From contig NZ_CP063196.1 of NCBI RefSeq assembly GCF_003574835.2, positions 3,534,001 to 3,598,000 of the forward strand: DNA of 64,000 nt, read 5' to 3'. Below are positions 1 to 64,000 of this stretch, one piece after another. Below the pieces are notes generated by a model. That model did not search any database. It was not told where the DNA came from and saw only the letters and a program-made list of their open reading frames with translations. The stretch is from Thermobifida halotolerans. GTDB taxonomy: Bacteria > Actinomycetota > Actinomycetes > Streptosporangiales > Streptosporangiaceae. The position numbers were made by a program, and so were the translations under genes. Within the stretch, counting starts at the first letter, position 1. Every line of letters begins with the position of its first letter.

Positions 1-1
1 C

Positions 2-1546
2 GCGGACGCCGTCCACCCCGGATACGGGTTCCTCGCCGAGAACGCCGACTTCGCCCAGGCGGTCATCGACGCCGGACTGACCTGGATCGGCCCGCCGCCC
101 TCGGCGATCACCGCGCTGGGCGACAAGGTCCAGGCCCGCCACATCGCGCAGAAGGTGGGCGCCCCGCTGGTGGCGGGCACCGCCGACCCGGTGTCGGGCG
201 CCGACGAGGTGGTCGCCTTCGCCGAGCGGCACGGCCTGCCCATCGCGATCAAGGCCGCGTTCGGCGGCGGCGGCCGCGGCCTGAAGGTCGCCCGCTCCCT
301 GGACGAGGTCGCCGACGCCTACGAGTCGGCGGTGCGCGAGGCCGTCACCGCGTTCGGCCGCGGCGAGTGCTTCGTGGAGCGCTACCTCGACCGCCCCCGA
401 CACGTGGAGACCCAGTGCCTGGCCGACACCCACGGCAACGTCGTGGTGGTCTCCACCCGCGACTGCTCGCTGCAGCGCCGCCACCAGAAGCTCGTGGAGG
501 AGGCCCCCGCGCCGTTCCTCAGCGCCGAGCAACTGGAACTGCTGTATTCCTCGTCCAAGGCGATCCTGCGCGAGGCCGGCTACGTGGGCGCGGGCACCTG
601 CGAGTTCCTGGTCGGCGCCGACGGCACCGTCTCGTTCCTGGAGGTCAACACCCGGCTCCAGGTGGAGCACCCGGTCACCGAGGAGGTCGCCGGGATCGAC
701 CTGGTGCGGGAGATGTTCCGCATCGCCGACGGCGCGGAGCTGGGCTACGACGACCCGGTGCTGCGCGGCCACTCCTTGGAGTTCCGCATCAACGCCGAGG
801 ACGCCGGACGCAACTTCATGCCCGCCCCCGGCACCATCACCTCGATGCGGCTGCCCAGCGGCCCGGGCGTGCGCGTGGACACCGGCTGCGAGACCGGCTT
901 CACCGTGCCGCAGGCGTTCGACTCGATGGTGGCCAAGCTCATCGTGACCGGGCGGACCCGCACCGAGGCCCTGGAGCGGTCCCGACGCGCCCTCGCCGAG
1001 TTCGAGGTGGGCGGCATGCCCACCGTCATCCCGTTCCACCGGGCGGTGGTCGAGCACCCGGCGTTCGCCCCGGCCGACCCCGAGCAGCCGTTCAGCGTGC
1101 ACACCCGGTGGATCGAGACCGAGTTCGACGGCGCCATCGAGCCGTTCGCGGGCGAGGTTGAGCAGGCCGAGGCCGCCGAGCGGGAGAAGGTCACCGTCGA
1201 GGTCGGCGGCAGGCGGGTCGAGGTCGTCCTGCCCGCCGGACTGGGCGCGGACCCGGCGGCGGCCCCGGCCGCGAAGAAGTCCGGCAAGCGCGGCGGCTCC
1301 CGGAAGAAGTCCGCGGCGGCGGTCAGCGGTGACGCCCTGGTCAGCCCGATGCAGGGCACCGTCGTCAAGGTTGTGGCCGCCGACGGCCAGGAGGTCGCCG
1401 AGGGCGACACCGTCGTCGTCATCGAGGCCATGAAGATGGAGCAGCCGCTCACCGCGCACAAGGCGGGCACCGTCACCGGCCTGTCGGTGGGCGCGGGCGA
1501 GACCGTCGGCAACGGCGCGGTGATCTGCGAGATCAAGGGTTCCTAG
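2..1546 (+). CDS. Acyl-CoA carboxylase alpha subunit (biotin carboxylase + BCCP), 5' end outside window
   Basis: The frame is open from base 2, so the gene starts upstream of the window; 514 residues are visible and roughly 70 N-terminal residues are missing. The fragment opens with the biotin carboxylase motif [10 protein letters not shown], followed by the ATP-grasp glycine loop [10 protein letters not shown] (about fragment residue 84) and the [14 protein letters not shown] active-site segment (about 214-227). A Lys/Ala-rich linker leads to a C-terminal biotinyl domain with EAMKM, whose lysine lies about 36 residues from the end. The protein would carboxylate biotin with ATP and bicarbonate and hand CO2 to a separate carboxyltransferase that makes malonyl- or methylmalonyl-CoA. 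The fused BC-BCCP layout is standard for actinobacterial AccA/PccA. Substrate cannot be decided here because the beta subunit is not in view. Confidence 0.95.
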
Positions 1547-1692
1547 GGCGCGGCGCCGGAAGCGGTGCGACGTACTGGCCGGAGCGGGCCGTCCACTCGG
1601 GGCGGCCCGCCCCGCCGCGTTCCCGGGCAACCGGTCCGCACCCCGGGAGGAGCAACCGCAGCTCCGGGAGAATTCTCCCTGACCAGCACATC

Positions 1693-1698
1693 TAGGCT
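1693..1698 (+). promoter_or_regulatory. Candidate -10 hexamer for a leaderless transcript
   Basis: TAGGCT lies six bases before the ATG at 1705, and no ribosome binding site is seen in front of that ATG. A -10 this close to the start codon is the usual geometry of leaderless actinobacterial mRNAs. No convincing -35 is visible. This is inference from spacing only. Confidence 0.35.
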
Positions 1699-1704
1699 GT
1701 CCCC

Positions 1705-2615
1705 ATGCTCTTCTGGCGTTGCCTGGCCGTGGGGGCGACCCTCCTCGCGGCCCTCTCCCCTCCCTCCGCCTCCGCGGCGGAGCGGCCCGCCAGCTACGCG
1801 GCCCACGTGGCCGCACAGCTCGCCGAGGACCCGGTCTACGTCAGCGACCACTACGCGGGCGCCCTGGACCCGGCGAAGACCCGCGCCCACATCCGCGACT
1901 CGGTCTCCCGCCTCGACCACCCCGTCTACGTGGTGGTGCTGCCCACCGTGGTGGGAGGCGACGTGCTGGACGAGGGCTTCCTCGCCGCCGTCCACGACCG
2001 ACTCGGGGAGGACGGGGTGTACCTGCTCGCGGAGCACCGGGGCCCCGGTGTCACCGCGGCCGCCTACGGGGTCGACGCGCCCGCCGCGGACGCCGTCTTC
2101 GACTCCATCGACGCCGCGGGGCAGGACCGGATGCGCCGGGACCTCGGCACGCGGCTCGCCGCGACCGGGGAGCGGCTGGCCACGCTCACCGTGCCCGACT
2201 CCGAGGCGGCGCGGACCGCCCTCCAGCAGGCCCTGGACGCGCACCTGGCCGCGGGAAAGGTCCTGCTCGACCTGTGCGACGCCCACGCCGACCAGGCGGT
2301 CGCCGAGCGGTCGAAGCCCCGCCCGGTGCGGCACTGCTTCTTCGACCCGCTGCACGGCACCCGCACCTCCGCCACGCCGTGGCGCGGGCTCGGCACCCGC
2401 CGCAGGGCCACCCTGTGGGCCTGCGGCGACTGCGCCACCGCGCTCCGGAAGCACCGGCAGCCGAGGCGCTGGGCGCCGTCCTCGACGACGGGCGCCGGGT
2501 CCCCTACTACGATCTTCCGCCCGAGCTCAGTGTGTGGGCCGCCACGGGGTATGGGGCCCTCCGCGACGACCTGGTGGCCCGGGTGCTGCGCGGGGATCCC
2601 GACGCGGCGCGGTGA
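1705..2615 (+). CDS. Secreted protein with CFFxPxHG/CxxC module, frameshifted near 2450
   Basis: The protein starts MLFWRCLAVGATLLAALSPPSASAAE, a clear signal peptide. The next 150 or so residues have a DPVYVSDHYAG start and a VYVVVLP strand, and resemble the extracytoplasmic part of the protein at 6037-7323. Near the C-terminus comes CFFDPLHG, then CGDC. At about 2440-2460 the reading frame must shift by -1 to continue into EALGAVLDDGRRVPYYD and end at the TGA at 2615. Without the shift the frame runs into unrelated sequence. The shared motifs CFFxPxHG, CxxC and RVPYYD on both sides of the break show that the two frames belong to one gene. The break is either a single missing base in the assembly or a real inactivating mutation. 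Unlike its paralog it lacks an obvious transmembrane segment and the Met/Gly-rich tail. Function unknown; TPM-like fold is only a guess. Confidence 0.7.
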
Positions 2616-2634
2616 CCCGTGGGGGCGGGGAGCA

Positions 2635-3057
2635 TCAGAAAGCGTGGACGACGAGGAGCCACAGGGCGTAGCCGACCCCGGCCAGGCTGAGGGCCCCGAA
2701 GCCCAGTTCGACCACGTGCAGCAGCTTCATCAGCCTGTTCTCCCTGGCCTCCTCCGCGGCCAGGAGCGCTGGACGCTCCGACTCCAGTCGGTCGATCTCC
2801 TGGTTCACCCCGTCCATTTCTGTCAGGACCCGGGCACGCGCGGCCTCGTCCCCGCGCTCCACGGCGGCGGCCCCTTCCGCGAGCAGCGCCTCCTTTCTCT
2901 CCAGGAGGTCGATGAGCGCGTACGACTCGCGCAGTTCGACGCGGTTGCTCGCCACCACTTTGTCGCTGCCATTGGTTACCTGCGTCAACCCGTCGTAGAC
3001 GCGGACGGCGGTCCACGCCGCTCCGAGCAGGATCACGGTGAAGACGATCACCCACAT
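2635..3057 (-). CDS. Small two-TM coiled-coil protein of unknown function (island gene 1)
   Basis: A 140-residue protein starting MWVIVFTVILLGAAW, with a transmembrane segment at residues 1-20. A charged coiled-coil stretch rich in Glu/Arg/Leu follows (about 30-100, including RVELRESYALIDLLERKEALL), then a second hydrophobic segment near the C-terminus ending WLLVVHAF. The ATG at 3057 is preferred over an in-frame start 60 bases upstream because GAGGAG sits about 9 bases before it. It is the last of four minus-strand genes, 46 bp downstream of the preceding one. No family is recognised. Topology suggests both ends in or at the membrane with the coiled coil between, so assembly with the neighbouring coiled-coil membrane proteins is plausible but unproven. 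Confidence 0.75.
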   Translation of the reverse strand: MWVIVFTVILLGAAWTAVRVYDGLTQVTNGSDKVVASNRVELRESYALIDLLERKEALLAEGAAAVERGDEAARARVLTEMDGVNQEIDRLESERPALLAAEEARENRLMKLLHVVELGFGALSLAGVGYALWLLVVHAF

Positions 3058-3103
3058 GCCGGTTTCTCCTCTGCCGTCGAGGACGACGGTGTCCTGTCGC
3101 CCG

Positions 3104-3967
3104 TCATGTCCTGCCACGTCCCCTCTGCTGCGGCTGCTGCGACCGCGTCTGCTGCGCCGGTCTCACGGGCTGCCGGGAATCGGGGCTCCGGTTACCGAGG
3201 GGGAGCTGGAGTTGGCCGGGGATGTCCGTGCTCCCCGCCGCCGGCAGTGCTCCCGTGGACGATTCCCCTGTCCGACCGGATGCCGGGGACTCACTATCGG
3301 TAATCCCCTCCGTCTCCTTTCTGATCCCCTCGATACGTCCTTTCAGCCCCTCGATGATCTCGCTCCCGTCCGTCATGAACTGGCTCGATTTCAGGTTCTT
3401 GAACTCGGCAAGGCTGCGCTCCAGCTTCCCCACCAGTTCCGGATCGAGTCCGTCCACGTCGACGAGGTTGTCGTTCTCGTCGAGCCGACCGGCCTCGCGA
3501 AGGAGTCCCAAAACCTCTTCGATCGCGCGGCGCTGCATATCGGCGAGACCATACAACACCTTTGAGTTTTCGAGTGACACCGTCCCCTGAAACAGATGCA
3601 CTTTTCTCTCCTCAGCAACCTCCTCAACCTCGGAACCGAAACCATTGATTTCCCTACTCACGGATTCTGTTTCAGACTTAACAGCCCGGGACTGGTTCCC
3701 GATATCCTTCTCCCTGGAACTGGGCTCTTCTGTCAGGGATCTGCCCGCCTCGTTAATTCTGGTGACCAAGCTATTCGTTATTCTATCTGCCTCCTGTATC
3801 AATTTCTCCGCCTCCTCCACCCACTCCTGGTTCACTCTCTTGATATTGAACCAGGTCAGGACTCCCGCGAGGCCGGTCGAAACAGCGAAGGCCGCACCAC
3901 CCCATCCCGTGAAACGGAGAGGTAGGACTGCAAAGTATTCAGTACAACATCCAAGAGGGCCCCTCAA
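3104..3967 (-). CDS. Membrane-anchored coiled-coil protein with disordered Pro/Gln tail (island gene 2)
   Basis: About 287 residues. A single hydrophobic segment (about residues 22-42, AFAVSTGLAGVLTWFN) precedes a long helical, heptad-like region from RVNQEWVEEAEKLIQEADRI to about residue 215, rich in Glu/Lys/Arg/Ser. The last 55 residues are low-complexity Ser/Gly/Pro/Gln/Arg, ending in a Gln/Arg-rich tail. The start is uncertain: the frame opens with TTG at 3967 and no good ribosome binding site or ATG/GTG lies nearby, so translation may be coupled to the gene that ends 18 bp upstream. Sampled lines here are about 53% G+C against about 72% in a flanking gene. Unrecognised; looks like a scaffold or stalk protein rather than an enzyme. 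Confidence 0.7.
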   Translation of the reverse strand: MRGPLGCCTEYFAVLPLRFTGWGGAAFAVSTGLAGVLTWFNIKRVNQEWVEEAEKLIQEADRITNSLVTRINEAGRSLTEEPSSREKDIGNQSRAVKSETESVSREINGFGSEVEEVAEERKVHLFQGTVSLENSKVLYGLADMQRRAIEEVLGLLREAGRLDENDNLVDVDGLDPELVGKLERSLAEFKNLKSSQFMTDGSEIIEGLKGRIEGIRKETEGITDSESPASGRTGESSTGALPAAGSTDIPGQLQLPLGNRSPDSRQPVRPAQQTRSQQPQQRGRGRT

Positions 3968-3985
3968 CGCAAGCCGTGAACCGTT

Positions 3986-4405
3986 TCATTCAGCACCGGC
4001 GGTCATCGCGATCCCGATACCAAGACACACGAGGACCAGCAGGTCCGAGAACGCAAGGTGGGAGAACACCCCGGCTTTCTCCGTCTCCCCTCGGGGGATG
4101 GCCCTACGTCCCCCGAGGACGACACGGGAGAGTACGGTTCGCGCGTCCGCCAGCCTGGAGGATCTTTCCTGAGCGCCTTCACGCACGGCTCGCCCCTGTC
4201 GGAGGTCATCCTCCTTCCCCTCCATCTCCAGTCGGACCCGGTACACGTTCAGTCCAGCGTCCGTGACGATATCTGACACGTCGAACGGTGAACCGGGCTT
4301 CCAGGGATCCCAGTAGATCCCCGACCGGTAGAGGAGAAAACGGAGCACGAAGTGCACGAGGAAGGCTCCTGAGACCAGGAGAGCTACCGAGTAGATTTCA
4401 ACCAC
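3986..4405 (-). CDS. Small protein with N- and C-terminal TM helices (island gene 3)
   Basis: A 139-residue protein beginning MVEIYSVALLVSGAFLVHFV (GTG start), with a first membrane helix at about 4-27. A soluble segment of about 85 residues follows, containing YWDPWKPGSPFDVSDIV and a charged stretch, then a second membrane helix at about 117-136 (FSDLLVLVCLGIGIAM). It starts 46 bp after the upstream gene stops and ends 18 bp before the next one, so the four genes probably form one transcript. The ribosome binding site is weak. No homologous family is recognised and no catalytic motif is visible. Confidence 0.65.
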   Translation of the reverse strand: MVEIYSVALLVSGAFLVHFVLRFLLYRSGIYWDPWKPGSPFDVSDIVTDAGLNVYRVRLEMEGKEDDLRQGRAVREGAQERSSRLADARTVLSRVVLGGRRAIPRGETEKAGVFSHLAFSDLLVLVCLGIGIAMTAGAE

Positions 4406-4451
4406 CCCAGACCGAAGGAGAATCCGGACGCCAGCACTGCTCCACCTCCTG

Positions 4452-5191
4452 TCACCGCCTCCGCCCCTGGCCCTGCTGCGATTCTCGGGCCCGCGGAGAA
4501 CTCCTGGAACCTCCGGTCCTGCGCCCTGCCCCCCGGAGGAAGGACTTCAAGGCAGTGGAGACCGGGATCTTCGTTTCGTCCCCCTTCACCTTCTTCTTCC
4601 CGTCCTCCTGTCGCTTTTCCATGATCTCCCGCACCTTCGGGTCCGCGTCTCTGACCTTTTCGACAATGACCGCTATCGCCTTGAATGCGCTCTCGAGGCT
4701 CCGAAACCTCGATTCTAGGGCGGAGGCCTCCTTGGAGAGCCGACCAGCCCTCTCCTTGCTCTTCGCGTACTGCTCGATATTGTTATCGAGTTCCGCCTTC
4801 CGGCTTTTCAGCTCCGCCAACGACTCTTTGAGGTCCTGAAGCCTGCTGTTCAGTCTCTCGATCCGCCTGCTCTCCAAGGAGAGGAGCACATGGAATTCTT
4901 TTTTCAAATCTTTTGGAATGAATGAGTACGGACTGACGCCCCCCTTTCTTAAGTCCTTTTTAGTGAGGGGCCTAGGAAGTTTTCCAGAAATCCCCGGAAG
5001 GGAGGTGACTTTTTTCTTCTTCCAAGGGAGAAGCAGGCTCCTCCGCTCGATTTTTTCCCCGTTCTGAGGTATTTTCTCAGTTTGTTGACCCGCTTCTTGA
5101 TGTGGACCTTCCAGCCCGCTGTGGCCACCGCCATAGCGACCACGCTTCCGGAGAGGTTCAGGGCGTTGAGCAGAGGTCCGATGGGGGGCAT
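4452..5191 (-). CDS. Basic coiled-coil membrane protein, apparent -1 frameshift at an A6 run (island gene 4)
   Basis: The N-terminal part (start 5191, MPPIGPLLNALNLSGSVVAM) has one membrane helix followed by a basic stretch ending LRKYLRTGKK. The continuation with real protein character lies in the -1 frame from about 5050: IERRSLLLPWKKKK, then LTKKDLRKGG and a strong coiled coil of about 110 residues (LESRRIERLNSRLQDLKESL onward), then a basic Gly/Arg/Ser tail to 4452. The junction is a GGGG-AAAAAA run (reverse strand, 5051-5060). Neither frame alone makes a sensible protein: upstream of the run the second frame is low-complexity, and downstream of it the first frame stops at 4949. The overall plan (short N-terminal TM, then coiled coil) matches the gene at 3104-3967. 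It is first in the four-gene set. Function unknown. Confidence 0.6.
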
Positions 5192-5734
5192 CCTCAGTCC
5201 TTCCGGCCGTTCGGTACCGAAATCCGCCGACGCGTGGGGCCACCGCGTATCCCGAGCCGTCCGCCGTCGGGGGAAAGAGCGGCCTCCTCCACGGGAAGCG
5301 ACCGGGGGGAAGTGCGCCGACTCCCTACTGACGCGGGCATGCTCCCAAGAGGCTCCGCCCTACCGACCCGAGTCGCCACCGGCACCCCCGAACCGGAAAA
5401 CGCCCCGTACTCGGCGGCCGCACGACACCGGTGGTACCACGCACCTCCGCCCAGTATGAATGAAACGCCACCGTTTCACCCTTCGCTTTCCCGTCCAAGC
5501 ACGTGTCCCGGGCACCACGCCAAATCCGGTACCCCGACCTCGGCGTTTTTGTGGAATCCCACTCCCGGCACCGCCGGAGGACCAGGCCCATATTAGTGAC
5601 GCTTCGACCACATCGTGAATAAACCTGGCGAATCTGGTTCCGTCCATTCCTGCTCGCGGTCCGGTCCGGCCACGCGGGCGTCCCACCCGGCCGGGCCGTG
5701 AGCGGGGAACCAGACCCCCGGTGTTCCTGGAGCG
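5192..5734 (+). other. Gap upstream of the four-gene island, with one short palindrome
   Basis: No reading frame here has convincing protein character. The region must hold the promoter of the minus-strand island genes. It contains TGAAACG-CCAC-CGTTTCA (5461-5478), a perfect 7+7 inverted repeat with a 4-bp spacer, about 270 bp upstream of the island start. The last part merges into the gene remnant that follows. Confidence 0.4.
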
Positions 5735-5932
5735 TGCGGGGCGCACCGCACCGGCCCCGCTCCTGTACGGCGCCGCCACGCACCCGCAGACACCGTCCTC
5801 GACGACGGGAACCGGATTCCCCGCCACAACCTTCCGCCCGAACGCGGTGTGCGGGCCGCCACGGGGTAGGGAACCCTCCGCGACGACCTGGTGGCACGGA
5901 TACTGCGCGGGGACCCCGACGCGGCGCGGTGA
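5735..5932 (+). pseudogene. Decayed 3' end of a duplicate of the 1705-2615 gene
   Basis: From 5795 to the TGA at 5932 the sequence aligns without gaps to 2478-2615, with 118 of 138 bases identical by my hand count. Translated, it reads VLDDGNRIPRHNLPPERGV and so on, with an in-frame TAG at 5867-5869 where the intact copy has a tyrosine codon, then the same ending LRGDPDAAR. Upstream, in the same frame from 5735, there is weaker resemblance to the CGDC region. No start or signal peptide remains. It sits directly before the intact paralog at 6037, so the locus once carried at least three members of this family in a row, and the low-G+C island now separates them. Confidence 0.75.
5795..5932 (+). 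repeat. Second copy of a 138-bp direct repeat (first copy 2478-2615)
   Basis: Ungapped alignment to 2478-2615 with 20 mismatches. The two copies are in the same orientation and flank the block of four minus-strand genes at 2635-5191. Either the island entered between two tandem paralogs, or it was inserted with part of the target gene duplicated and then decayed. Confidence 0.75.
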
Positions 5933-6036
5933 CGCCGCTCACCCACCGCGGTACGGTCGGCCACGACCCGCCCGTACGGGAACCGATCCCCCCGCCCCGT
6001 TCGTCTACACAGGTGAGAGAGGCGAGAGGAACGGAT

Positions 6037-7323
6037 ATGCTGCGCCGATTGGCAATCACAGTGCTCGCCGCGACGGCCACCGTCGTCGTGGCCGCCGCGC
6101 CCGCGAGCGCGGAACCCAGTGCGGACGAGGTAGCCGACGCGCTGAACAGCTCCAACGTCTACGTCGACCCCGACGCGACCGACGTCTCCCCCAGTGACGC
6201 GGACCTCATGAGCCAGGCCGCGGAGAACGTCGACACACCCGTCTACTTCGTTGTGGTCCCCGAGGGGGAGTTCTCCTCGCAGGCCGAACTCGGCTCGTTC
6301 ATGGCCGACGTGCAGCAGGATGTCGGCGACGGCTCCTACCTGGTCTTCGTCGGCGACACCACCGCGGCCGACTCCACCGTGCTCTCCCCCTCCGACGTGG
6401 CGGCGGCCGAGCAGGCCGCCCAGCGCATGAGCACCGTGCCCGACGCGGCCGTCGCCTTCGCCAACGAGGCCGAGTCCCAGGCCGACTCCGCGGCGGCCTC
6501 CGGAGTGTTCGGCATGGTCCTGCTGGGCCTGCTCGTCGCCGCGGTCCTCGGCGGCGGCTTCTTCCTCTACCGCTCGAAGAAGCAGCGCGAGGCCAGGGAG
6601 GCCCGGGAGCTGGAGGAGGTCAAGAAGGCGGTCAACGAGGACGTCGTCCGGCTCGGCGAGGACATCGCGCGTCTGGACCTCGACCTGGGCAAGGCCGACG
6701 AGGCCACCCGCACCGACTACACACACGCGATGGACTCCTACGACCGGGCCAAGACCGAACTGGAGACCATCCGGCGGGCCGACCAGATCCAGCGGGTCAC
6801 CAACGCGCTGGAGGACGGCCGCTACCACATGATCGCGACCCGTGCGCGGCTGGCGGGCGACCCGGTGCCGGAGCGCCGCGCCCCCTGCTTCTTCAACCCG
6901 CAGCACGGTCCGTCCGTCCGGGACGTCGACTGGGCTCCTCCGGGCGGTTCGGTCCGGTCGGTCCCGGTCTGCCGCATGTGTGCCAGTGACGTCCTGTCCG
7001 GTGCCCACCCCGACGTGCGCATGGTCGAGACCGGCGGACGCCGGGTGCCCTACTACGACGCCGGTCCCGCCTACGCCCCCTACGCGGGCGGCTACTTCGG
7101 CATGGACATGATGATGGGCATGTTCACCGGCATGATGATCGGCAACATGATGGGCTCGATGATGGGCGCCGGAATGATGGGTGCCGGAATGGCGGGCGAC
7201 TACGGCGGCGACGCGGGCGGCGGTGACGGCTTCGGCGGCTTCGGAGGCGACGGAGGCGGCTTCGGCGACTTCGGCGGCGGCGGGTTCGACGGAGGCGACT
7301 TCGGCGGATTCGGCGACTTCTGA
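6037..7323 (+). CDS. Membrane protein with CFFxPxHG/CxxC module and Met-rich, Gly-rich tail
   Basis: 428 residues; ATG 6037 preceded by GAGAGGA. A signal peptide (residues 1-25, ending APASAE) leads to an extracytoplasmic domain with VYVDPDATDVS, VYFVVVPEG and SYLVFVGDT, reminiscent of TPM-type domains. One transmembrane helix follows at about 161-182 (GMVLLGLLVAAVLGGGFFLY), then a charged helical stretch to about 275. The C-terminal module has CFFNPQHG, CRMC and GRRVPYYD, as in the 1705-2615 gene. The tail carries 14 methionines within about 33 residues (MDMMMGMFTGMMIGNMMGSM), then a Gly/Phe/Asp-rich end. The module would lie on the cytoplasmic side if the signal peptide is cleaved or the N-terminus is outside. 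Metal binding by the CxxC or Met-rich part is inference. Substrate unknown. Confidence 0.85.
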   Translation: MLRRLAITVLAATATVVVAAAPASAEPSADEVADALNSSNVYVDPDATDVSPSDADLMSQAAENVDTPVYFVVVPEGEFSSQAELGSFMADVQQDVGDGSYLVFVGDTTAADSTVLSPSDVAAAEQAAQRMSTVPDAAVAFANEAESQADSAAASGVFGMVLLGLLVAAVLGGGFFLYRSKKQREAREARELEEVKKAVNEDVVRLGEDIARLDLDLGKADEATRTDYTHAMDSYDRAKTELETIRRADQIQRVTNALEDGRYHMIATRARLAGDPVPERRAPCFFNPQHGPSVRDVDWAPPGGSVRSVPVCRMCASDVLSGAHPDVRMVETGGRRVPYYDAGPAYAPYAGGYFGMDMMMGMFTGMMIGNMMGSMMGAGMMGAGMAGDYGGDAGGGDGFGGFGGDGGGFGDFGGGGFDGGDFGGFGDF

Positions 7324-7350
7324 GGTCCCCGGACGCGACAGGCAGCACGA

Positions 7351-7384
7351 GAGGGGGGTTCCGGCCGCGGCCGGAACCCCCCTC
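7351..7384. terminator. Bidirectional hairpin terminator
   Basis: A perfect 34-bp palindrome (17-bp arms, GAGGGGGGTTCCGGCCG and its complement) between two converging genes, 28 bp after the plus-strand stop and 25 bp after the minus-strand stop. There is no T tract, as is common in high-G+C genomes. Confidence 0.8.
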
Positions 7385-7409
7385 TGCTTCGTGTGCCGGG
7401 CATGCCGGA

Positions 7410-8792
7410 CTACTCGGGCGAGCCCTGCATGAGGGAGCGGGCCGCCTCGGTGACGCTGCCCGACAGCGACGGGTAGACCGCGAAGGTGTGCGCGACATCG
7501 TCGACGGTGAGCCGCTGCTGCACCGCCAGGGAGACACCCAGGATCAGTTCGCTGGCGCGCGGCCCGACGATGACGCCGCCCAGCACGATGCCGGTGTGCT
7601 GGCGGCAGATCAGCTTGACGAAGCCGTCGCGGGTGCTGTGCATCTTGGCGCGCGGATTGGTGTCCAGCGGCAGCTTCACGATCCGGCCGTCGACCCGGCC
7701 GGACACCACGTCGTCCTCGGTGACACCGACCGCCGCCAGTTCGGGGTGGGTGAACACGGTGGAGGCGACGGTGGACAGCTTCAGCGGGGCGACCGCCTCG
7801 CCGAGAGCGTGCCACATCGCGATGCGGCCCTGCATGGCCGCCACCGAGGCGAGCATGTTGACGCCGGTGCAGTCCCCGGCCGCGTACACCCCGGGAGTGG
7901 AGGTCCGCGACACCCGGTCCACCTGGACGAACCCGCGCCCGTCCAACCGCACCCCGGCCTCCTCCAGGCCGAGGTTGGCGGTGTTGGGGATCATGCCGAC
8001 CGTCATGAGGCAGTGGCTGCCCTCGACCTCGCGGCCGTCGGCGAGCTTCACGAGCACGCCGCCGTCGGTGCGGGTCACCGACTCGGCCCGGGAGTTGCCC
8101 AGCACCGTCATGCCGCGGCGGGCGAAGACCTCCTCGAGCACGTGGGCGGCGTCGGCGTCCTGGGTGGGCATGACGCGGTCGCGGGAGGAGACCAGGGTCA
8201 CGTCGGAGCCGAGCGCCTGGTAGGCGTTGGCGAACTCGGCGCCGGTCACGCCCGAGCCGACCACGACGAGCCTCTCCGGAAGCTCGTTGAGGTCGTACAG
8301 ATGCCGCCAGGTGAGGATGCGCTCGCCGTCGGGGCGGGCGGTGGGCAGTTCGCGCGGGTGCGCCCCGGTGGCGACGAGCACCACGTCGGCGCGGATGCGC
8401 TGGTCGCCGACGGCGACGATGTGCGGGTCGACCAGCCGGGCCTCACCGGTGACGATCTCGACGCCCTCGGTCCGCAGCCGGGTGGCGGTGTCGACGGACT
8501 GGGCCTGCGCCAGCCGCTTGACCCGGGCGTTGACGGTTTTGAGCTCGACCCGGACGAGGTCCTTGTCCTCTGGTTCGTTGCCGACGATGATGCCCAGGTT
8601 CGCGGCCTCCTTGACGTAGGAGGTGCGCACCGAGGTGGCGATCAGTGTTTTGGAGGGCACGCAGTCGGTGAGCACGCACGCGCCGCCGATGCCGTCCCGC
8701 TCCACGACCGTGACATCGGCGCCCAGTTGGGCAGCGACGAGGGCCGCTTCGTATCCTCCGGGTCCACCTCCGATGATGACGACCTTCGTCAC
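7410..8792 (-). CDS. lpdA: NAD(P)H-quinone dehydrogenase, LpdA type (dihydrolipoamide dehydrogenase-like flavoprotein)
   Basis: 460 residues from GTG 8792, with GAAGGAG about 10 bases upstream. The N-terminal FAD site is VVIIGGGPGGYEAALVAAQLG, followed by GGACVLTDCVPSK with a CxxxxC pair. The NAD(P)-binding segment VVVGSGVTGAEFA lies near residue 175 and the second FAD motif YAAGDCTG near 306. The C-terminal part lacks the catalytic His-Glu pair of true lipoamide dehydrogenases (AVYPSLSGSVTEAAR stands where HxHPTxSE is expected). That loss defines the actinobacterial LpdA quinone-reductase branch. No pyruvate or oxoglutarate dehydrogenase genes are adjacent. It shares the terminator at 7351-7384 with the convergent gene. 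Confidence 0.88.
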   Translation of the reverse strand: MTKVVIIGGGPGGYEAALVAAQLGADVTVVERDGIGGACVLTDCVPSKTLIATSVRTSYVKEAANLGIIVGNEPEDKDLVRVELKTVNARVKRLAQAQSVDTATRLRTEGVEIVTGEARLVDPHIVAVGDQRIRADVVLVATGAHPRELPTARPDGERILTWRHLYDLNELPERLVVVGSGVTGAEFANAYQALGSDVTLVSSRDRVMPTQDADAAHVLEEVFARRGMTVLGNSRAESVTRTDGGVLVKLADGREVEGSHCLMTVGMIPNTANLGLEEAGVRLDGRGFVQVDRVSRTSTPGVYAAGDCTGVNMLASVAAMQGRIAMWHALGEAVAPLKLSTVASTVFTHPELAAVGVTEDDVVSGRVDGRIVKLPLDTNPRAKMHSTRDGFVKLICRQHTGIVLGGVIVGPRASELILGVSLAVQQRLTVDDVAHTFAVYPSLSGSVTEAARSLMQGSPE

Positions 8793-8956
8793 GTTCCATC
8801 CACTCCTTCGTCCTTCGGCCGCGAGGTCCGCTGTGGTGGACACACCCCGGCCGGGTGGGCCGCGGGCGCCGGTGTTGCCTACTGTTCGGTGTCTCCATTG
8901 TCGCGCATACCGGAGGGCGGCGGTTTGGGCGGCGCGGGAGCCGCGGAGGCCGTAGC

Positions 8957-9415
8957 ATGGCCCGCGTGCCCCTATACGCCGCATACGCCAACAATCTCGA
9001 TCCGGACCAGATGGCCGAGTGCGCGCCGCACTCACCGCTGTGGAACACCGGTTGGCTGCAGGGCTGGCGGCTGACCTTCGGCGGTGGCAGCGCCCAGGGC
9101 GACGGCGCGCTGGCCACCGTGGTGGAGGATCCCGAATCCAGTGTGTTCGTGGCCCTCTACGACGTGGCCGACTGGGACCTGCCGACCCTGGACGGCTGGG
9201 AGGGCGGTGACATCGGCGTCTACTCCCGGATCAAGGTCCGGGTCACCACCCTGCTGGACGGGGAGGTCACCGCGTGGACCCACGTCCTCAACGACTACGA
9301 GGGCGGACTGCCCACCGCGCGGTACCTGGAGATGCTCGCCTCCGCGGCGGAGAAGGCCGGAGCCCCCGCCGACTACGTGGTCGACCTGCGTTCCCGCCCC
9401 TGCGATCCGGGGTGA
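8957..9415 (+). CDS. Gamma-glutamylcyclotransferase-like protein
   Basis: 152 residues starting MARVPLYAAYANNLDPDQMA. The YAANLDP N-terminus corresponds to the YGSNL motif of the family, and the family's catalytic glutamate fits the DLPTLDGWEGGDIGVYSRI segment (about residues 73-91). Such enzymes release 5-oxoproline from gamma-glutamyl amino acids or glutathione-like peptides. Compact single-domain length is normal. It is transcribed divergently from the LpdA gene. The true substrate in an actinobacterium, which makes mycothiol rather than glutathione, is not evident. Confidence 0.8.
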   Translation: MARVPLYAAYANNLDPDQMAECAPHSPLWNTGWLQGWRLTFGGGSAQGDGALATVVEDPESSVFVALYDVADWDLPTLDGWEGGDIGVYSRIKVRVTTLLDGEVTAWTHVLNDYEGGLPTARYLEMLASAAEKAGAPADYVVDLRSRPCDPG

Positions 9416-9445
9416 TCCGCACCGGGCCGAAGGGAGCTCCCCCGG

Positions 9446-9494
9446 AGGAGAGGCCCGCGTCCGGCGCGCAAGCGCGCGGACGCGGGCCTCTCCT
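9446..9494 (+). terminator. Long hairpin terminator after the cyclotransferase gene
   Basis: Inverted repeat of about 24 bp per arm (GAGGAGAGGCCCGCGTCCG with its complement, plus an inner GCGCGC stem) with a 2-base loop and a single-base bulge, 31 bp after the stop codon. Confidence 0.75.
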
Positions 9495-9727
9495 CCGACA
9501 GGCGTGGGGCCCGAACCCGCCGTACCGGCACCGGACGCGGCGTGGCGAACACCATCCCAGGGGCCTGGGACGGACCGCGCCGGTGCCGTCGCTGACGGTT
9601 CGTGACGCTGTGCACGCCCGGCGCTGATCCGCGCGATCCGCGCCGGGCCGTGCTCACCGCTTTCGGGTGACCCGCGTTTCACCCGGGGGCGTCGGGCCGT
9701 GGTCCGCGCTCCACAACCCGTTTCCCT

Positions 9728-9746
9728 TTAGGCATGCCTAACCTAA
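9728..9746. promoter_or_regulatory. Candidate IdeR/DtxR-type iron box with no obvious target gene
   Basis: TTAGGCATGCCTAACCTAA matches the classic 19-bp iron-box palindrome TTAGGTTAGGCTAACCTAA at 15 positions, with both outer half-sites TTAGG and CCTAA intact. It lies in the 365-bp gap between two convergent genes (ends 9415 and 9781), so neither neighbour is downstream of it in the normal way. The rest of the gap shows nothing else I can support. Confidence 0.5.
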
Positions 9747-9780
9747 TCTGTGGGGCGGGTCGGGGTCAAGGAGACAGAGG

Positions 9781-10356
9781 TCATATCAGCAGCAGCGCTC
9801 CCGCGAACAGCACCACCGGAACGGCCAGCGCCGCCACCGCGTCGGGGGCCCACACCACCGTCGGCCCCGCGGCGCCCTCCCGCGCCCCGCCCGCGGAGCG
9901 CGCCCTGCGCCGCTCCGCCTCGCCGCGCAGGATCCAGGCCACCCGCTCCGTGGGGCGCATCTCGCGCGGATCGTCCCGGTCCTCCCCGAACCCGCCGGCC
10001 CGCCGCAGGTTCTCCCGCACCTCGGACCGCTTGCCCTCCCGCAGCGGCCAGGACCGAAACACCTGGTCACCGGCGTGCACCCGCAGCACGTCGGTCACAT
10101 CGGCCCAGGTGAAAGCGGTCCAGGGCACGAAGACCTCGCGCAGCGGGTTGACCAGACGCACCCCCTCCTCGGTCGCCACGACCTTGGGGCGCACCGCCAG
10201 CACGTACGCGGCTCCCACCGTGATCAGCAGCACCGCGCCGGAGACCACGGCCCGCATGTCGGTGCCCCGCACCACCAGGTCGACGAGCAGCAGCACCGAG
10301 ACCGCCATCCAGGCCCACCCCATGACGTGGGAGACGGGTCGCCGGAAGGTCGTCAC
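9781..10356 (-). CDS. PH-domain membrane protein
   Basis: 191 residues. GTG 10356 overlaps the stop of the adenosine deaminase gene (GTGA), which argues for translational coupling and against the longer frame that starts at 10467. Two N-terminal membrane helices (about residues 8-30 and 36-55) are followed by a PH-like beta-rich segment ([23 protein letters not shown]-x-x-V-x-D-V). A charged Arg-rich linker then leads to a final hydrophobic segment ending LFAGALLLI. This resembles the small bacterial PH-domain membrane proteins common in actinobacteria, whose role is unknown. Confidence 0.75.
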
Positions 10357-11459
10357 CGCACGGCCCACTTGAGCTGGGCGAACCCGGGCTTGATCCGGCC
10401 GTTGATGAGCGCCAGCCTCTCGTCGAACGGCAGGAAAGCCGATTTCATCGCGTTCACGGTGAACCACTCCAGATCGTCCCAGTCGTAGCCGAACGCGTCC
10501 ACCAGCGCGGCCAACTCGTCAGACAGCGTAACGCCACCCAACAACCGGTTGTCGGTGTTGACCGTCACCCGGAACCGCAGCCGGCGCAGCAGTCCGATCG
10601 GGTGCGTCGCGATGGAGTCGGCCGCCCCCGTCTGCACGTTCGAACTGGGGCACATCTCCAGCGGGATGCGCTTGTCCCGCACGTAGGCGGCGAGCCTTCC
10701 CAGCCTCGCCCCGTCCGCGTCCCGTGCGTCGTCCACCGTGATGTCGTCCACGATGCGCACGCCGTGGCCGAGCCGGTCCGCGCCGCACCACTGCAGCGCC
10801 TCCCAGATCGACGGCAGGCCGAACGCCTCCCCCGCGTGAATCGTGAAGTGCGCGTTCTCCCGCCGCAGGTACTCGAAGGCGTCCAGGTGCCGGGTCGGCG
10901 GATACCCCGCCTCGGCTCCGGCGATGTCGAAGCCGACCACTCCCTCGTCCCGGTAGCGCACGGCGAGTTCGGCGATCTCCCGGGACCGCGCCGCGTGCCG
11001 CATCGCGGTCAGCAGCGTGCCCACCCGGATCGGCGTGCCGCGTTCGGCGGCCCGGCGGCATCCCGCCGCGAAACCGGCCTGGACCGCCTCGACGACCTCC
11101 TCCAGGCGCAGCCCCTCCGTCAGGTGCTGCTCCGGGGCGTAGCGGACCTCCGCGTAGACGACGCCGTCGGCGGCCAGGTCCTCGGCGCACTCGGCGGCGA
11201 CCCGCTCCAGCGCCCCACGGGTCTGCATGACCCCGACCGTGTGCCGGAACGTCTCCAGGTAGCGGTCGAGCGAACCGGAGTCGGCCGCGGAGGTGAACCA
11301 GGCGCCCAACGTCGCCGGGTCGGCGGCGGGCAGCCCGGTGTAGCCGACGGTGTCGGCGAGTTCGATGATCGTCTCCGGCCGCAGCCCGCCGTCGAGGTGG
11401 TCGTGCAGCAGTACCTTCGGCGCGCGGCGGATCTGCTCCGGGGTCGGTTTACGGCTCAT
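10353..11459 (-). CDS. add: Adenosine deaminase
   Basis: 368 residues, normal length. It converts adenosine or deoxyadenosine to inosine in purine salvage. All metal and catalytic motifs are present: HDHLDGG (zinc His pair), [10 protein letters not shown] (His and catalytic Glu), DRLGHGVRI, and NTDNRLLGG near the C-terminus. It is followed with a 4-bp overlap by the PH-domain gene. It complements the purine genes elsewhere in the window (purHN, guaB, guaA, nucleoside hydrolase). Confidence 0.96.
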
Positions 11460-11519
11460 GCAGCCAGCATGCCACCCGGCCCCGCCCGCCGACGCGCGGG
11501 CGCGGTGAGGCGCCGCCGC

Positions 11520-12797
11520 TCAGACCGACTCCTCCACCTGACCGTCGAGGCCGGGACGGCGGTCCACCCGCAGCGAGGCCAGCGCGGCGGCGGCCAGGAG
11601 CCGCACGCCCACGCCGATCGCGCTCTCGTCGACGTCGAAGGTGCCGCGGTGCAGGTCGAGCATGGGCCGGTCGGCCCCGGAGGACCAGTGCGTGCCCAGA
11701 CGCGCGTACGCGCCCGGAGTGCTCTCCAGGTACCAGGCGAAGTCCTCGCCGCCGAGGCTCTGCGGGGTGGCCGCCACCGCCTGCGCCCCCAGCACCTGGA
11801 CGCAGGCCTCCCGGAGGATCTCGACGCTTCCCGGTTCGTTCACGGTCGGCGGCACGCCCCGGCGGTAGTTCAGCTCGGCCCGCACCCCGTAGGCCGCGGC
11901 GACCGACTCCATCAACTCCTTGACCAGGTCGGGAGCGGAGTGCCAGGCCTCGTCGTCCAGGCAGCGCACCGTCCCCTCCAGGACCCCGTCGTCGGGGATG
12001 GCGTTGGGGGCCGACCCCGCGCTGATCCGCCCCCACACCAGGCTGAGCCCGGCGCGCGGGTCCACCCGCCGCGACAGCGCGGCGGGCAGCTCGGTGACGA
12101 TCTTGCCCAGCGCGTACACCAGGTCGGCGGTCAGGTGCGGACGGGCGGTGTGGCCTCCGGGCCCCGACAGACGCACCAGTAGCTGGTCGCAGGCCGCGGT
12201 GATCGGCCCGGACCGCAGCCCCACCTGCCCCACGGGCAGCCGCGGGTCGCAGTGCAGGGCGAAGATGCGGTCCACGCCGTCGACCCCGCCCGCGTTGATG
12301 ACCTCGCGCGCCCCGCCCGGCATCTCCTCGGCGGGCTGGAAGACCAGCCGGACCCGACCGGGCAGCGCGCCGGCCCGTTCCTGCTGGGCCAGGAACAGGC
12401 CCACGGCCAGCACGACGGTGGTGTGCACGTCGTGCCCGCAGGCGTGCGCGACGCCCGGCACCGTGGAGCAGTAGGGAACGTTCTTCTCGTCGTTGAGGGG
12501 CAGCGCGTCGATGTCGGCGCGCAACGCCACCACGGGGCCGTCGCCCGCGCCGATGTCGCAGATCAGCCCGGTTCCCTGGGGCAGACGCAGCGGTTTGAGT
12601 CCGGCTTCGGTCAGCCGCTCCTCGACGCGCTGCGTCGTCCGGTGCTCGGCGAAGGCGAGTTCGGGGTGCCGGTGAAGGTCACGGCGGAACTCGATGAACT
12701 CCCGCTCCCGGCGCGCCAGGAATACGGCCAACTGCTCCCGCAGGTCACGCCCCTGCATGCGAGGGACCCCCATTTCTCGACGGATCTGTTCGACCAT
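11520..12797 (-). CDS. M20-family amidohydrolase/peptidase
   Basis: 425 residues from ATG 12797 (MVEQIRREMGVPRMQG). Metal-binding motifs are RRDLHRHPELAF, HACGHDVHTT, FQPAEEMPGGA and SLGGEDFA, typical of the AmhX/HipO/AbgB-like M20D group that hydrolyses N-acyl amino acids or similar amides. It overlaps the upstream ligase gene by 53 bp; later in-frame ATGs at 12773 and 12758 are possible starts and would reduce the overlap. The tight overlap implies co-transcription with the ligase. Substrate not deducible. Confidence 0.88.
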   Translation of the reverse strand: MVEQIRREMGVPRMQGRDLREQLAVFLARREREFIEFRRDLHRHPELAFAEHRTTQRVEERLTEAGLKPLRLPQGTGLICDIGAGDGPVVALRADIDALPLNDEKNVPYCSTVPGVAHACGHDVHTTVVLAVGLFLAQQERAGALPGRVRLVFQPAEEMPGGAREVINAGGVDGVDRIFALHCDPRLPVGQVGLRSGPITAACDQLLVRLSGPGGHTARPHLTADLVYALGKIVTELPAALSRRVDPRAGLSLVWGRISAGSAPNAIPDDGVLEGTVRCLDDEAWHSAPDLVKELMESVAAAYGVRAELNYRRGVPPTVNEPGSVEILREACVQVLGAQAVAATPQSLGGEDFAWYLESTPGAYARLGTHWSSGADRPMLDLHRGTFDVDESAIGVGVRLLAAAALASLRVDRRPGLDGQVEESV

Positions 12798-13944
12798 GGT
12801 CCGCTCCGACCGCGGGCGCTCCGGCCCGGAACTCCACGGCCAGCGCGTCGACCACGTCGTTGAGTGTGCCTCCCTGCCTGACGATGGCCCGCTGCCGCTC
12901 GTAGGAGGCTCCGTGGTGGAGGATCTCGGCGACGACGTCGAGGTCCTCCGCGCAGCCGAGGCGCTCCGCCACCGGCCGCAGTTCGTGCAGCAGTTCGTAC
13001 AGGTCGTCGCGCAGGGAGACGGTGCTCCCGCGCTCATCGGTGATGATGTGGGTGTCCAGCCCGTAGCGGGTGGCCCGCCACTTGTTGTCGCTGACCACCC
13101 AGCTCGACGGGCTCGGCAGCCGGTAGCCCCGGTCGAGTTGCTGCTCGAACAGTTGCACCAGGCTCTGCGACAGCGCCGCGGCCATCCCGACCTCGCGCAC
13201 GGTGGGAATCCCGTCGAACATCCGGATCTCGACCGTGCCGAACTCCGGGTGCGGGCGGATGTCCCACCACACCTCCTTGATGCTGGAGATGGTGCCCGCG
13301 CGCAGCAGGGTGTCCATGTACTCCTCGAAGGCGCCCCAGTGCGCCAGCCGCGGGGGCGGCCCCGACGTGGGCAGCGCACCGAAGACGATGGAGCGGCTGG
13401 AGGCCAGGCCCGTGTCGTGGCCGCTCCAGAAGGGGCTGGAGGCGGTCAGCGCGAGGAAGTGCGGCAGGTAGTTGGAGAGCGCGTTCACGATCGGGATGAC
13501 CTTGTCCTGGTCGGTCACCCCGACGTGGACGTGGACGCCGAAGGTGAGGATGCGCCGCGCCAGCCACTGCATCTGCTCGACGAGTTCGCCGTAGCGCTGC
13601 AGCGGCGCGAACGCCTGGTCGCGCCAGTCGTCCAGCGGGTGGGTGCCCGCGCAGGCCAGATCCATCGACCGCCGGTCCGCGGCCTCGGCGAGCCGCGCGA
13701 CGGTGCCGGAGAGGTCCTCCCGCGCCTCCTCCACGGTCTCGCAGATGCCCGTGACCACCTCGACCGTGCTCTGCATGAGCTCGTGCCGCAGCGGGGGGTT
13801 GTCCCCGGTCTCGCTCAGGTCGGGCAGCTCCCCGAGCACCTGCTGCGCCTCCTGGCGCAGGTGCCGGCTGTCCCGGTCCACCAGTTGCAGTTCCCACTCA
13901 ACCCCGAGGGTGGCCCGCTTCGAGGAGTTGAATTGGATGGTCAT
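12745..13944 (-). CDS. Carboxylate-amine ligase, YbdK/GCS2 glutamate-cysteine ligase family
   Basis: 399 residues from ATG 13944, with GGAGGG 5-6 bases upstream. The N-terminal TLGVEWELQLVD motif is the hallmark of the family. FGVHVHVGV, SSPFWSGHDTG, WWDIRPHPEFGTVEIRMFD and the DNKWRATRYGLD segment follow in the expected order. Members ligate glutamate to cysteine or another amine with ATP. In actinobacteria they are often annotated as YbdK-type, and their physiological product is unsettled. The overlapping amidohydrolase downstream may act on the same amide. Confidence 0.9.
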   Translation of the reverse strand: MTIQFNSSKRATLGVEWELQLVDRDSRHLRQEAQQVLGELPDLSETGDNPPLRHELMQSTVEVVTGICETVEEAREDLSGTVARLAEAADRRSMDLACAGTHPLDDWRDQAFAPLQRYGELVEQMQWLARRILTFGVHVHVGVTDQDKVIPIVNALSNYLPHFLALTASSPFWSGHDTGLASSRSIVFGALPTSGPPPRLAHWGAFEEYMDTLLRAGTISSIKEVWWDIRPHPEFGTVEIRMFDGIPTVREVGMAAALSQSLVQLFEQQLDRGYRLPSPSSWVVSDNKWRATRYGLDTHIITDERGSTVSLRDDLYELLHELRPVAERLGCAEDLDVVAEILHHGASYERQRAIVRQGGTLNDVVDALAVEFRAGAPAVGADHGRTDPSRNGGPSHAGA

Positions 13945-14558
13945 GTCCGCCCTCCGCGCTCTCCGACCGGGGAGCGCCCCGGCCGCCGCGCACGCCGGAC
14001 ACCGGGACCGGTGTCGTGGGTGCACCGCATGGCCGTTCCGCTCCCTGTTGATCTTCGACGCACGTGGCGGCGGACCGCGAGACACCGGATGACGGGATCG
14101 GCGAAGCACCGATCCCTCCTGTCGAGGAACGCAGAGATCTCACCGGACTCGCGGTAAAGCGGCGAAACGTGTTCTCCGGCCGTGCCGCCCCGTCTGTTCG
14201 GGTCGCCGTCTCCGGGCCGGTCCGGTCGGGACGCGGGCTGCGGTGACGGACGTCGGGTGCGGCCGGTCGATTCCGAGAACCGCAACGCGTCGCCACCTAC
14301 CACGCTACCGAAGGAACACGGAAACGGCCCCGAAGTGACCAACACGTAATGCCTCCGTCACACTCCAGCGGAGTTCCGCCACACGCGTCATTGCGTCCCT
14401 ACCCAGCGAATGGCGCATATCCCCCCACCGAGGAGGGTCGCGCGTCCGCCCGTACAGTGGGAGCGGCACGGCACCGCCCGCGGCCTCCGCGGCGACCTGC
14501 GTTCCCACGGCCGCCTCGGCGCGGTCCCGGCGCCGGGTTCCCCGAAAGGAAGGACATC
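13945..14558. other. Long divergent intergenic region
   Basis: About 610 bp between the minus-strand ligase gene and the plus-strand kinase-like gene. Reading frames exist but have no protein-like character, start sites with ribosome binding sites or recognisable motifs. It presumably carries both promoters; I see no clear repeat or RNA gene in it. Confidence 0.4.
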
Positions 14559-15740
14559 GTGAGGCTGTTCGGGTTCGGCCGCAGGGAGCCGACGGTCGAC
14601 GACGGGGCCGTCGCGGCGTCACGGGCCGCGGACCGCGCGGAGGCGGCCTTCCGCTCCGCCTACGGCACGGCGCCGACCGGGGTGTGGTGGGCGCCCGCCA
14701 CGCTTGCGCTGTGCGGCGACCACTTCGGCGGCGGCGACACGCGGGTTCTGTCGGTGGCCCTGCCCTGGGGGGCCGGGGTGGCGCTCGCTCCCGCCGACGA
14801 CACGGCCGTGGAGGTCCGCTCCACCCGCTCCCCCTCCCGCCCGGTGCGCCTCCCCGGCCGCCACCCGCGCCGCGTGCCCGGGTGGGCCGCCGCCGTCCTG
14901 GCGGCTCTGGCCGTGTCGGGCGGCGCGGTCCCGGGTCTGCGCGTCATGGTCGACCTCGGTCCCTTCGACGCCGCGCCGCACGCCACGGTCGCCTGCGCGG
15001 TGCTGCTGGCCGCCACCGAGATCCACCGGGGCGCGGACGCCGCCGCGGACCGCGCGGTCCTGGCCCGCACCGCGCGGAAGGTCCTGGCCGACCACATCGC
15101 CTCCGACACCGCCGACGCGGTCCCCGAGACCGCGCTGCGCGCAACGGCCGACCACGCGTTCCTGCTGGACCGGCGCACCGGACGGGGCCGTCCGCTGCCG
15201 CTGCCGCTGGGGGAGGCGGGACTGCGGCTGCTCGTCGTCGACGCCGGGACCGCGGTTCCGGGGCGTCTGGCGGCCGAACGGCGCGCCGAGTGCGCCCGCG
15301 CCGCCGCGGCGCTGGGCGTGTCCGCCCTGCGTGACGTGGCCGATCTGGCCGGGGCGCTGGCCGCGCTGGACGACGCGACGCTGCGGCTGCGGGTGCGGCA
15401 CGCCGTCGCCGAGACGCACCGGGTGAACGCGGTGGCCGGGCTGCTGCACTCGGGAGCGGCCGAGGAGATCGGGCCGGCCCTCAGCGCCTCGCACCTGTCC
15501 CTGCGGGACGCCTTCGCCACCGTGTGCCCCCGGCTCGACACCGCGGCCGACACGGCCGTGCGCCGGGGCGCCCGGGGCGCCCGGATGACCGGCTCCGGTC
15601 GCCGCGCCGTCGCCCTCGTTCCCGACGGGCGCGTGGCGGCGGTGCGCGCGGGCATCGACGCGGCTTTCGCGGCACGTCGCTGGCCCGCCCCGCGCTCGGG
15701 GGCCGCCGCCCCCGCCGGGGGCGCTCGCAGACTCCGCTGA
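14559..15740 (+). CDS. Galactokinase-like GHMP protein with degenerate ATP loop
   Basis: 393 residues from GTG 14559, preceded by AAAGGAAGG. The order of segments follows galactokinase: WWAPATLALCGDHFGGGDTRVL stands where RVNLIGEHTDYNGG is expected, SHLSLRDAFATVCPRLD matches the conserved S-H-x-S-L-R-x-x-x-x-V-S-x-P-E-L-D region, and MTGSGRRAVALV matches MTGGGFGGC. The P-loop region GLSSSAA is replaced by GPFDAAPHATVACAVL. Phosphate-binding residues appear lost, so this may be a non-catalytic relative or have changed substrate. It stands alone, not in a gal operon, and precedes the LCP gene by 108 bp. Confidence 0.75.
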   Translation: MRLFGFGRREPTVDDGAVAASRAADRAEAAFRSAYGTAPTGVWWAPATLALCGDHFGGGDTRVLSVALPWGAGVALAPADDTAVEVRSTRSPSRPVRLPGRHPRRVPGWAAAVLAALAVSGGAVPGLRVMVDLGPFDAAPHATVACAVLLAATEIHRGADAAADRAVLARTARKVLADHIASDTADAVPETALRATADHAFLLDRRTGRGRPLPLPLGEAGLRLLVVDAGTAVPGRLAAERRAECARAAAALGVSALRDVADLAGALAALDDATLRLRVRHAVAETHRVNAVAGLLHSGAAEEIGPALSASHLSLRDAFATVCPRLDTAADTAVRRGARGARMTGSGRRAVALVPDGRVAAVRAGIDAAFAARRWPAPRSGAAAPAGGARRLR

Positions 15741-15848
15741 CCGGGGCGGGGAAACGTCGGCGACAGTCCGAACCCACATAGCATGTGGCACGTCCAAAGA
15801 GGACGTAAAACCAGGCGGACCGCCGCGAACGAAGAGGCGATCGACACG

Positions 15849-17075
15849 ATGGCTGACAGACCGAACAGGAACGACCGCGTCCCCGGCGGCTCGTCGGAAG
15901 GCCAGGACCGGACCGGGGTGTTCCGGCGCGCCCCCGGTGGCGGCATCCCCGACAAGATCGACAGCCTCTACCGGCCCGAGCCGTCCGCGCGTCCCGGGCC
16001 GGACGCCACCGCGACCCGCCGCATGTCGCAGGTCGGCGGCGACACGCCGCGCCGCTCCTCCTCGCGCGGTCCCTCCCGCGGCCGGGTCTACGACGGCACG
16101 GGACGGGAGCGCCGGGAGCGGGAACGCCGTGCCAGGCGCCGCAGGAACATCGCGGTCACCGTGCTGGTACTGCTCGTGCTGCTTCCGACGGTCTTCTACT
16201 TCTGGGCCGACTCGCGGTTGCAGCGGGTGGAGGCGCTGGCCGACTACGAGGGCCGCCCCGAGGACCAGCCCGGCACCACCTACCTGATCGTCGGCTCCGA
16301 CAGCCGCGAGGGGCTCAGCGAAGAGGACATGGACGAGCTGCGCACCGGCAGCGCCGAGGGCAAGCGCACCGACACGATCATGGTCCTGTACGTGCCCGAG
16401 GACGGCAGGTCCGCCATTATCAGCGTGCCCCGCGACTCCTACGTGGACATCCCCGGCATCGGCTCCAACAAGATCAACGCGGCCTTCGCCGAGGCGCTGG
16501 GCGGCGGACCCGCCACCCTGGTGCAGACGTTCGAGCAGGCCAGCGGGGTGCACATCGACCACTACGTGGAGATCGGGTTCGCCGGGTTCGTCGACATCGT
16601 CGACGCCGTGGGCGGCGTCGAACTGTGCCCGGAGGAGCCGATGCAGGACCCCAAGGCCGGACTGGACATCGAGGCGGGCTGCCAGGTGATGGACGGCGCG
16701 ACCGCGCTGGGCTACGTGCGCACCCGGGCGACGCCGCGCGCCGACCTGGACCGCATCCAGCGGCAGCGCGAGTTCTTCAGCGCCCTGGTCGAGCAGGCGA
16801 CCGCCCCCGGCACCCTGCTCAACCCCTTCCGCTCCGTTCCGCTGGTGCTCAACGGCACCGCGACGTTCAGCGTGGACGAGGGCGACCACCTGTCGGACCT
16901 GGCCTGGATGGCGCTGGCCATGCGGGAGTCCCCCGCCACGACCGCGATCCCGGTCGGCTCCACCCCCACCCTGGAGGTCGGTTCGGTGGTGCTGTGGGAC
17001 GAGGCCCGCTCGGAGGAGATGTTCACCGCCATGCGCGAGGGCGAACCGATCCCCGACTCGGCGATGCAGGACTGA
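15849..17075 (+). CDS. LytR-CpsA-Psr (LCP) family cell-wall ligase
   Basis: 408 residues from ATG 15849 (MADRPNRNDRVPGG); an in-frame ATG at 15783 would add 22 residues. A cytoplasmic, Arg-rich N-terminal region of about 95 residues leads to one membrane helix (NIAVTVLVLLVLLPTVFYFW). The extracellular LCP domain then has YLIVGSDSREG, KRTDTIMVLYV, ISVPRDSYVDIPG, NKINAAFAEA and a late LGYVRTR. These hold the conserved Arg/Asp residues that bind polyprenyl pyrophosphate and metal. LCP enzymes attach glycopolymers to peptidoglycan. Followed by a hairpin terminator. Confidence 0.92.
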   Translation: MADRPNRNDRVPGGSSEGQDRTGVFRRAPGGGIPDKIDSLYRPEPSARPGPDATATRRMSQVGGDTPRRSSSRGPSRGRVYDGTGRERRERERRARRRRNIAVTVLVLLVLLPTVFYFWADSRLQRVEALADYEGRPEDQPGTTYLIVGSDSREGLSEEDMDELRTGSAEGKRTDTIMVLYVPEDGRSAIISVPRDSYVDIPGIGSNKINAAFAEALGGGPATLVQTFEQASGVHIDHYVEIGFAGFVDIVDAVGGVELCPEEPMQDPKAGLDIEAGCQVMDGATALGYVRTRATPRADLDRIQRQREFFSALVEQATAPGTLLNPFRSVPLVLNGTATFSVDEGDHLSDLAWMALAMRESPATTAIPVGSTPTLEVGSVVLWDEARSEEMFTAMREGEPIPDSAMQD

Positions 17076-17097
17076 TCCCGGCCCCGAAAACCAGAAA

Positions 17098-17129
17098 GAG
17101 GCCCCGCGCTTGTTCAGCTGCGGGGCCTC
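17098..17129 (+). terminator. Hairpin terminator of the LCP gene
   Basis: GAGGCCCCGC and its exact complement separated by 12 bases, 23 bp after the stop codon. Confidence 0.7.
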
Positions 17130-17399
17130 CCTGGTGACGCTCCGCGTCGTGCGCCTACCCCCCAGCGGCTGCACAACGGGTCACGTCGTCTTTCGGAGAA
17201 AGTCTCTGTGTTGTTCCCTCTGTGTCTTCAACACTAGGGGCCCGCGGGTAAAGAGCACCGGTGGCCTCATGTCAAGAGTAAGCAAACCCTCACCGCGCAG
17301 ATATGGACATTCTCGGTGATCTTGTTTTCGCGGTCGTGACCGAGGGTCGGCCGCGGCCGCGACGCCGCTCCGACGGCGAGGAGAACCCCCGACGGCGAA
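17130..17399. other. Convergent gap, no gene seen
   Basis: The stretch between the LCP and icd terminators is less G+C-rich than its neighbours around 17180-17340. It contains no supportable reading frame, tRNA or repeat. Confidence 0.4.
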
Positions 17400-17429
17400 G
17401 GGGTCGGCGGTCCGAAGACCACCGACCCC
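17400..17429 (-). terminator. Hairpin terminator downstream of icd
   Basis: GGGGTCGGCGGTC pairs with GACCACCGACCCC (one G-T pair) around a 4-base loop, 58 bp beyond the icd stop codon. Confidence 0.65.
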
Positions 17430-17486
17430 GTGGAGCGCCCTCCCGGGGCCGCGGTCCTCGGACCGCCGGTCCCCGCCAGCGCTCGA

Positions 17487-18704
17487 TCAGCCCAGGCGCT
17501 TCTGCAGGTTCTCGTCGAGCGCGGCGAGGAACTGCTCGGTGGTCAGCCACTCCTGGTCGCCGCCGACCAGGAGCGCCAGGTCCTTGGTCATCTGGCCGCC
17601 CTCGACGGTCTTGATGACGACGTCCTCGAGGGTGTTGGCGAACTCGACGACCGCCGGGGTGTTGTCGAGCTTGCCCCGGTGCTCCAGGCCGCGGGTCCAG
17701 GCGAAGATGGACGCGATCGGGTTGGTGGAGGTGGGCTTGCCCTGCTGGTGCTGGCGGTAGTGGCGGGTGACCGTGCCGTGCGCGGCCTCGGCCTCGACGG
17801 TCCGGCCGTCGGCGGTGCGCAGCACCGAGGTCATCAGGCCCAGCGAGCCGAAGCCCTGCGCGACGGTGTCGGACTGCACGTCACCGTCGTAGTTCTTGCA
17901 GGCCCAGACGTAGCCGCCCTCCCACTTGAGCGCGGCGGCGACCATGTCGTCGATCAGCCGGTGCTCGTAGGTCAGCCCGGCCTTCTCGAACCTCTCCTTG
18001 AACTCGCTCTCGTAGATCTCGGCGAACACGTCCTTGAACATGCCGTCGTAGGCCTTGAGGATGGTGTTCTTGGTGGACATGTACACCGGGTAGTTGCGGT
18101 CGAGGCCGTAGTTGAAGCTGGCCCGCGCGAAGTCCTCGATGGACCTGCGGTAGTTGTACATGCCCATGGCGACGCCGCCGCCCTCGGGGAAGCGGGCGAC
18201 CTCCATCTCGACGGGCTCGCCGCCGTCCTCCGGGGTGTAGGTGATGGTGACCGTGCCGGGGCCCGGGACCTTGAAGTCGGAGGCCTTGTACTGGTCGCCG
18301 TGGGCGTGGCGGCCGATGATGATCGGCTTGGTCCATCCGGGGACCAGGCGCGGCACGTTGGAGCAGATGATCGGCTCGCGGAAGACCACACCGCCGAGGA
18401 TGTTGCGGATGGTGCCGTTGGGCGAACGCCACATCTTCTTGAGGCCGAACTCCTCGACCCGGGCCTCGTCGGGGGTGATGGTCGCGCACTTGACCCCGAC
18501 GCCGTGCTCCTTGATGGCGTGGGCCGCGTCGACCGTCACCTGGTCGTCGGTGCGGTCGCGCTCCTCGATGCCCAGGTCGTAGTACTTGAGGTCGACGTCC
18601 AGGTACGGCAGGATCAGCCGCTCCTTGATGAAGGACCAGATGATCCGGGTCATCTCGTCGCCGTCGAGCTCTACTACGGGGTTCTCAACCTTGATCTTGG
18701 CCAT
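17487..18704 (-). CDS. icd: NADP-dependent isocitrate dehydrogenase
   Basis: 405 residues starting [20 protein letters not shown], the homodimeric eukaryote-like class II type. It oxidises isocitrate to 2-oxoglutarate in the TCA cycle. Substrate-contacting motifs are [29 protein letters not shown], the Lys/Asp-bearing [15 protein letters not shown] and the NADP-site [11 protein letters not shown]. Stand-alone gene with its own terminator; a palindrome lies about 185 bp upstream of the start. Confidence 0.97.
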
Positions 18705-18887
18705 GGCTCGTGGCTGTCCCTTCGTATGGCGTGTGGCCGGACCGCGGGCACGGCGCCGTGGTGTGACGGCTTCCCTGTCCGTGGCTCATGTGTTCGCCGC
18801 AGGAGTCCCTCCCCCGGTCCGCTCCCGGTCGCACCGGGCCACCGCGCCGGCGTGGAGGGCACTCCGTCTGTATCGACGCTGCGGTAT

Positions 18888-18899
18888 CTCGATATCAAG
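18888..18899. promoter_or_regulatory. Palindromic candidate operator upstream of icd
   Basis: CTCGATATCAAG is a 12-bp palindrome with one mismatch around GATATC, in the 216-bp gap between the DUF3017 gene and icd. Its position suggests a regulator site for icd; the cognate factor is not identified. Confidence 0.4.
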
Positions 18900-18920
18900 C
18901 TTATTAGTCGGAGGCGTGGC

Positions 18921-19298
18921 TCACAGCTGCGGGGCCACCCACGCCAGGACGATGAGAAGCACCGCGAGCGTGACGAGTGTGGCCACATCCACCCAGCGGC
19001 GGCGTACCGCCAGCATTCCGACCCGCTCGGCGGGCAGGACCGCGCGCAGGACCGCGCCCAGCAGCAGCGAACCGGCGATGATGGCCGGACCGCGTTTGAA
19101 GTGGGCCGCTGCGACCACGACCGTCCCCGCGCCCATCATGGCGAGCACCAGAAGGTAGGGCACCTGGTTCAGCCAACCCGGGCCTTCGGCGTCGGAGACC
19201 CGCTCCGCCTCTTCGGCTCCGGCCGGTCCGCCCTCCCCTGTGGACTGTGACATGTCCGCTCGGCCCGCTGTCGCCGCCTCCACCGTTTCCTGGCTCAC
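18921..19298 (-). CDS. DUF3017-type small membrane protein
   Basis: 125 residues from GTG 19298 (GAGG six bases upstream); an ATG at 19253 would give 110 residues but has no ribosome binding site. After a disordered acidic N-terminus there are three predicted membrane helices (VPYLLVLAMMGAGTVVVAAA, GPAIIAGSLLLGAVLRAVL, VATLVTLAVLLIVLAWVA). The arrangement and the LRAVLPAERVGMLAVRRRWVDV segment are typical of the actinobacterial DUF3017 family, found near folD/purH as here. Function unknown. Confidence 0.75.
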   Translation of the reverse strand: MSQETVEAATAGRADMSQSTGEGGPAGAEEAERVSDAEGPGWLNQVPYLLVLAMMGAGTVVVAAAHFKRGPAIIAGSLLLGAVLRAVLPAERVGMLAVRRRWVDVATLVTLAVLLIVLAWVAPQL

Positions 19299-19781
19299 CG
19301 CACACCTCACGCTAGCGCATACCTGCCCCGGGACCGGCCGAGACGACGGGGCCCACCACGGCGCGACGCTCCCTGCGACCATGCGCGCCCGCGACCGGAA
19401 ACTCTCCGCGGGCGGTGCCGCACACCACCGCCCCGGCGGCCCCGTGTCGCCGCTGGCCACACGTGATCCCATTCTATTGACCACCCACGGGCCGACTTGC
19501 CCGAAGAATCGGTCCGTCACCAAATCGCCGAAAACCAGTCTGATTCTCGGTGAAATGTCACGAATCTCCCGAGTTATCTACCCTACTGACCGGTAAGCGC
19601 ATAGAAGCCCCACCTCACGGGTAACCACACATGAGATGAGTGCCACGGGCGAGCGAGGACAATCCCTATGAATCCCACTCAATCGACGGCATCCAGCCGT
19701 GCCGCGATCAGCGCGGCGCCTCCCGCCGTCTCCCGTCGCAGACATCCGCACCGGTCGCGCCCCACAACGGGAGGAACAACC
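19299..19781. other. Promoter region of the FHA gene
   Basis: Divergent gap with an A/T-richer centre (19480-19620). It contains TACTGACCGGTA (19584-19595), a TAC..GTA palindrome of the kind bound by TetR-family repressors. An ATG at 19668 in frame with the FHA gene would extend that protein by 38 low-complexity residues; it has a GAGGA upstream and cannot be excluded as an alternative start. Confidence 0.4.
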
Positions 19782-20387
19782 GTGGACGACCCCTACATAA
19801 GGGTCGAGGAGAGCGGCGACGTCCACCCCCTGACCGCCGAGGTGACCACGGTCGGACGAGGCAGGGGCACCGACATCGTCCTCTCCGACCCGAGTGTCTC
19901 GCAACTGCACGCCGAGTTCGTCCGCCGCGGCCCCTACGTCTACGTCGTTGACCTCGGACTGTCCCGCAACGGCACCCGCGTCAACGGCCGCCCCATCGCC
20001 CGGCGGGTGCTGAACGAAGGCGACATCATCAGTTTCGGAGCCGCCCGCTGCAAGATCGGCGGGCTCCCCCGGGAGGATCTCCACCCCGAGGTCGAACTGC
20101 GCCGAGGCGGCGCCCCCGAACTCACCCGCCGCGAACTCGACGTCCTGACATCACTGTGCCGTCCCGCACTGTCCGACGACGCGTTCGTCGCCCCCGCGAC
20201 CGCCCGACAGATCGCCGAGGACCTCGTGGTCACCGAGGCCGCGGTCAAACAGCACCTGCTCCGCCTCTACCAGAAGTTCCGCATCGCCGAAGGCGTCAAC
20301 CGCCGCACCCGGTTGGCCAACGAGGTCGTGGCCCTGGGCCTGGTGCGTCCCATGCCGCCCTCCGAACGGGAACGCCAGGCGAGCTGA
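19782..20387 (+). CDS. FHA-domain protein with C-terminal winged-helix-like region
   Basis: 201 residues from GTG 19782, chosen because GGGAGGA sits 7 bases upstream. The FHA domain covers roughly residues 5-95, with the phosphothreonine-binding signatures TTVGRGRGTDIVL, SVSQLHAEF and LGLSRNGTRVNG. The second half (ELTRRELDVLTSLCRPAL, then TARQIAEDLVVTEAAVKQHLL) reads as a DNA-binding helix-turn-helix similar to LuxR/OmpR-type output modules. It probably senses a phosphorylated partner of a Ser/Thr kinase and acts as a regulator. Convergent with folD across a shared terminator. Confidence 0.85.
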   Translation: MDDPYIRVEESGDVHPLTAEVTTVGRGRGTDIVLSDPSVSQLHAEFVRRGPYVYVVDLGLSRNGTRVNGRPIARRVLNEGDIISFGAARCKIGGLPREDLHPEVELRRGGAPELTRRELDVLTSLCRPALSDDAFVAPATARQIAEDLVVTEAAVKQHLLRLYQKFRIAEGVNRRTRLANEVVALGLVRPMPPSERERQAS

Positions 20388-20390
20388 CCG

Positions 20391-20428
20391 CCCGGCGAGA
20401 GACGCCGCGCCCCGGGTCTCTCGCCGGG
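20391..20428. terminator. Bidirectional hairpin terminator
   Basis: CCCGGCGAGAGAC and its exact complement GTCTCTCGCCGGG enclose 12 bases. The hairpin lies 3 bp after the FHA stop and 6 bp after the folD stop, so it serves both. Confidence 0.8.
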
Positions 20429-20434
20429 TCCGTC

Positions 20435-21286
20435 TCAGGCCAGCGACCGCTCGGCCGCCTCGACCACGTTCACCAGGAGCATCGCGCGGGTCATCGGCCC
20501 CACACCGCCCGGGTTGGGCGACACGTGCCCGGCCACCTCGACCACGTCCGGGGCCACGTCGCCGACCAGACCGCTCTCGGTCCGCGAGACGCCCACGTCG
20601 AGCACGGCCGCCCCCGGACGCACCATGTCCCCGGTGATCAGCCCCGGAACACCGGCGGCGGCCACCACGATGTCGGCGCGGCGCGTGTGCTCGGCCAGGT
20701 CGCGGGTGCCGGTGTGGCACAGCGTCACCGTCGCGTTCTCCGAACGGCGGGTCAGCAGCAGCCCCAGCGGACGCCCCACGGTCACCCCGCGGCCCACCAC
20801 GACCACCTCGGCGCCCTTGAGCGGCACACCGTAGCGGTTCAGCAGCTCCACGATGCCGCGCGGCGTGCACGGCAGCGGCGCCTCCTCCATCAGCACCAGC
20901 CTGCCCAGGTTGGACGGCTGGAGCCCGTCGGCGTCCTTGGCCGGATCGATCAGCCCGAGCACCCGGTTCTCGTCCAGCCCTCTGGGCAGCGGAAGCTGCA
21001 CGATGTAGCCGGTGCACGCGGGGTCGGCGTTGAGTTCGGCCACCGCGGCCTCCACGTCGGCCTGGGTGGCGTCCGCCGGAAGGTCCCTGCGGATGCTGGC
21101 GATGCCCACCTCCGCGCAGTCGCGGTGCTTGCCCCGCACGTAGGAGTGGCTGCCCGGGTCGTCACCCACGAGGACCGTGCCCAGTCCCGGCACGACCCCC
21201 CTGGCGCGCAGCGCGGCCACCCGCTCCTTCAGCTCCGCCCGGATCGCCGCGGCGGTCGCCTTTCCGTCCAGCACCTGTGCTGTCAC
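20435..21286 (-). CDS. folD: Methylenetetrahydrofolate dehydrogenase/methenyl cyclohydrolase
   Basis: 283 residues from GTG 21286 with AGAGG upstream. It interconverts methylene-, methenyl- and 10-formyl-tetrahydrofolate, supplying the formyl donor used by PurN and PurH, which lie just upstream. Motifs: [17 protein letters not shown] with the catalytic Lys, [40 protein letters not shown] and the NADP loop [17 protein letters not shown]. It is separated from purH by 58 bp and is probably in the purN-purH-folD transcript. Confidence 0.96.
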
Positions 21287-21344
21287 CGTGATGCCTCTCT
21301 GCTCGGCGGGGCCGGGTCGGCCCCGCGTTCCCTGCTCCGCCGGT

Positions 21345-22913
21345 TCAGTGGAAGAAGTGCCGCGTCCCGGTGAAGTAGAGGGTGACCCCGGCACGCTCGG
21401 CCGCGGCGACGACCTCCTCGTCGCGCACCGACCCGCCCGGCTGCACGACCGCGCGCACCCCCGCGTCGGTCAGCACCTCCAGGCCGTCGGGGAACGGGAA
21501 GAAGGCGTCGCTGGCGGCCACCGCTCCCTTGACCCGGTCCCCGGCGCGCGAGACCGCCAGCCGCGCCGAGTCCACCCGGTTGACCTGCCCCATGCCCACG
21601 CCCACCGTGGCGCGGTCGGCGGCCAGCAGGATCGCGTTGGACTTCACCGAACGCACCGCGCGCCAGGCGAACACCAGGTCCGCCAGCGTCGCCTCGTCGG
21701 CGGCCGGCCCGGCCCGTAGCTGCCAGGCGGCCGGGTCGTCACCGGGCGCGTCCACCAGGTCGGCCGACTGCAGCAGCAGTCCACCGCTGATCTGCCGCGT
21801 CTCCGGACGCGCCGAGCGGTCCGGTTCGGCCACCTCGAGCAGGCGGATGTTCTTCTTGCGGGTCAGGACCTCCACGGCCTCCGGCGTGAAGCCGGGAGCC
21901 GCCACGACCTCGGTGAACACCTCGGCGACCTGCGCGGCCATCGCCTCGTCCACGATGCGGTTGGCGGCGATCACCCCGCCGAACGCCGACACCGGGTCGC
22001 AGGCGTGCGCCTTGCGGTGCGCCTCGGCGATGCTCGCGCCCACCGCGATCCCGCACGGGTTGGCGTGCTTGATGATCGCCACGCACGGGTCGGCGAAGTC
22101 GTAGGCGGCGCGCAGCGCGGCGTCGCCGTCCACGTAGTTGTTGTACGACATCTCCTTGCCGTGCAACTGGCGCGCCCCGGCCAGCCCCCGGTCCGCCGGG
22201 TCCTGGGACCGGTACAGCGCCGCGCCCTGGTGCGGGTTCTCGCCGTAGCGCAGCGTCGCCTGCCGCGTGTAGGCGACCGCGGTGAACTCGGGCCACCCCG
22301 ACTCCGCGGCCACCTCGTCGGGGGCGTAGACCGACGCGAACCAACCGGCCACCGCGGCGTCGTAGCTCGCGGTGTGCGCGTAGGCCGCCGCGGCCAGCCG
22401 CCTGCGCTGCTCCAGCGTGAAGCCGCCCGCGCGCACCGCCTCCAGCGCCTCGTCGTAGCGCGCGGGGTCCACGACCACCGCGACGCTCGGGTGGTTCTTG
22501 GCCGCGGCGCGCACCATCGCGGGACCGCCGATGTCGATCTTCTCGATGCACTCCTCCGGCGATGCGCCCGAGGCCACCGTGTCGGCGAACGGGTAGAGGT
22601 TGACGACGACCAGGTCGAACGGGGCGATGCCGAGTTCGTCGAGCTGGGCGCGGTGGTCGGCCTTGGTGCGGTCGGCGAGCAGACCCGCGTGCACGTTCGG
22701 GTGCAGGGTCTTGACCCGCCCCTCGAAGCACTCGGGGAAGCCGGTGACGTCCTCGACCGGGGTGACCGGGACCCCCGCCTCGGCCAGCCGGGAGGCCGTG
22801 GAACCGGTGGAGACGATCTCCACGCCCGCCTCGGCGAGGCCCAGGCCCAGCGCCTCCAGTCCGGTCTTGTCGTAAACGCTGATCAACGCACGCCGAACGG
22901 CCTGCTGTGTCAC
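21345..22913 (-). CDS. purH: Bifunctional AICAR formyltransferase/IMP cyclohydrolase
   Basis: 522 residues, GTG start overlapping the purN stop (GTGA). It catalyses the last two steps to IMP. The N-terminal MGS-like cyclohydrolase domain carries SVYDKTGLE and [15 protein letters not shown]. The C-terminal transformylase part has [41 protein letters not shown] and the C-terminal [11 protein letters not shown] to [10 protein letters not shown]. The 4-bp overlap indicates translational coupling with purN. Confidence 0.97.
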
Positions 22914-23542
22914 CGGTTCTCCTCTGTCACGTCCTTACTGGGCGCACCGCCCAGCTTCACCTGTCGATCGTTCAGGGCCCAGCCGTGGCGGGCGAGCCTG
23001 CCCACGACGTCCACGAGCATGCGGCGCTCCACCGTCTTGATGCGCTCGTGCAGCGAGGCGGCGTCGTCGCCGTCCTCGACCCGCACCACGACCTGCTCGA
23101 TCACCGGTCCGGTGTCCACGCCCTCGTCGACGAAGTGCGCGGTGGCACCGGTGACCTTGACCCCGTAGTCCAGCGCGTCGCGCACCGCGTGCGCCCCGGG
23201 GAACGCGGGCAGCAGCGCCGGATGGATGTTGATGACCGTGTTCTCCCGGAGCACCTCGTGGCCGAGAATGCGCATGAACCCGGCGGAGACCACCAGGTCC
23301 GGGGCGAACTCCGCGATCCGCTCGGCGAGCGCGCGGTTCCACTCACTCCGGTCGGAGTACTCGGAGAAGGGGACCACGAAGGTGGGCACCCCCGCCTGCT
23401 CGGCGCGGGCCAGCCCGGCGGCTGCGCGGTCCGCCCCGACCGCGACGACCGTCGCGCCGTAGGCCGGATCCGCCGCCGCGTCGAGCAGGGCCGCCATGTT
23501 GCTTCCCGTGCCCGAGATGAGGACGACTACTCGCGCCGACAG
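22910..23542 (-). CDS. purN: Phosphoribosylglycinamide formyltransferase, probable CTG start
   Basis: 210 residues. It transfers formyl from 10-formyl-THF to GAR. Motifs: [15 protein letters not shown] at the N-terminus, [31 protein letters not shown] (catalytic Asn/His) and [17 protein letters not shown] (catalytic Asp). The family N-terminus begins within a few residues of the CTG at 23542, which has a near-perfect GGGGAGGA 5 bases upstream. No ATG, GTG or TTG lies closer than a GTG 22 codons upstream, which has no ribosome binding site. CTG is therefore the likely, rare, start codon. First gene of purN-purH-folD. Confidence 0.93.
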
Positions 23543-23824
23543 TGCTTCCTCCCCTGTGTGCGGACGGTGCGGGGACAACGGGTCCCCGGCCCCGGGCGTG
23601 GACCACACGGTCCCCGGGGTGTGCTGCCCTGTGGCCGACAGGGCACGGCAGGGTGAACCACCCGTGCTGGGAATCAGCCTATCCCGCCACGCGGTGTCGC
23701 CGTGGAAGCCGGGGTCCGGTGGCGTATTCCTCCGGCCCGCCCGCGGCACCGGAACACCGCCGCGGACACCCGGTAGCGTCTAAGGAGACGAGATCCGCAT
23801 CCACCCACTGTTGAGGAGCCCCCT

Positions 23825-24253
23825 GTGAACGGTGAGCCGTCGGCGCCGCAGCCCGAAGGACAGCAGGCCACTGTCGAACGCGGTGGCCTGTGGGGGCTCA
23901 TGCTCTCCATCGCCGGTCTGCTGCTGCTTCCCTTCAGTGCGGTCCTGTCCGTGATCGGCATCGTGCAGGGCGCGCGCGCCCGCAGGAACGCGAAGTCCAG
24001 GGGCGGGCAGGCTCCGGGAGCCGTGCTGAGCATCGTCGTCGGCGCCGTCGGTGTCCTGTGGGGGCTGCTGGTGACCGTGGGCCTGGTGGTGTTCTTCGAC
24101 GAGCTCACCGCCTACAGCCAGTGCAGCGCCCGCGCCAACACGGTCAGCGCCCAGGAGGAGTGCGACGACGCCTACGCCGAGGCGATCAGCGAGCGCTTCC
24201 CCGACCAGCCGTGGGTGCGGGAGCTGGTCGAGAACAACCAGGTCAGCCCGTAG
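23825..24253 (+). CDS. Small DUF4190-like membrane protein
   Basis: 142 residues from GTG 23825, with GAGGAG upstream. A hydrophilic N-terminus is followed by two membrane helices (LWGLMLSIAGLLLLPFSAVLSVIGIV and APGAVLSIVVGAVGVLWGLLVTVG). RARRNAKSRGGQAPG lies between them, the pattern of DUF4190-type proteins. An extracellular tail of about 45 residues has two cysteines (QCSARANTVSAQEECDD) that could form a disulfide. Its end overlaps the convergent DUF6350 gene by 11 bp. Function unknown. Confidence 0.75.
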   Translation: MNGEPSAPQPEGQQATVERGGLWGLMLSIAGLLLLPFSAVLSVIGIVQGARARRNAKSRGGQAPGAVLSIVVGAVGVLWGLLVTVGLVVFFDELTAYSQCSARANTVSAQEECDDAYAEAISERFPDQPWVRELVENNQVSP

Positions 24254-25757
24254 GCTCCGCACCGTCCGACGCCGGGGGCGCGGGGTCGGCCTCGTAGGTG
24301 ACGCCGTACAGCTCCTCCGCGTCGTCCTCCTCGCGGTCGGGTCCGCGGCGTCCGATCCGCCGCGGACGCGGCAGGCGGATTCGGGGCAGCCGCACGCGGG
24401 GCCGTCGGGCCGCGAGCCGCGGCGTGGACTCCGGTCCGGCGTCGTCGTCCCGGGGCTCCCCGTCGTCCCCGGCGTCGGCCGCGACGCGCCTGAGGTGCCG
24501 CCAGTTCACCACCCACGCGGCGATCGCGGCGCTCACCCCCACCTCCAACGCCGTGATCACGCCGACCTGCCAGGGCGAGGGACCGATGTCGACCAGTCGG
24601 TCCGCTCCCAGGGGGCCTCCGGCCAGTGACGCCAGCCCGGCCCACAGAGCGCCCGTGACCACACCGCACGCGAATCCCCACAGGGGCGCCGCCTCGTTGA
24701 CCGGCACCGGCGCGCCGCGCAGCGTGCGCGCTCCGCCGACCGCGCCGGCGAGGAAGGGCGCCGCGAGCGTCAGCAGGGACAGCGCGGGCGCGGGACCGTT
24801 GTCGGGCAGCGCCGCCAGCATCGGAAACTCCGGCAGCGGCCCCAGCGCCACCCCGGTGGGCGCCACGACCGTGTCCGTTCCGATCGAGAAGCCCGGACCC
24901 ACCGCGTAGGAGACGCCGAAGACGATCGCGTTGGGCAGGTACAGCAGTTGGATGACGAACAGCAGTACGCCGCCGACCACGCCGGGCCCGAGCTCTCGGG
25001 TGGTGGTGACCGCCTCGCCGAAGTCGGCCGCCAGTCCGGCGAAGAACAGCAGTGTGCCCGCCAGCAGCAGGATCGCCGCCGCGTTGAGGACGCCCGTCAG
25101 GAGCAGTCGGGGGCGGGTGGGCATGCGTTCCAGGAGCCTGCGCCGCGGAATGCCCCTGTCCCTGAGGAGCTGCCGCAGCACGCCCAGCCCTCCGGCGGTG
25201 AACGCGAGCAGGAATCCGGTGAGCAGCGCCTGGACCATGCTGGGCTGGACCGCCTCGTCGCGGCCCACCAGCGCCAGCGTGCCCGCGATGGCCGCGTACG
25301 GCCCGGCCAGGGCGAGCGCGCCCCGGAAGGCGTCCCTGAGCCTGGGGAGGACGCAGACGCGCGCCAGGCGCCGCCCGGAGTGGTACAGCAGCAGGCCGGG
25401 CAGGACCAGCAGGCCGATGGGAAACATTCCCACCCGGCCGTTGGAGGTGGTGAGTTCGACGTGGTGGCCGACCAGCCACACGCGGATCGCCACCCGGAAC
25501 GCGTCGACGATGTCGTCGCCGAACGTGGCGAGCGGGGCGGCGATCCATCCGACCAGGGTGAGGGTGGTGAGTGTGGCCAGACCGACCGCGGCGGCCGACG
25601 CCGCTCCGATCCCGCCCGACGCGTACAGCGGGCGGGGCGGACGGCCGGGGACGCCCGGCCGCGTCCCGGCCGGACGGCTGCCGCGTCGGTCGGGGGTGCG
25701 GGATCTGCTACGGCCGGGCGGGTCCCGGCGCACGGACGGTCCTGGAGGCGCACTCAC
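24243..25757 (-). CDS. DUF6350 multi-pass membrane protein (PerM-like)
   Basis: 504 residues with about ten hydrophobic helices between residues 48 and 410. An Arg/Pro-rich cytoplasmic N-terminus and a highly charged C-terminal tail (Arg/Leu/Pro repeats, then acidic) flank them. The position between purN and sucD and the motif GWIAAPLATFGDDIVDAFRV with RVGMFPIGLLVLPGLLLY are typical of the actinobacterial DUF6350 family. Some members are described as cell-division protein PerM. GTG start at 25757. Tail-to-tail overlap with the DUF4190-like gene. Confidence 0.8.
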   Translation of the reverse strand: MSAPPGPSVRRDPPGRSRSRTPDRRGSRPAGTRPGVPGRPPRPLYASGGIGAASAAAVGLATLTTLTLVGWIAAPLATFGDDIVDAFRVAIRVWLVGHHVELTTSNGRVGMFPIGLLVLPGLLLYHSGRRLARVCVLPRLRDAFRGALALAGPYAAIAGTLALVGRDEAVQPSMVQALLTGFLLAFTAGGLGVLRQLLRDRGIPRRRLLERMPTRPRLLLTGVLNAAAILLLAGTLLFFAGLAADFGEAVTTTRELGPGVVGGVLLFVIQLLYLPNAIVFGVSYAVGPGFSIGTDTVVAPTGVALGPLPEFPMLAALPDNGPAPALSLLTLAAPFLAGAVGGARTLRGAPVPVNEAAPLWGFACGVVTGALWAGLASLAGGPLGADRLVDIGPSPWQVGVITALEVGVSAAIAAWVVNWRHLRRVAADAGDDGEPRDDDAGPESTPRLAARRPRVRLPRIRLPRPRRIGRRGPDREEDDAEELYGVTYEADPAPPASDGAEPTG

Positions 25758-26030
25758 ACGTCCATGCTCCCAGCCCGCCCGGCTCCCGGTCGCCTATTCG
25801 GCTGGCGTGTCGGAACTTGCCGGAAAAGCCCCGTGTGGTAGGGCGTGTCCCGGAGGAAGTCCAGGTGGCCTCGGCCCGAGGGGGTCTTCCAAGCTCGGCC
25901 CGTGGGGGTGGGCGGGAAACCGTGAGGGACACGCACGCCGAAGGGGATGTGCCGGCAACCGCTGGTGGCCCGTCCCGGACCGCCCTGGAACACCTCGCCC
26001 GCCCTCGGCTTCCCGGCCCCGCCCGGAAAC
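25758..26030. other. Gap with a pair of inverted 9-mers, no gene
   Basis: No protein-like frame. GCGTGTCCC (25843-25851) and its complement GGGACACGC (25926-25934) bound an element of about 90 bp whose outer bases continue to match weakly (GTAGGGCGTG against CGGCGTGC). It could be a decayed insertion-sequence end or a small non-autonomous element. Evidence is thin. Confidence 0.3.
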
Positions 26031-26072
26031 GGGAGGACCCGCCGCGGCACGGCAGCCGCGGCGGGTCCTCCC
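26031..26072 (-). terminator. Terminator of the sucCD operon
   Basis: Perfect 17-bp arms (GGGAGGACCCGCCGCGG and complement) around an 8-base loop, 11 bp past the sucD stop. Confidence 0.8.
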
Positions 26073-26082
26073 GTGTGAAGCG

Positions 26083-26961
26083 CTAGAACAGCGCGCGCGC
26101 CAGCTTCGCGGTCTCGCTGGGCGTCTTGCCCACCTTGACTCCGACGGCCTCAAGGGCCTCCTTCTTGGCGGCGGCGGTTCCGGAGGAACCGGAGACGATG
26201 GCTCCGGCGTGGCCCATCGTCTTGCCCTCGGGAGCGGTGAAGCCCGCGACGTAGCCCACGACGGGCTTGGTCACGTGCTCCCTGATGTACTCCGCGGCCC
26301 GCTCCTCGGCGTCGCCGCCGATCTCACCGATCATCACGATCGCGTCGGTGTCGGGGTCGGCCTCGAACGCGGCGAGCGCGTCGATGTGCGTGGTGCCGAT
26401 GATCGGGTCGCCGCCGATGCCCACGCAACTGGAGAAGCCGATGTCCCGCAGCTCGTACATCATCTGGTAGGTGAGCGTGCCGGACTTGGACACCAGGCCG
26501 ATGCGGCCCGGCTTGGTGATGTCGGCCGGGATGATGCCCGCGTTGGACTGTCCGGGCGAGATGAGGCCGGGGCAGTTGGGGCCGATGATGCGGGTCTTGT
26601 TGCCCTTGCTCCTGGCGTGGGCCCAGAAGACGGCGGTGTCGTGCACCGGGATGCCCTCGGTGATGACCACCGCGAGGCCGATCTCGGCGTCGATCGCCTC
26701 GATCACGGCGTCCTTGGCGAACTTGGGCGGCACGAAGATCACGGTGACGTCGGCGCCGGTGCTCTTGATGCCCTCGGCCACCGAGCCGAACACGGGCACC
26801 TGGGTGCCGTCGAAGTCGACGCTCTGACCGGCCTTGCGCGGGTTGACGCCGCCGACGATGGTGGTGCCCGACGCGAGCATGCGTCGGGTGTGCTTGGTGC
26901 CCTCGGAACCGGTCATGCCCTGGACGAGGACCTTGCTGTCCTTGGTGAGGAAGATAGCCAT
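26083..26961 (-). CDS. sucD: Succinyl-CoA ligase, alpha subunit
   Basis: 292 residues. With SucC it makes succinate and ATP or GTP from succinyl-CoA. Motifs: [19 protein letters not shown] (CoA-binding Rossmann loop), PAKFAKDAV-type segment [25 protein letters not shown], the active-site [14 protein letters not shown] and the phosphohistidine loop [12 protein letters not shown]. It starts 21 bp downstream of sucC and shares its transcript. Confidence 0.97.
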
Positions 26962-26982
26962 GTCGTTTGAGTCCCCCCGCGC

Positions 26983-28164
26983 TTACTTCGCGGCCAGTTC
27001 GGCGGCCTGTGCGGCGGCGCCGTCCATGGTGTCCACCTGGCGGACCGCCGGGTGGTTGCGGTCGTTGAGGATCGAGCGGCCGAGTTCGGCGTTGTTGCCG
27101 TCCAGGCGCACCACCAGCGGCTTGGTCACGTCCTCGCCCCTGGCCTCGAGCAGCTCCAGCGCCTGCACGATGCCGTTGGCGACCGCGTCGCACGCGGTGA
27201 TACCGCCGAAGACGTTCACGAAGACGCTCTTGACGGACGGGTCGCCGAGGATGATCTCCAGGCCGTTGGCCATGATCTCGGCGGACGCGCCGCCGCCGAT
27301 GTCGAGGAAGTTCGCGGGCTTGACGCCGCCGCGCTCCTCACCGGCGTAGGCGACGACGTCCAGCGTGGACATGACCAGTCCGGCGCCGTTGCCGATGATG
27401 CCGACCTCGCCGTCGAGCTTGACGTAGTTGAGGCCCTTCTCCTTGGCCCTGACCTCGAGCGGGTCGCCTTCCGCGGCGGAGGCCAGCGACGCCAGGTCCT
27501 GGCGGAACTCGGCGTTCTCGTCCAGCGTGACCTTGCCGTCCAGGGCGACCACGCGGCCGTCCTCGGTGAGGATGAGCGGGTTGACCTCGACGAGGGTCGC
27601 GTCCTTGCCGACGAAGACGTCCCAGAGCTTGGTGATCACCTCGACGGCGCCCGCGGCGGCGGCCTCGGGCAGTCTGCCCTGGGCGACGATGTCGGCGGCG
27701 ACCTCGGCGGGAGCACCCTTGAGCGGGTCGATCGCGACCTTCGCGACCGCGTCGGGGTTGGTCGCCGCGACCTCCTCGATCTCCACGCCGCCCTCGGCGG
27801 AGCAGATGGAGAGGAAGGTGCGGTTCGCACGGTCCAGCAGGAAGGAGAAGTAGTACTCCTCCGCGATGTTGCTGGCCTCTTCGACGAGGACCCGGTGGAC
27901 GGTGTGGCCCTTGATGTCCATGCCGAGGATCTGCTCGGCCCTGGCGACCGCGTCATCGGGGCCGTCGGCCACCTTGACGCCACCCGCCTTACCCCGGCCT
28001 CCGGTCTTGACCTGGGCTTTCACCACGACACGGGTCTTACCCGCGGCTGCGAACTCTTCGGCGATGGCACGCACCTCCTCGGGCGTGCTCGCCACCTTTC
28101 CCTGGGGTACCGGAACCCCATACTCCGCGAAGAGTGCCTTCGCCTGGTATTCGAACAGGTCCAC
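26983..28164 (-). CDS. sucC: Succinyl-CoA ligase, beta subunit
   Basis: 393 residues from GTG 28164 ([20 protein letters not shown]), chosen over the longer open frame because family members begin exactly here and AAGGA precedes it. ATP-grasp features: [56 protein letters not shown] and [12 protein letters not shown]. Operon with sucD. Confidence 0.97.
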
Positions 28165-28398
28165 GAGGGTCCGTCCTTGTGACTCGCTGGCTGGGTGTTC
28201 TGCGGAGGTCGTCTCGCTCAGCGCGGGAACCTCTTCCGGTCGCACCGCGTTGAAATATGCTCGTAAGAGCCATCCGCACCATCGGGAAGCTTATCCAGCC
28301 CGCGTTGCGGCGACAGACACCGGGTTGCCGATGACCAGTGGCGGGACCTCCCCGAACTGGCTGCTTGTCCGTTATTCCCCGCTCTTCGCCGATAACCC

Positions 28399-28414
28399 GT
28401 GTGACGGTTCACAC
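28399..28414. promoter_or_regulatory. Perfect inverted repeat upstream of sucC
   Basis: GTGTGA-CGGT-TCACAC, 6-bp arms with a 4-bp spacer, about 235 bp upstream of the sucC start. It resembles a CRP/GlxR half-site pair (TGTGA..TCACA), but the spacer is 4 rather than 6 bp. The rest of the 28165-28490 gap shows no gene. Confidence 0.35.
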
Positions 28415-28490
28415 AGAATTCACAGGTCCGCCTGTACCGCCGTGAACGCGGTCGGAGTGTCCGCCCGCGGCCGAGGCGGCCCGGCGGCCC

Positions 28491-29258
28491 TCAGGCGAAC
28501 TGGTCGATTCCGAGTCTGACGACGAGGAGGACCACGACCACCAGCAGGACGCCGCGGACGAATCCCGTGCCCCGGCTCAGTGCCATGCGCGCGCCCACCT
28601 GGGCCCCGACGATGTTGCACACCGCCAGGCCCAGGCCGATCAGCCACATCACGTCGCCGTTGAGAGCGAACACGGTGATGGCTCCGAGGTTGGTGGCCGT
28701 GTTGACGATCTTGGCCGAGGCCGAGGCGGTGACGAAGTCCAGACCGATGATCGAGGTCAACGCGATGATCAGGAAGGTGCCGGTGCCCGGCCCGATGAGG
28801 CCGTCGTAGCAGCCGACTCCCAGCCCGACGACCAGCACCGCGACGAGCACGCGGATCGGGGTGCGCAGTCTCGGCTCGGCGACCCTGCCCATGGCGGGAC
28901 GCAGGACCACGAAGGCAGCGACGCCCAGCAGCACCACCATGATGATCGGGCGCAGCGCCGCGGAGGACACCGCTCCCGCGAGCGCGGCCCCACCTCCCGC
29001 TCCCAGGAGTGCGAGTCCGGCCGCCGGCCACACGACCCGGGCTTCGGTCTTGACTCCGCGGGCGTAGGTGATGGCGGCCGAGCAGGTGCCGAAGATCGCG
29101 GTCAGTTTGTTGGTCCCGAGCACGGCGGCCACCGGTGCCGTCGGGAAGGCCAGGAGGAGGGTCGGGAGCATGAGCAGTCCGCCGCCGCCCACGACCGCGT
29201 CGATCCATCCAGCGGCTGCCGCGGCGACCAGTAGCAGCGCGATGATCTCTACGTCCAT
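28491..29258 (-). CDS. TauE/SafE (TSUP) family anion transporter
   Basis: 255 residues, eight predicted membrane helices. The family signatures are GWIDAVVGGGGLLMLP (helix 1-2 loop), LGTNKLTAIFGTCSAAITY (first repeat), GCYDGLIGPGTGTFLI (second repeat glycine motif) and SASAKIVNTATNLGAI. These carriers move sulfite, sulfoacetate or similar organic anions. Substrate unknown here; no sulfur genes adjoin it. Confidence 0.88.
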   Translation of the reverse strand: MDVEIIALLLVAAAAAGWIDAVVGGGGLLMLPTLLLAFPTAPVAAVLGTNKLTAIFGTCSAAITYARGVKTEARVVWPAAGLALLGAGGGAALAGAVSSAALRPIIMVVLLGVAAFVVLRPAMGRVAEPRLRTPIRVLVAVLVVGLGVGCYDGLIGPGTGTFLIIALTSIIGLDFVTASASAKIVNTATNLGAITVFALNGDVMWLIGLGLAVCNIVGAQVGARMALSRGTGFVRGVLLVVVVLLVVRLGIDQFA

Positions 29259-29430
29259 GCGCTACCGGACCGGCGGGCGGAGGGATGTCCGGGGAGATCC
29301 CGGCGGGGGATACCTGTTGTCACGGAGTGGGAGCTTATTCCCCCCTCGTGTCGCCGTTGTGGGCGCCCTGTGTCCGCAGCGGGATGCCGCGCGTGGGCGC
29401 GGGTGGCGGTCCGGCGGGTAGTGGGCGGAC

Positions 29431-29709
29431 ATGAGCGAGGACTTCGACCGTATGGATACCGACGAGTTGCGGGAACGCGCGGTGGCTCTGGCCCGGAAGC
29501 GCTGGGACGTCGGCTACCTGTGGGAGTTGGTGGAGCACGTCCCGGGAGCCGAGGCGGTTGCGGGCCGCCCGGAGGCGGGCGAGGCCGGGGTGACCAAGAT
29601 GTCGGGGTTGTTCAGCGCACTGGTCGCGGAACGTGAGGGGGACCAGCAGCTCCGGGAGGCGCTGCGCCCGCTCTATCTGGACTATCTGCGCAGGCACAAC
29701 GATTCCTGA
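29431..29709 (+). CDS. Small conserved-looking hypothetical protein
   Basis: 92 residues, MSEDFDRMDTDELRERAVAL onward, acidic and helical, without membrane segment or catalytic motif. The frame has strong G/C third-position bias and ends 53 bp before a T-tailed hairpin, which supports a real gene. A second ATG seven codons in is an alternative start. Unrecognised. Confidence 0.6.
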   Translation: MSEDFDRMDTDELRERAVALARKRWDVGYLWELVEHVPGAEAVAGRPEAGEAGVTKMSGLFSALVAEREGDQQLREALRPLYLDYLRRHNDS

Positions 29710-29761
29710 CCTCTTCGGCCGCGCACGGGAACCGGTGAATGTGCTTTTCGGCACAGAACAG

Positions 29762-29795
29762 AAAAAGGGGCCACCACAAACGGTGACCCCTTTTT
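29762..29795 (+). terminator. T-tailed hairpin between the small gene and the rRNA operon
   Basis: AAAAAGGGGCCACC pairs with GGTGACCCCTTTTT (one mismatch) with a 6-base loop. The T run follows on the plus strand and an A run on the other side gives a T run on the minus strand, so it can act in both directions. Confidence 0.8.
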
Positions 29796-29854
29796 CGGGC
29801 AGGCAGAAACACAGAGACGGTCCCGCCTTCAGAACATCCCCCAACGCAAAAAAA

Positions 29855-29889
29855 GAGAGGGGCCACCCCTTGCGGGGGCGGCCCCTCTC
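29855..29889 (-). terminator. rRNA operon terminator
   Basis: On the minus strand GAGAGGGGCC and its complement enclose 15 bases and are followed by a run of T residues (plus strand A run just before 29855). It lies about 11 bp past the 5S gene. Confidence 0.88.
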
Positions 29890-29899
29890 CAACACTGTG

Positions 29900-30016
29900 T
29901 ACGGCGGCGACCTACTCTCCCACCCCACCAAAGAGGCAGTACCATCGGCGCTGGACGGCTTAACTACCGGGTTCGGAAAGGGACCGGGTGGACCCCGCCC
30001 GCTATGACCGCCGTAA
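29900..30016 (-). rRNA. rrf: 5S ribosomal RNA
   Basis: 117 nt beginning TTACGGCGGTCATAGCGGG and ending in the complementary CGCCGTA, so the terminal stem closes. Internal segments (GGTTAAGCCGTCCAGCGCCG) match actinobacterial 5S. Ends are estimated from stem pairing. Confidence 0.93.
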
Positions 30017-30103
30017 CCCTCACACCCACCCACACACCCAACAAAGGCATGCAAGCAGGAAACCTCAACATGAACAACGTGCGCGAGCACCCAGCATCTG
30101 CGG

Positions 30104-35092
<4,989 letters not shown>

Positions 35093-35260
35093 GGCCAAAC
35101 ACCACCCACACCCGCCAGGGCGCAGGCAGCAAACCTGAAACAGAGGCTCATCCCGACCAGACACCCAAACCAGGGTGCCGATCAAAGGAACCCCCACCCC
35201 CTCACAACCATGAGGAAGTGGCAGGAGCCAAAATCACAAACTCGGCTGTAAAAACAAACA

Positions 35261-35280
35261 CGCGCTGTTGAGTTCTCAAG
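35261..35280 (-). promoter_or_regulatory. rRNA leader element (processing/antitermination type)
   Basis: CTTGAGAACTCAACAGCGCG on the minus strand, about 170 bp before the 16S gene. The core TTGAGAACTCAA is the conserved leader motif seen ahead of actinobacterial rRNA genes. Confidence 0.7.
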
Positions 35281-35393
35281 AAACAACCGCCGACCGTCCA
35301 CAAGCCACCAGGCTCTTCCCCAGCCGCGGCATTCCCGCTACACCCCCCAGAAACCAACCGACTCGCGTCAGTCCTTGTTTCCGGGGTGTTTCC

Positions 35394-35604
35394 ACTCTAC
35401 CCCCTGCCCGAGACTCCTCGGACCACCCGGTTCGGAGTGGAACCAGAACCAGCCCGCCCGCGACCCTCGCCGCGTTCGTTCCGCTCAGTTCACTTCCCAG
35501 ACTACCCGCTCCGCAGAGTGCTCCGCACAACCACCGAACGGACCCTGGACACGCCACCTCACACCCGGGAAACCCCAGGCCATCGGCGACGCCGAAAGAC
35601 TCTA
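35394..35604 (-). promoter_or_regulatory. Candidate tandem rRNA promoters
   Basis: Three minus-strand -10-like hexamers of the TAG(A/T)(G/C)T type are spaced about 100 bp apart: TAGAGT (35599-35604), TAGTCT (35499-35504) and TAGAGT (35394-35399). Only the first has a passable -35 (TTCGCC, 18 bp upstream). Tandem promoters are normal ahead of actinobacterial rrn operons, but none of these is proven. Confidence 0.35.
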
Positions 35605-35631
35605 GCCGACCCCCGCCCATTTGGCGAACCA

Positions 35632-36425
35632 GGCCGGGCAAACCAGTACAACAGGCATCAGGCCCAGGCTATTCCCGGCCCCCTCCCGAAGGAGGTACCG
35701 CCTGCTGACGGCTCCGACTCGGTCCAACAGGATCAGGTCCGGGGTTATTCCCCGACCCCCTCCTACGGGAGGAGGAGCCACCTGCCGGCCGGTCCTACCC
35801 GCTACAACAGGCGCAGGCCCCGGATTGTTCCCGAACCCTCCCGCCTGTCCAGCGGACCGAACCAGTCCAACAGACGCCGGGGCCGGACTATTCCCGGCCC
35901 CCTCCCGAAGGAGAGACAGCCACCTGCTGACGGGTCCGACTCGGTCCAACAGGATCAGGTCCGGGGTTATTCCCCGACCCCCTCCTACGGGAGGAGGAGC
36001 CACCTGCCGGCCGGTCCTACCCGCTACAACAGGCGCAGGCCCCGGATTGTTCCCGAACCCTCCCGCCTGTCCAGCGGACCGAACCAGTCCAACAGACGCC
36101 GGGGCCGGACTATTCCCGGCCCCCTCCCGAAGGAGAGACAGCCACCTGCTGACGGGTCCGACTCGGTCCAACAGGATCAGGTCCGGGGTTATTCCCCGAC
36201 CCCCTCCTACGGGAGGAGGAGCCACCTGCCGGCCGGTCCTACCCGCTACAACAGGCGCAGGCCCCGGATTGTTCCCGAACCCTCCCGCCTGTCCAGCGGA
36301 CCGAACCAGTCCAACAGACGCCGGGGCCGGACTATTCCCGGCCCCCTCCCGAAGGAGAGACAGCCACCTGCTGACGGGTCCGAACCAGTCCAACAGACAC
36401 GGGTCCCGGTTTGTTCCCCCGCCGT
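35632..36425. repeat. Tandem array: three 222-bp units, each of three ~74-bp sub-units
   Basis: Units start at 35701, 35923 and 36145 with an exact 222-bp period; units 1 and 2 differ by one base that I can find. Each unit divides into three related sub-units of about 74 bp, and a partial sub-unit flanks the array on each side (from about 35632 and from 36367), giving about eleven in all. Every sub-unit has, on the minus strand, an (A/T)-loop hairpin such as GGGGCCGG-GAATAGT-CCGGCCCC, then TGTTGGACC or a close variant. Because 222 is divisible by three, long open frames run through it on both strands; they are by-products. It fills the space between pcrA and the rRNA operon. Confidence 0.92.
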
Positions 36426-36434
36426 GGCGGTCCC

Positions 36435-38711
36435 TCAGAGCTTCTCGATCGGCGCGAACCTGACCATGAGGTCCTTCTCGCCGATGTCCGCCCCGAAGTC
36501 GACGCGGACCTTGGTACGGTCCCCCGTCCCGTCGACCAGGAGTACCGTGCCCAGCCCGAACGAGTCGTGGTTCACCTTGTCCCCCGGGCGCAGTGACGGC
36601 ACCCGGCGCTCCGGCCTGCGGGTCGCCACCGAACCGCGCACGGGAGAGGCGGACCGTCCGAACGCGCCCATCGAGGACTCCGCACGGCGCCAGGTCACCA
36701 GCTCCGCGGGAATCTCGTCCAGGAAGCGCGACGCGGGGTTGTAGGCGGGCGCCCCCCAGGAGCTGCGCACCGCGGCCCGGCTGAGGTAGAGCCGCTCCTG
36801 CGCCCGGGTGATCCCCACGTAGGCCAGCCTCCGCTCCTCCTCCAGCGCCGACCGGTCGCCGAGCGTACGCAGGTGCGGGAAGACCCCGTCCTCCAGACCG
36901 GTGAGGAAGACCACGGGAAACTCCAGTCCCTTGGCCGAGTGCAGCGTCATGAGCGTGACCGCTCCCCCCTGCTCGTCGGCGTCGGGCACCTGGTCGGTGT
37001 CGGCGATGAGGGAGATCTGCTCCAGGAAGTCCACCAGCGTCGGCTCGGCGGCCTCCTCCGTGCCGGTCCCGTCCGCGTCGTCCGCCTCCTCGCCCGGCAC
37101 GCCGCCGAAGGACGCCTCGAACTCGCGGGCGACCCCGACGAACTCCTCCAGGTTCTCCACCCGGCTCTCGTCCTGGATGTCCTTGGAGTTGACGAGTTCG
37201 CTCAGGTAGCCGGTGCGTTCCAGGACCGCCTCGACCATCTCGGCCGGGCTGCTCGTGGGGACCAGCGCCTCCAGCTCCTCCAGCAGGGCGACGAACTCCC
37301 GGATCGCCTTGAGCGAACGGGTCGCGATCCCCGGCGCCTCGTCCGCGCGGCGCAGCGCCCTGGCGAAGGTGATCCGCTCCCGGGCGGCGAACAGCTCGAC
37401 CACCGCCTCCGCGCGGTCGCCGATGCCCCGCTTGGGCACGTTCAGGATCCGGCGCAGGCTCACCGTGTCCTCCGGGTTGGCGAGCACCCGCAGGTAGGCG
37501 AGGATGTCGCGGATCTCCCTCCGCTCGTAGAACCGCACTCCGCCGACGATCCGGTACGGCAGCCCGGTACGGACGAACACCTCCTCCAGCACCCGGGACT
37601 GGGCGTTGGTCCGGTAGAAGACCGCGACGTCACCGGGCGTGCAGGCGCCCTCGTCGGTGAGGGTGTCGATCTCGCCGACGACGAACGCCGCCTCGTCGTG
37701 CTCGTTGTCGGCGACGTAACCGACGATGGGCGGCCCCTCGCCCCTGGCCGACCACAGGTCCTTGGGGCGCCGCTCCGCGTTGCGCGCGATGACGGCGTTG
37801 GCCGCGGTCAGGATGTTCTGGCTGGACCGGTAGTTCTGCTCCAGCAGGATGGTCGTGGCCTGCGGGTAGTCGCGCTCGAACTCCAGGATGTTGCGGATCG
37901 TCGCCCCGCGGAAGGCGTAGATGGACTGGTCGGCGTCGCCCACCACGCACAGCTCCGGTCCCGGGAGCGCCGAGTCGGTTTCGGCGGGGCCCACGAGCGC
38001 GCGCACCAGTTCGTACTGGGCGTGGTTGGTGTCCTGGTACTCGTCCACGAGCAGGTGCCGGAACCGCCGCCGGTAGTACTCGGCGACCTCGGGGAACATC
38101 TGGAGCAGGTTGACGGTGACCATGATCAGGTCGTCGAAGTCCATCGCGCCCGCCTCGTACAGGCGCTGCTGGTAGAGCTTGTACGCCTCGGCGAGCGTCC
38201 GCTCCTGCTCGTTGGCCGCACGGTCGGCGAAGGTGTCGTAGTCCACCAGTTCGTTCTTGAGGTTCGACACCTGCGCGGAGAACGACTTGGGCGGGAAGCG
38301 CTTGGGGTCCAGGTCGAGTTCGCGGCAGACAAGCTGCATCAGCCGCCGGGAGTCGGCGGAGTCGTAGATGGTGAAGCTGCTCGGGTATCCCAGGCGTCCG
38401 GCCTCGCGGCGCAGGATGCGCACGCACGCCGAGTGGAAGGTCATGACCCACATGGCGCCTGCCACACGCTCACCCAGCAGTCCCTCGATCCGCTCCCTCA
38501 TCTCGGCCGCGGCCTTGTTGGTGAAGGTGATCGCGAGCACCTCGCCGGGGCGCACCCCCCGCTCGGCCAGCAGGTAGGCGACGCGGTGCGTGAGGACCCG
38601 GGTCTTGCCCGACCCCGCTCCCGCGACGATCAGCAGCGGGCCGCCCTCGTGGAGCACGGCGGCGCGCTGGGGCTCGTTGAGACCTTCGAGAAGCTGCTCT
38701 TGGGAGGACAC
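36435..38711 (-). CDS. pcrA: ATP-dependent DNA helicase PcrA/UvrD
   Basis: 758 residues from GTG 38711 (VSSQEQLLEGLNEPQRAAVL). Superfamily 1A motifs in order: Q-motif LNEPQ, Walker A IVAGAGSGKTRVL, ITFTNKAAAEM, Walker B LLVDEYQDTN, VVGDADQSIYAFRGA, LEQNYRSS, MTLHSAKGLEFPVVFL and YVGITRAQERLYL. The C-terminus has the RNA-polymerase-binding Tudor-like segment (RPGDKVNHDSFGLGTVLLVD to the end). It unwinds DNA 3'-5' in repair and replication. The start codon has only a weak ribosome binding site. Confidence 0.96.
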   Translation of the reverse strand: MSSQEQLLEGLNEPQRAAVLHEGGPLLIVAGAGSGKTRVLTHRVAYLLAERGVRPGEVLAITFTNKAAAEMRERIEGLLGERVAGAMWVMTFHSACVRILRREAGRLGYPSSFTIYDSADSRRLMQLVCRELDLDPKRFPPKSFSAQVSNLKNELVDYDTFADRAANEQERTLAEAYKLYQQRLYEAGAMDFDDLIMVTVNLLQMFPEVAEYYRRRFRHLLVDEYQDTNHAQYELVRALVGPAETDSALPGPELCVVGDADQSIYAFRGATIRNILEFERDYPQATTILLEQNYRSSQNILTAANAVIARNAERRPKDLWSARGEGPPIVGYVADNEHDEAAFVVGEIDTLTDEGACTPGDVAVFYRTNAQSRVLEEVFVRTGLPYRIVGGVRFYERREIRDILAYLRVLANPEDTVSLRRILNVPKRGIGDRAEAVVELFAARERITFARALRRADEAPGIATRSLKAIREFVALLEELEALVPTSSPAEMVEAVLERTGYLSELVNSKDIQDESRVENLEEFVGVAREFEASFGGVPGEEADDADGTGTEEAAEPTLVDFLEQISLIADTDQVPDADEQGGAVTLMTLHSAKGLEFPVVFLTGLEDGVFPHLRTLGDRSALEEERRLAYVGITRAQERLYLSRAAVRSSWGAPAYNPASRFLDEIPAELVTWRRAESSMGAFGRSASPVRGSVATRRPERRVPSLRPGDKVNHDSFGLGTVLLVDGTGDRTKVRVDFGADIGEKDLMVRFAPIEKL

Positions 38712-38813
38712 CCCACCAAGGGTAGACGTGGGCGGGGAGGTCGCGGGCCCTCGTGCGGCTACCCTTGGCCGGGTTCCGCGGGGAGCCCTGGGAATACGGT
38801 TGTGGAGGATCGG

Positions 38814-39743
38814 ATGCGTGTTTTCATCGACTGCGATCCCGGGATCGACGACGCGCTGGCGCTGGCCTACCTGGCGGCGGAGCCCGGCGTCGAGCTCGTC
38901 GGGGTGGGCACGGTCTACGGCAACGCCGCCGTGGAGACCACCACGGACAACGCGGTGCGGCTGCTGCGGCTGTACGAACGCCCGGAAGTTCCGGTCGCGG
39001 CGGGCGCGGCCCGCCCCCTGGTGCAGCAGCCCAGTCTGGCCGCGCACGTCCACGGCGCCAACGGTCTCGGCGGCATCGAGGTACCCGCGGTGGAGACGTC
39101 TCCGGTCTCCGAGTCCGCCGCCGAACTGCTGGTGCGGCTGGCCCGTTCCGCTCCCGGGGAGATCTGCGTCCTGGCGCTCGGCCCGCTGACCAACCTGGCG
39201 CTGGCGCTGGCCCTGGAGCCGCGGCTGCCGCAACTGGTGGACCGCGTGGTGGTCATGGGCGGCGCGGTGCGGGCGCCGGGCAACGTCACTCCGTGGGCGG
39301 AGGCCAACGTCAACAACGACCCGGAGGCGGCCGAGGCCGTGCTCGGCGCGGGGTTCGACCTGACCCTGGTCGCGCTGGACGTCACCATGCGCGCCCTGGC
39401 GACGGAGCCGTGGCTGGAGGAGTTGGCGGCGCTGGCGGGGGAACGCGCCGGGTACGCGCGCCGGTTCCTCGACTACTACGTGGACTGGTACACCTCGGTG
39501 CTGGGCCGGCGGGCGTGCGCGATGCACGACCCCCTCGCGGCGGCGGTGCTGCTCGACCCCGAACTGGTGACGGAGTCGGTGACCGTCCCGGTCCGGGTGG
39601 AACTGAGCGGCACCCACACCCGCGGCATGACCCTCGCGGACCTGCGGCCGAAACCGGAGGCGGGCTCCCGGGAACCGGTCGTCCTGCCCACCGAGGTGGA
39701 CGTCTCCGAGTTCCTCTCCCGCATGCTGCGGGCGCTGCGCTGA
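38814..39743 (+). CDS. Nucleoside hydrolase (IunH/RihA family)
   Basis: 309 residues from ATG 38814, with GGAGG 5 bases upstream. The N-terminal metal site is DCDPGIDDALAL (DxDxGxDD). VGVGTVYGNAAVETTTDNAV, VVVMGGAVRAPGNVTPWAEANVNNDPEAA and a late MHDPLAAAVLLDPEL (catalytic Asp/His) follow. It splits the N-glycosidic bond of nucleosides for base salvage. Divergent from pcrA and convergent with the response regulator (5-bp gap). Confidence 0.93.
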   Translation: MRVFIDCDPGIDDALALAYLAAEPGVELVGVGTVYGNAAVETTTDNAVRLLRLYERPEVPVAAGAARPLVQQPSLAAHVHGANGLGGIEVPAVETSPVSESAAELLVRLARSAPGEICVLALGPLTNLALALALEPRLPQLVDRVVVMGGAVRAPGNVTPWAEANVNNDPEAAEAVLGAGFDLTLVALDVTMRALATEPWLEELAALAGERAGYARRFLDYYVDWYTSVLGRRACAMHDPLAAAVLLDPELVTESVTVPVRVELSGTHTRGMTLADLRPKPEAGSREPVVLPTEVDVSEFLSRMLRALR

Positions 39744-39748
39744 CGGCC

Positions 39749-40414
39749 TCAGACGAGTCTGCGCGCGGTGGCCCAGCGGCTCAGCTCGTGCCGGTTGGAC
39801 AACTGGAGCTTGCGCAGCACCGAGGACACGTGGGTCTCGACGGTCTTGACGGAGATGAACAGCTCCCTGGCGACTTCCTTGTAGGCGTAGCCGCGGGCGA
39901 TCAGCCGCAGGACCTCGCGCTCCCGCTGGGTGAGGCGGTCGAGTTCGGGGTCCACGGGCGGCGCGTCGGTGGCCGCGAAGGCGTCGAGGACGAACCCCGC
40001 CAGCCGGGGGGAGAACACGGCGTCGCCGTCGGCCACCCGCACGATCGCGTCGGCGAGTTCCTTGCCGGAGATGGTCTTGGTGACGTAGCCGCGGGCGCCG
40101 CCGCGCACCACGCCGATGACGTCCTCGGCGGCGTCGGAGACCGACAGCGCGAGGAAGCGGATCTCGGGGTGCTTGGTCAGGACCCGGCGGAGCACCTCGA
40201 CACCGCCCCCTCCGGGGAGGTGGACGTCGAGCAGGACGAGGTCGGGCCGCTGCTCGTTGATGACGTGCACCGCTCCGTCGACGTCTCCGGCCTCGCCGAC
40301 CACCTCGACGGCGTCGCCGAGTTCACCGCGCACGCCGCTGCGGAACAGCCGGTGGTCGTCGACGATCACGACACGCGGGACACGGCCGCTCGCGAAGGTG
40401 TTCTCTTCTCCCAC
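39749..40414 (-). CDS. LuxR/NarL-family response regulator
   Basis: 221 residues from GTG 40414; an ATG at 40465 would add 17. The receiver domain has VVIVDDHRLFRSGV, phosphoacceptor aspartate in DLVLLDVHLPGG and the conserved Lys in GYVTKTISG. The C-terminal helix-turn-helix is LTQREREVLRLIARGYAYKEV with ISVKTVETHVSSVLRKLQ. The preferred GTG lies 7 bases after TAGAGT, a -10-like hexamer, which would give a leaderless transcript. It follows the sensor kinase by about 90 bp and is its obvious partner. Confidence 0.92.
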   Translation of the reverse strand: MGEENTFASGRVPRVVIVDDHRLFRSGVRGELGDAVEVVGEAGDVDGAVHVINEQRPDLVLLDVHLPGGGGVEVLRRVLTKHPEIRFLALSVSDAAEDVIGVVRGGARGYVTKTISGKELADAIVRVADGDAVFSPRLAGFVLDAFAATDAPPVDPELDRLTQREREVLRLIARGYAYKEVARELFISVKTVETHVSSVLRKLQLSNRHELSRWATARRLV

Positions 40415-40502
40415 GCCGTGGACTCTACCCGCCGACTCCCCGCCGGGGAACACGGCGTCCGGCATCGGTCACGGCCGCGTCCGGGCCGGCGGGCCGGGCC
40501 GT

Positions 40503-41714
40503 CTAGCGGGTCTCGGGGGCGCGGGGCATACGCAGTTGCACCTCGGTCCCCTCACCCGGCGCGGTGCGGATGCGGGCGTCGCCTCCGTGGCGTTCCATAC
40601 GGCCGATGATCGAGCCGCGCACGCCCATCCGGTCGGCGGGCACGGAGTCCAGGTCGAAGCCCGCGCCGCGGTCGCGGACGAAGACGAGCACCTCCTCCGG
40701 TTCGACCTCGCAGAACACCGAGATCGTGTCCACCCCGGCGTACTTGGCGGCGTTCACCATCGCCTCCCGGGCGGCCTTGAGGGTGGCGCGCAGCCCGTCG
40801 TCGAGGGGGCAGTCTCCGACGCAGACCACCTCGATGGGCACCCCGTGGGTCTCCTCCACCTCGGCGGCCGCCCGTTCCAGCGCGGGCGAGACGGTGGTCT
40901 CGTCGTCGGTGCGGCGCTGGTAGAGCCAGCTACGCAGGGCCCGCTCCTGGACCCGGGCCAGCCGCTGGACCTCCCGTGGATCGTCGGCGCGGCGCTGGAT
41001 GAGGGTGAGCGTGTGCAGCACGGAGTCGTGGATGTGGGCGGCGAGCTCGGCGCGTTCCTGGCTGCGGATGCGTTCTCGGCGTTCCCTGTCCCGTTCCCGT
41101 ACCAGGCCGATGATCCAGGGCGCGACGATCAACGCGATTCCGGCCAGCAGGGTGAGCGCGAAGGTGAGCCCCGCCCGCGCCTCGTGGAGCTGCTGCTGGA
41201 AGGCGAGGAAGCCGATGACGCCGATGATGACGAGCAGGATGCCCGCTCCGGTGCGGACCCAGCCCTTGCGGTCGCGCAGCACCGTGGAGGCGACCCACTC
41301 GTCGCGTTGGGCGGGGTTGGCCTGCTGCCACAGGATGGTGCCGCCGAGCGCGCCGAAGACCAGGAACCACAGCAGCGGATCGAAGACACCGCCGAAGAGG
41401 AGGAAGAGCACCCCCAGCCCGGCCGCCAGCGCGATGTAGGCGAGCAGTTGGCTGATGTCGCGCCCCCTGCGGCGGGAGCGCTCCGCTCCTCCGGCGGCGG
41501 TCTCGTCCGCGGACTCCGGTTCGACCGGGACGACCAGCATCAGGGTGAGGTAGACGGCGATGCCGACGCCGCCGATGGACAGCGCGAGCAGCGCCAGACG
41601 CGCCACGACCGGGTCGATGCCGAGGTGGCGGGCCAGTCCGGAGCAGACCCCGCCCAGGAGGCGGTCGGCGCGCCCCCGGTACAGCCGCGGTGTCTCTTCT
41701 CGCGTTGCGGTCAC
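40503..41714 (-). CDS. PspC-domain sensor histidine kinase (HisKA_3 type)
   Basis: 403 residues from GTG 41714, with GAGGAG 4 bases upstream. An N-terminal PspC domain (LYRGRADRLLGGVCSGLARHLGIDP, then a membrane helix) is followed by four further membrane helices to about residue 195. The dimerisation/phosphoacceptor helix is ERAELAAHIHDSVLHTLTL (His about residue 222). The HATPase domain has REAMVNAAKYAG, VRDRGAGFDLD and PGEGTEVQLRMP. It probably phosphorylates the adjacent regulator. PspC links it to envelope stress. Divergent from a second PspC protein. Confidence 0.93.
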   Translation of the reverse strand: MTATREETPRLYRGRADRLLGGVCSGLARHLGIDPVVARLALLALSIGGVGIAVYLTLMLVVPVEPESADETAAGGAERSRRRGRDISQLLAYIALAAGLGVLFLLFGGVFDPLLWFLVFGALGGTILWQQANPAQRDEWVASTVLRDRKGWVRTGAGILLVIIGVIGFLAFQQQLHEARAGLTFALTLLAGIALIVAPWIIGLVRERDRERRERIRSQERAELAAHIHDSVLHTLTLIQRRADDPREVQRLARVQERALRSWLYQRRTDDETTVSPALERAAAEVEETHGVPIEVVCVGDCPLDDGLRATLKAAREAMVNAAKYAGVDTISVFCEVEPEEVLVFVRDRGAGFDLDSVPADRMGVRGSIIGRMERHGGDARIRTAPGEGTEVQLRMPRAPETR

Positions 41715-41873
41715 CGTCTCCTCGCATTCCTGTGGTCTTCCGCTCTCAGCATGCCGCCTGTCGGGTGCTTTCCGCATCGGGGTGGCGCCCCGGTCCTCCG
41801 GGTCCGGAGTTCAGGGTGGGGTCAGGGAGCTCCCCGATGGGAAGTGGGGCCGCGGACCGGCGACCATGGACGC

Positions 41874-43241
41874 ATGGTGGATGGTGAGCCGAGGAGTGGG
41901 GTGGAACCGCCGGAGCCTCCCGCGCCGGAGACGGCGTCACCGGTCGGCCCCGCGGCGGAGCGGATGCTGTGCCGGGACGACGTCAACGGCGTGATCACCG
42001 GTGTGGCCGCGGGTCTGGGACGCCACACGGGAACCGACCCGGTGGTGTGGCGCACCGCGTTCGCGGTGACCGCCCTCGCGGGCGGTACCGGGGTGTGGCT
42101 GTACATCGCCGCGTGGCTGCTGACGCGGGACGCCCGTGGCGGTCCCGCCATGCTCGAACAGCTGCTGGACCGGCGGTTGAGCGGCGAGGCCGTGCTGGCG
42201 CTGCTCGGCGCGGGGCTGGCGCTGGGGGCGCTGTTCAGTCTGGTCGGCGGGTTCGGGTGGACGACGCTGGTGCTGGCGGTCCCGCTGATCCTGGGCGGAC
42301 TGGTGGCGCACAACCGCGGGGTGGACCTGTCCCGGGTCGCCCGGCGGCTGCCGGAGTGGTTGAAGAGCCGGGAGCCGCCGCCGAGCGCGCCGGCTCCCGA
42401 GCCGAGCCCCGCCTACTACAACCCGGCGCAGCCCTGGGCGGCGGCTCCGAGCGGACCGATCGACCTGGCGGTCGTGGGGCGGCAGGCCGCGGAGGGCGGC
42501 GGGGACTGCGGTGCGCAGAGTCCGCCGTGGAAGACATCCCGCCGGGACCGCGACGGCGGCACGGCGACGAAGCGGGACCGGCGCCGGGGGGTGAGTCTGC
42601 TCGGTGTCGTGTGCTGGGTGGTCCTGGCGCTCACCGCGGTGGTGTTCGCGCTGTCCGACGAGGTGTCGGTGGGCGCCCTGGTGGGTCCGCAGGCGGCCCC
42701 GCTCTATCTGGGCGGGATCGTCGCGCTGCTCGGCGCGGCACTCGTCGTCGGCACGTGGGTGGGCGATCCGCGCGGGGTGACCTGGGCCGCCACGCTGGTG
42801 ACGCTGCTGGCCACGGCCGCGACGGCGGTGGATCTGACACAGGTGCGGTTCGGGGAGACGGCCTGGCGTCCGGCGGCGGCCTCCGAGGTCCGGGAGCCGT
42901 TCGAGCTGACCGTCGGACAGGCCCGACTGGACCTGACCGCCCTGCCCCTGGAACCGGGGCAGGAGGTGACGGTGCGGGCGCGGGTGGGATTCGGCTCGCT
43001 GGAGGTGCTGGCTCCCGAGACGGCGCGGGTCGTGGTGCACGGCCGCGCCGCGTTCGGCAGCATCGAGCTCGGCGACAGCCTGTCCCAGACGGGCACGCGA
43101 CTGGACCTGAACGACGTCCTGGAACCGGTGTCTGTCTCCGGGGAAGACGGGGAAGAGGGGACCGCGGTGGACGCTCCGACGCTGACCCTCGATCTGCGGT
43201 CCCACGCGGGGAACTTGGAGGTATGGCATGTCCCGACGTAG
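41874..43241 (+). CDS. PspC-domain membrane protein with toastrack-like C-terminus
   Basis: 455 residues from ATG 41874. A PspC domain (LCRDDVNGVITGVAAGLGRHTGTDPVV, helix to about residue 85) is followed by two membrane helices and a Pro/Ala-rich cytoplasmic linker with YYNPAQPW. Three more helices then lead to a C-terminal extracytoplasmic domain of beta repeats (ELTVGQARLDLTALPL, VGFGSLEVLAPE, GRAAFGSIELGD, LRSHAGNLEVW) of the LiaF/DUF2154 toastrack kind. Divergent from the PspC kinase, so it is likely part of the same envelope-stress module. It overlaps the next small gene by 14 bp. Confidence 0.85.
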   Translation: MVDGEPRSGVEPPEPPAPETASPVGPAAERMLCRDDVNGVITGVAAGLGRHTGTDPVVWRTAFAVTALAGGTGVWLYIAAWLLTRDARGGPAMLEQLLDRRLSGEAVLALLGAGLALGALFSLVGGFGWTTLVLAVPLILGGLVAHNRGVDLSRVARRLPEWLKSREPPPSAPAPEPSPAYYNPAQPWAAAPSGPIDLAVVGRQAAEGGGDCGAQSPPWKTSRRDRDGGTATKRDRRRGVSLLGVVCWVVLALTAVVFALSDEVSVGALVGPQAAPLYLGGIVALLGAALVVGTWVGDPRGVTWAATLVTLLATAATAVDLTQVRFGETAWRPAAASEVREPFELTVGQARLDLTALPLEPGQEVTVRARVGFGSLEVLAPETARVVVHGRAAFGSIELGDSLSQTGTRLDLNDVLEPVSVSGEDGEEGTAVDAPTLTLDLRSHAGNLEVWHVPT

Positions 43242-43434
43242 CGCCGACTGGGCCTCGCTGGTCGCCGGTCTGCTGTTCGTGCTGCTGGGCTTGGCTTTTG
43301 TCTTCAGCGGGACCACCGCGGGGGAGTTCAACGTCCTGTGGGTGCTGCCGGTCCTCGCCGTCGGGCTGGGACTGGTCGGCGTGGTCCGTTCGCTGACACG
43401 CTCCCGCGACCGGTCGGACCGGCGCTCCTCCTGA
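43228..43434 (+). CDS. Small two-helix membrane protein
   Basis: 68 residues, MSRRSADWASLVAGLLFVLL onward: two membrane helices joined by TTAGEFNVLW and an Arg/Ser/Asp-rich cytoplasmic tail. It begins inside the end of the PspC-toastrack gene, so it is translationally coupled and probably part of that module. No named family recognised. Confidence 0.8.
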   Translation: MSRRSADWASLVAGLLFVLLGLAFVFSGTTAGEFNVLWVLPVLAVGLGLVGVVRSLTRSRDRSDRRSS

Positions 43435-43630
43435 GTCCGCTGTCGGTCGGCGCAAAGTTTTCCCTGTCCGGGGGAAAAGACATCTTTCGCCCGCTCCGTT
43501 GCCGGGCCGCCGTGGCGGCCCGGTTGCCTAGAGTCGTGTGCACCGCGATAGTCCTGCCGCCGTACGCCTGAAACCGCAGGCAGATGCGTTGTTCCTGGAC
43601 TCGGTGGCGTGAGGGGGAGGTTGGGGTCCG

Positions 43631-44134
43631 TTGCCCGACATCGGTGTCACCGTTGACGGCGTGCGCTACGACGACGAGGTCCAGGCACGCCTGCCGCTCG
43701 CCCACTACCTGCGTGCCCGGGGGGCCGGGAGCGACGTTCCCCCGGGGTGCGAGACGGGGGAGTGCGGGGCCTGCACCGTGCTGGTGGACGGGGCGGCGGT
43801 CAGGAGCTGCCTGATGCTGGCGGTGCAGGTCGACGGGCGCGCCGTCACCACCGCCGGGGGACTGCGCCGCGACGACGTGGCGCGTTCCGTTCGGCGGGCG
43901 TTTCGCCGGTTCCGCGCCGCGGGGTGCGCCCGGTGCTCCTCGGCGCTGGTCGTGGCGGCGGTGGAGCTGCTGCGGGAGTGTCCCGATCCCTCCGAGCAGG
44001 AGATCGGCGGAAGGCTGGCGGAGGTGCGGTGCCGCTGCGGCGGTCACGTCGAGGCCGTGCTCGCGGTGCGCGAGGCGGCGGATCGGCTGTGGGGGGCCGC
44101 GCGGCAGACGATCAGTGATCGGGTGATCGGGTGA
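43631..44134 (+). CDS. [2Fe-2S] subunit of a molybdenum hydroxylase (CoxS-like)
   Basis: 167 residues from a TTG start with GGGGAGG upstream. The plant-type ferredoxin cluster is GCETGECGACTVLVDGAAVRSC-like with C-x4-C-x2-C-x11-C spacing (about residues 40-61). The second cluster keeps its four cysteines (GCARC and RCRCGG) but lacks the usual CGFCTPG and CRCTGY wording. Such a protein passes electrons from a molybdopterin subunit to FAD. It overlaps the CoxM-like gene by 4 bp. No molybdopterin subunit follows. Confidence 0.85.
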   Translation: MPDIGVTVDGVRYDDEVQARLPLAHYLRARGAGSDVPPGCETGECGACTVLVDGAAVRSCLMLAVQVDGRAVTTAGGLRRDDVARSVRRAFRRFRAAGCARCSSALVVAAVELLRECPDPSEQEIGGRLAEVRCRCGGHVEAVLAVREAADRLWGAARQTISDRVIG

Positions 44135-45000
44135 TGGGATACAGCGCGGTACTCCCTCCGATGTTCGAGTACGTCCGGGCACGCGACGTCACCGAAGCCG
44201 TCCAGGCCCTCGACGGCAGTGTGGAGGGCCGGGTGCTGGCGGGCGGTCAGAGCCTGCTGCCGCTGCTGCGGTCGCGTCGGGTCCTCCCCGATGTCCTGGT
44301 GGATCTGGACGGTGTGGCGGAGTTGCGCGGAGTGCGCGACGAGGGCGCCTCGCTGTGGATCGGTGCGATGACCACCCACCACGAGACGGCCCGTGACCCG
44401 CTGGTGCGCGCGCACTGTCCGCTGCTCGCGCGGGCGGCGGAGGCGGTCGCCGACCCCGCGGTGCGCCGCCGCGGCACCCTGGGCGGGGCGCTGTCGCACG
44501 CCGACCCGGCCGCGGACCTGCCCGCGGTGGCGCTGGTGCTGGGCGCGGAGTGCCGTGTCGCGGGTCCCGACGGCGAGCGCGGCGTCCCCGCCTCGGCGTT
44601 CTTCGTCGGCCCGGGGGCCACCGCGATGGGGCCGAACGAGGTGCTGACCGGGCTGCGCGTGCCGAAGTGGCCCGGATGGTCGTTCTGCTACGAGCGGTTC
44701 TGCGGGGGGACGCGGTCGTGGGCGGTCGCGGGTGCCGCTGCCGGGGTGCGTCTGCTGGACGGGCGCGTCGTCGCGGCCAGGGTGGCGTTGGCCAACACGG
44801 GGCCGGTCCCGCTGCGGGCCTCGGCCGTGGAGGCGGCGTGCGCCGGGCTTCCCGCCCGAGCCGCCCTGCTGCGCGCGGCTGCCCGTGCCGCCGACTCGGG
44901 CGCCGGGCCGCCCGGCGGCCTCGACGGCGACACCGGCCAGCGGCGCCGCCTGGCGCGGGTGCTGACCGGCCGGGCGCTGATCGCCGCCGCGGGGGTGTGA
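44131..45000 (+). CDS. FAD-binding subunit of a molybdenum hydroxylase (CoxM-like)
   Basis: 289 residues, starting at GTG 44131 or ATG 44134. The FAD motifs are VLAGGQSLLPLLRSR and RRRGTLGGALSHADPAADLP. The C-terminal CO-dehydrogenase flavoprotein domain (RFCGGTRSWAVAGAAAGVRL) is present and ends ALIAAAGV. It partners the preceding iron-sulfur subunit. The large molybdopterin (CoxL-type) subunit expected next is absent; the following gene is unrelated. Confidence 0.88.
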   Translation: MMGYSAVLPPMFEYVRARDVTEAVQALDGSVEGRVLAGGQSLLPLLRSRRVLPDVLVDLDGVAELRGVRDEGASLWIGAMTTHHETARDPLVRAHCPLLARAAEAVADPAVRRRGTLGGALSHADPAADLPAVALVLGAECRVAGPDGERGVPASAFFVGPGATAMGPNEVLTGLRVPKWPGWSFCYERFCGGTRSWAVAGAAAGVRLLDGRVVAARVALANTGPVPLRASAVEAACAGLPARAALLRAAARAADSGAGPPGGLDGDTGQRRRLARVLTGRALIAAAGV

Positions 45001-45144
45001 CCCGCTCCGCTCTCCCGCTCGGCTCCGCCCCGGTGGGGTCCGGTCCACCGACCGCACCGCCCCGCCGGGCGGGGAACCGTCGTCGGCGACGCCGTCTTCT
45101 AGGCTGGTGTGGCCCGTCCTCCCGTCTGTTCTTGGAGTCGCCGC

Positions 45145-46133
45145 GTGGAGCCGCAGCACAACCCCCACGGGGGTGGTCCGCAGTATGGTCCCCCGCCCGG
45201 GCAGTACCCGCCCGGGCCGCCCGTCCAGGGGGAGGCCCCCACCCCGGTGTCCCCGGGCAGCCTCTTCAGGGGGGCGGACCGTATCCGGGCGGCCCCCAGC
45301 AGCCTCCCCCGTTCCCCGGTCCCCCCGGGTTCGGACCGCCTCCGCCGCGGCGCCGCACCGGGTTGGTCGTCGGGCTCGTCGCGGGCGGTGTCGCGCTCGT
45401 CGTGGTCGCGGTGGCGGTTGTCCTCATCCTGGACTCGCGCCCCACCCGTATCAGCGACCTCGCCGATCTGCACGACTCCATCGAGGCGGAGTACGAGACG
45501 GAGCCGTTCCTGGGGGTCGGCGAGATCGACGGTCGGCACACCGTCTACGTCTCGATGCACGTCTACGGGGTCCACGGCGCCGGTGAACTGCGCGGCAACG
45601 CCGACCGGGTGCTCGAACTCGTCTGGGAGGAGGTTCCCGGCTCCTTCGAGCAGGCGGCGGTGTCGCTGGTGGGGGATTCCGATGCCCCGTTCGTGCGGTC
45701 GATGACCACCGGGGAGTTGCGTGAGGAGTTCGGGTCGCGCCCCGGCGGCCTCGAGCCGGTGGAGACCAACGGCCGGGAACCCACCCTGCACCGGGCGGGG
45801 GAGTGCTCCCGCACCCGGGACTACTGCAACGCGCCGGCCGAGGCGTTGGTCTCGGAGAACACGCGGGCGCTGGTAGAGCGCGCGTGCCGGGAGGTCGACT
45901 GGCGCGGGTTTCCCGCCGAGCCGATCCAGATCCGCAACCACGACCAGGAGCGGTCCGGGGCCGAGTCGTCGATGACCTACCTGCTCTCCCCGCCGACCAG
46001 CGCCAGGACCGACTTCGTCACCGTCGCGGTTCTCGGCGGCCGCGACGCGTTCCTCGAGGTGTCGTGCCTGGTCGACGGGGACGCGGCGTACGAGACCTAC
46101 ACCCGGGCCGACTACGAGGACGCGGCGGGCTGA
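45145..46133 (+). CDS. Membrane protein with Pro/Gly-rich N-terminus, apparent -1 frameshift near 45231
   Basis: The start GTG 45145 has GGAG 8 bases upstream and opens VEPQHNPHGGGPQYGPPPGQ in one frame. From about 45231 the same kind of sequence continues only in the -1 frame (PHPGVPGQPLQGGGPYPGG), followed by a membrane helix (TGLVVGLVAGGVALVVVAVAVVLIL). An extracytoplasmic domain of about 220 residues then has a cysteine pair CSRTRDYC and ends YTRADYEDAAG. The break is at a GGGGG run, so one missing G would restore a single protein of about 330 residues. No family recognised; the plan is common among actinobacterial exported proteins. Confidence 0.7.
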
Positions 46134-46337
46134 GAGTCCGCCTCCGCCGCCGGGAGGCGGTGGCCGCACGGGCCCCTCCCGGCGGGCGTCGCCCCGGGGT
46201 GCGGGTACCGTCTGTACGGCCTCCGTTGCGGTGGGCGCACCCCGCTCGGCCGCGTCCCGTCCCGCACACGGCGGCAGCGGAAGAACGCTCCGCTCCCGTC
46301 GGAGGAGCGGACAGACGGATCGCCTCGGGAGCACGAC

Positions 46338-46805
46338 ATGCCTCTCCCCACGCTGTTCAGACTTCCCCGACCGGCCGGCTCCCGGTCGGCGGGAGCCCTC
46401 CGCCGCGGCGGGGCGGCCGCGGCGGCCACGGCGGTCGCCGTCCTCGCCCTCGGCGGCTGCTTCTCCGGCGGCGCGTCCGGCGGTCAGGACACCGCCGACT
46501 CGCCCCCCGGCCCCTCCGGGGCGCCCGCTTCGCAGGACGCCCCGCCGTCATGCGACCTGTTCACCACGCCCGAGGGCTACGTGGCACGGCCGGAGGTGAA
46601 CGCCCCGGACCTGGGCTGCGAGGAGGTGGCGCTCATTCTGGAGTCCTCCGTCTCGGAGGACGGCGGCGACGTGGCGCCTCCGGAGGGCTGGTGGTGTGTC
46701 TGGGGAGATCCGGACGCGGTCACCGGGGCCGCGCCCGGCGAACTGGTCGGCGAGTGCCACCACGTGGCGGGCGAGGGGAGTATCAGCCTGCTGAAGGCGG
46801 ACTGA
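46338..46805 (+). CDS. Small lipoprotein
   Basis: 155 residues. A long N-region with arginines is followed by the hydrophobic AAAATAVAVLALGGC lipobox, with the lipidated cysteine at about residue 42. The mature part is Gly/Ser/Pro-rich, then acidic, with CDLFTTPEGYV, a DLGCEEV segment, WWCVWG and GECHHVAG. The four mature cysteines could pair. No known family. It faces guaA across a shared terminator. Confidence 0.75.
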   Translation: MPLPTLFRLPRPAGSRSAGALRRGGAAAAATAVAVLALGGCFSGGASGGQDTADSPPGPSGAPASQDAPPSCDLFTTPEGYVARPEVNAPDLGCEEVALILESSVSEDGGDVAPPEGWWCVWGDPDAVTGAAPGELVGECHHVAGEGSISLLKAD

Positions 46806-46833
46806 CCCGCTCGCAGCACCGTCCGGACAGACC

Positions 46834-46865
46834 GCGGGGGCCGTCCCTACCGGGACGGCCCCCGC
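46834..46865. terminator. Bidirectional hairpin terminator
   Basis: GCGGGGGCCGTCCC and its exact complement around a 4-base loop, between convergent genes (lipoprotein stop at 46805 and guaA stop at 46880). Confidence 0.82.
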
Positions 46866-46879
46866 GCGCGTCGGAGAGG

Positions 46880-48466
46880 TCACTCCCACTCGATGGTGCC
46901 CGGCGGCTTGCTGGTGATGTCGAGGGTGACGCGGTTGATCTCGCGGACCTCGTTGGTGATGCGGTTGGAGATCGTCGCGAGCACGTCGTAGGGGACGCGC
47001 GACCAGTCGGCGGTCATGGCGTCCTCGCTGCTGACCGGGCGCAGCACGACCGGGTGGCCGTAGGTGCGGCCGTCTCCCTGCACGCCCACCGAGCGCACGT
47101 CCGCCAGCAGCACCACGGGGCACTGCCAGATGTCGCGGTCGAGTCCGGCGCGGGTCAGCTCCTCGCGGGCGATGGCGTCGGCCTCGCGCAGGACCGCCAG
47201 GCGCTCGGCGGTGACCTCGCCGATGATGCGGATGGCCAGGCCGGGGCCGGGGAACGGCTGCCGCCAGACCATCTCGGCGGGCAGGCCCAGCTCCTCGCCG
47301 ACCCGGCGGACCTCGTCCTTGAACAGCTCCCGCAGCGGTTCCACGAGGGTGAACCGCAGGTCGTCGGGCAGGCCGCCGACGTTGTGGTGCGACTTGATGT
47401 TGGCGGTCCCGGTGCCGCCGCCGGACTCCACCACGTCGGGGTAGAGGGTGCCCTGGACCAGGAACTCGACCGCCTCGTCACCGTCTCCGGCCTCGGCGAC
47501 GACCTCGCGGGCCGCCTGCTCGAAGACGCGGATGAACTCGCGGCCGATGATCTTGCGCTTGGCCTCCGGGTCGGTGACTCCGGCGAGGGCGGTCAGGAAG
47601 CGCTGCTGGGCGTCGACGACCTTCAGGGTGGCGCCGGTGGCGGCGACGAAGTCCTTCTCGACCTGTTCGGCCTCGCCCTTGCGCAGCAGTCCGTGGTCGA
47701 CGAAGACGCAGGTCAGTTGGTCGCCGACGGCCCGCTGCACGAGCGCTCCGGCCACGGCGGAGTCGACGCCGCCGCTCAGCCCGCAGACGACCCGCTTGCC
47801 GCCGATCTGGGCGCGGACGCGTTCGACCTGCTCCTCGACGATGTTGACCATGGTCCAGGTGGGACGGCAGCCCGCGCCCTCGTACAGGAAGTGCCGCAGG
47901 ACGTCCTGGCCGTGCTCGGTGTGCAGGACCTCGGGGTGGAACTGGACGCCGAAGAGCGCGCGTCCGGGGTCCTCCATCGCGGCCACGGGCGCGCCCGAGG
48001 TGCTGCCGGTGACCCGGAACCCGTCGGGCGCCCGGGACACGGCGTCGCCGTGCGACATCCACACCGACTGCTGCCGCGGCAGGGTGTGGAACAGGACGCT
48101 GTCGGTGGACAGTTCGATCTCGGTGCGTCCGAACTCCGACAGTCCGGTCCTGGCGACGGTGCCGCCGAGGGCCTGCGCCATGACCTGGAAGCCGTAGCAG
48201 ATTCCGAAGGTGGGCACTCCGGTCTCGAACAGCCCCTCGGGCGCCTGCGGGGCTCCGTCGGCGTAGACCGAGGAGGGGCCACCGGACAGGATGATGGCCT
48301 TGGGGTTCTTGGCGAGCATCCGCTCGACCGGCATGGTCGAGGGCACGATCTCGCTGTAGACGTGGCATTCGCGCACCCGGCGCGCGATCAACTGCGCGTA
48401 CTGCGCGCCGAAGTCCACGACGAGAACGGTGTCGAACGTGCTGTCGGGAGCACCGGCAACGGACAC
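46880..48466 (-). CDS. guaA: GMP synthase (glutamine-hydrolysing)
   Basis: 528 residues, GTG start. The class I glutamine amidotransferase domain has [16 protein letters not shown] (catalytic Cys) and [14 protein letters not shown] (catalytic His/Glu). The ATP-pyrophosphatase loop is [16 protein letters not shown]. The C-terminal dimerisation domain has [14 protein letters not shown] and ends KPPGTIEWE. It converts XMP to GMP, the step after GuaB. The catalytic-cysteine segment reads GICYGFQ rather than the more common GICYGMQ. Confidence 0.97.
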
Positions 48467-48645
48467 GTAACGGCCTTCCAGCAGACAGGGACGGGATTAC
48501 CGCCAGTCTAGTGCGCCGCCGGACGACGGGGCGGCGGCGCGGGGCGGGGACGCGGGGCGGGGACGGGTTCCCCGCCCCGGCTGCCGTCCCCGCGGGCCGC
48601 GGGAACCGCCCGCGGTGTGCACAAGGTCACGGTCGACGGCCGGGG

Positions 48646-50223
48646 TCAGCGGATGCGCAGCGCCTTCATCAGCCGGGCCCCGGTGGTCATCGCCCTGGCC
48701 AGGGTCTCGGCGGGAGTGCCGGGAGGTCCGTCGAGGCCGACGAGGTGCTGGCTGGCGACGGTCTGCGCCTCGGTGTAGCGCAGCAGGCCCTCCTCGCCGT
48801 GCCGCCGTCCCAGGCCGGAGCGCTTCATGCCGCCCATGGGGGCTCCGTAGCTGGCGAACGCGGCGCCGTAGCCCTCGTTGATGTTGACCGTTCCGGCCCT
48901 GAGCCGTTCGGCGACGCGGCGTCCGCGGGCCGTGTCCCGGGTCCACACGCTGGCGTTGAGCCCGTAGGGGGTGTCGTTGGCGCGTTCGACCGCCTCGTCG
49001 TCGGTGGCGAACCGGTAGACGGAGACCACCGGTCCGAAGGTCTCCTCGGCGCACAGCGTCATGGACGGGTCGACGCCGGTGAGCACGGTGGGTTCGTAGA
49101 ACAGCGGTCCGATGTCGGGGCGGGGCCGTCCCCCGGCCAGGACGGTGGCGCCCTTGGCGCGGGCGTCCTCCACGTGCTCCACGACCCGGTCGAACTGGCG
49201 CCGGTGGGTGAGCGAGCCCATGTCCGCGGTGTAGTCCAGGTCCGCTCCCATCCGCAGGTCGCGTGCTGCCGCGGCGAACCTCTCGACGAACTCGTCGTGG
49301 ACCGCGTCGTGCACGTAGAGGCGCTCCATGGAGACGCACAGCTGTCCGGAGTTGCTGAAGCAGGCGTGCACCGCTCCCCGGACGGTCCGGTCCAGGTCGG
49401 CGTCCTCGCACACGATCATCGGATTCTTGCCGCCGAGTTCGGCGGAGCAGCCGACGAGCCGGGACGCGGCGCGCTGGGCGATGCGGGCGCCGCTCGCGGA
49501 GGAGCCGGTGAAGGCCACGTAGTCGGCCTCGTCCACCAGCGGGTCGCCGATCTCGGCGGGTTCGCCCAGGACGACGAGCCACAGGTCCTCGGGGAGTCCG
49601 GCCTCGACGAGCAGGTCGACGGCCCACAGCGCGCTGAGCGCGGTCTGGGTGTCGGGTTTGGCGACGACGGCGTTGCCCGCCAGGAGCGCGGGCACGGCGT
49701 CGGAGACGGGCAGTGTCAGCGGGTAGTTCCACGGGGTGACGACGCTGACGGCCCCCTTGGGCTGGCGGTGCACGGTGGTGCGGGTGGCCAGCGGGATCGC
49801 CCCCGGAACGCGCCTGGGGCGCAGCGTGCGGGGGGCGCTGCGGGCGTAGTGGAGGGTTCCCAGGGCGGTGTCGCAGACCTCCTCGAAGGCGTGTCTTCGG
49901 GCCTTGCCGGTCTCCCACTGCACGATGTCCAGGATCTCGGCCTGCCGGTCGAGGACGAGGTCGTGGAAGCGCAGGAAGGGGCCGACGCGCTGGCGCGGCG
50001 GTCGGGCCGCCCACGCGCGCTGGGCGGCGCGGGCGCGGCGGAACGCCTCGGTCACGTCCCGGGCGGAGGACCGGGGCAGTTCGGCGAGGGGTTCTCCGGT
50101 GAAGGGGGCGGTGGTGACGGTGGTCTCGCCGGTGGTGCTGACCACGTGTCGGGTCAGTCGTCGAACCAGTCCGTCGCCCGGTCGCGTGGGGCGCGCGGCT
50201 GTGCTGGTCGTCACAGTCTCCAT
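48646..50223 (-). CDS. NAD(P)-dependent aldehyde dehydrogenase (succinate-semialdehyde type)
   Basis: 525 residues from ATG 50223 (METVTTSTAARPTRPGDG). Motifs: VVTPWNYPL, the NAD loop VAFTGSSASGARIA, catalytic Glu in AELGGKNPMIV, catalytic Cys in FSNSGQLCVSMERLYV and EETFGPVVSVYRF. The sequence resembles the SSADH group used in actinobacteria (GabD2-like). The C-terminal 30 residues extend beyond the usual end. Divergent from the FAD monooxygenase, across a promoter region with two palindromes, so both may answer to the same signal. Confidence 0.9.
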   Translation of the reverse strand: METVTTSTAARPTRPGDGLVRRLTRHVVSTTGETTVTTAPFTGEPLAELPRSSARDVTEAFRRARAAQRAWAARPPRQRVGPFLRFHDLVLDRQAEILDIVQWETGKARRHAFEEVCDTALGTLHYARSAPRTLRPRRVPGAIPLATRTTVHRQPKGAVSVVTPWNYPLTLPVSDAVPALLAGNAVVAKPDTQTALSALWAVDLLVEAGLPEDLWLVVLGEPAEIGDPLVDEADYVAFTGSSASGARIAQRAASRLVGCSAELGGKNPMIVCEDADLDRTVRGAVHACFSNSGQLCVSMERLYVHDAVHDEFVERFAAAARDLRMGADLDYTADMGSLTHRRQFDRVVEHVEDARAKGATVLAGGRPRPDIGPLFYEPTVLTGVDPSMTLCAEETFGPVVSVYRFATDDEAVERANDTPYGLNASVWTRDTARGRRVAERLRAGTVNINEGYGAAFASYGAPMGGMKRSGLGRRHGEEGLLRYTEAQTVASQHLVGLDGPPGTPAETLARAMTTGARLMKALRIR

Positions 50224-50259
50224 GATCGGCAGCTTAGGCGACCTCCCCCCCCCTATTGC

Positions 50260-50271
50260 TACTGGTCGGTA
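50260..50271. promoter_or_regulatory. TetR-like operator in the dehydrogenase promoter
   Basis: TACTGGTCGGTA, a TAC..GTA palindrome 37 bp upstream of the aldehyde dehydrogenase start. It is preceded on the gene side by a run of nine C residues (50244-50252). The form matches sites bound by TetR-family repressors; no such regulator is encoded nearby. Confidence 0.4.
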
Positions 50272-50323
50272 ATAAAAACCGGCACCTCCGGGCCGACTGG
50301 ACACCCGGGAGCCGCGGAGGTTT

Positions 50324-50343
50324 AATTCATCAGGTGATGAATT
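50324..50343. promoter_or_regulatory. Perfect 20-bp palindromic operator before the monooxygenase
   Basis: AATTCATCAGGTGATGAATT: 9-bp arms around GG, ending 22 bp before the ATG at 50366. The TTCATCA..TGATGAA form is typical of MarR-type binding sites. At this distance a bound repressor would block transcription of the monooxygenase. Confidence 0.6.
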
Positions 50344-50365
50344 CTCTCGGCTCCAGGAGTTCGCA

Positions 50366-51652
50366 ATGACGCGACCGCCAACCTCCACCACGTGCGCGAT
50401 CGCCGGCGGAGGTCCCGCCGGAATCATGCTCGGCCTGCTGCTCGCCCGCGCGGGAGTGGACGTCACCGTGCTGGAGAAGCACGGCGACTTCCTGCGCGAC
50501 TTCCGCGGCGACACCGTGCACCCCTCGACCCTGACCCTCCTCGACGAGCTCGGCCTGCTGGACACCTTCGACGACCTGCCGCACCGCGACGTGGAACAGC
50601 TCTCCCTGGAGGTGTCCGGGCAGCAGGTCGTGGGCGTGCGCCTGGCCGACATCCCCGGCCCGCACAAGCGCATCGCGCTGGCTCCCCAGTGGGACTTCTT
50701 GACCCTGCTGTCCGAACGGGCCGCCCGCTACCCGACCTTCCGGCTGCTGATGAACTCCCCCGCCTACGACCTGATCGGGGAGGACGGAGCGGTGCGCGGC
50801 GTGCGCTACCGCGACGCCGACGGCGAGCACGAGCTCCGGGCGGTGCTCACCGTGGCCGCCGACGGCCGCCGCTCGACCCTGCGCGAGGCCGCCGGACTGG
50901 TCCCGGTCCAACTGGGCGCGCCGATGGACGTGCTGTGGCTGCGCCTGCCGCGCGTCGAGAGCGACCCCCAGGGGCTCGCCGGTCGGATCGGGCGGACGGG
51001 GATGGCCGTGGGCATCGACCGCGGCGACTACTGGCAGATCGGCTACCTCGTGCGCAAGGGCGGCCACGAGGAACTGCGGCGCCGCGGACTCGGCCCGCTC
51101 CGCGACGACCTCGCGGAGCTGCTGCCGTTCCTCGGCGACCGGATCGCCGAACTGGACTGGGACAGGGTGGCGTTCCTGGAGGTCGGCCTGGACCGGCTGC
51201 CGCGCTGGTCGGTGCCCGGCCTGCTGTGCATCGGCGACGCCGCGCACACCATGAGCCCCATCGGCGGAGTGGGCATCAACCTGGCGCTCCAGGACGCGGT
51301 GGCCGCCGCCAACCAGTTGGCCGACCCGCTGTACCGGGCGCAGGCCGACCCCGACCGCTTCGCCAGGACGCTCAACCCCGCCCTGCTCGATCGGGTGCGC
51401 CGCCGCCGGGAGCTGCCCACCCGGGGCACCCAGCTCTTCCAGCGCACCGTTCAGCGGCAGCTCGTCGAGCGGGCGCTGAACGGCGAGGTCGCCCTTCCCC
51501 CCGCGGTCTCCCGCCTGCTGTCCGACGGGGCCTGGAGCAGGGTGGCGGGCCGGGTGGTGGGCGCCTCACTCGGCCGGATGCTGATGTACGGCCTGCGCCC
51601 GGAACACGTCCGCACCCCGGAGCGGGCACCGGCGAGAGCCGGACGATCCTGA
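50366..51652 (+). CDS. FAD-dependent monooxygenase (PHBH fold)
   Basis: 428 residues from ATG 50366, with CAGGAG upstream. Signatures of group A flavin hydroxylases: IAGGGPAGIMLGLLLARAGVDV (dinucleotide fold), TVAADGRRSTLREAAG (the DG motif region) and LLCIGDAAHTMSPIGGVGINLALQDA (GD motif binding ribitol). It hydroxylates or epoxidises an aromatic or polyketide-like substrate using NAD(P)H and O2. Substrate unknown. The upstream palindrome suggests induction by a small molecule, perhaps with the divergent aldehyde dehydrogenase. Confidence 0.88.
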   Translation: MTRPPTSTTCAIAGGGPAGIMLGLLLARAGVDVTVLEKHGDFLRDFRGDTVHPSTLTLLDELGLLDTFDDLPHRDVEQLSLEVSGQQVVGVRLADIPGPHKRIALAPQWDFLTLLSERAARYPTFRLLMNSPAYDLIGEDGAVRGVRYRDADGEHELRAVLTVAADGRRSTLREAAGLVPVQLGAPMDVLWLRLPRVESDPQGLAGRIGRTGMAVGIDRGDYWQIGYLVRKGGHEELRRRGLGPLRDDLAELLPFLGDRIAELDWDRVAFLEVGLDRLPRWSVPGLLCIGDAAHTMSPIGGVGINLALQDAVAAANQLADPLYRAQADPDRFARTLNPALLDRVRRRRELPTRGTQLFQRTVQRQLVERALNGEVALPPAVSRLLSDGAWSRVAGRVVGASLGRMLMYGLRPEHVRTPERAPARAGRS

Positions 51653-51711
51653 CAGACGGGGGCATGGCCCGCGCCCCTGGCCCGCCGCTGCCGGGATCAC
51701 CGGTGGAGTGG

Positions 51712-52725
51712 TCAGTCCCCGAAGCCGTTCGGGTTGGCCGACTGCCAGCGCCACACGTCGGCGCACGCCTCGTCCAGGGTGTGGGTGGTCTTCCAGCCCA
51801 GCTCCCGGTTGGCGGCCGAGGGGTCGGCGTAGCAGACCGCGATGTCACCCGGGCGGCGGGCCACCACCTGGCGCGGGATCTGCCTGCCGCAGGCCCGCTC
51901 GAACGCGGCGATGGCCTCCAGCACCGAGGTGCCGTGGCCGCTGCCGAGGTTGTAGGCCCGCATGCCGTAGGCGTCGCCCAGCCGTTCCAGGGCGGCCACG
52001 TGCCCCCGCGCCAGGTCCACCACGTGCAGGTAGTCGCGCACACCGGTGCCGTCGGGAGTGTCGTAGTCGTCGCCGTAGACGAGGACCTTCTCCCGGCGTC
52101 CCGCCGCGACCTGCGCGATGTAGGGGAAGAGGTTGTTGGGCACGCCGTTGGGGTCCTCCCCGATGAGGCCGCTGGGGTGGGCGCCCACCGGGTTGAAGTA
52201 GCGCAGCGCGATGATCCGCCAGTCGGGCGCGGCCTTCGCCAGGTCGGCGAGGACGCGCTCACCGAACAGCTTGGTGGCCCCGTAGGGGTTGGTGGCGCCC
52301 AGCGGCGCGTCCTCGCCGATGGGCACCTGCTCGGGGTCGCCGTAGACGGTCGCCGAGGAACTGAACACCAGGGAGCGCGCCCCGTGGGCGTCCATGGTCT
52401 CGCACAGGGTCAGCAGGGCGTCGAGGTTGTTCCGGTAGTACAGCAGCGGACGCTCCGTGGACTCGCCCACCGCCTTCAGCCCGGCGCAGTGGACGGCCGC
52501 GTCGATCCGGTGCTCGGCGAAGACCCGCTCCAGCAGCTCCCGGTCGGCGCAGTCTCCCACGTAGCGGGGGACCGGGCGGCCGGTGATGCGCTCCACCCTG
52601 CGGATCGCCTCCGCCCTGCTGTTGCTCAGGTTGTCGACGACGACCACCCCGTGGCCGCTGTCCAGCAGCTCGACGGCGATGTGCGTTCCGATGTAGCCGG
52701 CTCCGCCGGTGAGCAGTACGTTCAT
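51712..52725 (-). CDS. galE: UDP-glucose 4-epimerase
   Basis: 337 residues. Extended SDR: NAD loop VLLTGGAGYIGTHIAVELL, NLSNSR, catalytic Ser in VFSSSATVYGDP and YxxxK in NPYGATKLFGERVL. YFNPVGAHPSG and RDYLHVVDLARGHVAAL are also present. It interconverts UDP-glucose and UDP-galactose for cell-surface sugars. Not next to galT or galK. Confidence 0.95.
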   Translation of the reverse strand: MNVLLTGGAGYIGTHIAVELLDSGHGVVVVDNLSNSRAEAIRRVERITGRPVPRYVGDCADRELLERVFAEHRIDAAVHCAGLKAVGESTERPLLYYRNNLDALLTLCETMDAHGARSLVFSSSATVYGDPEQVPIGEDAPLGATNPYGATKLFGERVLADLAKAAPDWRIIALRYFNPVGAHPSGLIGEDPNGVPNNLFPYIAQVAAGRREKVLVYGDDYDTPDGTGVRDYLHVVDLARGHVAALERLGDAYGMRAYNLGSGHGTSVLEAIAAFERACGRQIPRQVVARRPGDIAVCYADPSAANRELGWKTTHTLDEACADVWRWQSANPNGFGD

Positions 52726-52789
52726 TGGTCACACCCGGATTCGCGTGGAGGGCCGCAGTGACGGTGCGGCCCCACCAGCATAGGTGCGG

Positions 52790-53683
52790 TCACCCCTCCT
52801 CCTCGACGGTGACCGACCCGTCGGTGGTGGTGACGGTGATGGCGGACTCGGCGTCGTCGTCCTGCGGGACCGTCACGTCGACGGAGCCGTCGGCGGCGGA
52901 GGCGGCCACCGCGTACGGGCCGCCGTCGCGCGGTGTGACCACCGTGGCGCCTCCGTCCCTGGTGACCACGTCGATGCTGGAGAACACGCCGCCGACGGCG
53001 ACGTCGACCGCTCCGTCCTTGCCGTCGACGTCCAGTTCGTCGAACACCGTTCCGGCGACCTCGACCCGGCCGTCGCGGGCCGTGAGGGCGACCGTGTCCG
53101 CGGTTCCGCCGTCGAGCCGGACGCCGCCGTCGGAGGTCTCGACGGTCACCGCGTCCGCCTCCACCCCGGTGAGGACCACCTTCCCGTCGCGGGAGGTCAC
53201 GTCGAGCCGCTCCACCGCTCCGGTCACGGTGACCTCGCCGTCGGAGGAGGTGACGGTCGCCTCCCCCTCGGTGCCGTCGACGTCGACGGCGCCGTCGACG
53301 CTCTCCACCGAGACGGCCGTCCCCCGGGGCACGGTGACGGTGTAGTCGATGTCGCACCACGCGATGCCCATGCTGATCCGGTCGCCGCAGCCCTCGGCGG
53401 TGATCGTGAGGGTCCCGTCCTGCTCGGTGATCCTCTCCTCGGGCGGCGTGTCGCCGGAGTAGCGCAGGACGCGCTCCACCTCGATCTCGGAGACGTCACC
53501 CCCCACGATCGTGGTGGAGCCGTCCCGGTTGCTCAGTTCGAGCACGTCGGCCCGCGCGTAGGAGTCGGTGCGGGTCTCCTCGGTGAGGTTCCCCGAGAAC
53601 TCCACGTCGATCCCGCACCCGGTGAGTGCCAGTGCCGCGACGACGGCGCCTCCCGCCCACGCGGTCCGTGCTGTCCGGATCAC
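52790..53683 (-). CDS. DUF4097-type beta-repeat lipoprotein
   Basis: 297 residues from GTG 53683. Signal peptide with lipobox ALALTGC (Cys about residue 23). The mature protein is an array of short beta strands with the repeated pattern V-x-V-x-x-x-D-G-x-V (for example VSVESVDGAVDVDG, EATVTSSDGEVTV, VTVETSDGGVRL), as in DUF4097/adhesin-like toastrack domains. CGDRISMGIAWCD could carry a disulfide. Extracytoplasmic, function unknown. The fold type is shared with the PspC protein at 41874-43241. Confidence 0.85.
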   Translation of the reverse strand: MIRTARTAWAGGAVVAALALTGCGIDVEFSGNLTEETRTDSYARADVLELSNRDGSTTIVGGDVSEIEVERVLRYSGDTPPEERITEQDGTLTITAEGCGDRISMGIAWCDIDYTVTVPRGTAVSVESVDGAVDVDGTEGEATVTSSDGEVTVTGAVERLDVTSRDGKVVLTGVEADAVTVETSDGGVRLDGGTADTVALTARDGRVEVAGTVFDELDVDGKDGAVDVAVGGVFSSIDVVTRDGGATVVTPRDGGPYAVAASAADGSVDVTVPQDDDAESAITVTTTDGSVTVEEEG

Positions 53684-53771
53684 CCCATGCCCCCTGTCTG
53701 GTCGCCCGTTCGGGTCCGTGCCGATCCTCCCACCGGACGACCGGACCGATCGAGAGCGCTACCAGGAAGAC

Positions 53772-53795
53772 CGGGGTGGTGCCACCACCACCCCG
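53772..53795 (-). terminator. Hairpin downstream of the kinase-phosphatase gene
   Basis: CGGGGTGGTG and complement around a 4-base loop, 25 bp past the stop of the 53820-55115 gene. Confidence 0.6.
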
Positions 53796-53819
53796 ACCGG
53801 TGGGCCCCGCTCCCCCGTG

Positions 53820-55115
53820 CTAGGGGGGCGCGTCCAGCGGCCGCGACGGCTCGTACCAGACCCGTTCGGCGGGCACGTCGACGATCTCCCGTTCGGGATG
53901 GCGCAGCGCGGTGAGCCGCCCGCCGAACACGCAGCCGGTGTCCACGCAGAGGGTGTTGTTGACCCACTCGGCGCGGGTGCCGGGCACGTGTCCGTAGACG
54001 ACCGTGGCCCGCCCCCGGTAGTCCCTGGCCCAGGGCAGGCGCACGGGCAGCCCGTAGGCGTCGACCTCTCCGGTGGTCTCGCCGTACAGCGCGAAGGCGC
54101 GCACCCGGCCGGAGTCCCGGCCCTGGTAGGCCTCCTTGAGCCCGGCGTGCGCCACGACGAGGTTCCCGCCGTCCAGGACGTAGTGGCTCTCCAGGCCCGC
54201 GCAGAAGTCGAGGACCCGGGCGCGGAACTCCTCGGGTTCGGCGGCGAGCTGCTCCAGGGTCTCCTTCAGGCCGTGCGCGGTCCGCGTGGCCCTGCCGCGC
54301 AGGGCCCGCACGAGCCGGTTCTCGTGGTTGCCCGACACGCACAACGCGTCCCCGTCCGCGACCATGCCCATGACCAGGCGCAGCACTCCCGGGGAGTCGG
54401 GTCCCCGGTCCACCAGGTCACCGACGAACACCGCGGTGCGGCCGGGGTGGTGGGCGCCGGTCGGCCGTCCCCGCCCGTCGCGGCTCAGCCGGTACCCGAG
54501 TTCGGTGAGCAGCGCCTCCAGTTCGGCGCGGCAGCCGTGCACGTCACCGACGATGTCGAAGGGGCCGCGCAGGTCGGTGCGGTCGCTGGGCAGGCGCTCG
54601 GTCCGCACCACCGCGGCGGCGACCTCCTCCGGGTCGCGCAGCACGTGGACGCGGCGGAACCCCTCCCGGTCCAGGTTGCGGAGCGTGTGCCGCAGGTCGC
54701 GCAACTGCCGGGTGGTGACGTCACCGCCGAGGACGCGGTCGGCCCGGTTCTGTGTGCGCTCCCGGACCAGGTCGTGCGGTACGTCCAGGACGACCGCGAC
54801 GCACGGCACGTCGTGGTCCCTGGCGATCCGCCGCAGCCGCTGGCGGGAGTACTGCTGGAGGTTGGTGGCGTCGACCACGGTGAGCAGGCCGCGCCGCAGC
54901 CGCTTGGCGACGATGGAGTGCAGCAGGTCGAAGGCGTCGTCGGTGGCGGACTGGTCGTTCTCGTCGTCGCTGACCATCGCCCGGCAGCGGTCGGAGCTGA
55001 CCACCTGGGTGGGGGCGAAGTGGCGGGCGGCGAAGCTGGACTTGCCCGCCCCCGACACGCCGACGAGCAGCACCAGGGACAGGGCGGGGATGTCGAGGAC
55101 ACGTGGTCGTGCCAC
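53820..55115 (-). CDS. Polynucleotide kinase-phosphatase (Pnkp-like) lacking the ligase domain
   Basis: 431 residues from GTG 55115 with GGAGG upstream. The N-terminal P-loop kinase has LLVGVSGAGKSSFAARHF, VSSDRCRAMVSDDENDQ, and a lid with RERTQNR. The metallophosphoesterase half has FDIVGDVHGC, VFVGDLVDRGPDSPGVL, VSGNHENRL, VVAHAGL and VYGHVPG. These are the first two domains, in order, of bacterial Pnkp, the RNA end-healing enzyme. Full-length Pnkp is about 840 residues with a C-terminal adenylyltransferase and is normally beside hen1. Both are missing here: the frame ends soon after the phosphatase and glpD lies upstream. It may heal RNA or DNA ends with a ligase encoded elsewhere. Confidence 0.88.
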   Translation of the reverse strand: MARPRVLDIPALSLVLLVGVSGAGKSSFAARHFAPTQVVSSDRCRAMVSDDENDQSATDDAFDLLHSIVAKRLRRGLLTVVDATNLQQYSRQRLRRIARDHDVPCVAVVLDVPHDLVRERTQNRADRVLGGDVTTRQLRDLRHTLRNLDREGFRRVHVLRDPEEVAAAVVRTERLPSDRTDLRGPFDIVGDVHGCRAELEALLTELGYRLSRDGRGRPTGAHHPGRTAVFVGDLVDRGPDSPGVLRLVMGMVADGDALCVSGNHENRLVRALRGRATRTAHGLKETLEQLAAEPEEFRARVLDFCAGLESHYVLDGGNLVVAHAGLKEAYQGRDSGRVRAFALYGETTGEVDAYGLPVRLPWARDYRGRATVVYGHVPGTRAEWVNNTLCVDTGCVFGGRLTALRHPEREIVDVPAERVWYEPSRPLDAPP

Positions 55116-55150
55116 GTCCGCCTCCCTCCGTCGGTCGGGCCGGGCGGCGC

Positions 55151-56872
55151 TCAGAGCCGCGCCACCGCTGCCTGGGGCACGATGTCGGGGGCGCCGTGCT
55201 GGACGGCGTCGGCCTCGTGGTCGCTGTCCCGCTCCTGGGCGGCGCGCTCGGCCTCGATGCGCTTGCGGTAGTAGGCGACCTCGCGGCCGAGCTGCTCACC
55301 GCTCCAGCCGAGCGGGCCGGCCATCAGGCGGGCGGCCTCCTCGGCCGCGGCCAGACCGCGGTCCCAGGTCTCGATGGCGACGTGGGTGCGGCGGCTCAGC
55401 ACGTCGTCGAGGTGGCGGGCGCCCTCGTAGCGGACGGCGTGGACGACCTCGGCGCGCAGGTAGTCGTCGGCTCCGGTCAGCGGCTCCCTCAGGTCGGGCT
55501 GCCCGGCGACGAGGTCCAGCACCTCGTCGATGAGGGAACCGTAGCGGCGCAGCAGGTGCTGGATCCGGGAGACGTGGACGCCCGCCCGGCGGGCCAGGGT
55601 GCGGCGCTGGTTCCACAGGGCGGCGTAGCCGTCGGCGCCGACCAGCGGCAGCCGGTCGGTCACCGACTCGGGCACTCCCCCGCCGAGGCCGTGCGCGACG
55701 GCGTCCACCGCGTCCTTGGCCATGACGCGGTAGGTGGTGTACTTGCCGCCGGCGATGAGCACCAGTCCGGGCACCGGGTGCGCCACTGTGTGCTCACGGG
55801 ACAGTTGGGAGGTCTCGTCGGACTCCCCCGACAGCAGCGGACGCAGCCCCGCGTACACGCCTTCGACATCGTCCCTGGTCAGCGGGGTTTTCAGGACCGC
55901 GTTGACGCGGTCGAGCACGTAGTCGATGTCGGTCCGGCTGGCCGCGGGGTGTGCCTTGTCCAGGTCCCACGCGGTGTCGGTGGTGCCGATGATCCAGTGC
56001 CGTCCCCACGGGATGACGAACAGCACGCTCTTCTCGGTGCGCAGGATCAGCCCCGACGACGCCTGGATGCGGTCGCGGGGCACCACCAGGTGCACGCCCT
56101 TGGAGGCGCGCACGTGGATCTGGCCGCGTCCGCCCACCATCTGCTGGATGTCGTCGGTCCACACCCCGGCGGCGTTGACCACCTGCCTGGCGCGGACCCT
56201 GATCTCCCGGCCGGTCTCCAGGTCGACCACCCGCGCACCGGTGACGTGCTCGCCCTCGCGCAGAAAGCCCACGGCCTGGGCCCGCGAGGCGACGTGCGCG
56301 CCGTAGGTGGCGGCCGTGCGCAGCACCGTCACCACGTAGCGGGCGTCGTCGACCTGGGCGTCCCAGTAGCGGACGGCTCCCACCAGCGCGTCGCGGCGCA
56401 GCGCCGGGAAGATCCGCAGCGCCCCGCCCCGGGTGAGGTGCCGGTGGCCGGGCAGTCCGCGGGTGTGCGTGGAGGCCAGGGCGAGCGTGTCGTAGAGGGT
56501 GACGCCCGCGCCGATGTAGGGCCGCTCCCAGTGCCTGCCCAGCGGGAGGAGGAACGGGACCGGGCGCACCAGGTGGGGGGCGATGCGGCCGAGGAGCAGT
56601 CCCCGCTCGGTCAGCGCCTCGCGGACCAGTCCGAAGTCCAACCGCTCCAGGTAGCGCAGGCCGCCGTGGATCAGTTTGCTGGACCTGCTGGAGGTTCCCG
56701 ACGCGAAGTCGCGGGCCTCGACGAGCCCCACCGAGAGGCCGCGCGACACCGCGTCCAGCGCGATGCCCGCGCCGACGATTCCGCCGCCGACGACCAGCAC
56801 GTCGAGTTCTTTGTCGGCCATGTGGCCGAGGGCGGCGTCCCGTTCTCCTGGTCCCAACCGTGCTGCCGTCAT
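55151..56872 (-). CDS. glpD: Glycerol-3-phosphate dehydrogenase, FAD-dependent
   Basis: 573 residues from ATG 56872 (GAGGAC about 11 bases upstream; an ATG 17 codons later is an alternative). FAD motif DVLVVGGGIVGAGIALDAVSRG, then TSSRSSKLIHGGLRYLERLDF, RYWDAQVDDARYV, GVWTDDIQQM, IIGTTDTAWD and a C-terminal DAO_C domain. It oxidises sn-glycerol-3-phosphate at the membrane and feeds quinone. No glpF or glpK is adjacent. The kinase-phosphatase gene follows 35 bp downstream. Confidence 0.95.
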   Translation of the reverse strand: MTAARLGPGERDAALGHMADKELDVLVVGGGIVGAGIALDAVSRGLSVGLVEARDFASGTSSRSSKLIHGGLRYLERLDFGLVREALTERGLLLGRIAPHLVRPVPFLLPLGRHWERPYIGAGVTLYDTLALASTHTRGLPGHRHLTRGGALRIFPALRRDALVGAVRYWDAQVDDARYVVTVLRTAATYGAHVASRAQAVGFLREGEHVTGARVVDLETGREIRVRARQVVNAAGVWTDDIQQMVGGRGQIHVRASKGVHLVVPRDRIQASSGLILRTEKSVLFVIPWGRHWIIGTTDTAWDLDKAHPAASRTDIDYVLDRVNAVLKTPLTRDDVEGVYAGLRPLLSGESDETSQLSREHTVAHPVPGLVLIAGGKYTTYRVMAKDAVDAVAHGLGGGVPESVTDRLPLVGADGYAALWNQRRTLARRAGVHVSRIQHLLRRYGSLIDEVLDLVAGQPDLREPLTGADDYLRAEVVHAVRYEGARHLDDVLSRRTHVAIETWDRGLAAAEEAARLMAGPLGWSGEQLGREVAYYRKRIEAERAAQERDSDHEADAVQHGAPDIVPQAAVARL

Positions 56873-57050
56873 CAGGTTCGCGGTGTCCTCGTCCCCGGGT
56901 CGCGGGCGAGCGCGAGGACGCCGCTTCCCTCCTCTCGCGGGGAGCCGCGCGTCGCGCGGTACGTGGAGCGGGTGGCTTTCCGTACGGTCTGTCCCGCGCT
57001 TCAGGCTATACCGGACGTTCGCCACAGTCCTGTACCCCACACGGAGGCGG

Positions 57051-57929
57051 TCAGTCCACGGCGTTGACGTAGTCGTCGGCGATGCCGAGGACCTCCTCGC
57101 CGTACCGCTGCGACCGGTTGTAGGAGAGGATGGCCTCCCACCAGCCCTGCGAGGTGGTCAGCACGCGGCCGTCCGCGCACAGGTAGCGGGCCGCGCTGAG
57201 GGCGGCGTCGTCGATGTCGTGGGGGTCGGGCTCCCCGCCGTCGGCGGAGGTCCCCCAGATCTCCCACGTGGTGGGGATGAACTGCATGGGACCGACCGCC
57301 CGGTCCCACTCGGTGTCGCCGTCGAGCACTCCCCCGTCGGTGTCGCGGATGGCCGCGGTGCCGCCGGAGCCGTTGAGCGGGATGCCGATCACCCGGACCG
57401 TGGTGACGCCGTCGGCGGCGATCTCTCCGCCCGTGTGGGTGCCGTGCTTGGACTCCACCTCGCCGATCGCGGCGAGGGTGGGCCAGGAGACCTGGCAGTC
57501 CGGCTGCTCCTCCACGAGCCGCAGTTGCGCGGTGGCGTACGCCTGGAGCGCGCGGTGGGGAATCCCGGTGGCGGACGAGACCCGGTCCAGCCATTCCGGG
57601 TTGATGCCCGGGTCGGCCGCCGGGTTCTGGGACGGCAGCGGTCGGGCGTCCGCGAGCGTCCCGGCGGCCGCGGAGGCCCCGGCGTCCGGTCCGGCCATGG
57701 TCTCGACGGCGCCGCCCGGTTCACCGGGCCCGGGCGGCAGCCCCGGGGGCGCCGCCGAGTCGGCGGTGAACACCACCACACCGAGGATTCCGCCGCTGAC
57801 ACCCATCACCGCGGCCACCGCGACTCCCGCGGCGAGCAGCGAACGCCGCGCGGACGGGACGCCGGACGCCTCGCCGGAATCCGGTTCCCCTGGGGCGTCG
57901 GGGAGCGTTTCGGTCACCAGAACCCCCAC
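57051..57929 (-). CDS. Lytic murein transglycosylase, SLT_2-like
   Basis: 292 residues. A signal-anchor helix at about 31-53 (AAGVAVAAVMGVSGGILGVVVF) is followed by a Pro/Gly/Ala linker. The catalytic domain has WPTLAAIGEVESKHGTHTGG (catalytic Glu), DRAVGPMQFIPTTWEIWG, DDAALSAARYLC and AILSYNRSQRY. It cleaves peptidoglycan glycan strands. The start GTG 57929 has a weak ribosome binding site; a GTG four codons later is possible. Confidence 0.9.
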   Translation of the reverse strand: MGVLVTETLPDAPGEPDSGEASGVPSARRSLLAAGVAVAAVMGVSGGILGVVVFTADSAAPPGLPPGPGEPGGAVETMAGPDAGASAAAGTLADARPLPSQNPAADPGINPEWLDRVSSATGIPHRALQAYATAQLRLVEEQPDCQVSWPTLAAIGEVESKHGTHTGGEIAADGVTTVRVIGIPLNGSGGTAAIRDTDGGVLDGDTEWDRAVGPMQFIPTTWEIWGTSADGGEPDPHDIDDAALSAARYLCADGRVLTTSQGWWEAILSYNRSQRYGEEVLGIADDYVNAVD

Positions 57930-58059
57930 TCTCTGCCAGACATACGGAAAACCAGAGGAGAAAACTACTCGACCACACGGCTCCTGGACAGTGGGGCGCG
58001 GGGAGAAAATACGGCGGTTCGTGAGGATCCGCCTCGCGGCGGCGAAGTTTCCGAACGCC

Positions 58060-58095
58060 GTGACGCCCCCGTCCCGGAGGGGACGGGGGCGTCAC
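58060..58095 (-). terminator. Terminator of guaB3
   Basis: GTGACGCCCCCGTCCC and its exact complement around GGAG, 43 bp beyond the guaB3 stop. Confidence 0.82.
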
Positions 58096-58138
58096 GGGAT
58101 GTCACCGGACCACGGGCCCTCGCGGCTCGACCGCCCGC

Positions 58139-59251
58139 TCAGTTCGGCGCCACCACGACCTCGACCCGCTGGAACTCCTTCAGTTCGGTGTACCCGGCGG
58201 TCGCCATGGTGCGGCGCAGTGCGCCCATGAGGTTCATCGACCCGTCGCTGGTGGAGGCCGGGCCGTGCAGGATCGCCTCCAGGGTGCCGATCGTGCCGAC
58301 GTCCACGCGCTCGCCCCGGGGCAGTTCGTGGTGGTGCGCCTCGCTGCCCCAGTGGTAGCCGCCCCCGGGGGCCTCGGCCGCGCGCGCCAGCGGGGAGCCG
58401 ACCATGACGGCGTCCGCGCCGCACGCCAGCGCCTTGGCGATGTCGCCGCTGCGCGTCATGCCGCCGTCGGCGATGACGTGGACGTACCGGCCGCCGGACT
58501 CGTCCAGGTAGTCGCGGCGGGCCGCCGCGACGTCGCCGATCGCGCTGGCCATGGGCACCGCCACCCCGAGCACGCTGCGGGTGGTGTGTCCCGAGCCGCC
58601 GCCGAAGCCGACGAGTACGCCCGCCGCGCCGGTGCGCATCAGGTGCAGGGCCGCGGTGTAGGTGGCGCAGCCCCCGACCACCACGGGGACGTCGAGGTCG
58701 TAGATGAACTGCTTGAGGTTGAGCGGTTCGGCGCGGCCCGAGACGTGCTCGGCCGAGACCGTCGTGCCGCGGATGACGAAGATGTCCACACCGGCGTCGA
58801 TCACGGCCTTGTGGTACTGGGCGGTGCGCTGCGGGGACAGGCGCGCGGCGGTGACCACACCGGCCCGGCGGACCTCCTCGATGCGGCGGCCGATCAGTTC
58901 CTCCCTGATCGGCTCGGCGTAGATCTCCTGGAGCCTGCGGGTGGCCGTGTCGTCGTCGAGTTCCCGGATCTCGGCGAGCAGCGGTTCGGGGTCCTCGTAG
59001 CGGGTCCACAGCCCCTCGAGATCGAGCACCCCCAGTCCGCCCAGCTCTCCGACGGCCACGGCGGTCTTCGGCGAGACCACGCTGTCCATGGGACTCACCA
59101 TCAGCGGCGTGTCGAACCGGTAGGCGTCGATCTGCCACGCGATGGAGACCTCTTCGGGGTCTCGGGTGCGTCGTGCGGGCACGATCCCGATCTCGTCGAG
59201 CTCGTACGCCCGCCGTCCGGCCTTGCCCAGCCCGATCTCAACCTGAGCCAA
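58139..59251 (-). CDS. guaB3: GuaB3-family IMP dehydrogenase-related protein
   Basis: 370 residues from a TTG start (AGGAG 9 bases upstream). TIM-barrel IMPDH-like, without CBS domains: FDTPLMVSPMDSVVSP, VDIFVIRGTTVSAEHVS, GGCATYTAALHLMRTGAAGVLVGFG, HVIADGGMTRSGDIAKALACGADAVMVG. In place of the catalytic GSxCxT loop it has GGGSGHTTRSVLG, so the active-site cysteine of true IMPDH is absent. Such paralogs are a constant companion of guaB in actinobacteria and probably act in purine metabolism on a different substrate or as reductases. Confidence 0.9.
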   Translation of the reverse strand: MAQVEIGLGKAGRRAYELDEIGIVPARRTRDPEEVSIAWQIDAYRFDTPLMVSPMDSVVSPKTAVAVGELGGLGVLDLEGLWTRYEDPEPLLAEIRELDDDTATRRLQEIYAEPIREELIGRRIEEVRRAGVVTAARLSPQRTAQYHKAVIDAGVDIFVIRGTTVSAEHVSGRAEPLNLKQFIYDLDVPVVVGGCATYTAALHLMRTGAAGVLVGFGGGSGHTTRSVLGVAVPMASAIGDVAAARRDYLDESGGRYVHVIADGGMTRSGDIAKALACGADAVMVGSPLARAAEAPGGGYHWGSEAHHHELPRGERVDVGTIGTLEAILHGPASTSDGSMNLMGALRRTMATAGYTELKEFQRVEVVVAPN

Positions 59252-59433
59252 CGCTGTGATCTCCTCTGCAGTCCGTGGAGCCGCCCCGCACGGCGGCGGG
59301 GGTTTCGGTCAGGGCCGGAGCACCGATGCGGTCGACCGGCGATGACCACCGGCCGCGAGTCTACCGCCGGGCGGGCGGGCCGCCCGTCTCCCGCCGCCCG
59401 CCCGGCGCGGGAACGGGGACGGGGAGCGGGCGG

Positions 59434-61711
<2,278 letters not shown>

Positions 61712-61759
61712 GATTCCGGGCAACAGAATGGTTACATTCGGGACTATTCTCGCGTGGCC

Positions 61760-61797
61760 CCACGCGTGTCCCGGGCCTACACCCGGGACACGCGTGG
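61760..61797 (-). terminator. Terminator of the groESL operon
   Basis: Perfect 16-bp arms (CCACGCGTGTCCCGGG and complement) around CCTACA, 39 bp past the groEL stop. Confidence 0.85.
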
Positions 61798-61836
61798 TAG
61801 GCGTCCGCTGCCCCGCCGAAGCGGAGGGCGCCGGAA

Positions 61837-63561
<1,725 letters not shown>

Positions 63562-63592
63562 TCAAACCTTGCTCGGAAGGATGTTCCGGGGC

Positions 63593-63904
63593 TTACTTCT
63601 CGACGATCGCGAGCAGGTCGCGAGCGGAGAGGACGAGGTACTCCTCACCGTCGTACTTGACCTCGGTGCCGCCGTACTTGCTGTAGAGGACGACGTCGCC
63701 CTCCTTGACGTCCAGCGGGATGCGCTTGTCGCCCTCGTCGTCCCAGCGGCCCGGGCCCACGGCCAGGACCCTGCCCTCCTGCGGCTTCTCCTTGGCGGTG
63801 TCCGGGATGACCAGGCCGGACGCGGTGGTCTGCTCGGCCTCCAGAGGCTGGACGACGACGCGGTCCTCCAGCGGCTTGAGCACGGTCTTGGTGGCGGTCG
63901 ACAC
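63593..63904 (-). CDS. groES: 10-kDa chaperonin
   Basis: 103 residues from GTG 63904, with GGGGAGG about 8 bases upstream. [20 protein letters not shown], the mobile loop [28 protein letters not shown] and [22 protein letters not shown] match the family. It caps GroEL. First gene of groES-groEL. Confidence 0.97.
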
Positions 63905-63919
63905 GGTGTGACCTCCCCC

Positions 63920-63934
63920 TTCAGAATTTCTGAA
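63920..63934. promoter_or_regulatory. Perfect palindrome in the groES leader
   Basis: TTCAGAA-T-TTCTGAA, 7-bp arms, 16 bp upstream of the groES start and next to its ribosome binding site. No CIRCE element (CTGGCACTC-N9-GAGTGCCAG or relatives) is visible between here and the window end, although only 96 bp of upstream sequence is available. Confidence 0.5.
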
Positions 63935-64000
63935 CAATGAATGGCATGCAGACAAAAGGGACGACCACGGCGGCCTGCCGTCGCGGGTGCCAGACCAACC

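Follow-up and report, generated by a model that had tools for sequence, protein, structure and literature searches.

A tandem array of candidate SigR-type promoters facing an rRNA operon in Thermobifida halotolerans

The 1343-nt gap between pcrA and the 16S rRNA gene in the window (the whole 64-kb stretch of DNA analysed, from a 5.5 Mb genome in two contigs) carries, in its pcrA-proximal portion, a tandem array that reads on the rRNA strand as 11 copies of GGGAAY-N18-GTTG. The spacer is 18 nt in all 11 boxes, and every box faces the rRNA operon, which lies ~0.56–1.3 kb downstream. The array is probably a tandem promoter bank for a SigR-type (ECF, RsrA-controlled) sigma factor, which would feed rRNA transcription under stress. 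Among the roles listed in the initial annotation, stacked upstream promoters is the closest fit; the kind of promoter, an ECF promoter of SigR type present once per sub-unit and directed towards 16S, had gone unrecognised. The features concerned, all on the minus strand, are as follows:

36435–38900, minus: pcrA, the neighbour on the upstream side, 3′ end plus most of the gene (TIGR01073, 989.5 bits over 911.2)
35649–36418, minus: 11-box SigR-type array GGGAAY-N18-GTTG, pointing to 16S (box scan and alignment)
35713–36383, minus: 222-nt periodic tract, 3.02 copies, sub-units of 79/63/80 nt (TRF, self-comparison)
36391–36418, minus: box 1, most distant from 16S, GGGAAC-N18-GTTG
36312–36339, minus: box 2, GGGAAT-N18-GTTG
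36249–36276, minus: box 3, GGGAAC-N18-GTTG
36169–36196, minus: box 4, GGGAAT-N18-GTTG
36090–36117, minus: box 5, GGGAAT-N18-GTTG
36027–36054, minus: box 6, GGGAAC-N18-GTTG
35947–35974, minus: box 7, GGGAAT-N18-GTTG
35868–35895, minus: box 8, GGGAAT-N18-GTTG
35805–35832, minus: box 9, GGGAAC-N18-GTTG
35725–35752, minus: box 10, GGGAAT-N18-GTTG
35649–35676, minus: box 11, closest to 16S, GGGAAT-N18-GTTG
35604–35599, 35504–35499 and 35399–35394 (span 35394–35604), minus: three TAnnnT-like −10 elements, probable housekeeping rRNA promoters, also in the congener (by eye from the alignment; missed by the sigma-70 scan)
33558–35091, minus: 16S rRNA, which opens the operon and lies downstream of the array
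30102–33189, minus: 23S rRNA
29899–30015, minus: 5S rRNA

The 222-bp array is real. TRF gave a period of 222 with 3.4 copies and 96% matches over 35641–36396, and exact 222-nt periodicity was maintained over 671 nt. Neighbouring copies are identical at 222/222 and 221/222 positions, in agreement with the three near-identical units described previously and with the suggestion that a unit of diverged sub-units was recently amplified. Each unit does consist of three sub-units, but these are not ~74 bp each as first described; the box-to-box steps are 79, 63 and 80 nt (sum 222). Two more diverged units border the 222-nt tract, bringing the total to 11, and each sub-unit has one −35 element (GGGAAY, then A) and one −10 element (cTGTTG) with 18 bases between them. 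The array had also been said to fill the pcrA–rRNA gap, which holds for the pcrA-proximal part but not for the ~549 nt adjoining 16S (35092–35640), a leader/promoter sequence that can be aligned with that of a congener lacking the array. The closest named relatives of pcrA, among the matches listed and with nearer records possibly missing, were from Streptomonospora and Nocardiopsis at 70–73% identity.

Dinucleotide shuffling of the array region (n = 2000) gave a mean of 0.0085 boxes and a maximum of 1, compared with 11 in the real sequence. Outside the array, the window has one GGGAAY-N18-GTT on its plus strand and none on its minus strand. When spacer lengths from 14 to 23 were tried in both of the arrayed upstream regions of this genome, 18 was the sole spacer present. 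Conservation was then scored over 55 gap-free columns in an alignment of the 9 distinct units, each cut out between boxes. Invariant columns numbered 14, and all 11 published-consensus positions (GGGAA.A and TGTTG) were among them; the remaining columns had a mean pairwise identity of 57.7%, the lowest being 43%. The hypergeometric P for this coincidence is 3e-9, which is a guide only, as the units were box-anchored when cut and are related by descent. The element 'TGTTGGACC or variant', which the initial annotation saw as kept in the sub-units, corresponds to the invariant CTGTTG. From box to box the step ranges over 61–80 nt, but the −35/−10 spacer stays at 18. The combination of fixed spacer, varying steps and kept box positions looks like the pattern left by constraint on promoters, rather than on the repeat as such.

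All 11 boxes have the features of a SigR/SigH-type ECF promoter, a −35 GGAAT/C and a −10 GTT 18–19 nt apart. The words and their spacing are those of the SigR/RsrA regulon of Streptomyces coelicolor (SigH/RshA in Corynebacterium and Mycobacterium), for which the accessible texts give GGAAT-N18-19-GTT in S. coelicolor (PMC9205884), gGGAAta and t/cGTTgaa for SigH of C. glutamicum (PMC10012870), and GGAAT and GTTG as promoter words (PMC5005934). The same sigma/anti-sigma pair is present in this genome: sigR scores 348.5 bits with SigH_actino (TIGR02947) over a cut-off of 251.55, and rsrA is next in line (TIGR03988, 106.6 over 62.5). Its sigR has GGAAT-N18-GTT upstream, as do RsrA-linked sigR genes in 8/9 readable loci, a count that includes this genome and leaves out two further loci that could not be anchored; the one copy without it is in G330. 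The difference from the known regulon lies in arrangement, this genome having 11 and 8 boxes in tandem before rRNA operons. To our knowledge, known SigR/SigH promoters are single and located at protein genes.

Genome-wide, GGGAAYN18GTTG was found 47 times, against 4 for a reversed control, and 18 of the 47 lie in the two rRNA arrays. All 29 non-array matches were inspected. One strict box lies 61 nt before trxB (TIGR01292, 413.4 bits) and another 114 nt before dnaK (TIGR02350, 906.4 bits), while seven further strict boxes lie 28–228 nt before genes with mfd-type domains, SOR/SNZ (pdxS-type), YajC, FxsA, TPR, DUF1707/DUF4870 and UPF0182. Many of the matches that do not precede such genes sit in or near unrelated frames, and a good part of the non-array matches are therefore probably due to chance. 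In C. glutamicum the SigH regulon includes trxB (PMC3489674); the dnaK-grpE operon belongs to it according to earlier work cited there, though it fell below threshold in that paper's own study, as far as its accessible text goes.

Two genes of this genome exceed the TIGR02947 cut-off. The second SigR-like gene (L106, G000:C1:4778667-4779203) has no adjoining RsrA by eye, and among loci of its type a box was present in 1/10, with a spacer of 19. The idea that the cognate factor is a SigR paralogue found in this genome alone was rejected, all 9 of 9 relatives having two or three genes above the cut-off. The GGAAC boxes could serve another ECF factor, there being this second SigR-like gene, and in the accessible text on C. 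glutamicum GGAAC is used by both SigH and SigE (PMC10012870).

The four rRNA operons of the genome share an identical 16S sequence over its first 892 nt. A sister array, likewise at a distance of 550 nt, lies at the operon behind tyrS (TIGR00234, 380.8 bits) and contains 8 boxes with GTT, a spacer of 18 in 8/8 and GTTG in 7 of them. The other two operons have a different promoter region, with no box in their 1500-nt upstream regions. Between the two arrayed loci there is no difference in the 822 nt upstream of 16S or in the first 1544 nt counted from the 16S start; past that point the operon at the tyrS locus (L152) differs. From the same start onwards the window operon instead matches both unarrayed operons perfectly as far as they were compared (3152 and 2587 nt). 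This fits a conversion tract that may have spanned array, leader and 16S between the arrayed loci, since they match upstream and in 16S while the window operon matches the unarrayed ones downstream. Four far-end boxes of the tyrS locus have no positional match at the pcrA locus, and the 222-nt amplification belongs to the pcrA locus.

A comparison with other rrn loci and with relatives, which had been proposed as a check, thus gave a divided answer, with an array at a second locus (2/4 operons) and none in the relatives that could be tested. In the congener G318, pcrA is followed by rRNA as here, but the gap is 580 nt long and contains no array. Its part nearest 16S aligns with the one in this genome, the three TAnnnT-like elements included (by eye). 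Behind the gene that in this genome lies upstream of the tyrS-locus operon, G318 has the other promoter type (by eye). The pcrA–16S gap is 515 nt in G037 and ~0.63 kb in Streptomonospora nanhaiensis, again with no array. Most simply, the array would be an insertion that took place after the split from G318, because G318, G037 and S. nanhaiensis are all without it. More widely, 17 rRNA upstream regions of relatives were fetched, 13 of which were at least 2 kb (three from G318, six from G134, two from G037, and one each from G199 and G330, the last three genomes having more rRNA operons than those inspected). The other 4 (G319, G320, G085 and G061) stop 125–277 nt before the 16S cut-off point and were not counted. 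No tandem boxes were found in the 13 regions of at least 2 kb; the only N18 boxes there were two in one G037 region, inside pcrA by eye, and a lone N19 box was seen at −371 of one G134 operon. Of 80 pcrA loci, none had two strict boxes on one strand; within this set only the S. nanhaiensis locus has 16S in reach. The arrays are thus not conserved outside this genome in the sample, which stands against the SigR reading.

Tandem boxes are also rare in general. Two strict boxes in tandem occur in 5/341 family genomes, this genome included, and no 16S start turned up in the flanks fetched for the other four (at most 1500 nt; one contig-limited). G070 and G294 have two boxes each, again with no 16S start in the fetched flanks. 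Three relaxed boxes in tandem occur in 2/394 class genomes and 4/341 family genomes, with this genome in both counts. In G525 (L218) such a trio precedes a secreted-looking C39-like peptidase gene. The other three family genomes (G229, G262 and G266; L250, L156 1501-1840 and L157) are species of genus g56, each with a six-box GGAAT-N18-GTT array. Like the rRNA array, these consist of tandem boxes of the same pattern in one orientation with divergence between boxes, the steps being 62–68 nt. They differ in lying upstream of a CHAP-domain gene and not rRNA, in having GTTC more often than GTTG, and in having G, not A, after GGAAT. The downstream gene was looked at in two of the three genomes, G262, where the array lies ~0.33 kb before a CHAP-domain gene, and G229, where a similar frame lies ~0.4 kb downstream (by eye). 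Between G229 and G262 the inter-box sequence has diverged, while all six boxes and their spacers are kept. The g56 arrays support the view that tandem ECF-type promoter arrays may be a functional design, and show that such arrays are not confined to rRNA.

Bacterial rRNA synthesis is usually viewed as the output of the housekeeping sigma factor, lowered under stress. In S. coelicolor, HrdB was bound at all six rRNA gene sets (PMC6344877). We propose that SigR feeds rRNA transcription in this genome because stress input at rRNA has precedents, namely sigma-32 at E. coli rrnB P1 and HspR at S. coelicolor rrnD, with partial stimulation of S. lividans rRNA by heat (PMC2687793), and because translation-inhibiting antibiotics induce SigR, among whose targets are ribosome-associated functions (PMC4921905). 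The sigma-32 and HspR cases resemble the array in placing stress regulators at rRNA operons, but involve another sigma class or a repressor, and a repeat array is not described in the accessible text of PMC2687793. Mycobacterium kumamotonense rrnA and rrnB have promoters in series before 16S, one operon likewise behind tyrS, but these are two promoters or one, with no ECF-type box repeat in the accessible text (PMC10218544). A literature search of top-ranked titles and abstract openings, mostly without subscription papers, found no report of an ECF-promoter array at rRNA. In eukaryotic rDNA, spacer promoters and enhancers are repeated upstream of the rRNA genes; these are like the array in being repeated promoter copies, but serve another polymerase and are unrelated, so that the likeness is an analogy only.

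In the proposed mechanism, thiol-oxidative, heat or translation stress would free SigR from RsrA, and SigR holoenzyme would start transcription at many points along the array. These transcripts would cross the leader and the housekeeping promoters and continue into 16S-23S-5S, with the result that rRNA synthesis would be maintained or restored from two of the four operons. The array itself may have been amplified in 222-bp steps and passed between operons by gene conversion. That SigR starts at the boxes, that its transcripts reach 16S, and that there is a physiological purpose or gain are all points that we infer from sequence. More tentatively, the array might act as a stress rheostat tunable by copy number, in which SigR cassettes are added in 222-bp steps and spread by gene conversion, two of four operons are stress-specialised, and the same tandem ECF architecture arose separately at the g56 CHAP-domain gene; we hold this wider picture to be possible, not probable. 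Stacked ECF-sigma promoters of this sort would wire the oxidative-stress sensor RsrA directly to ribosome production, and the unit number of the array would be an evolvable dial. The array would then offer a direct test case for whether rRNA operons can be stress-specialised, and for what tandem promoter copies do compared with one.

Other accounts of the boxes can be weighed against a SigR promoter bank. A chance SigR-like promoter might have been duplicated via slippage or recombination without effect. The exact 222-nt copies are recent and the array is missing from the tested relatives, as such neutral amplification would have it, but the flanks of the older units are down to about 58% identity with box positions unchanged in 11/11, and box-keeping arrays recur in another genus (g56); we regard this account as unlikely. 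Alternatively, the arrays could hold SigR holoenzyme and thereby dampen, or set the timing of, the remaining SigR regulon, with rRNA output secondary, a role suited to the share of strict sites that they contain (18/47). A titration sink needs neither orientation nor rRNA, however, and the boxes are predicted to be complete promoters that face 16S at 2/2 arrayed loci. RNA polymerase also vacates a promoter once transcription starts, and thus a polymerase that begins transcription departs from the site, which makes a sink rather improbable.

Since the array lies upstream of, and is aimed through, the three putative housekeeping −10 elements, transcription by SigR through the leader might also occlude the housekeeping rRNA promoters and lower or re-time rRNA under stress. 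The interfering transcript would, however, be pre-rRNA itself unless terminated, and there is no terminator-like site between array and leader; such interference seems very unlikely. The only terminator-like site in 35092–36440 lies in the leader (35221–35194), with 1.5 expected by chance over the stretch scanned, and none lies inside the array. The earlier suggestion of a transcription insulator accordingly found no support, there being no stem-loop with a T-run in the array. Decoys, also among the roles suggested earlier, are conceivable. A hairpin with an A/T loop had been ascribed to every sub-unit. The inverted repeat of the array is in fact centred on the −35 element, and the nine box windows gave fold z values of −1.52, −2.38, −2.40, −0.86, −2.03, −2.08, −0.44, 0.18 and 0.80, compared with −0.21 for an inter-box control, so that 4/9 fold more stably than shuffles, with z below −2, and 5/9 do not. 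The hairpin is at most a secondary feature. These four windows, together with an invariant C at +9 and G at +12 of the spacer, are what could be cited for the inverted repeat being the functional part, as a repressor site, cruciform or leader hairpin. That idea leaves the invariant TGTTG and the constant spacer unexplained, as well as the five windows that do not exceed shuffles, and we give it very little credence.

Several further candidates for the array were tried and rejected. Tandem rRNA promoters for the housekeeping sigma-70 were not borne out, a weak match to TTGACA/TAnnnT being present in only one of the three sub-unit types; the scan found TGGACA-N16-AACAAT once per 222-nt copy, 3 against 0.1 expected, but this is one repeated site. 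Three frames are open throughout the array, but 0/3 products had a Pfam match and the 79/63/80-nt steps shift the frame, which speaks against a protein-coding array. A search of Rfam with 35092–36440 gave no match, even with E allowed up to 1. A dispersed repeat family was rejected, as a search of this genome for the repeat gave 26 matches, 24 of which, apart from the two rrn arrays, were short and weak (best 35 nt, E 0.001). Other repeats were seen in passing: a 259-nt direct duplication containing GGGAATGATGCGAGTAGCCACCCTGTTG twice at L143 (G000:C1:4267277-4269500), in a stretch without a clear gene, and, within the window at 7102–7320, a cluster of short overlapping tandem repeats with periods of 12–39 (TRF).
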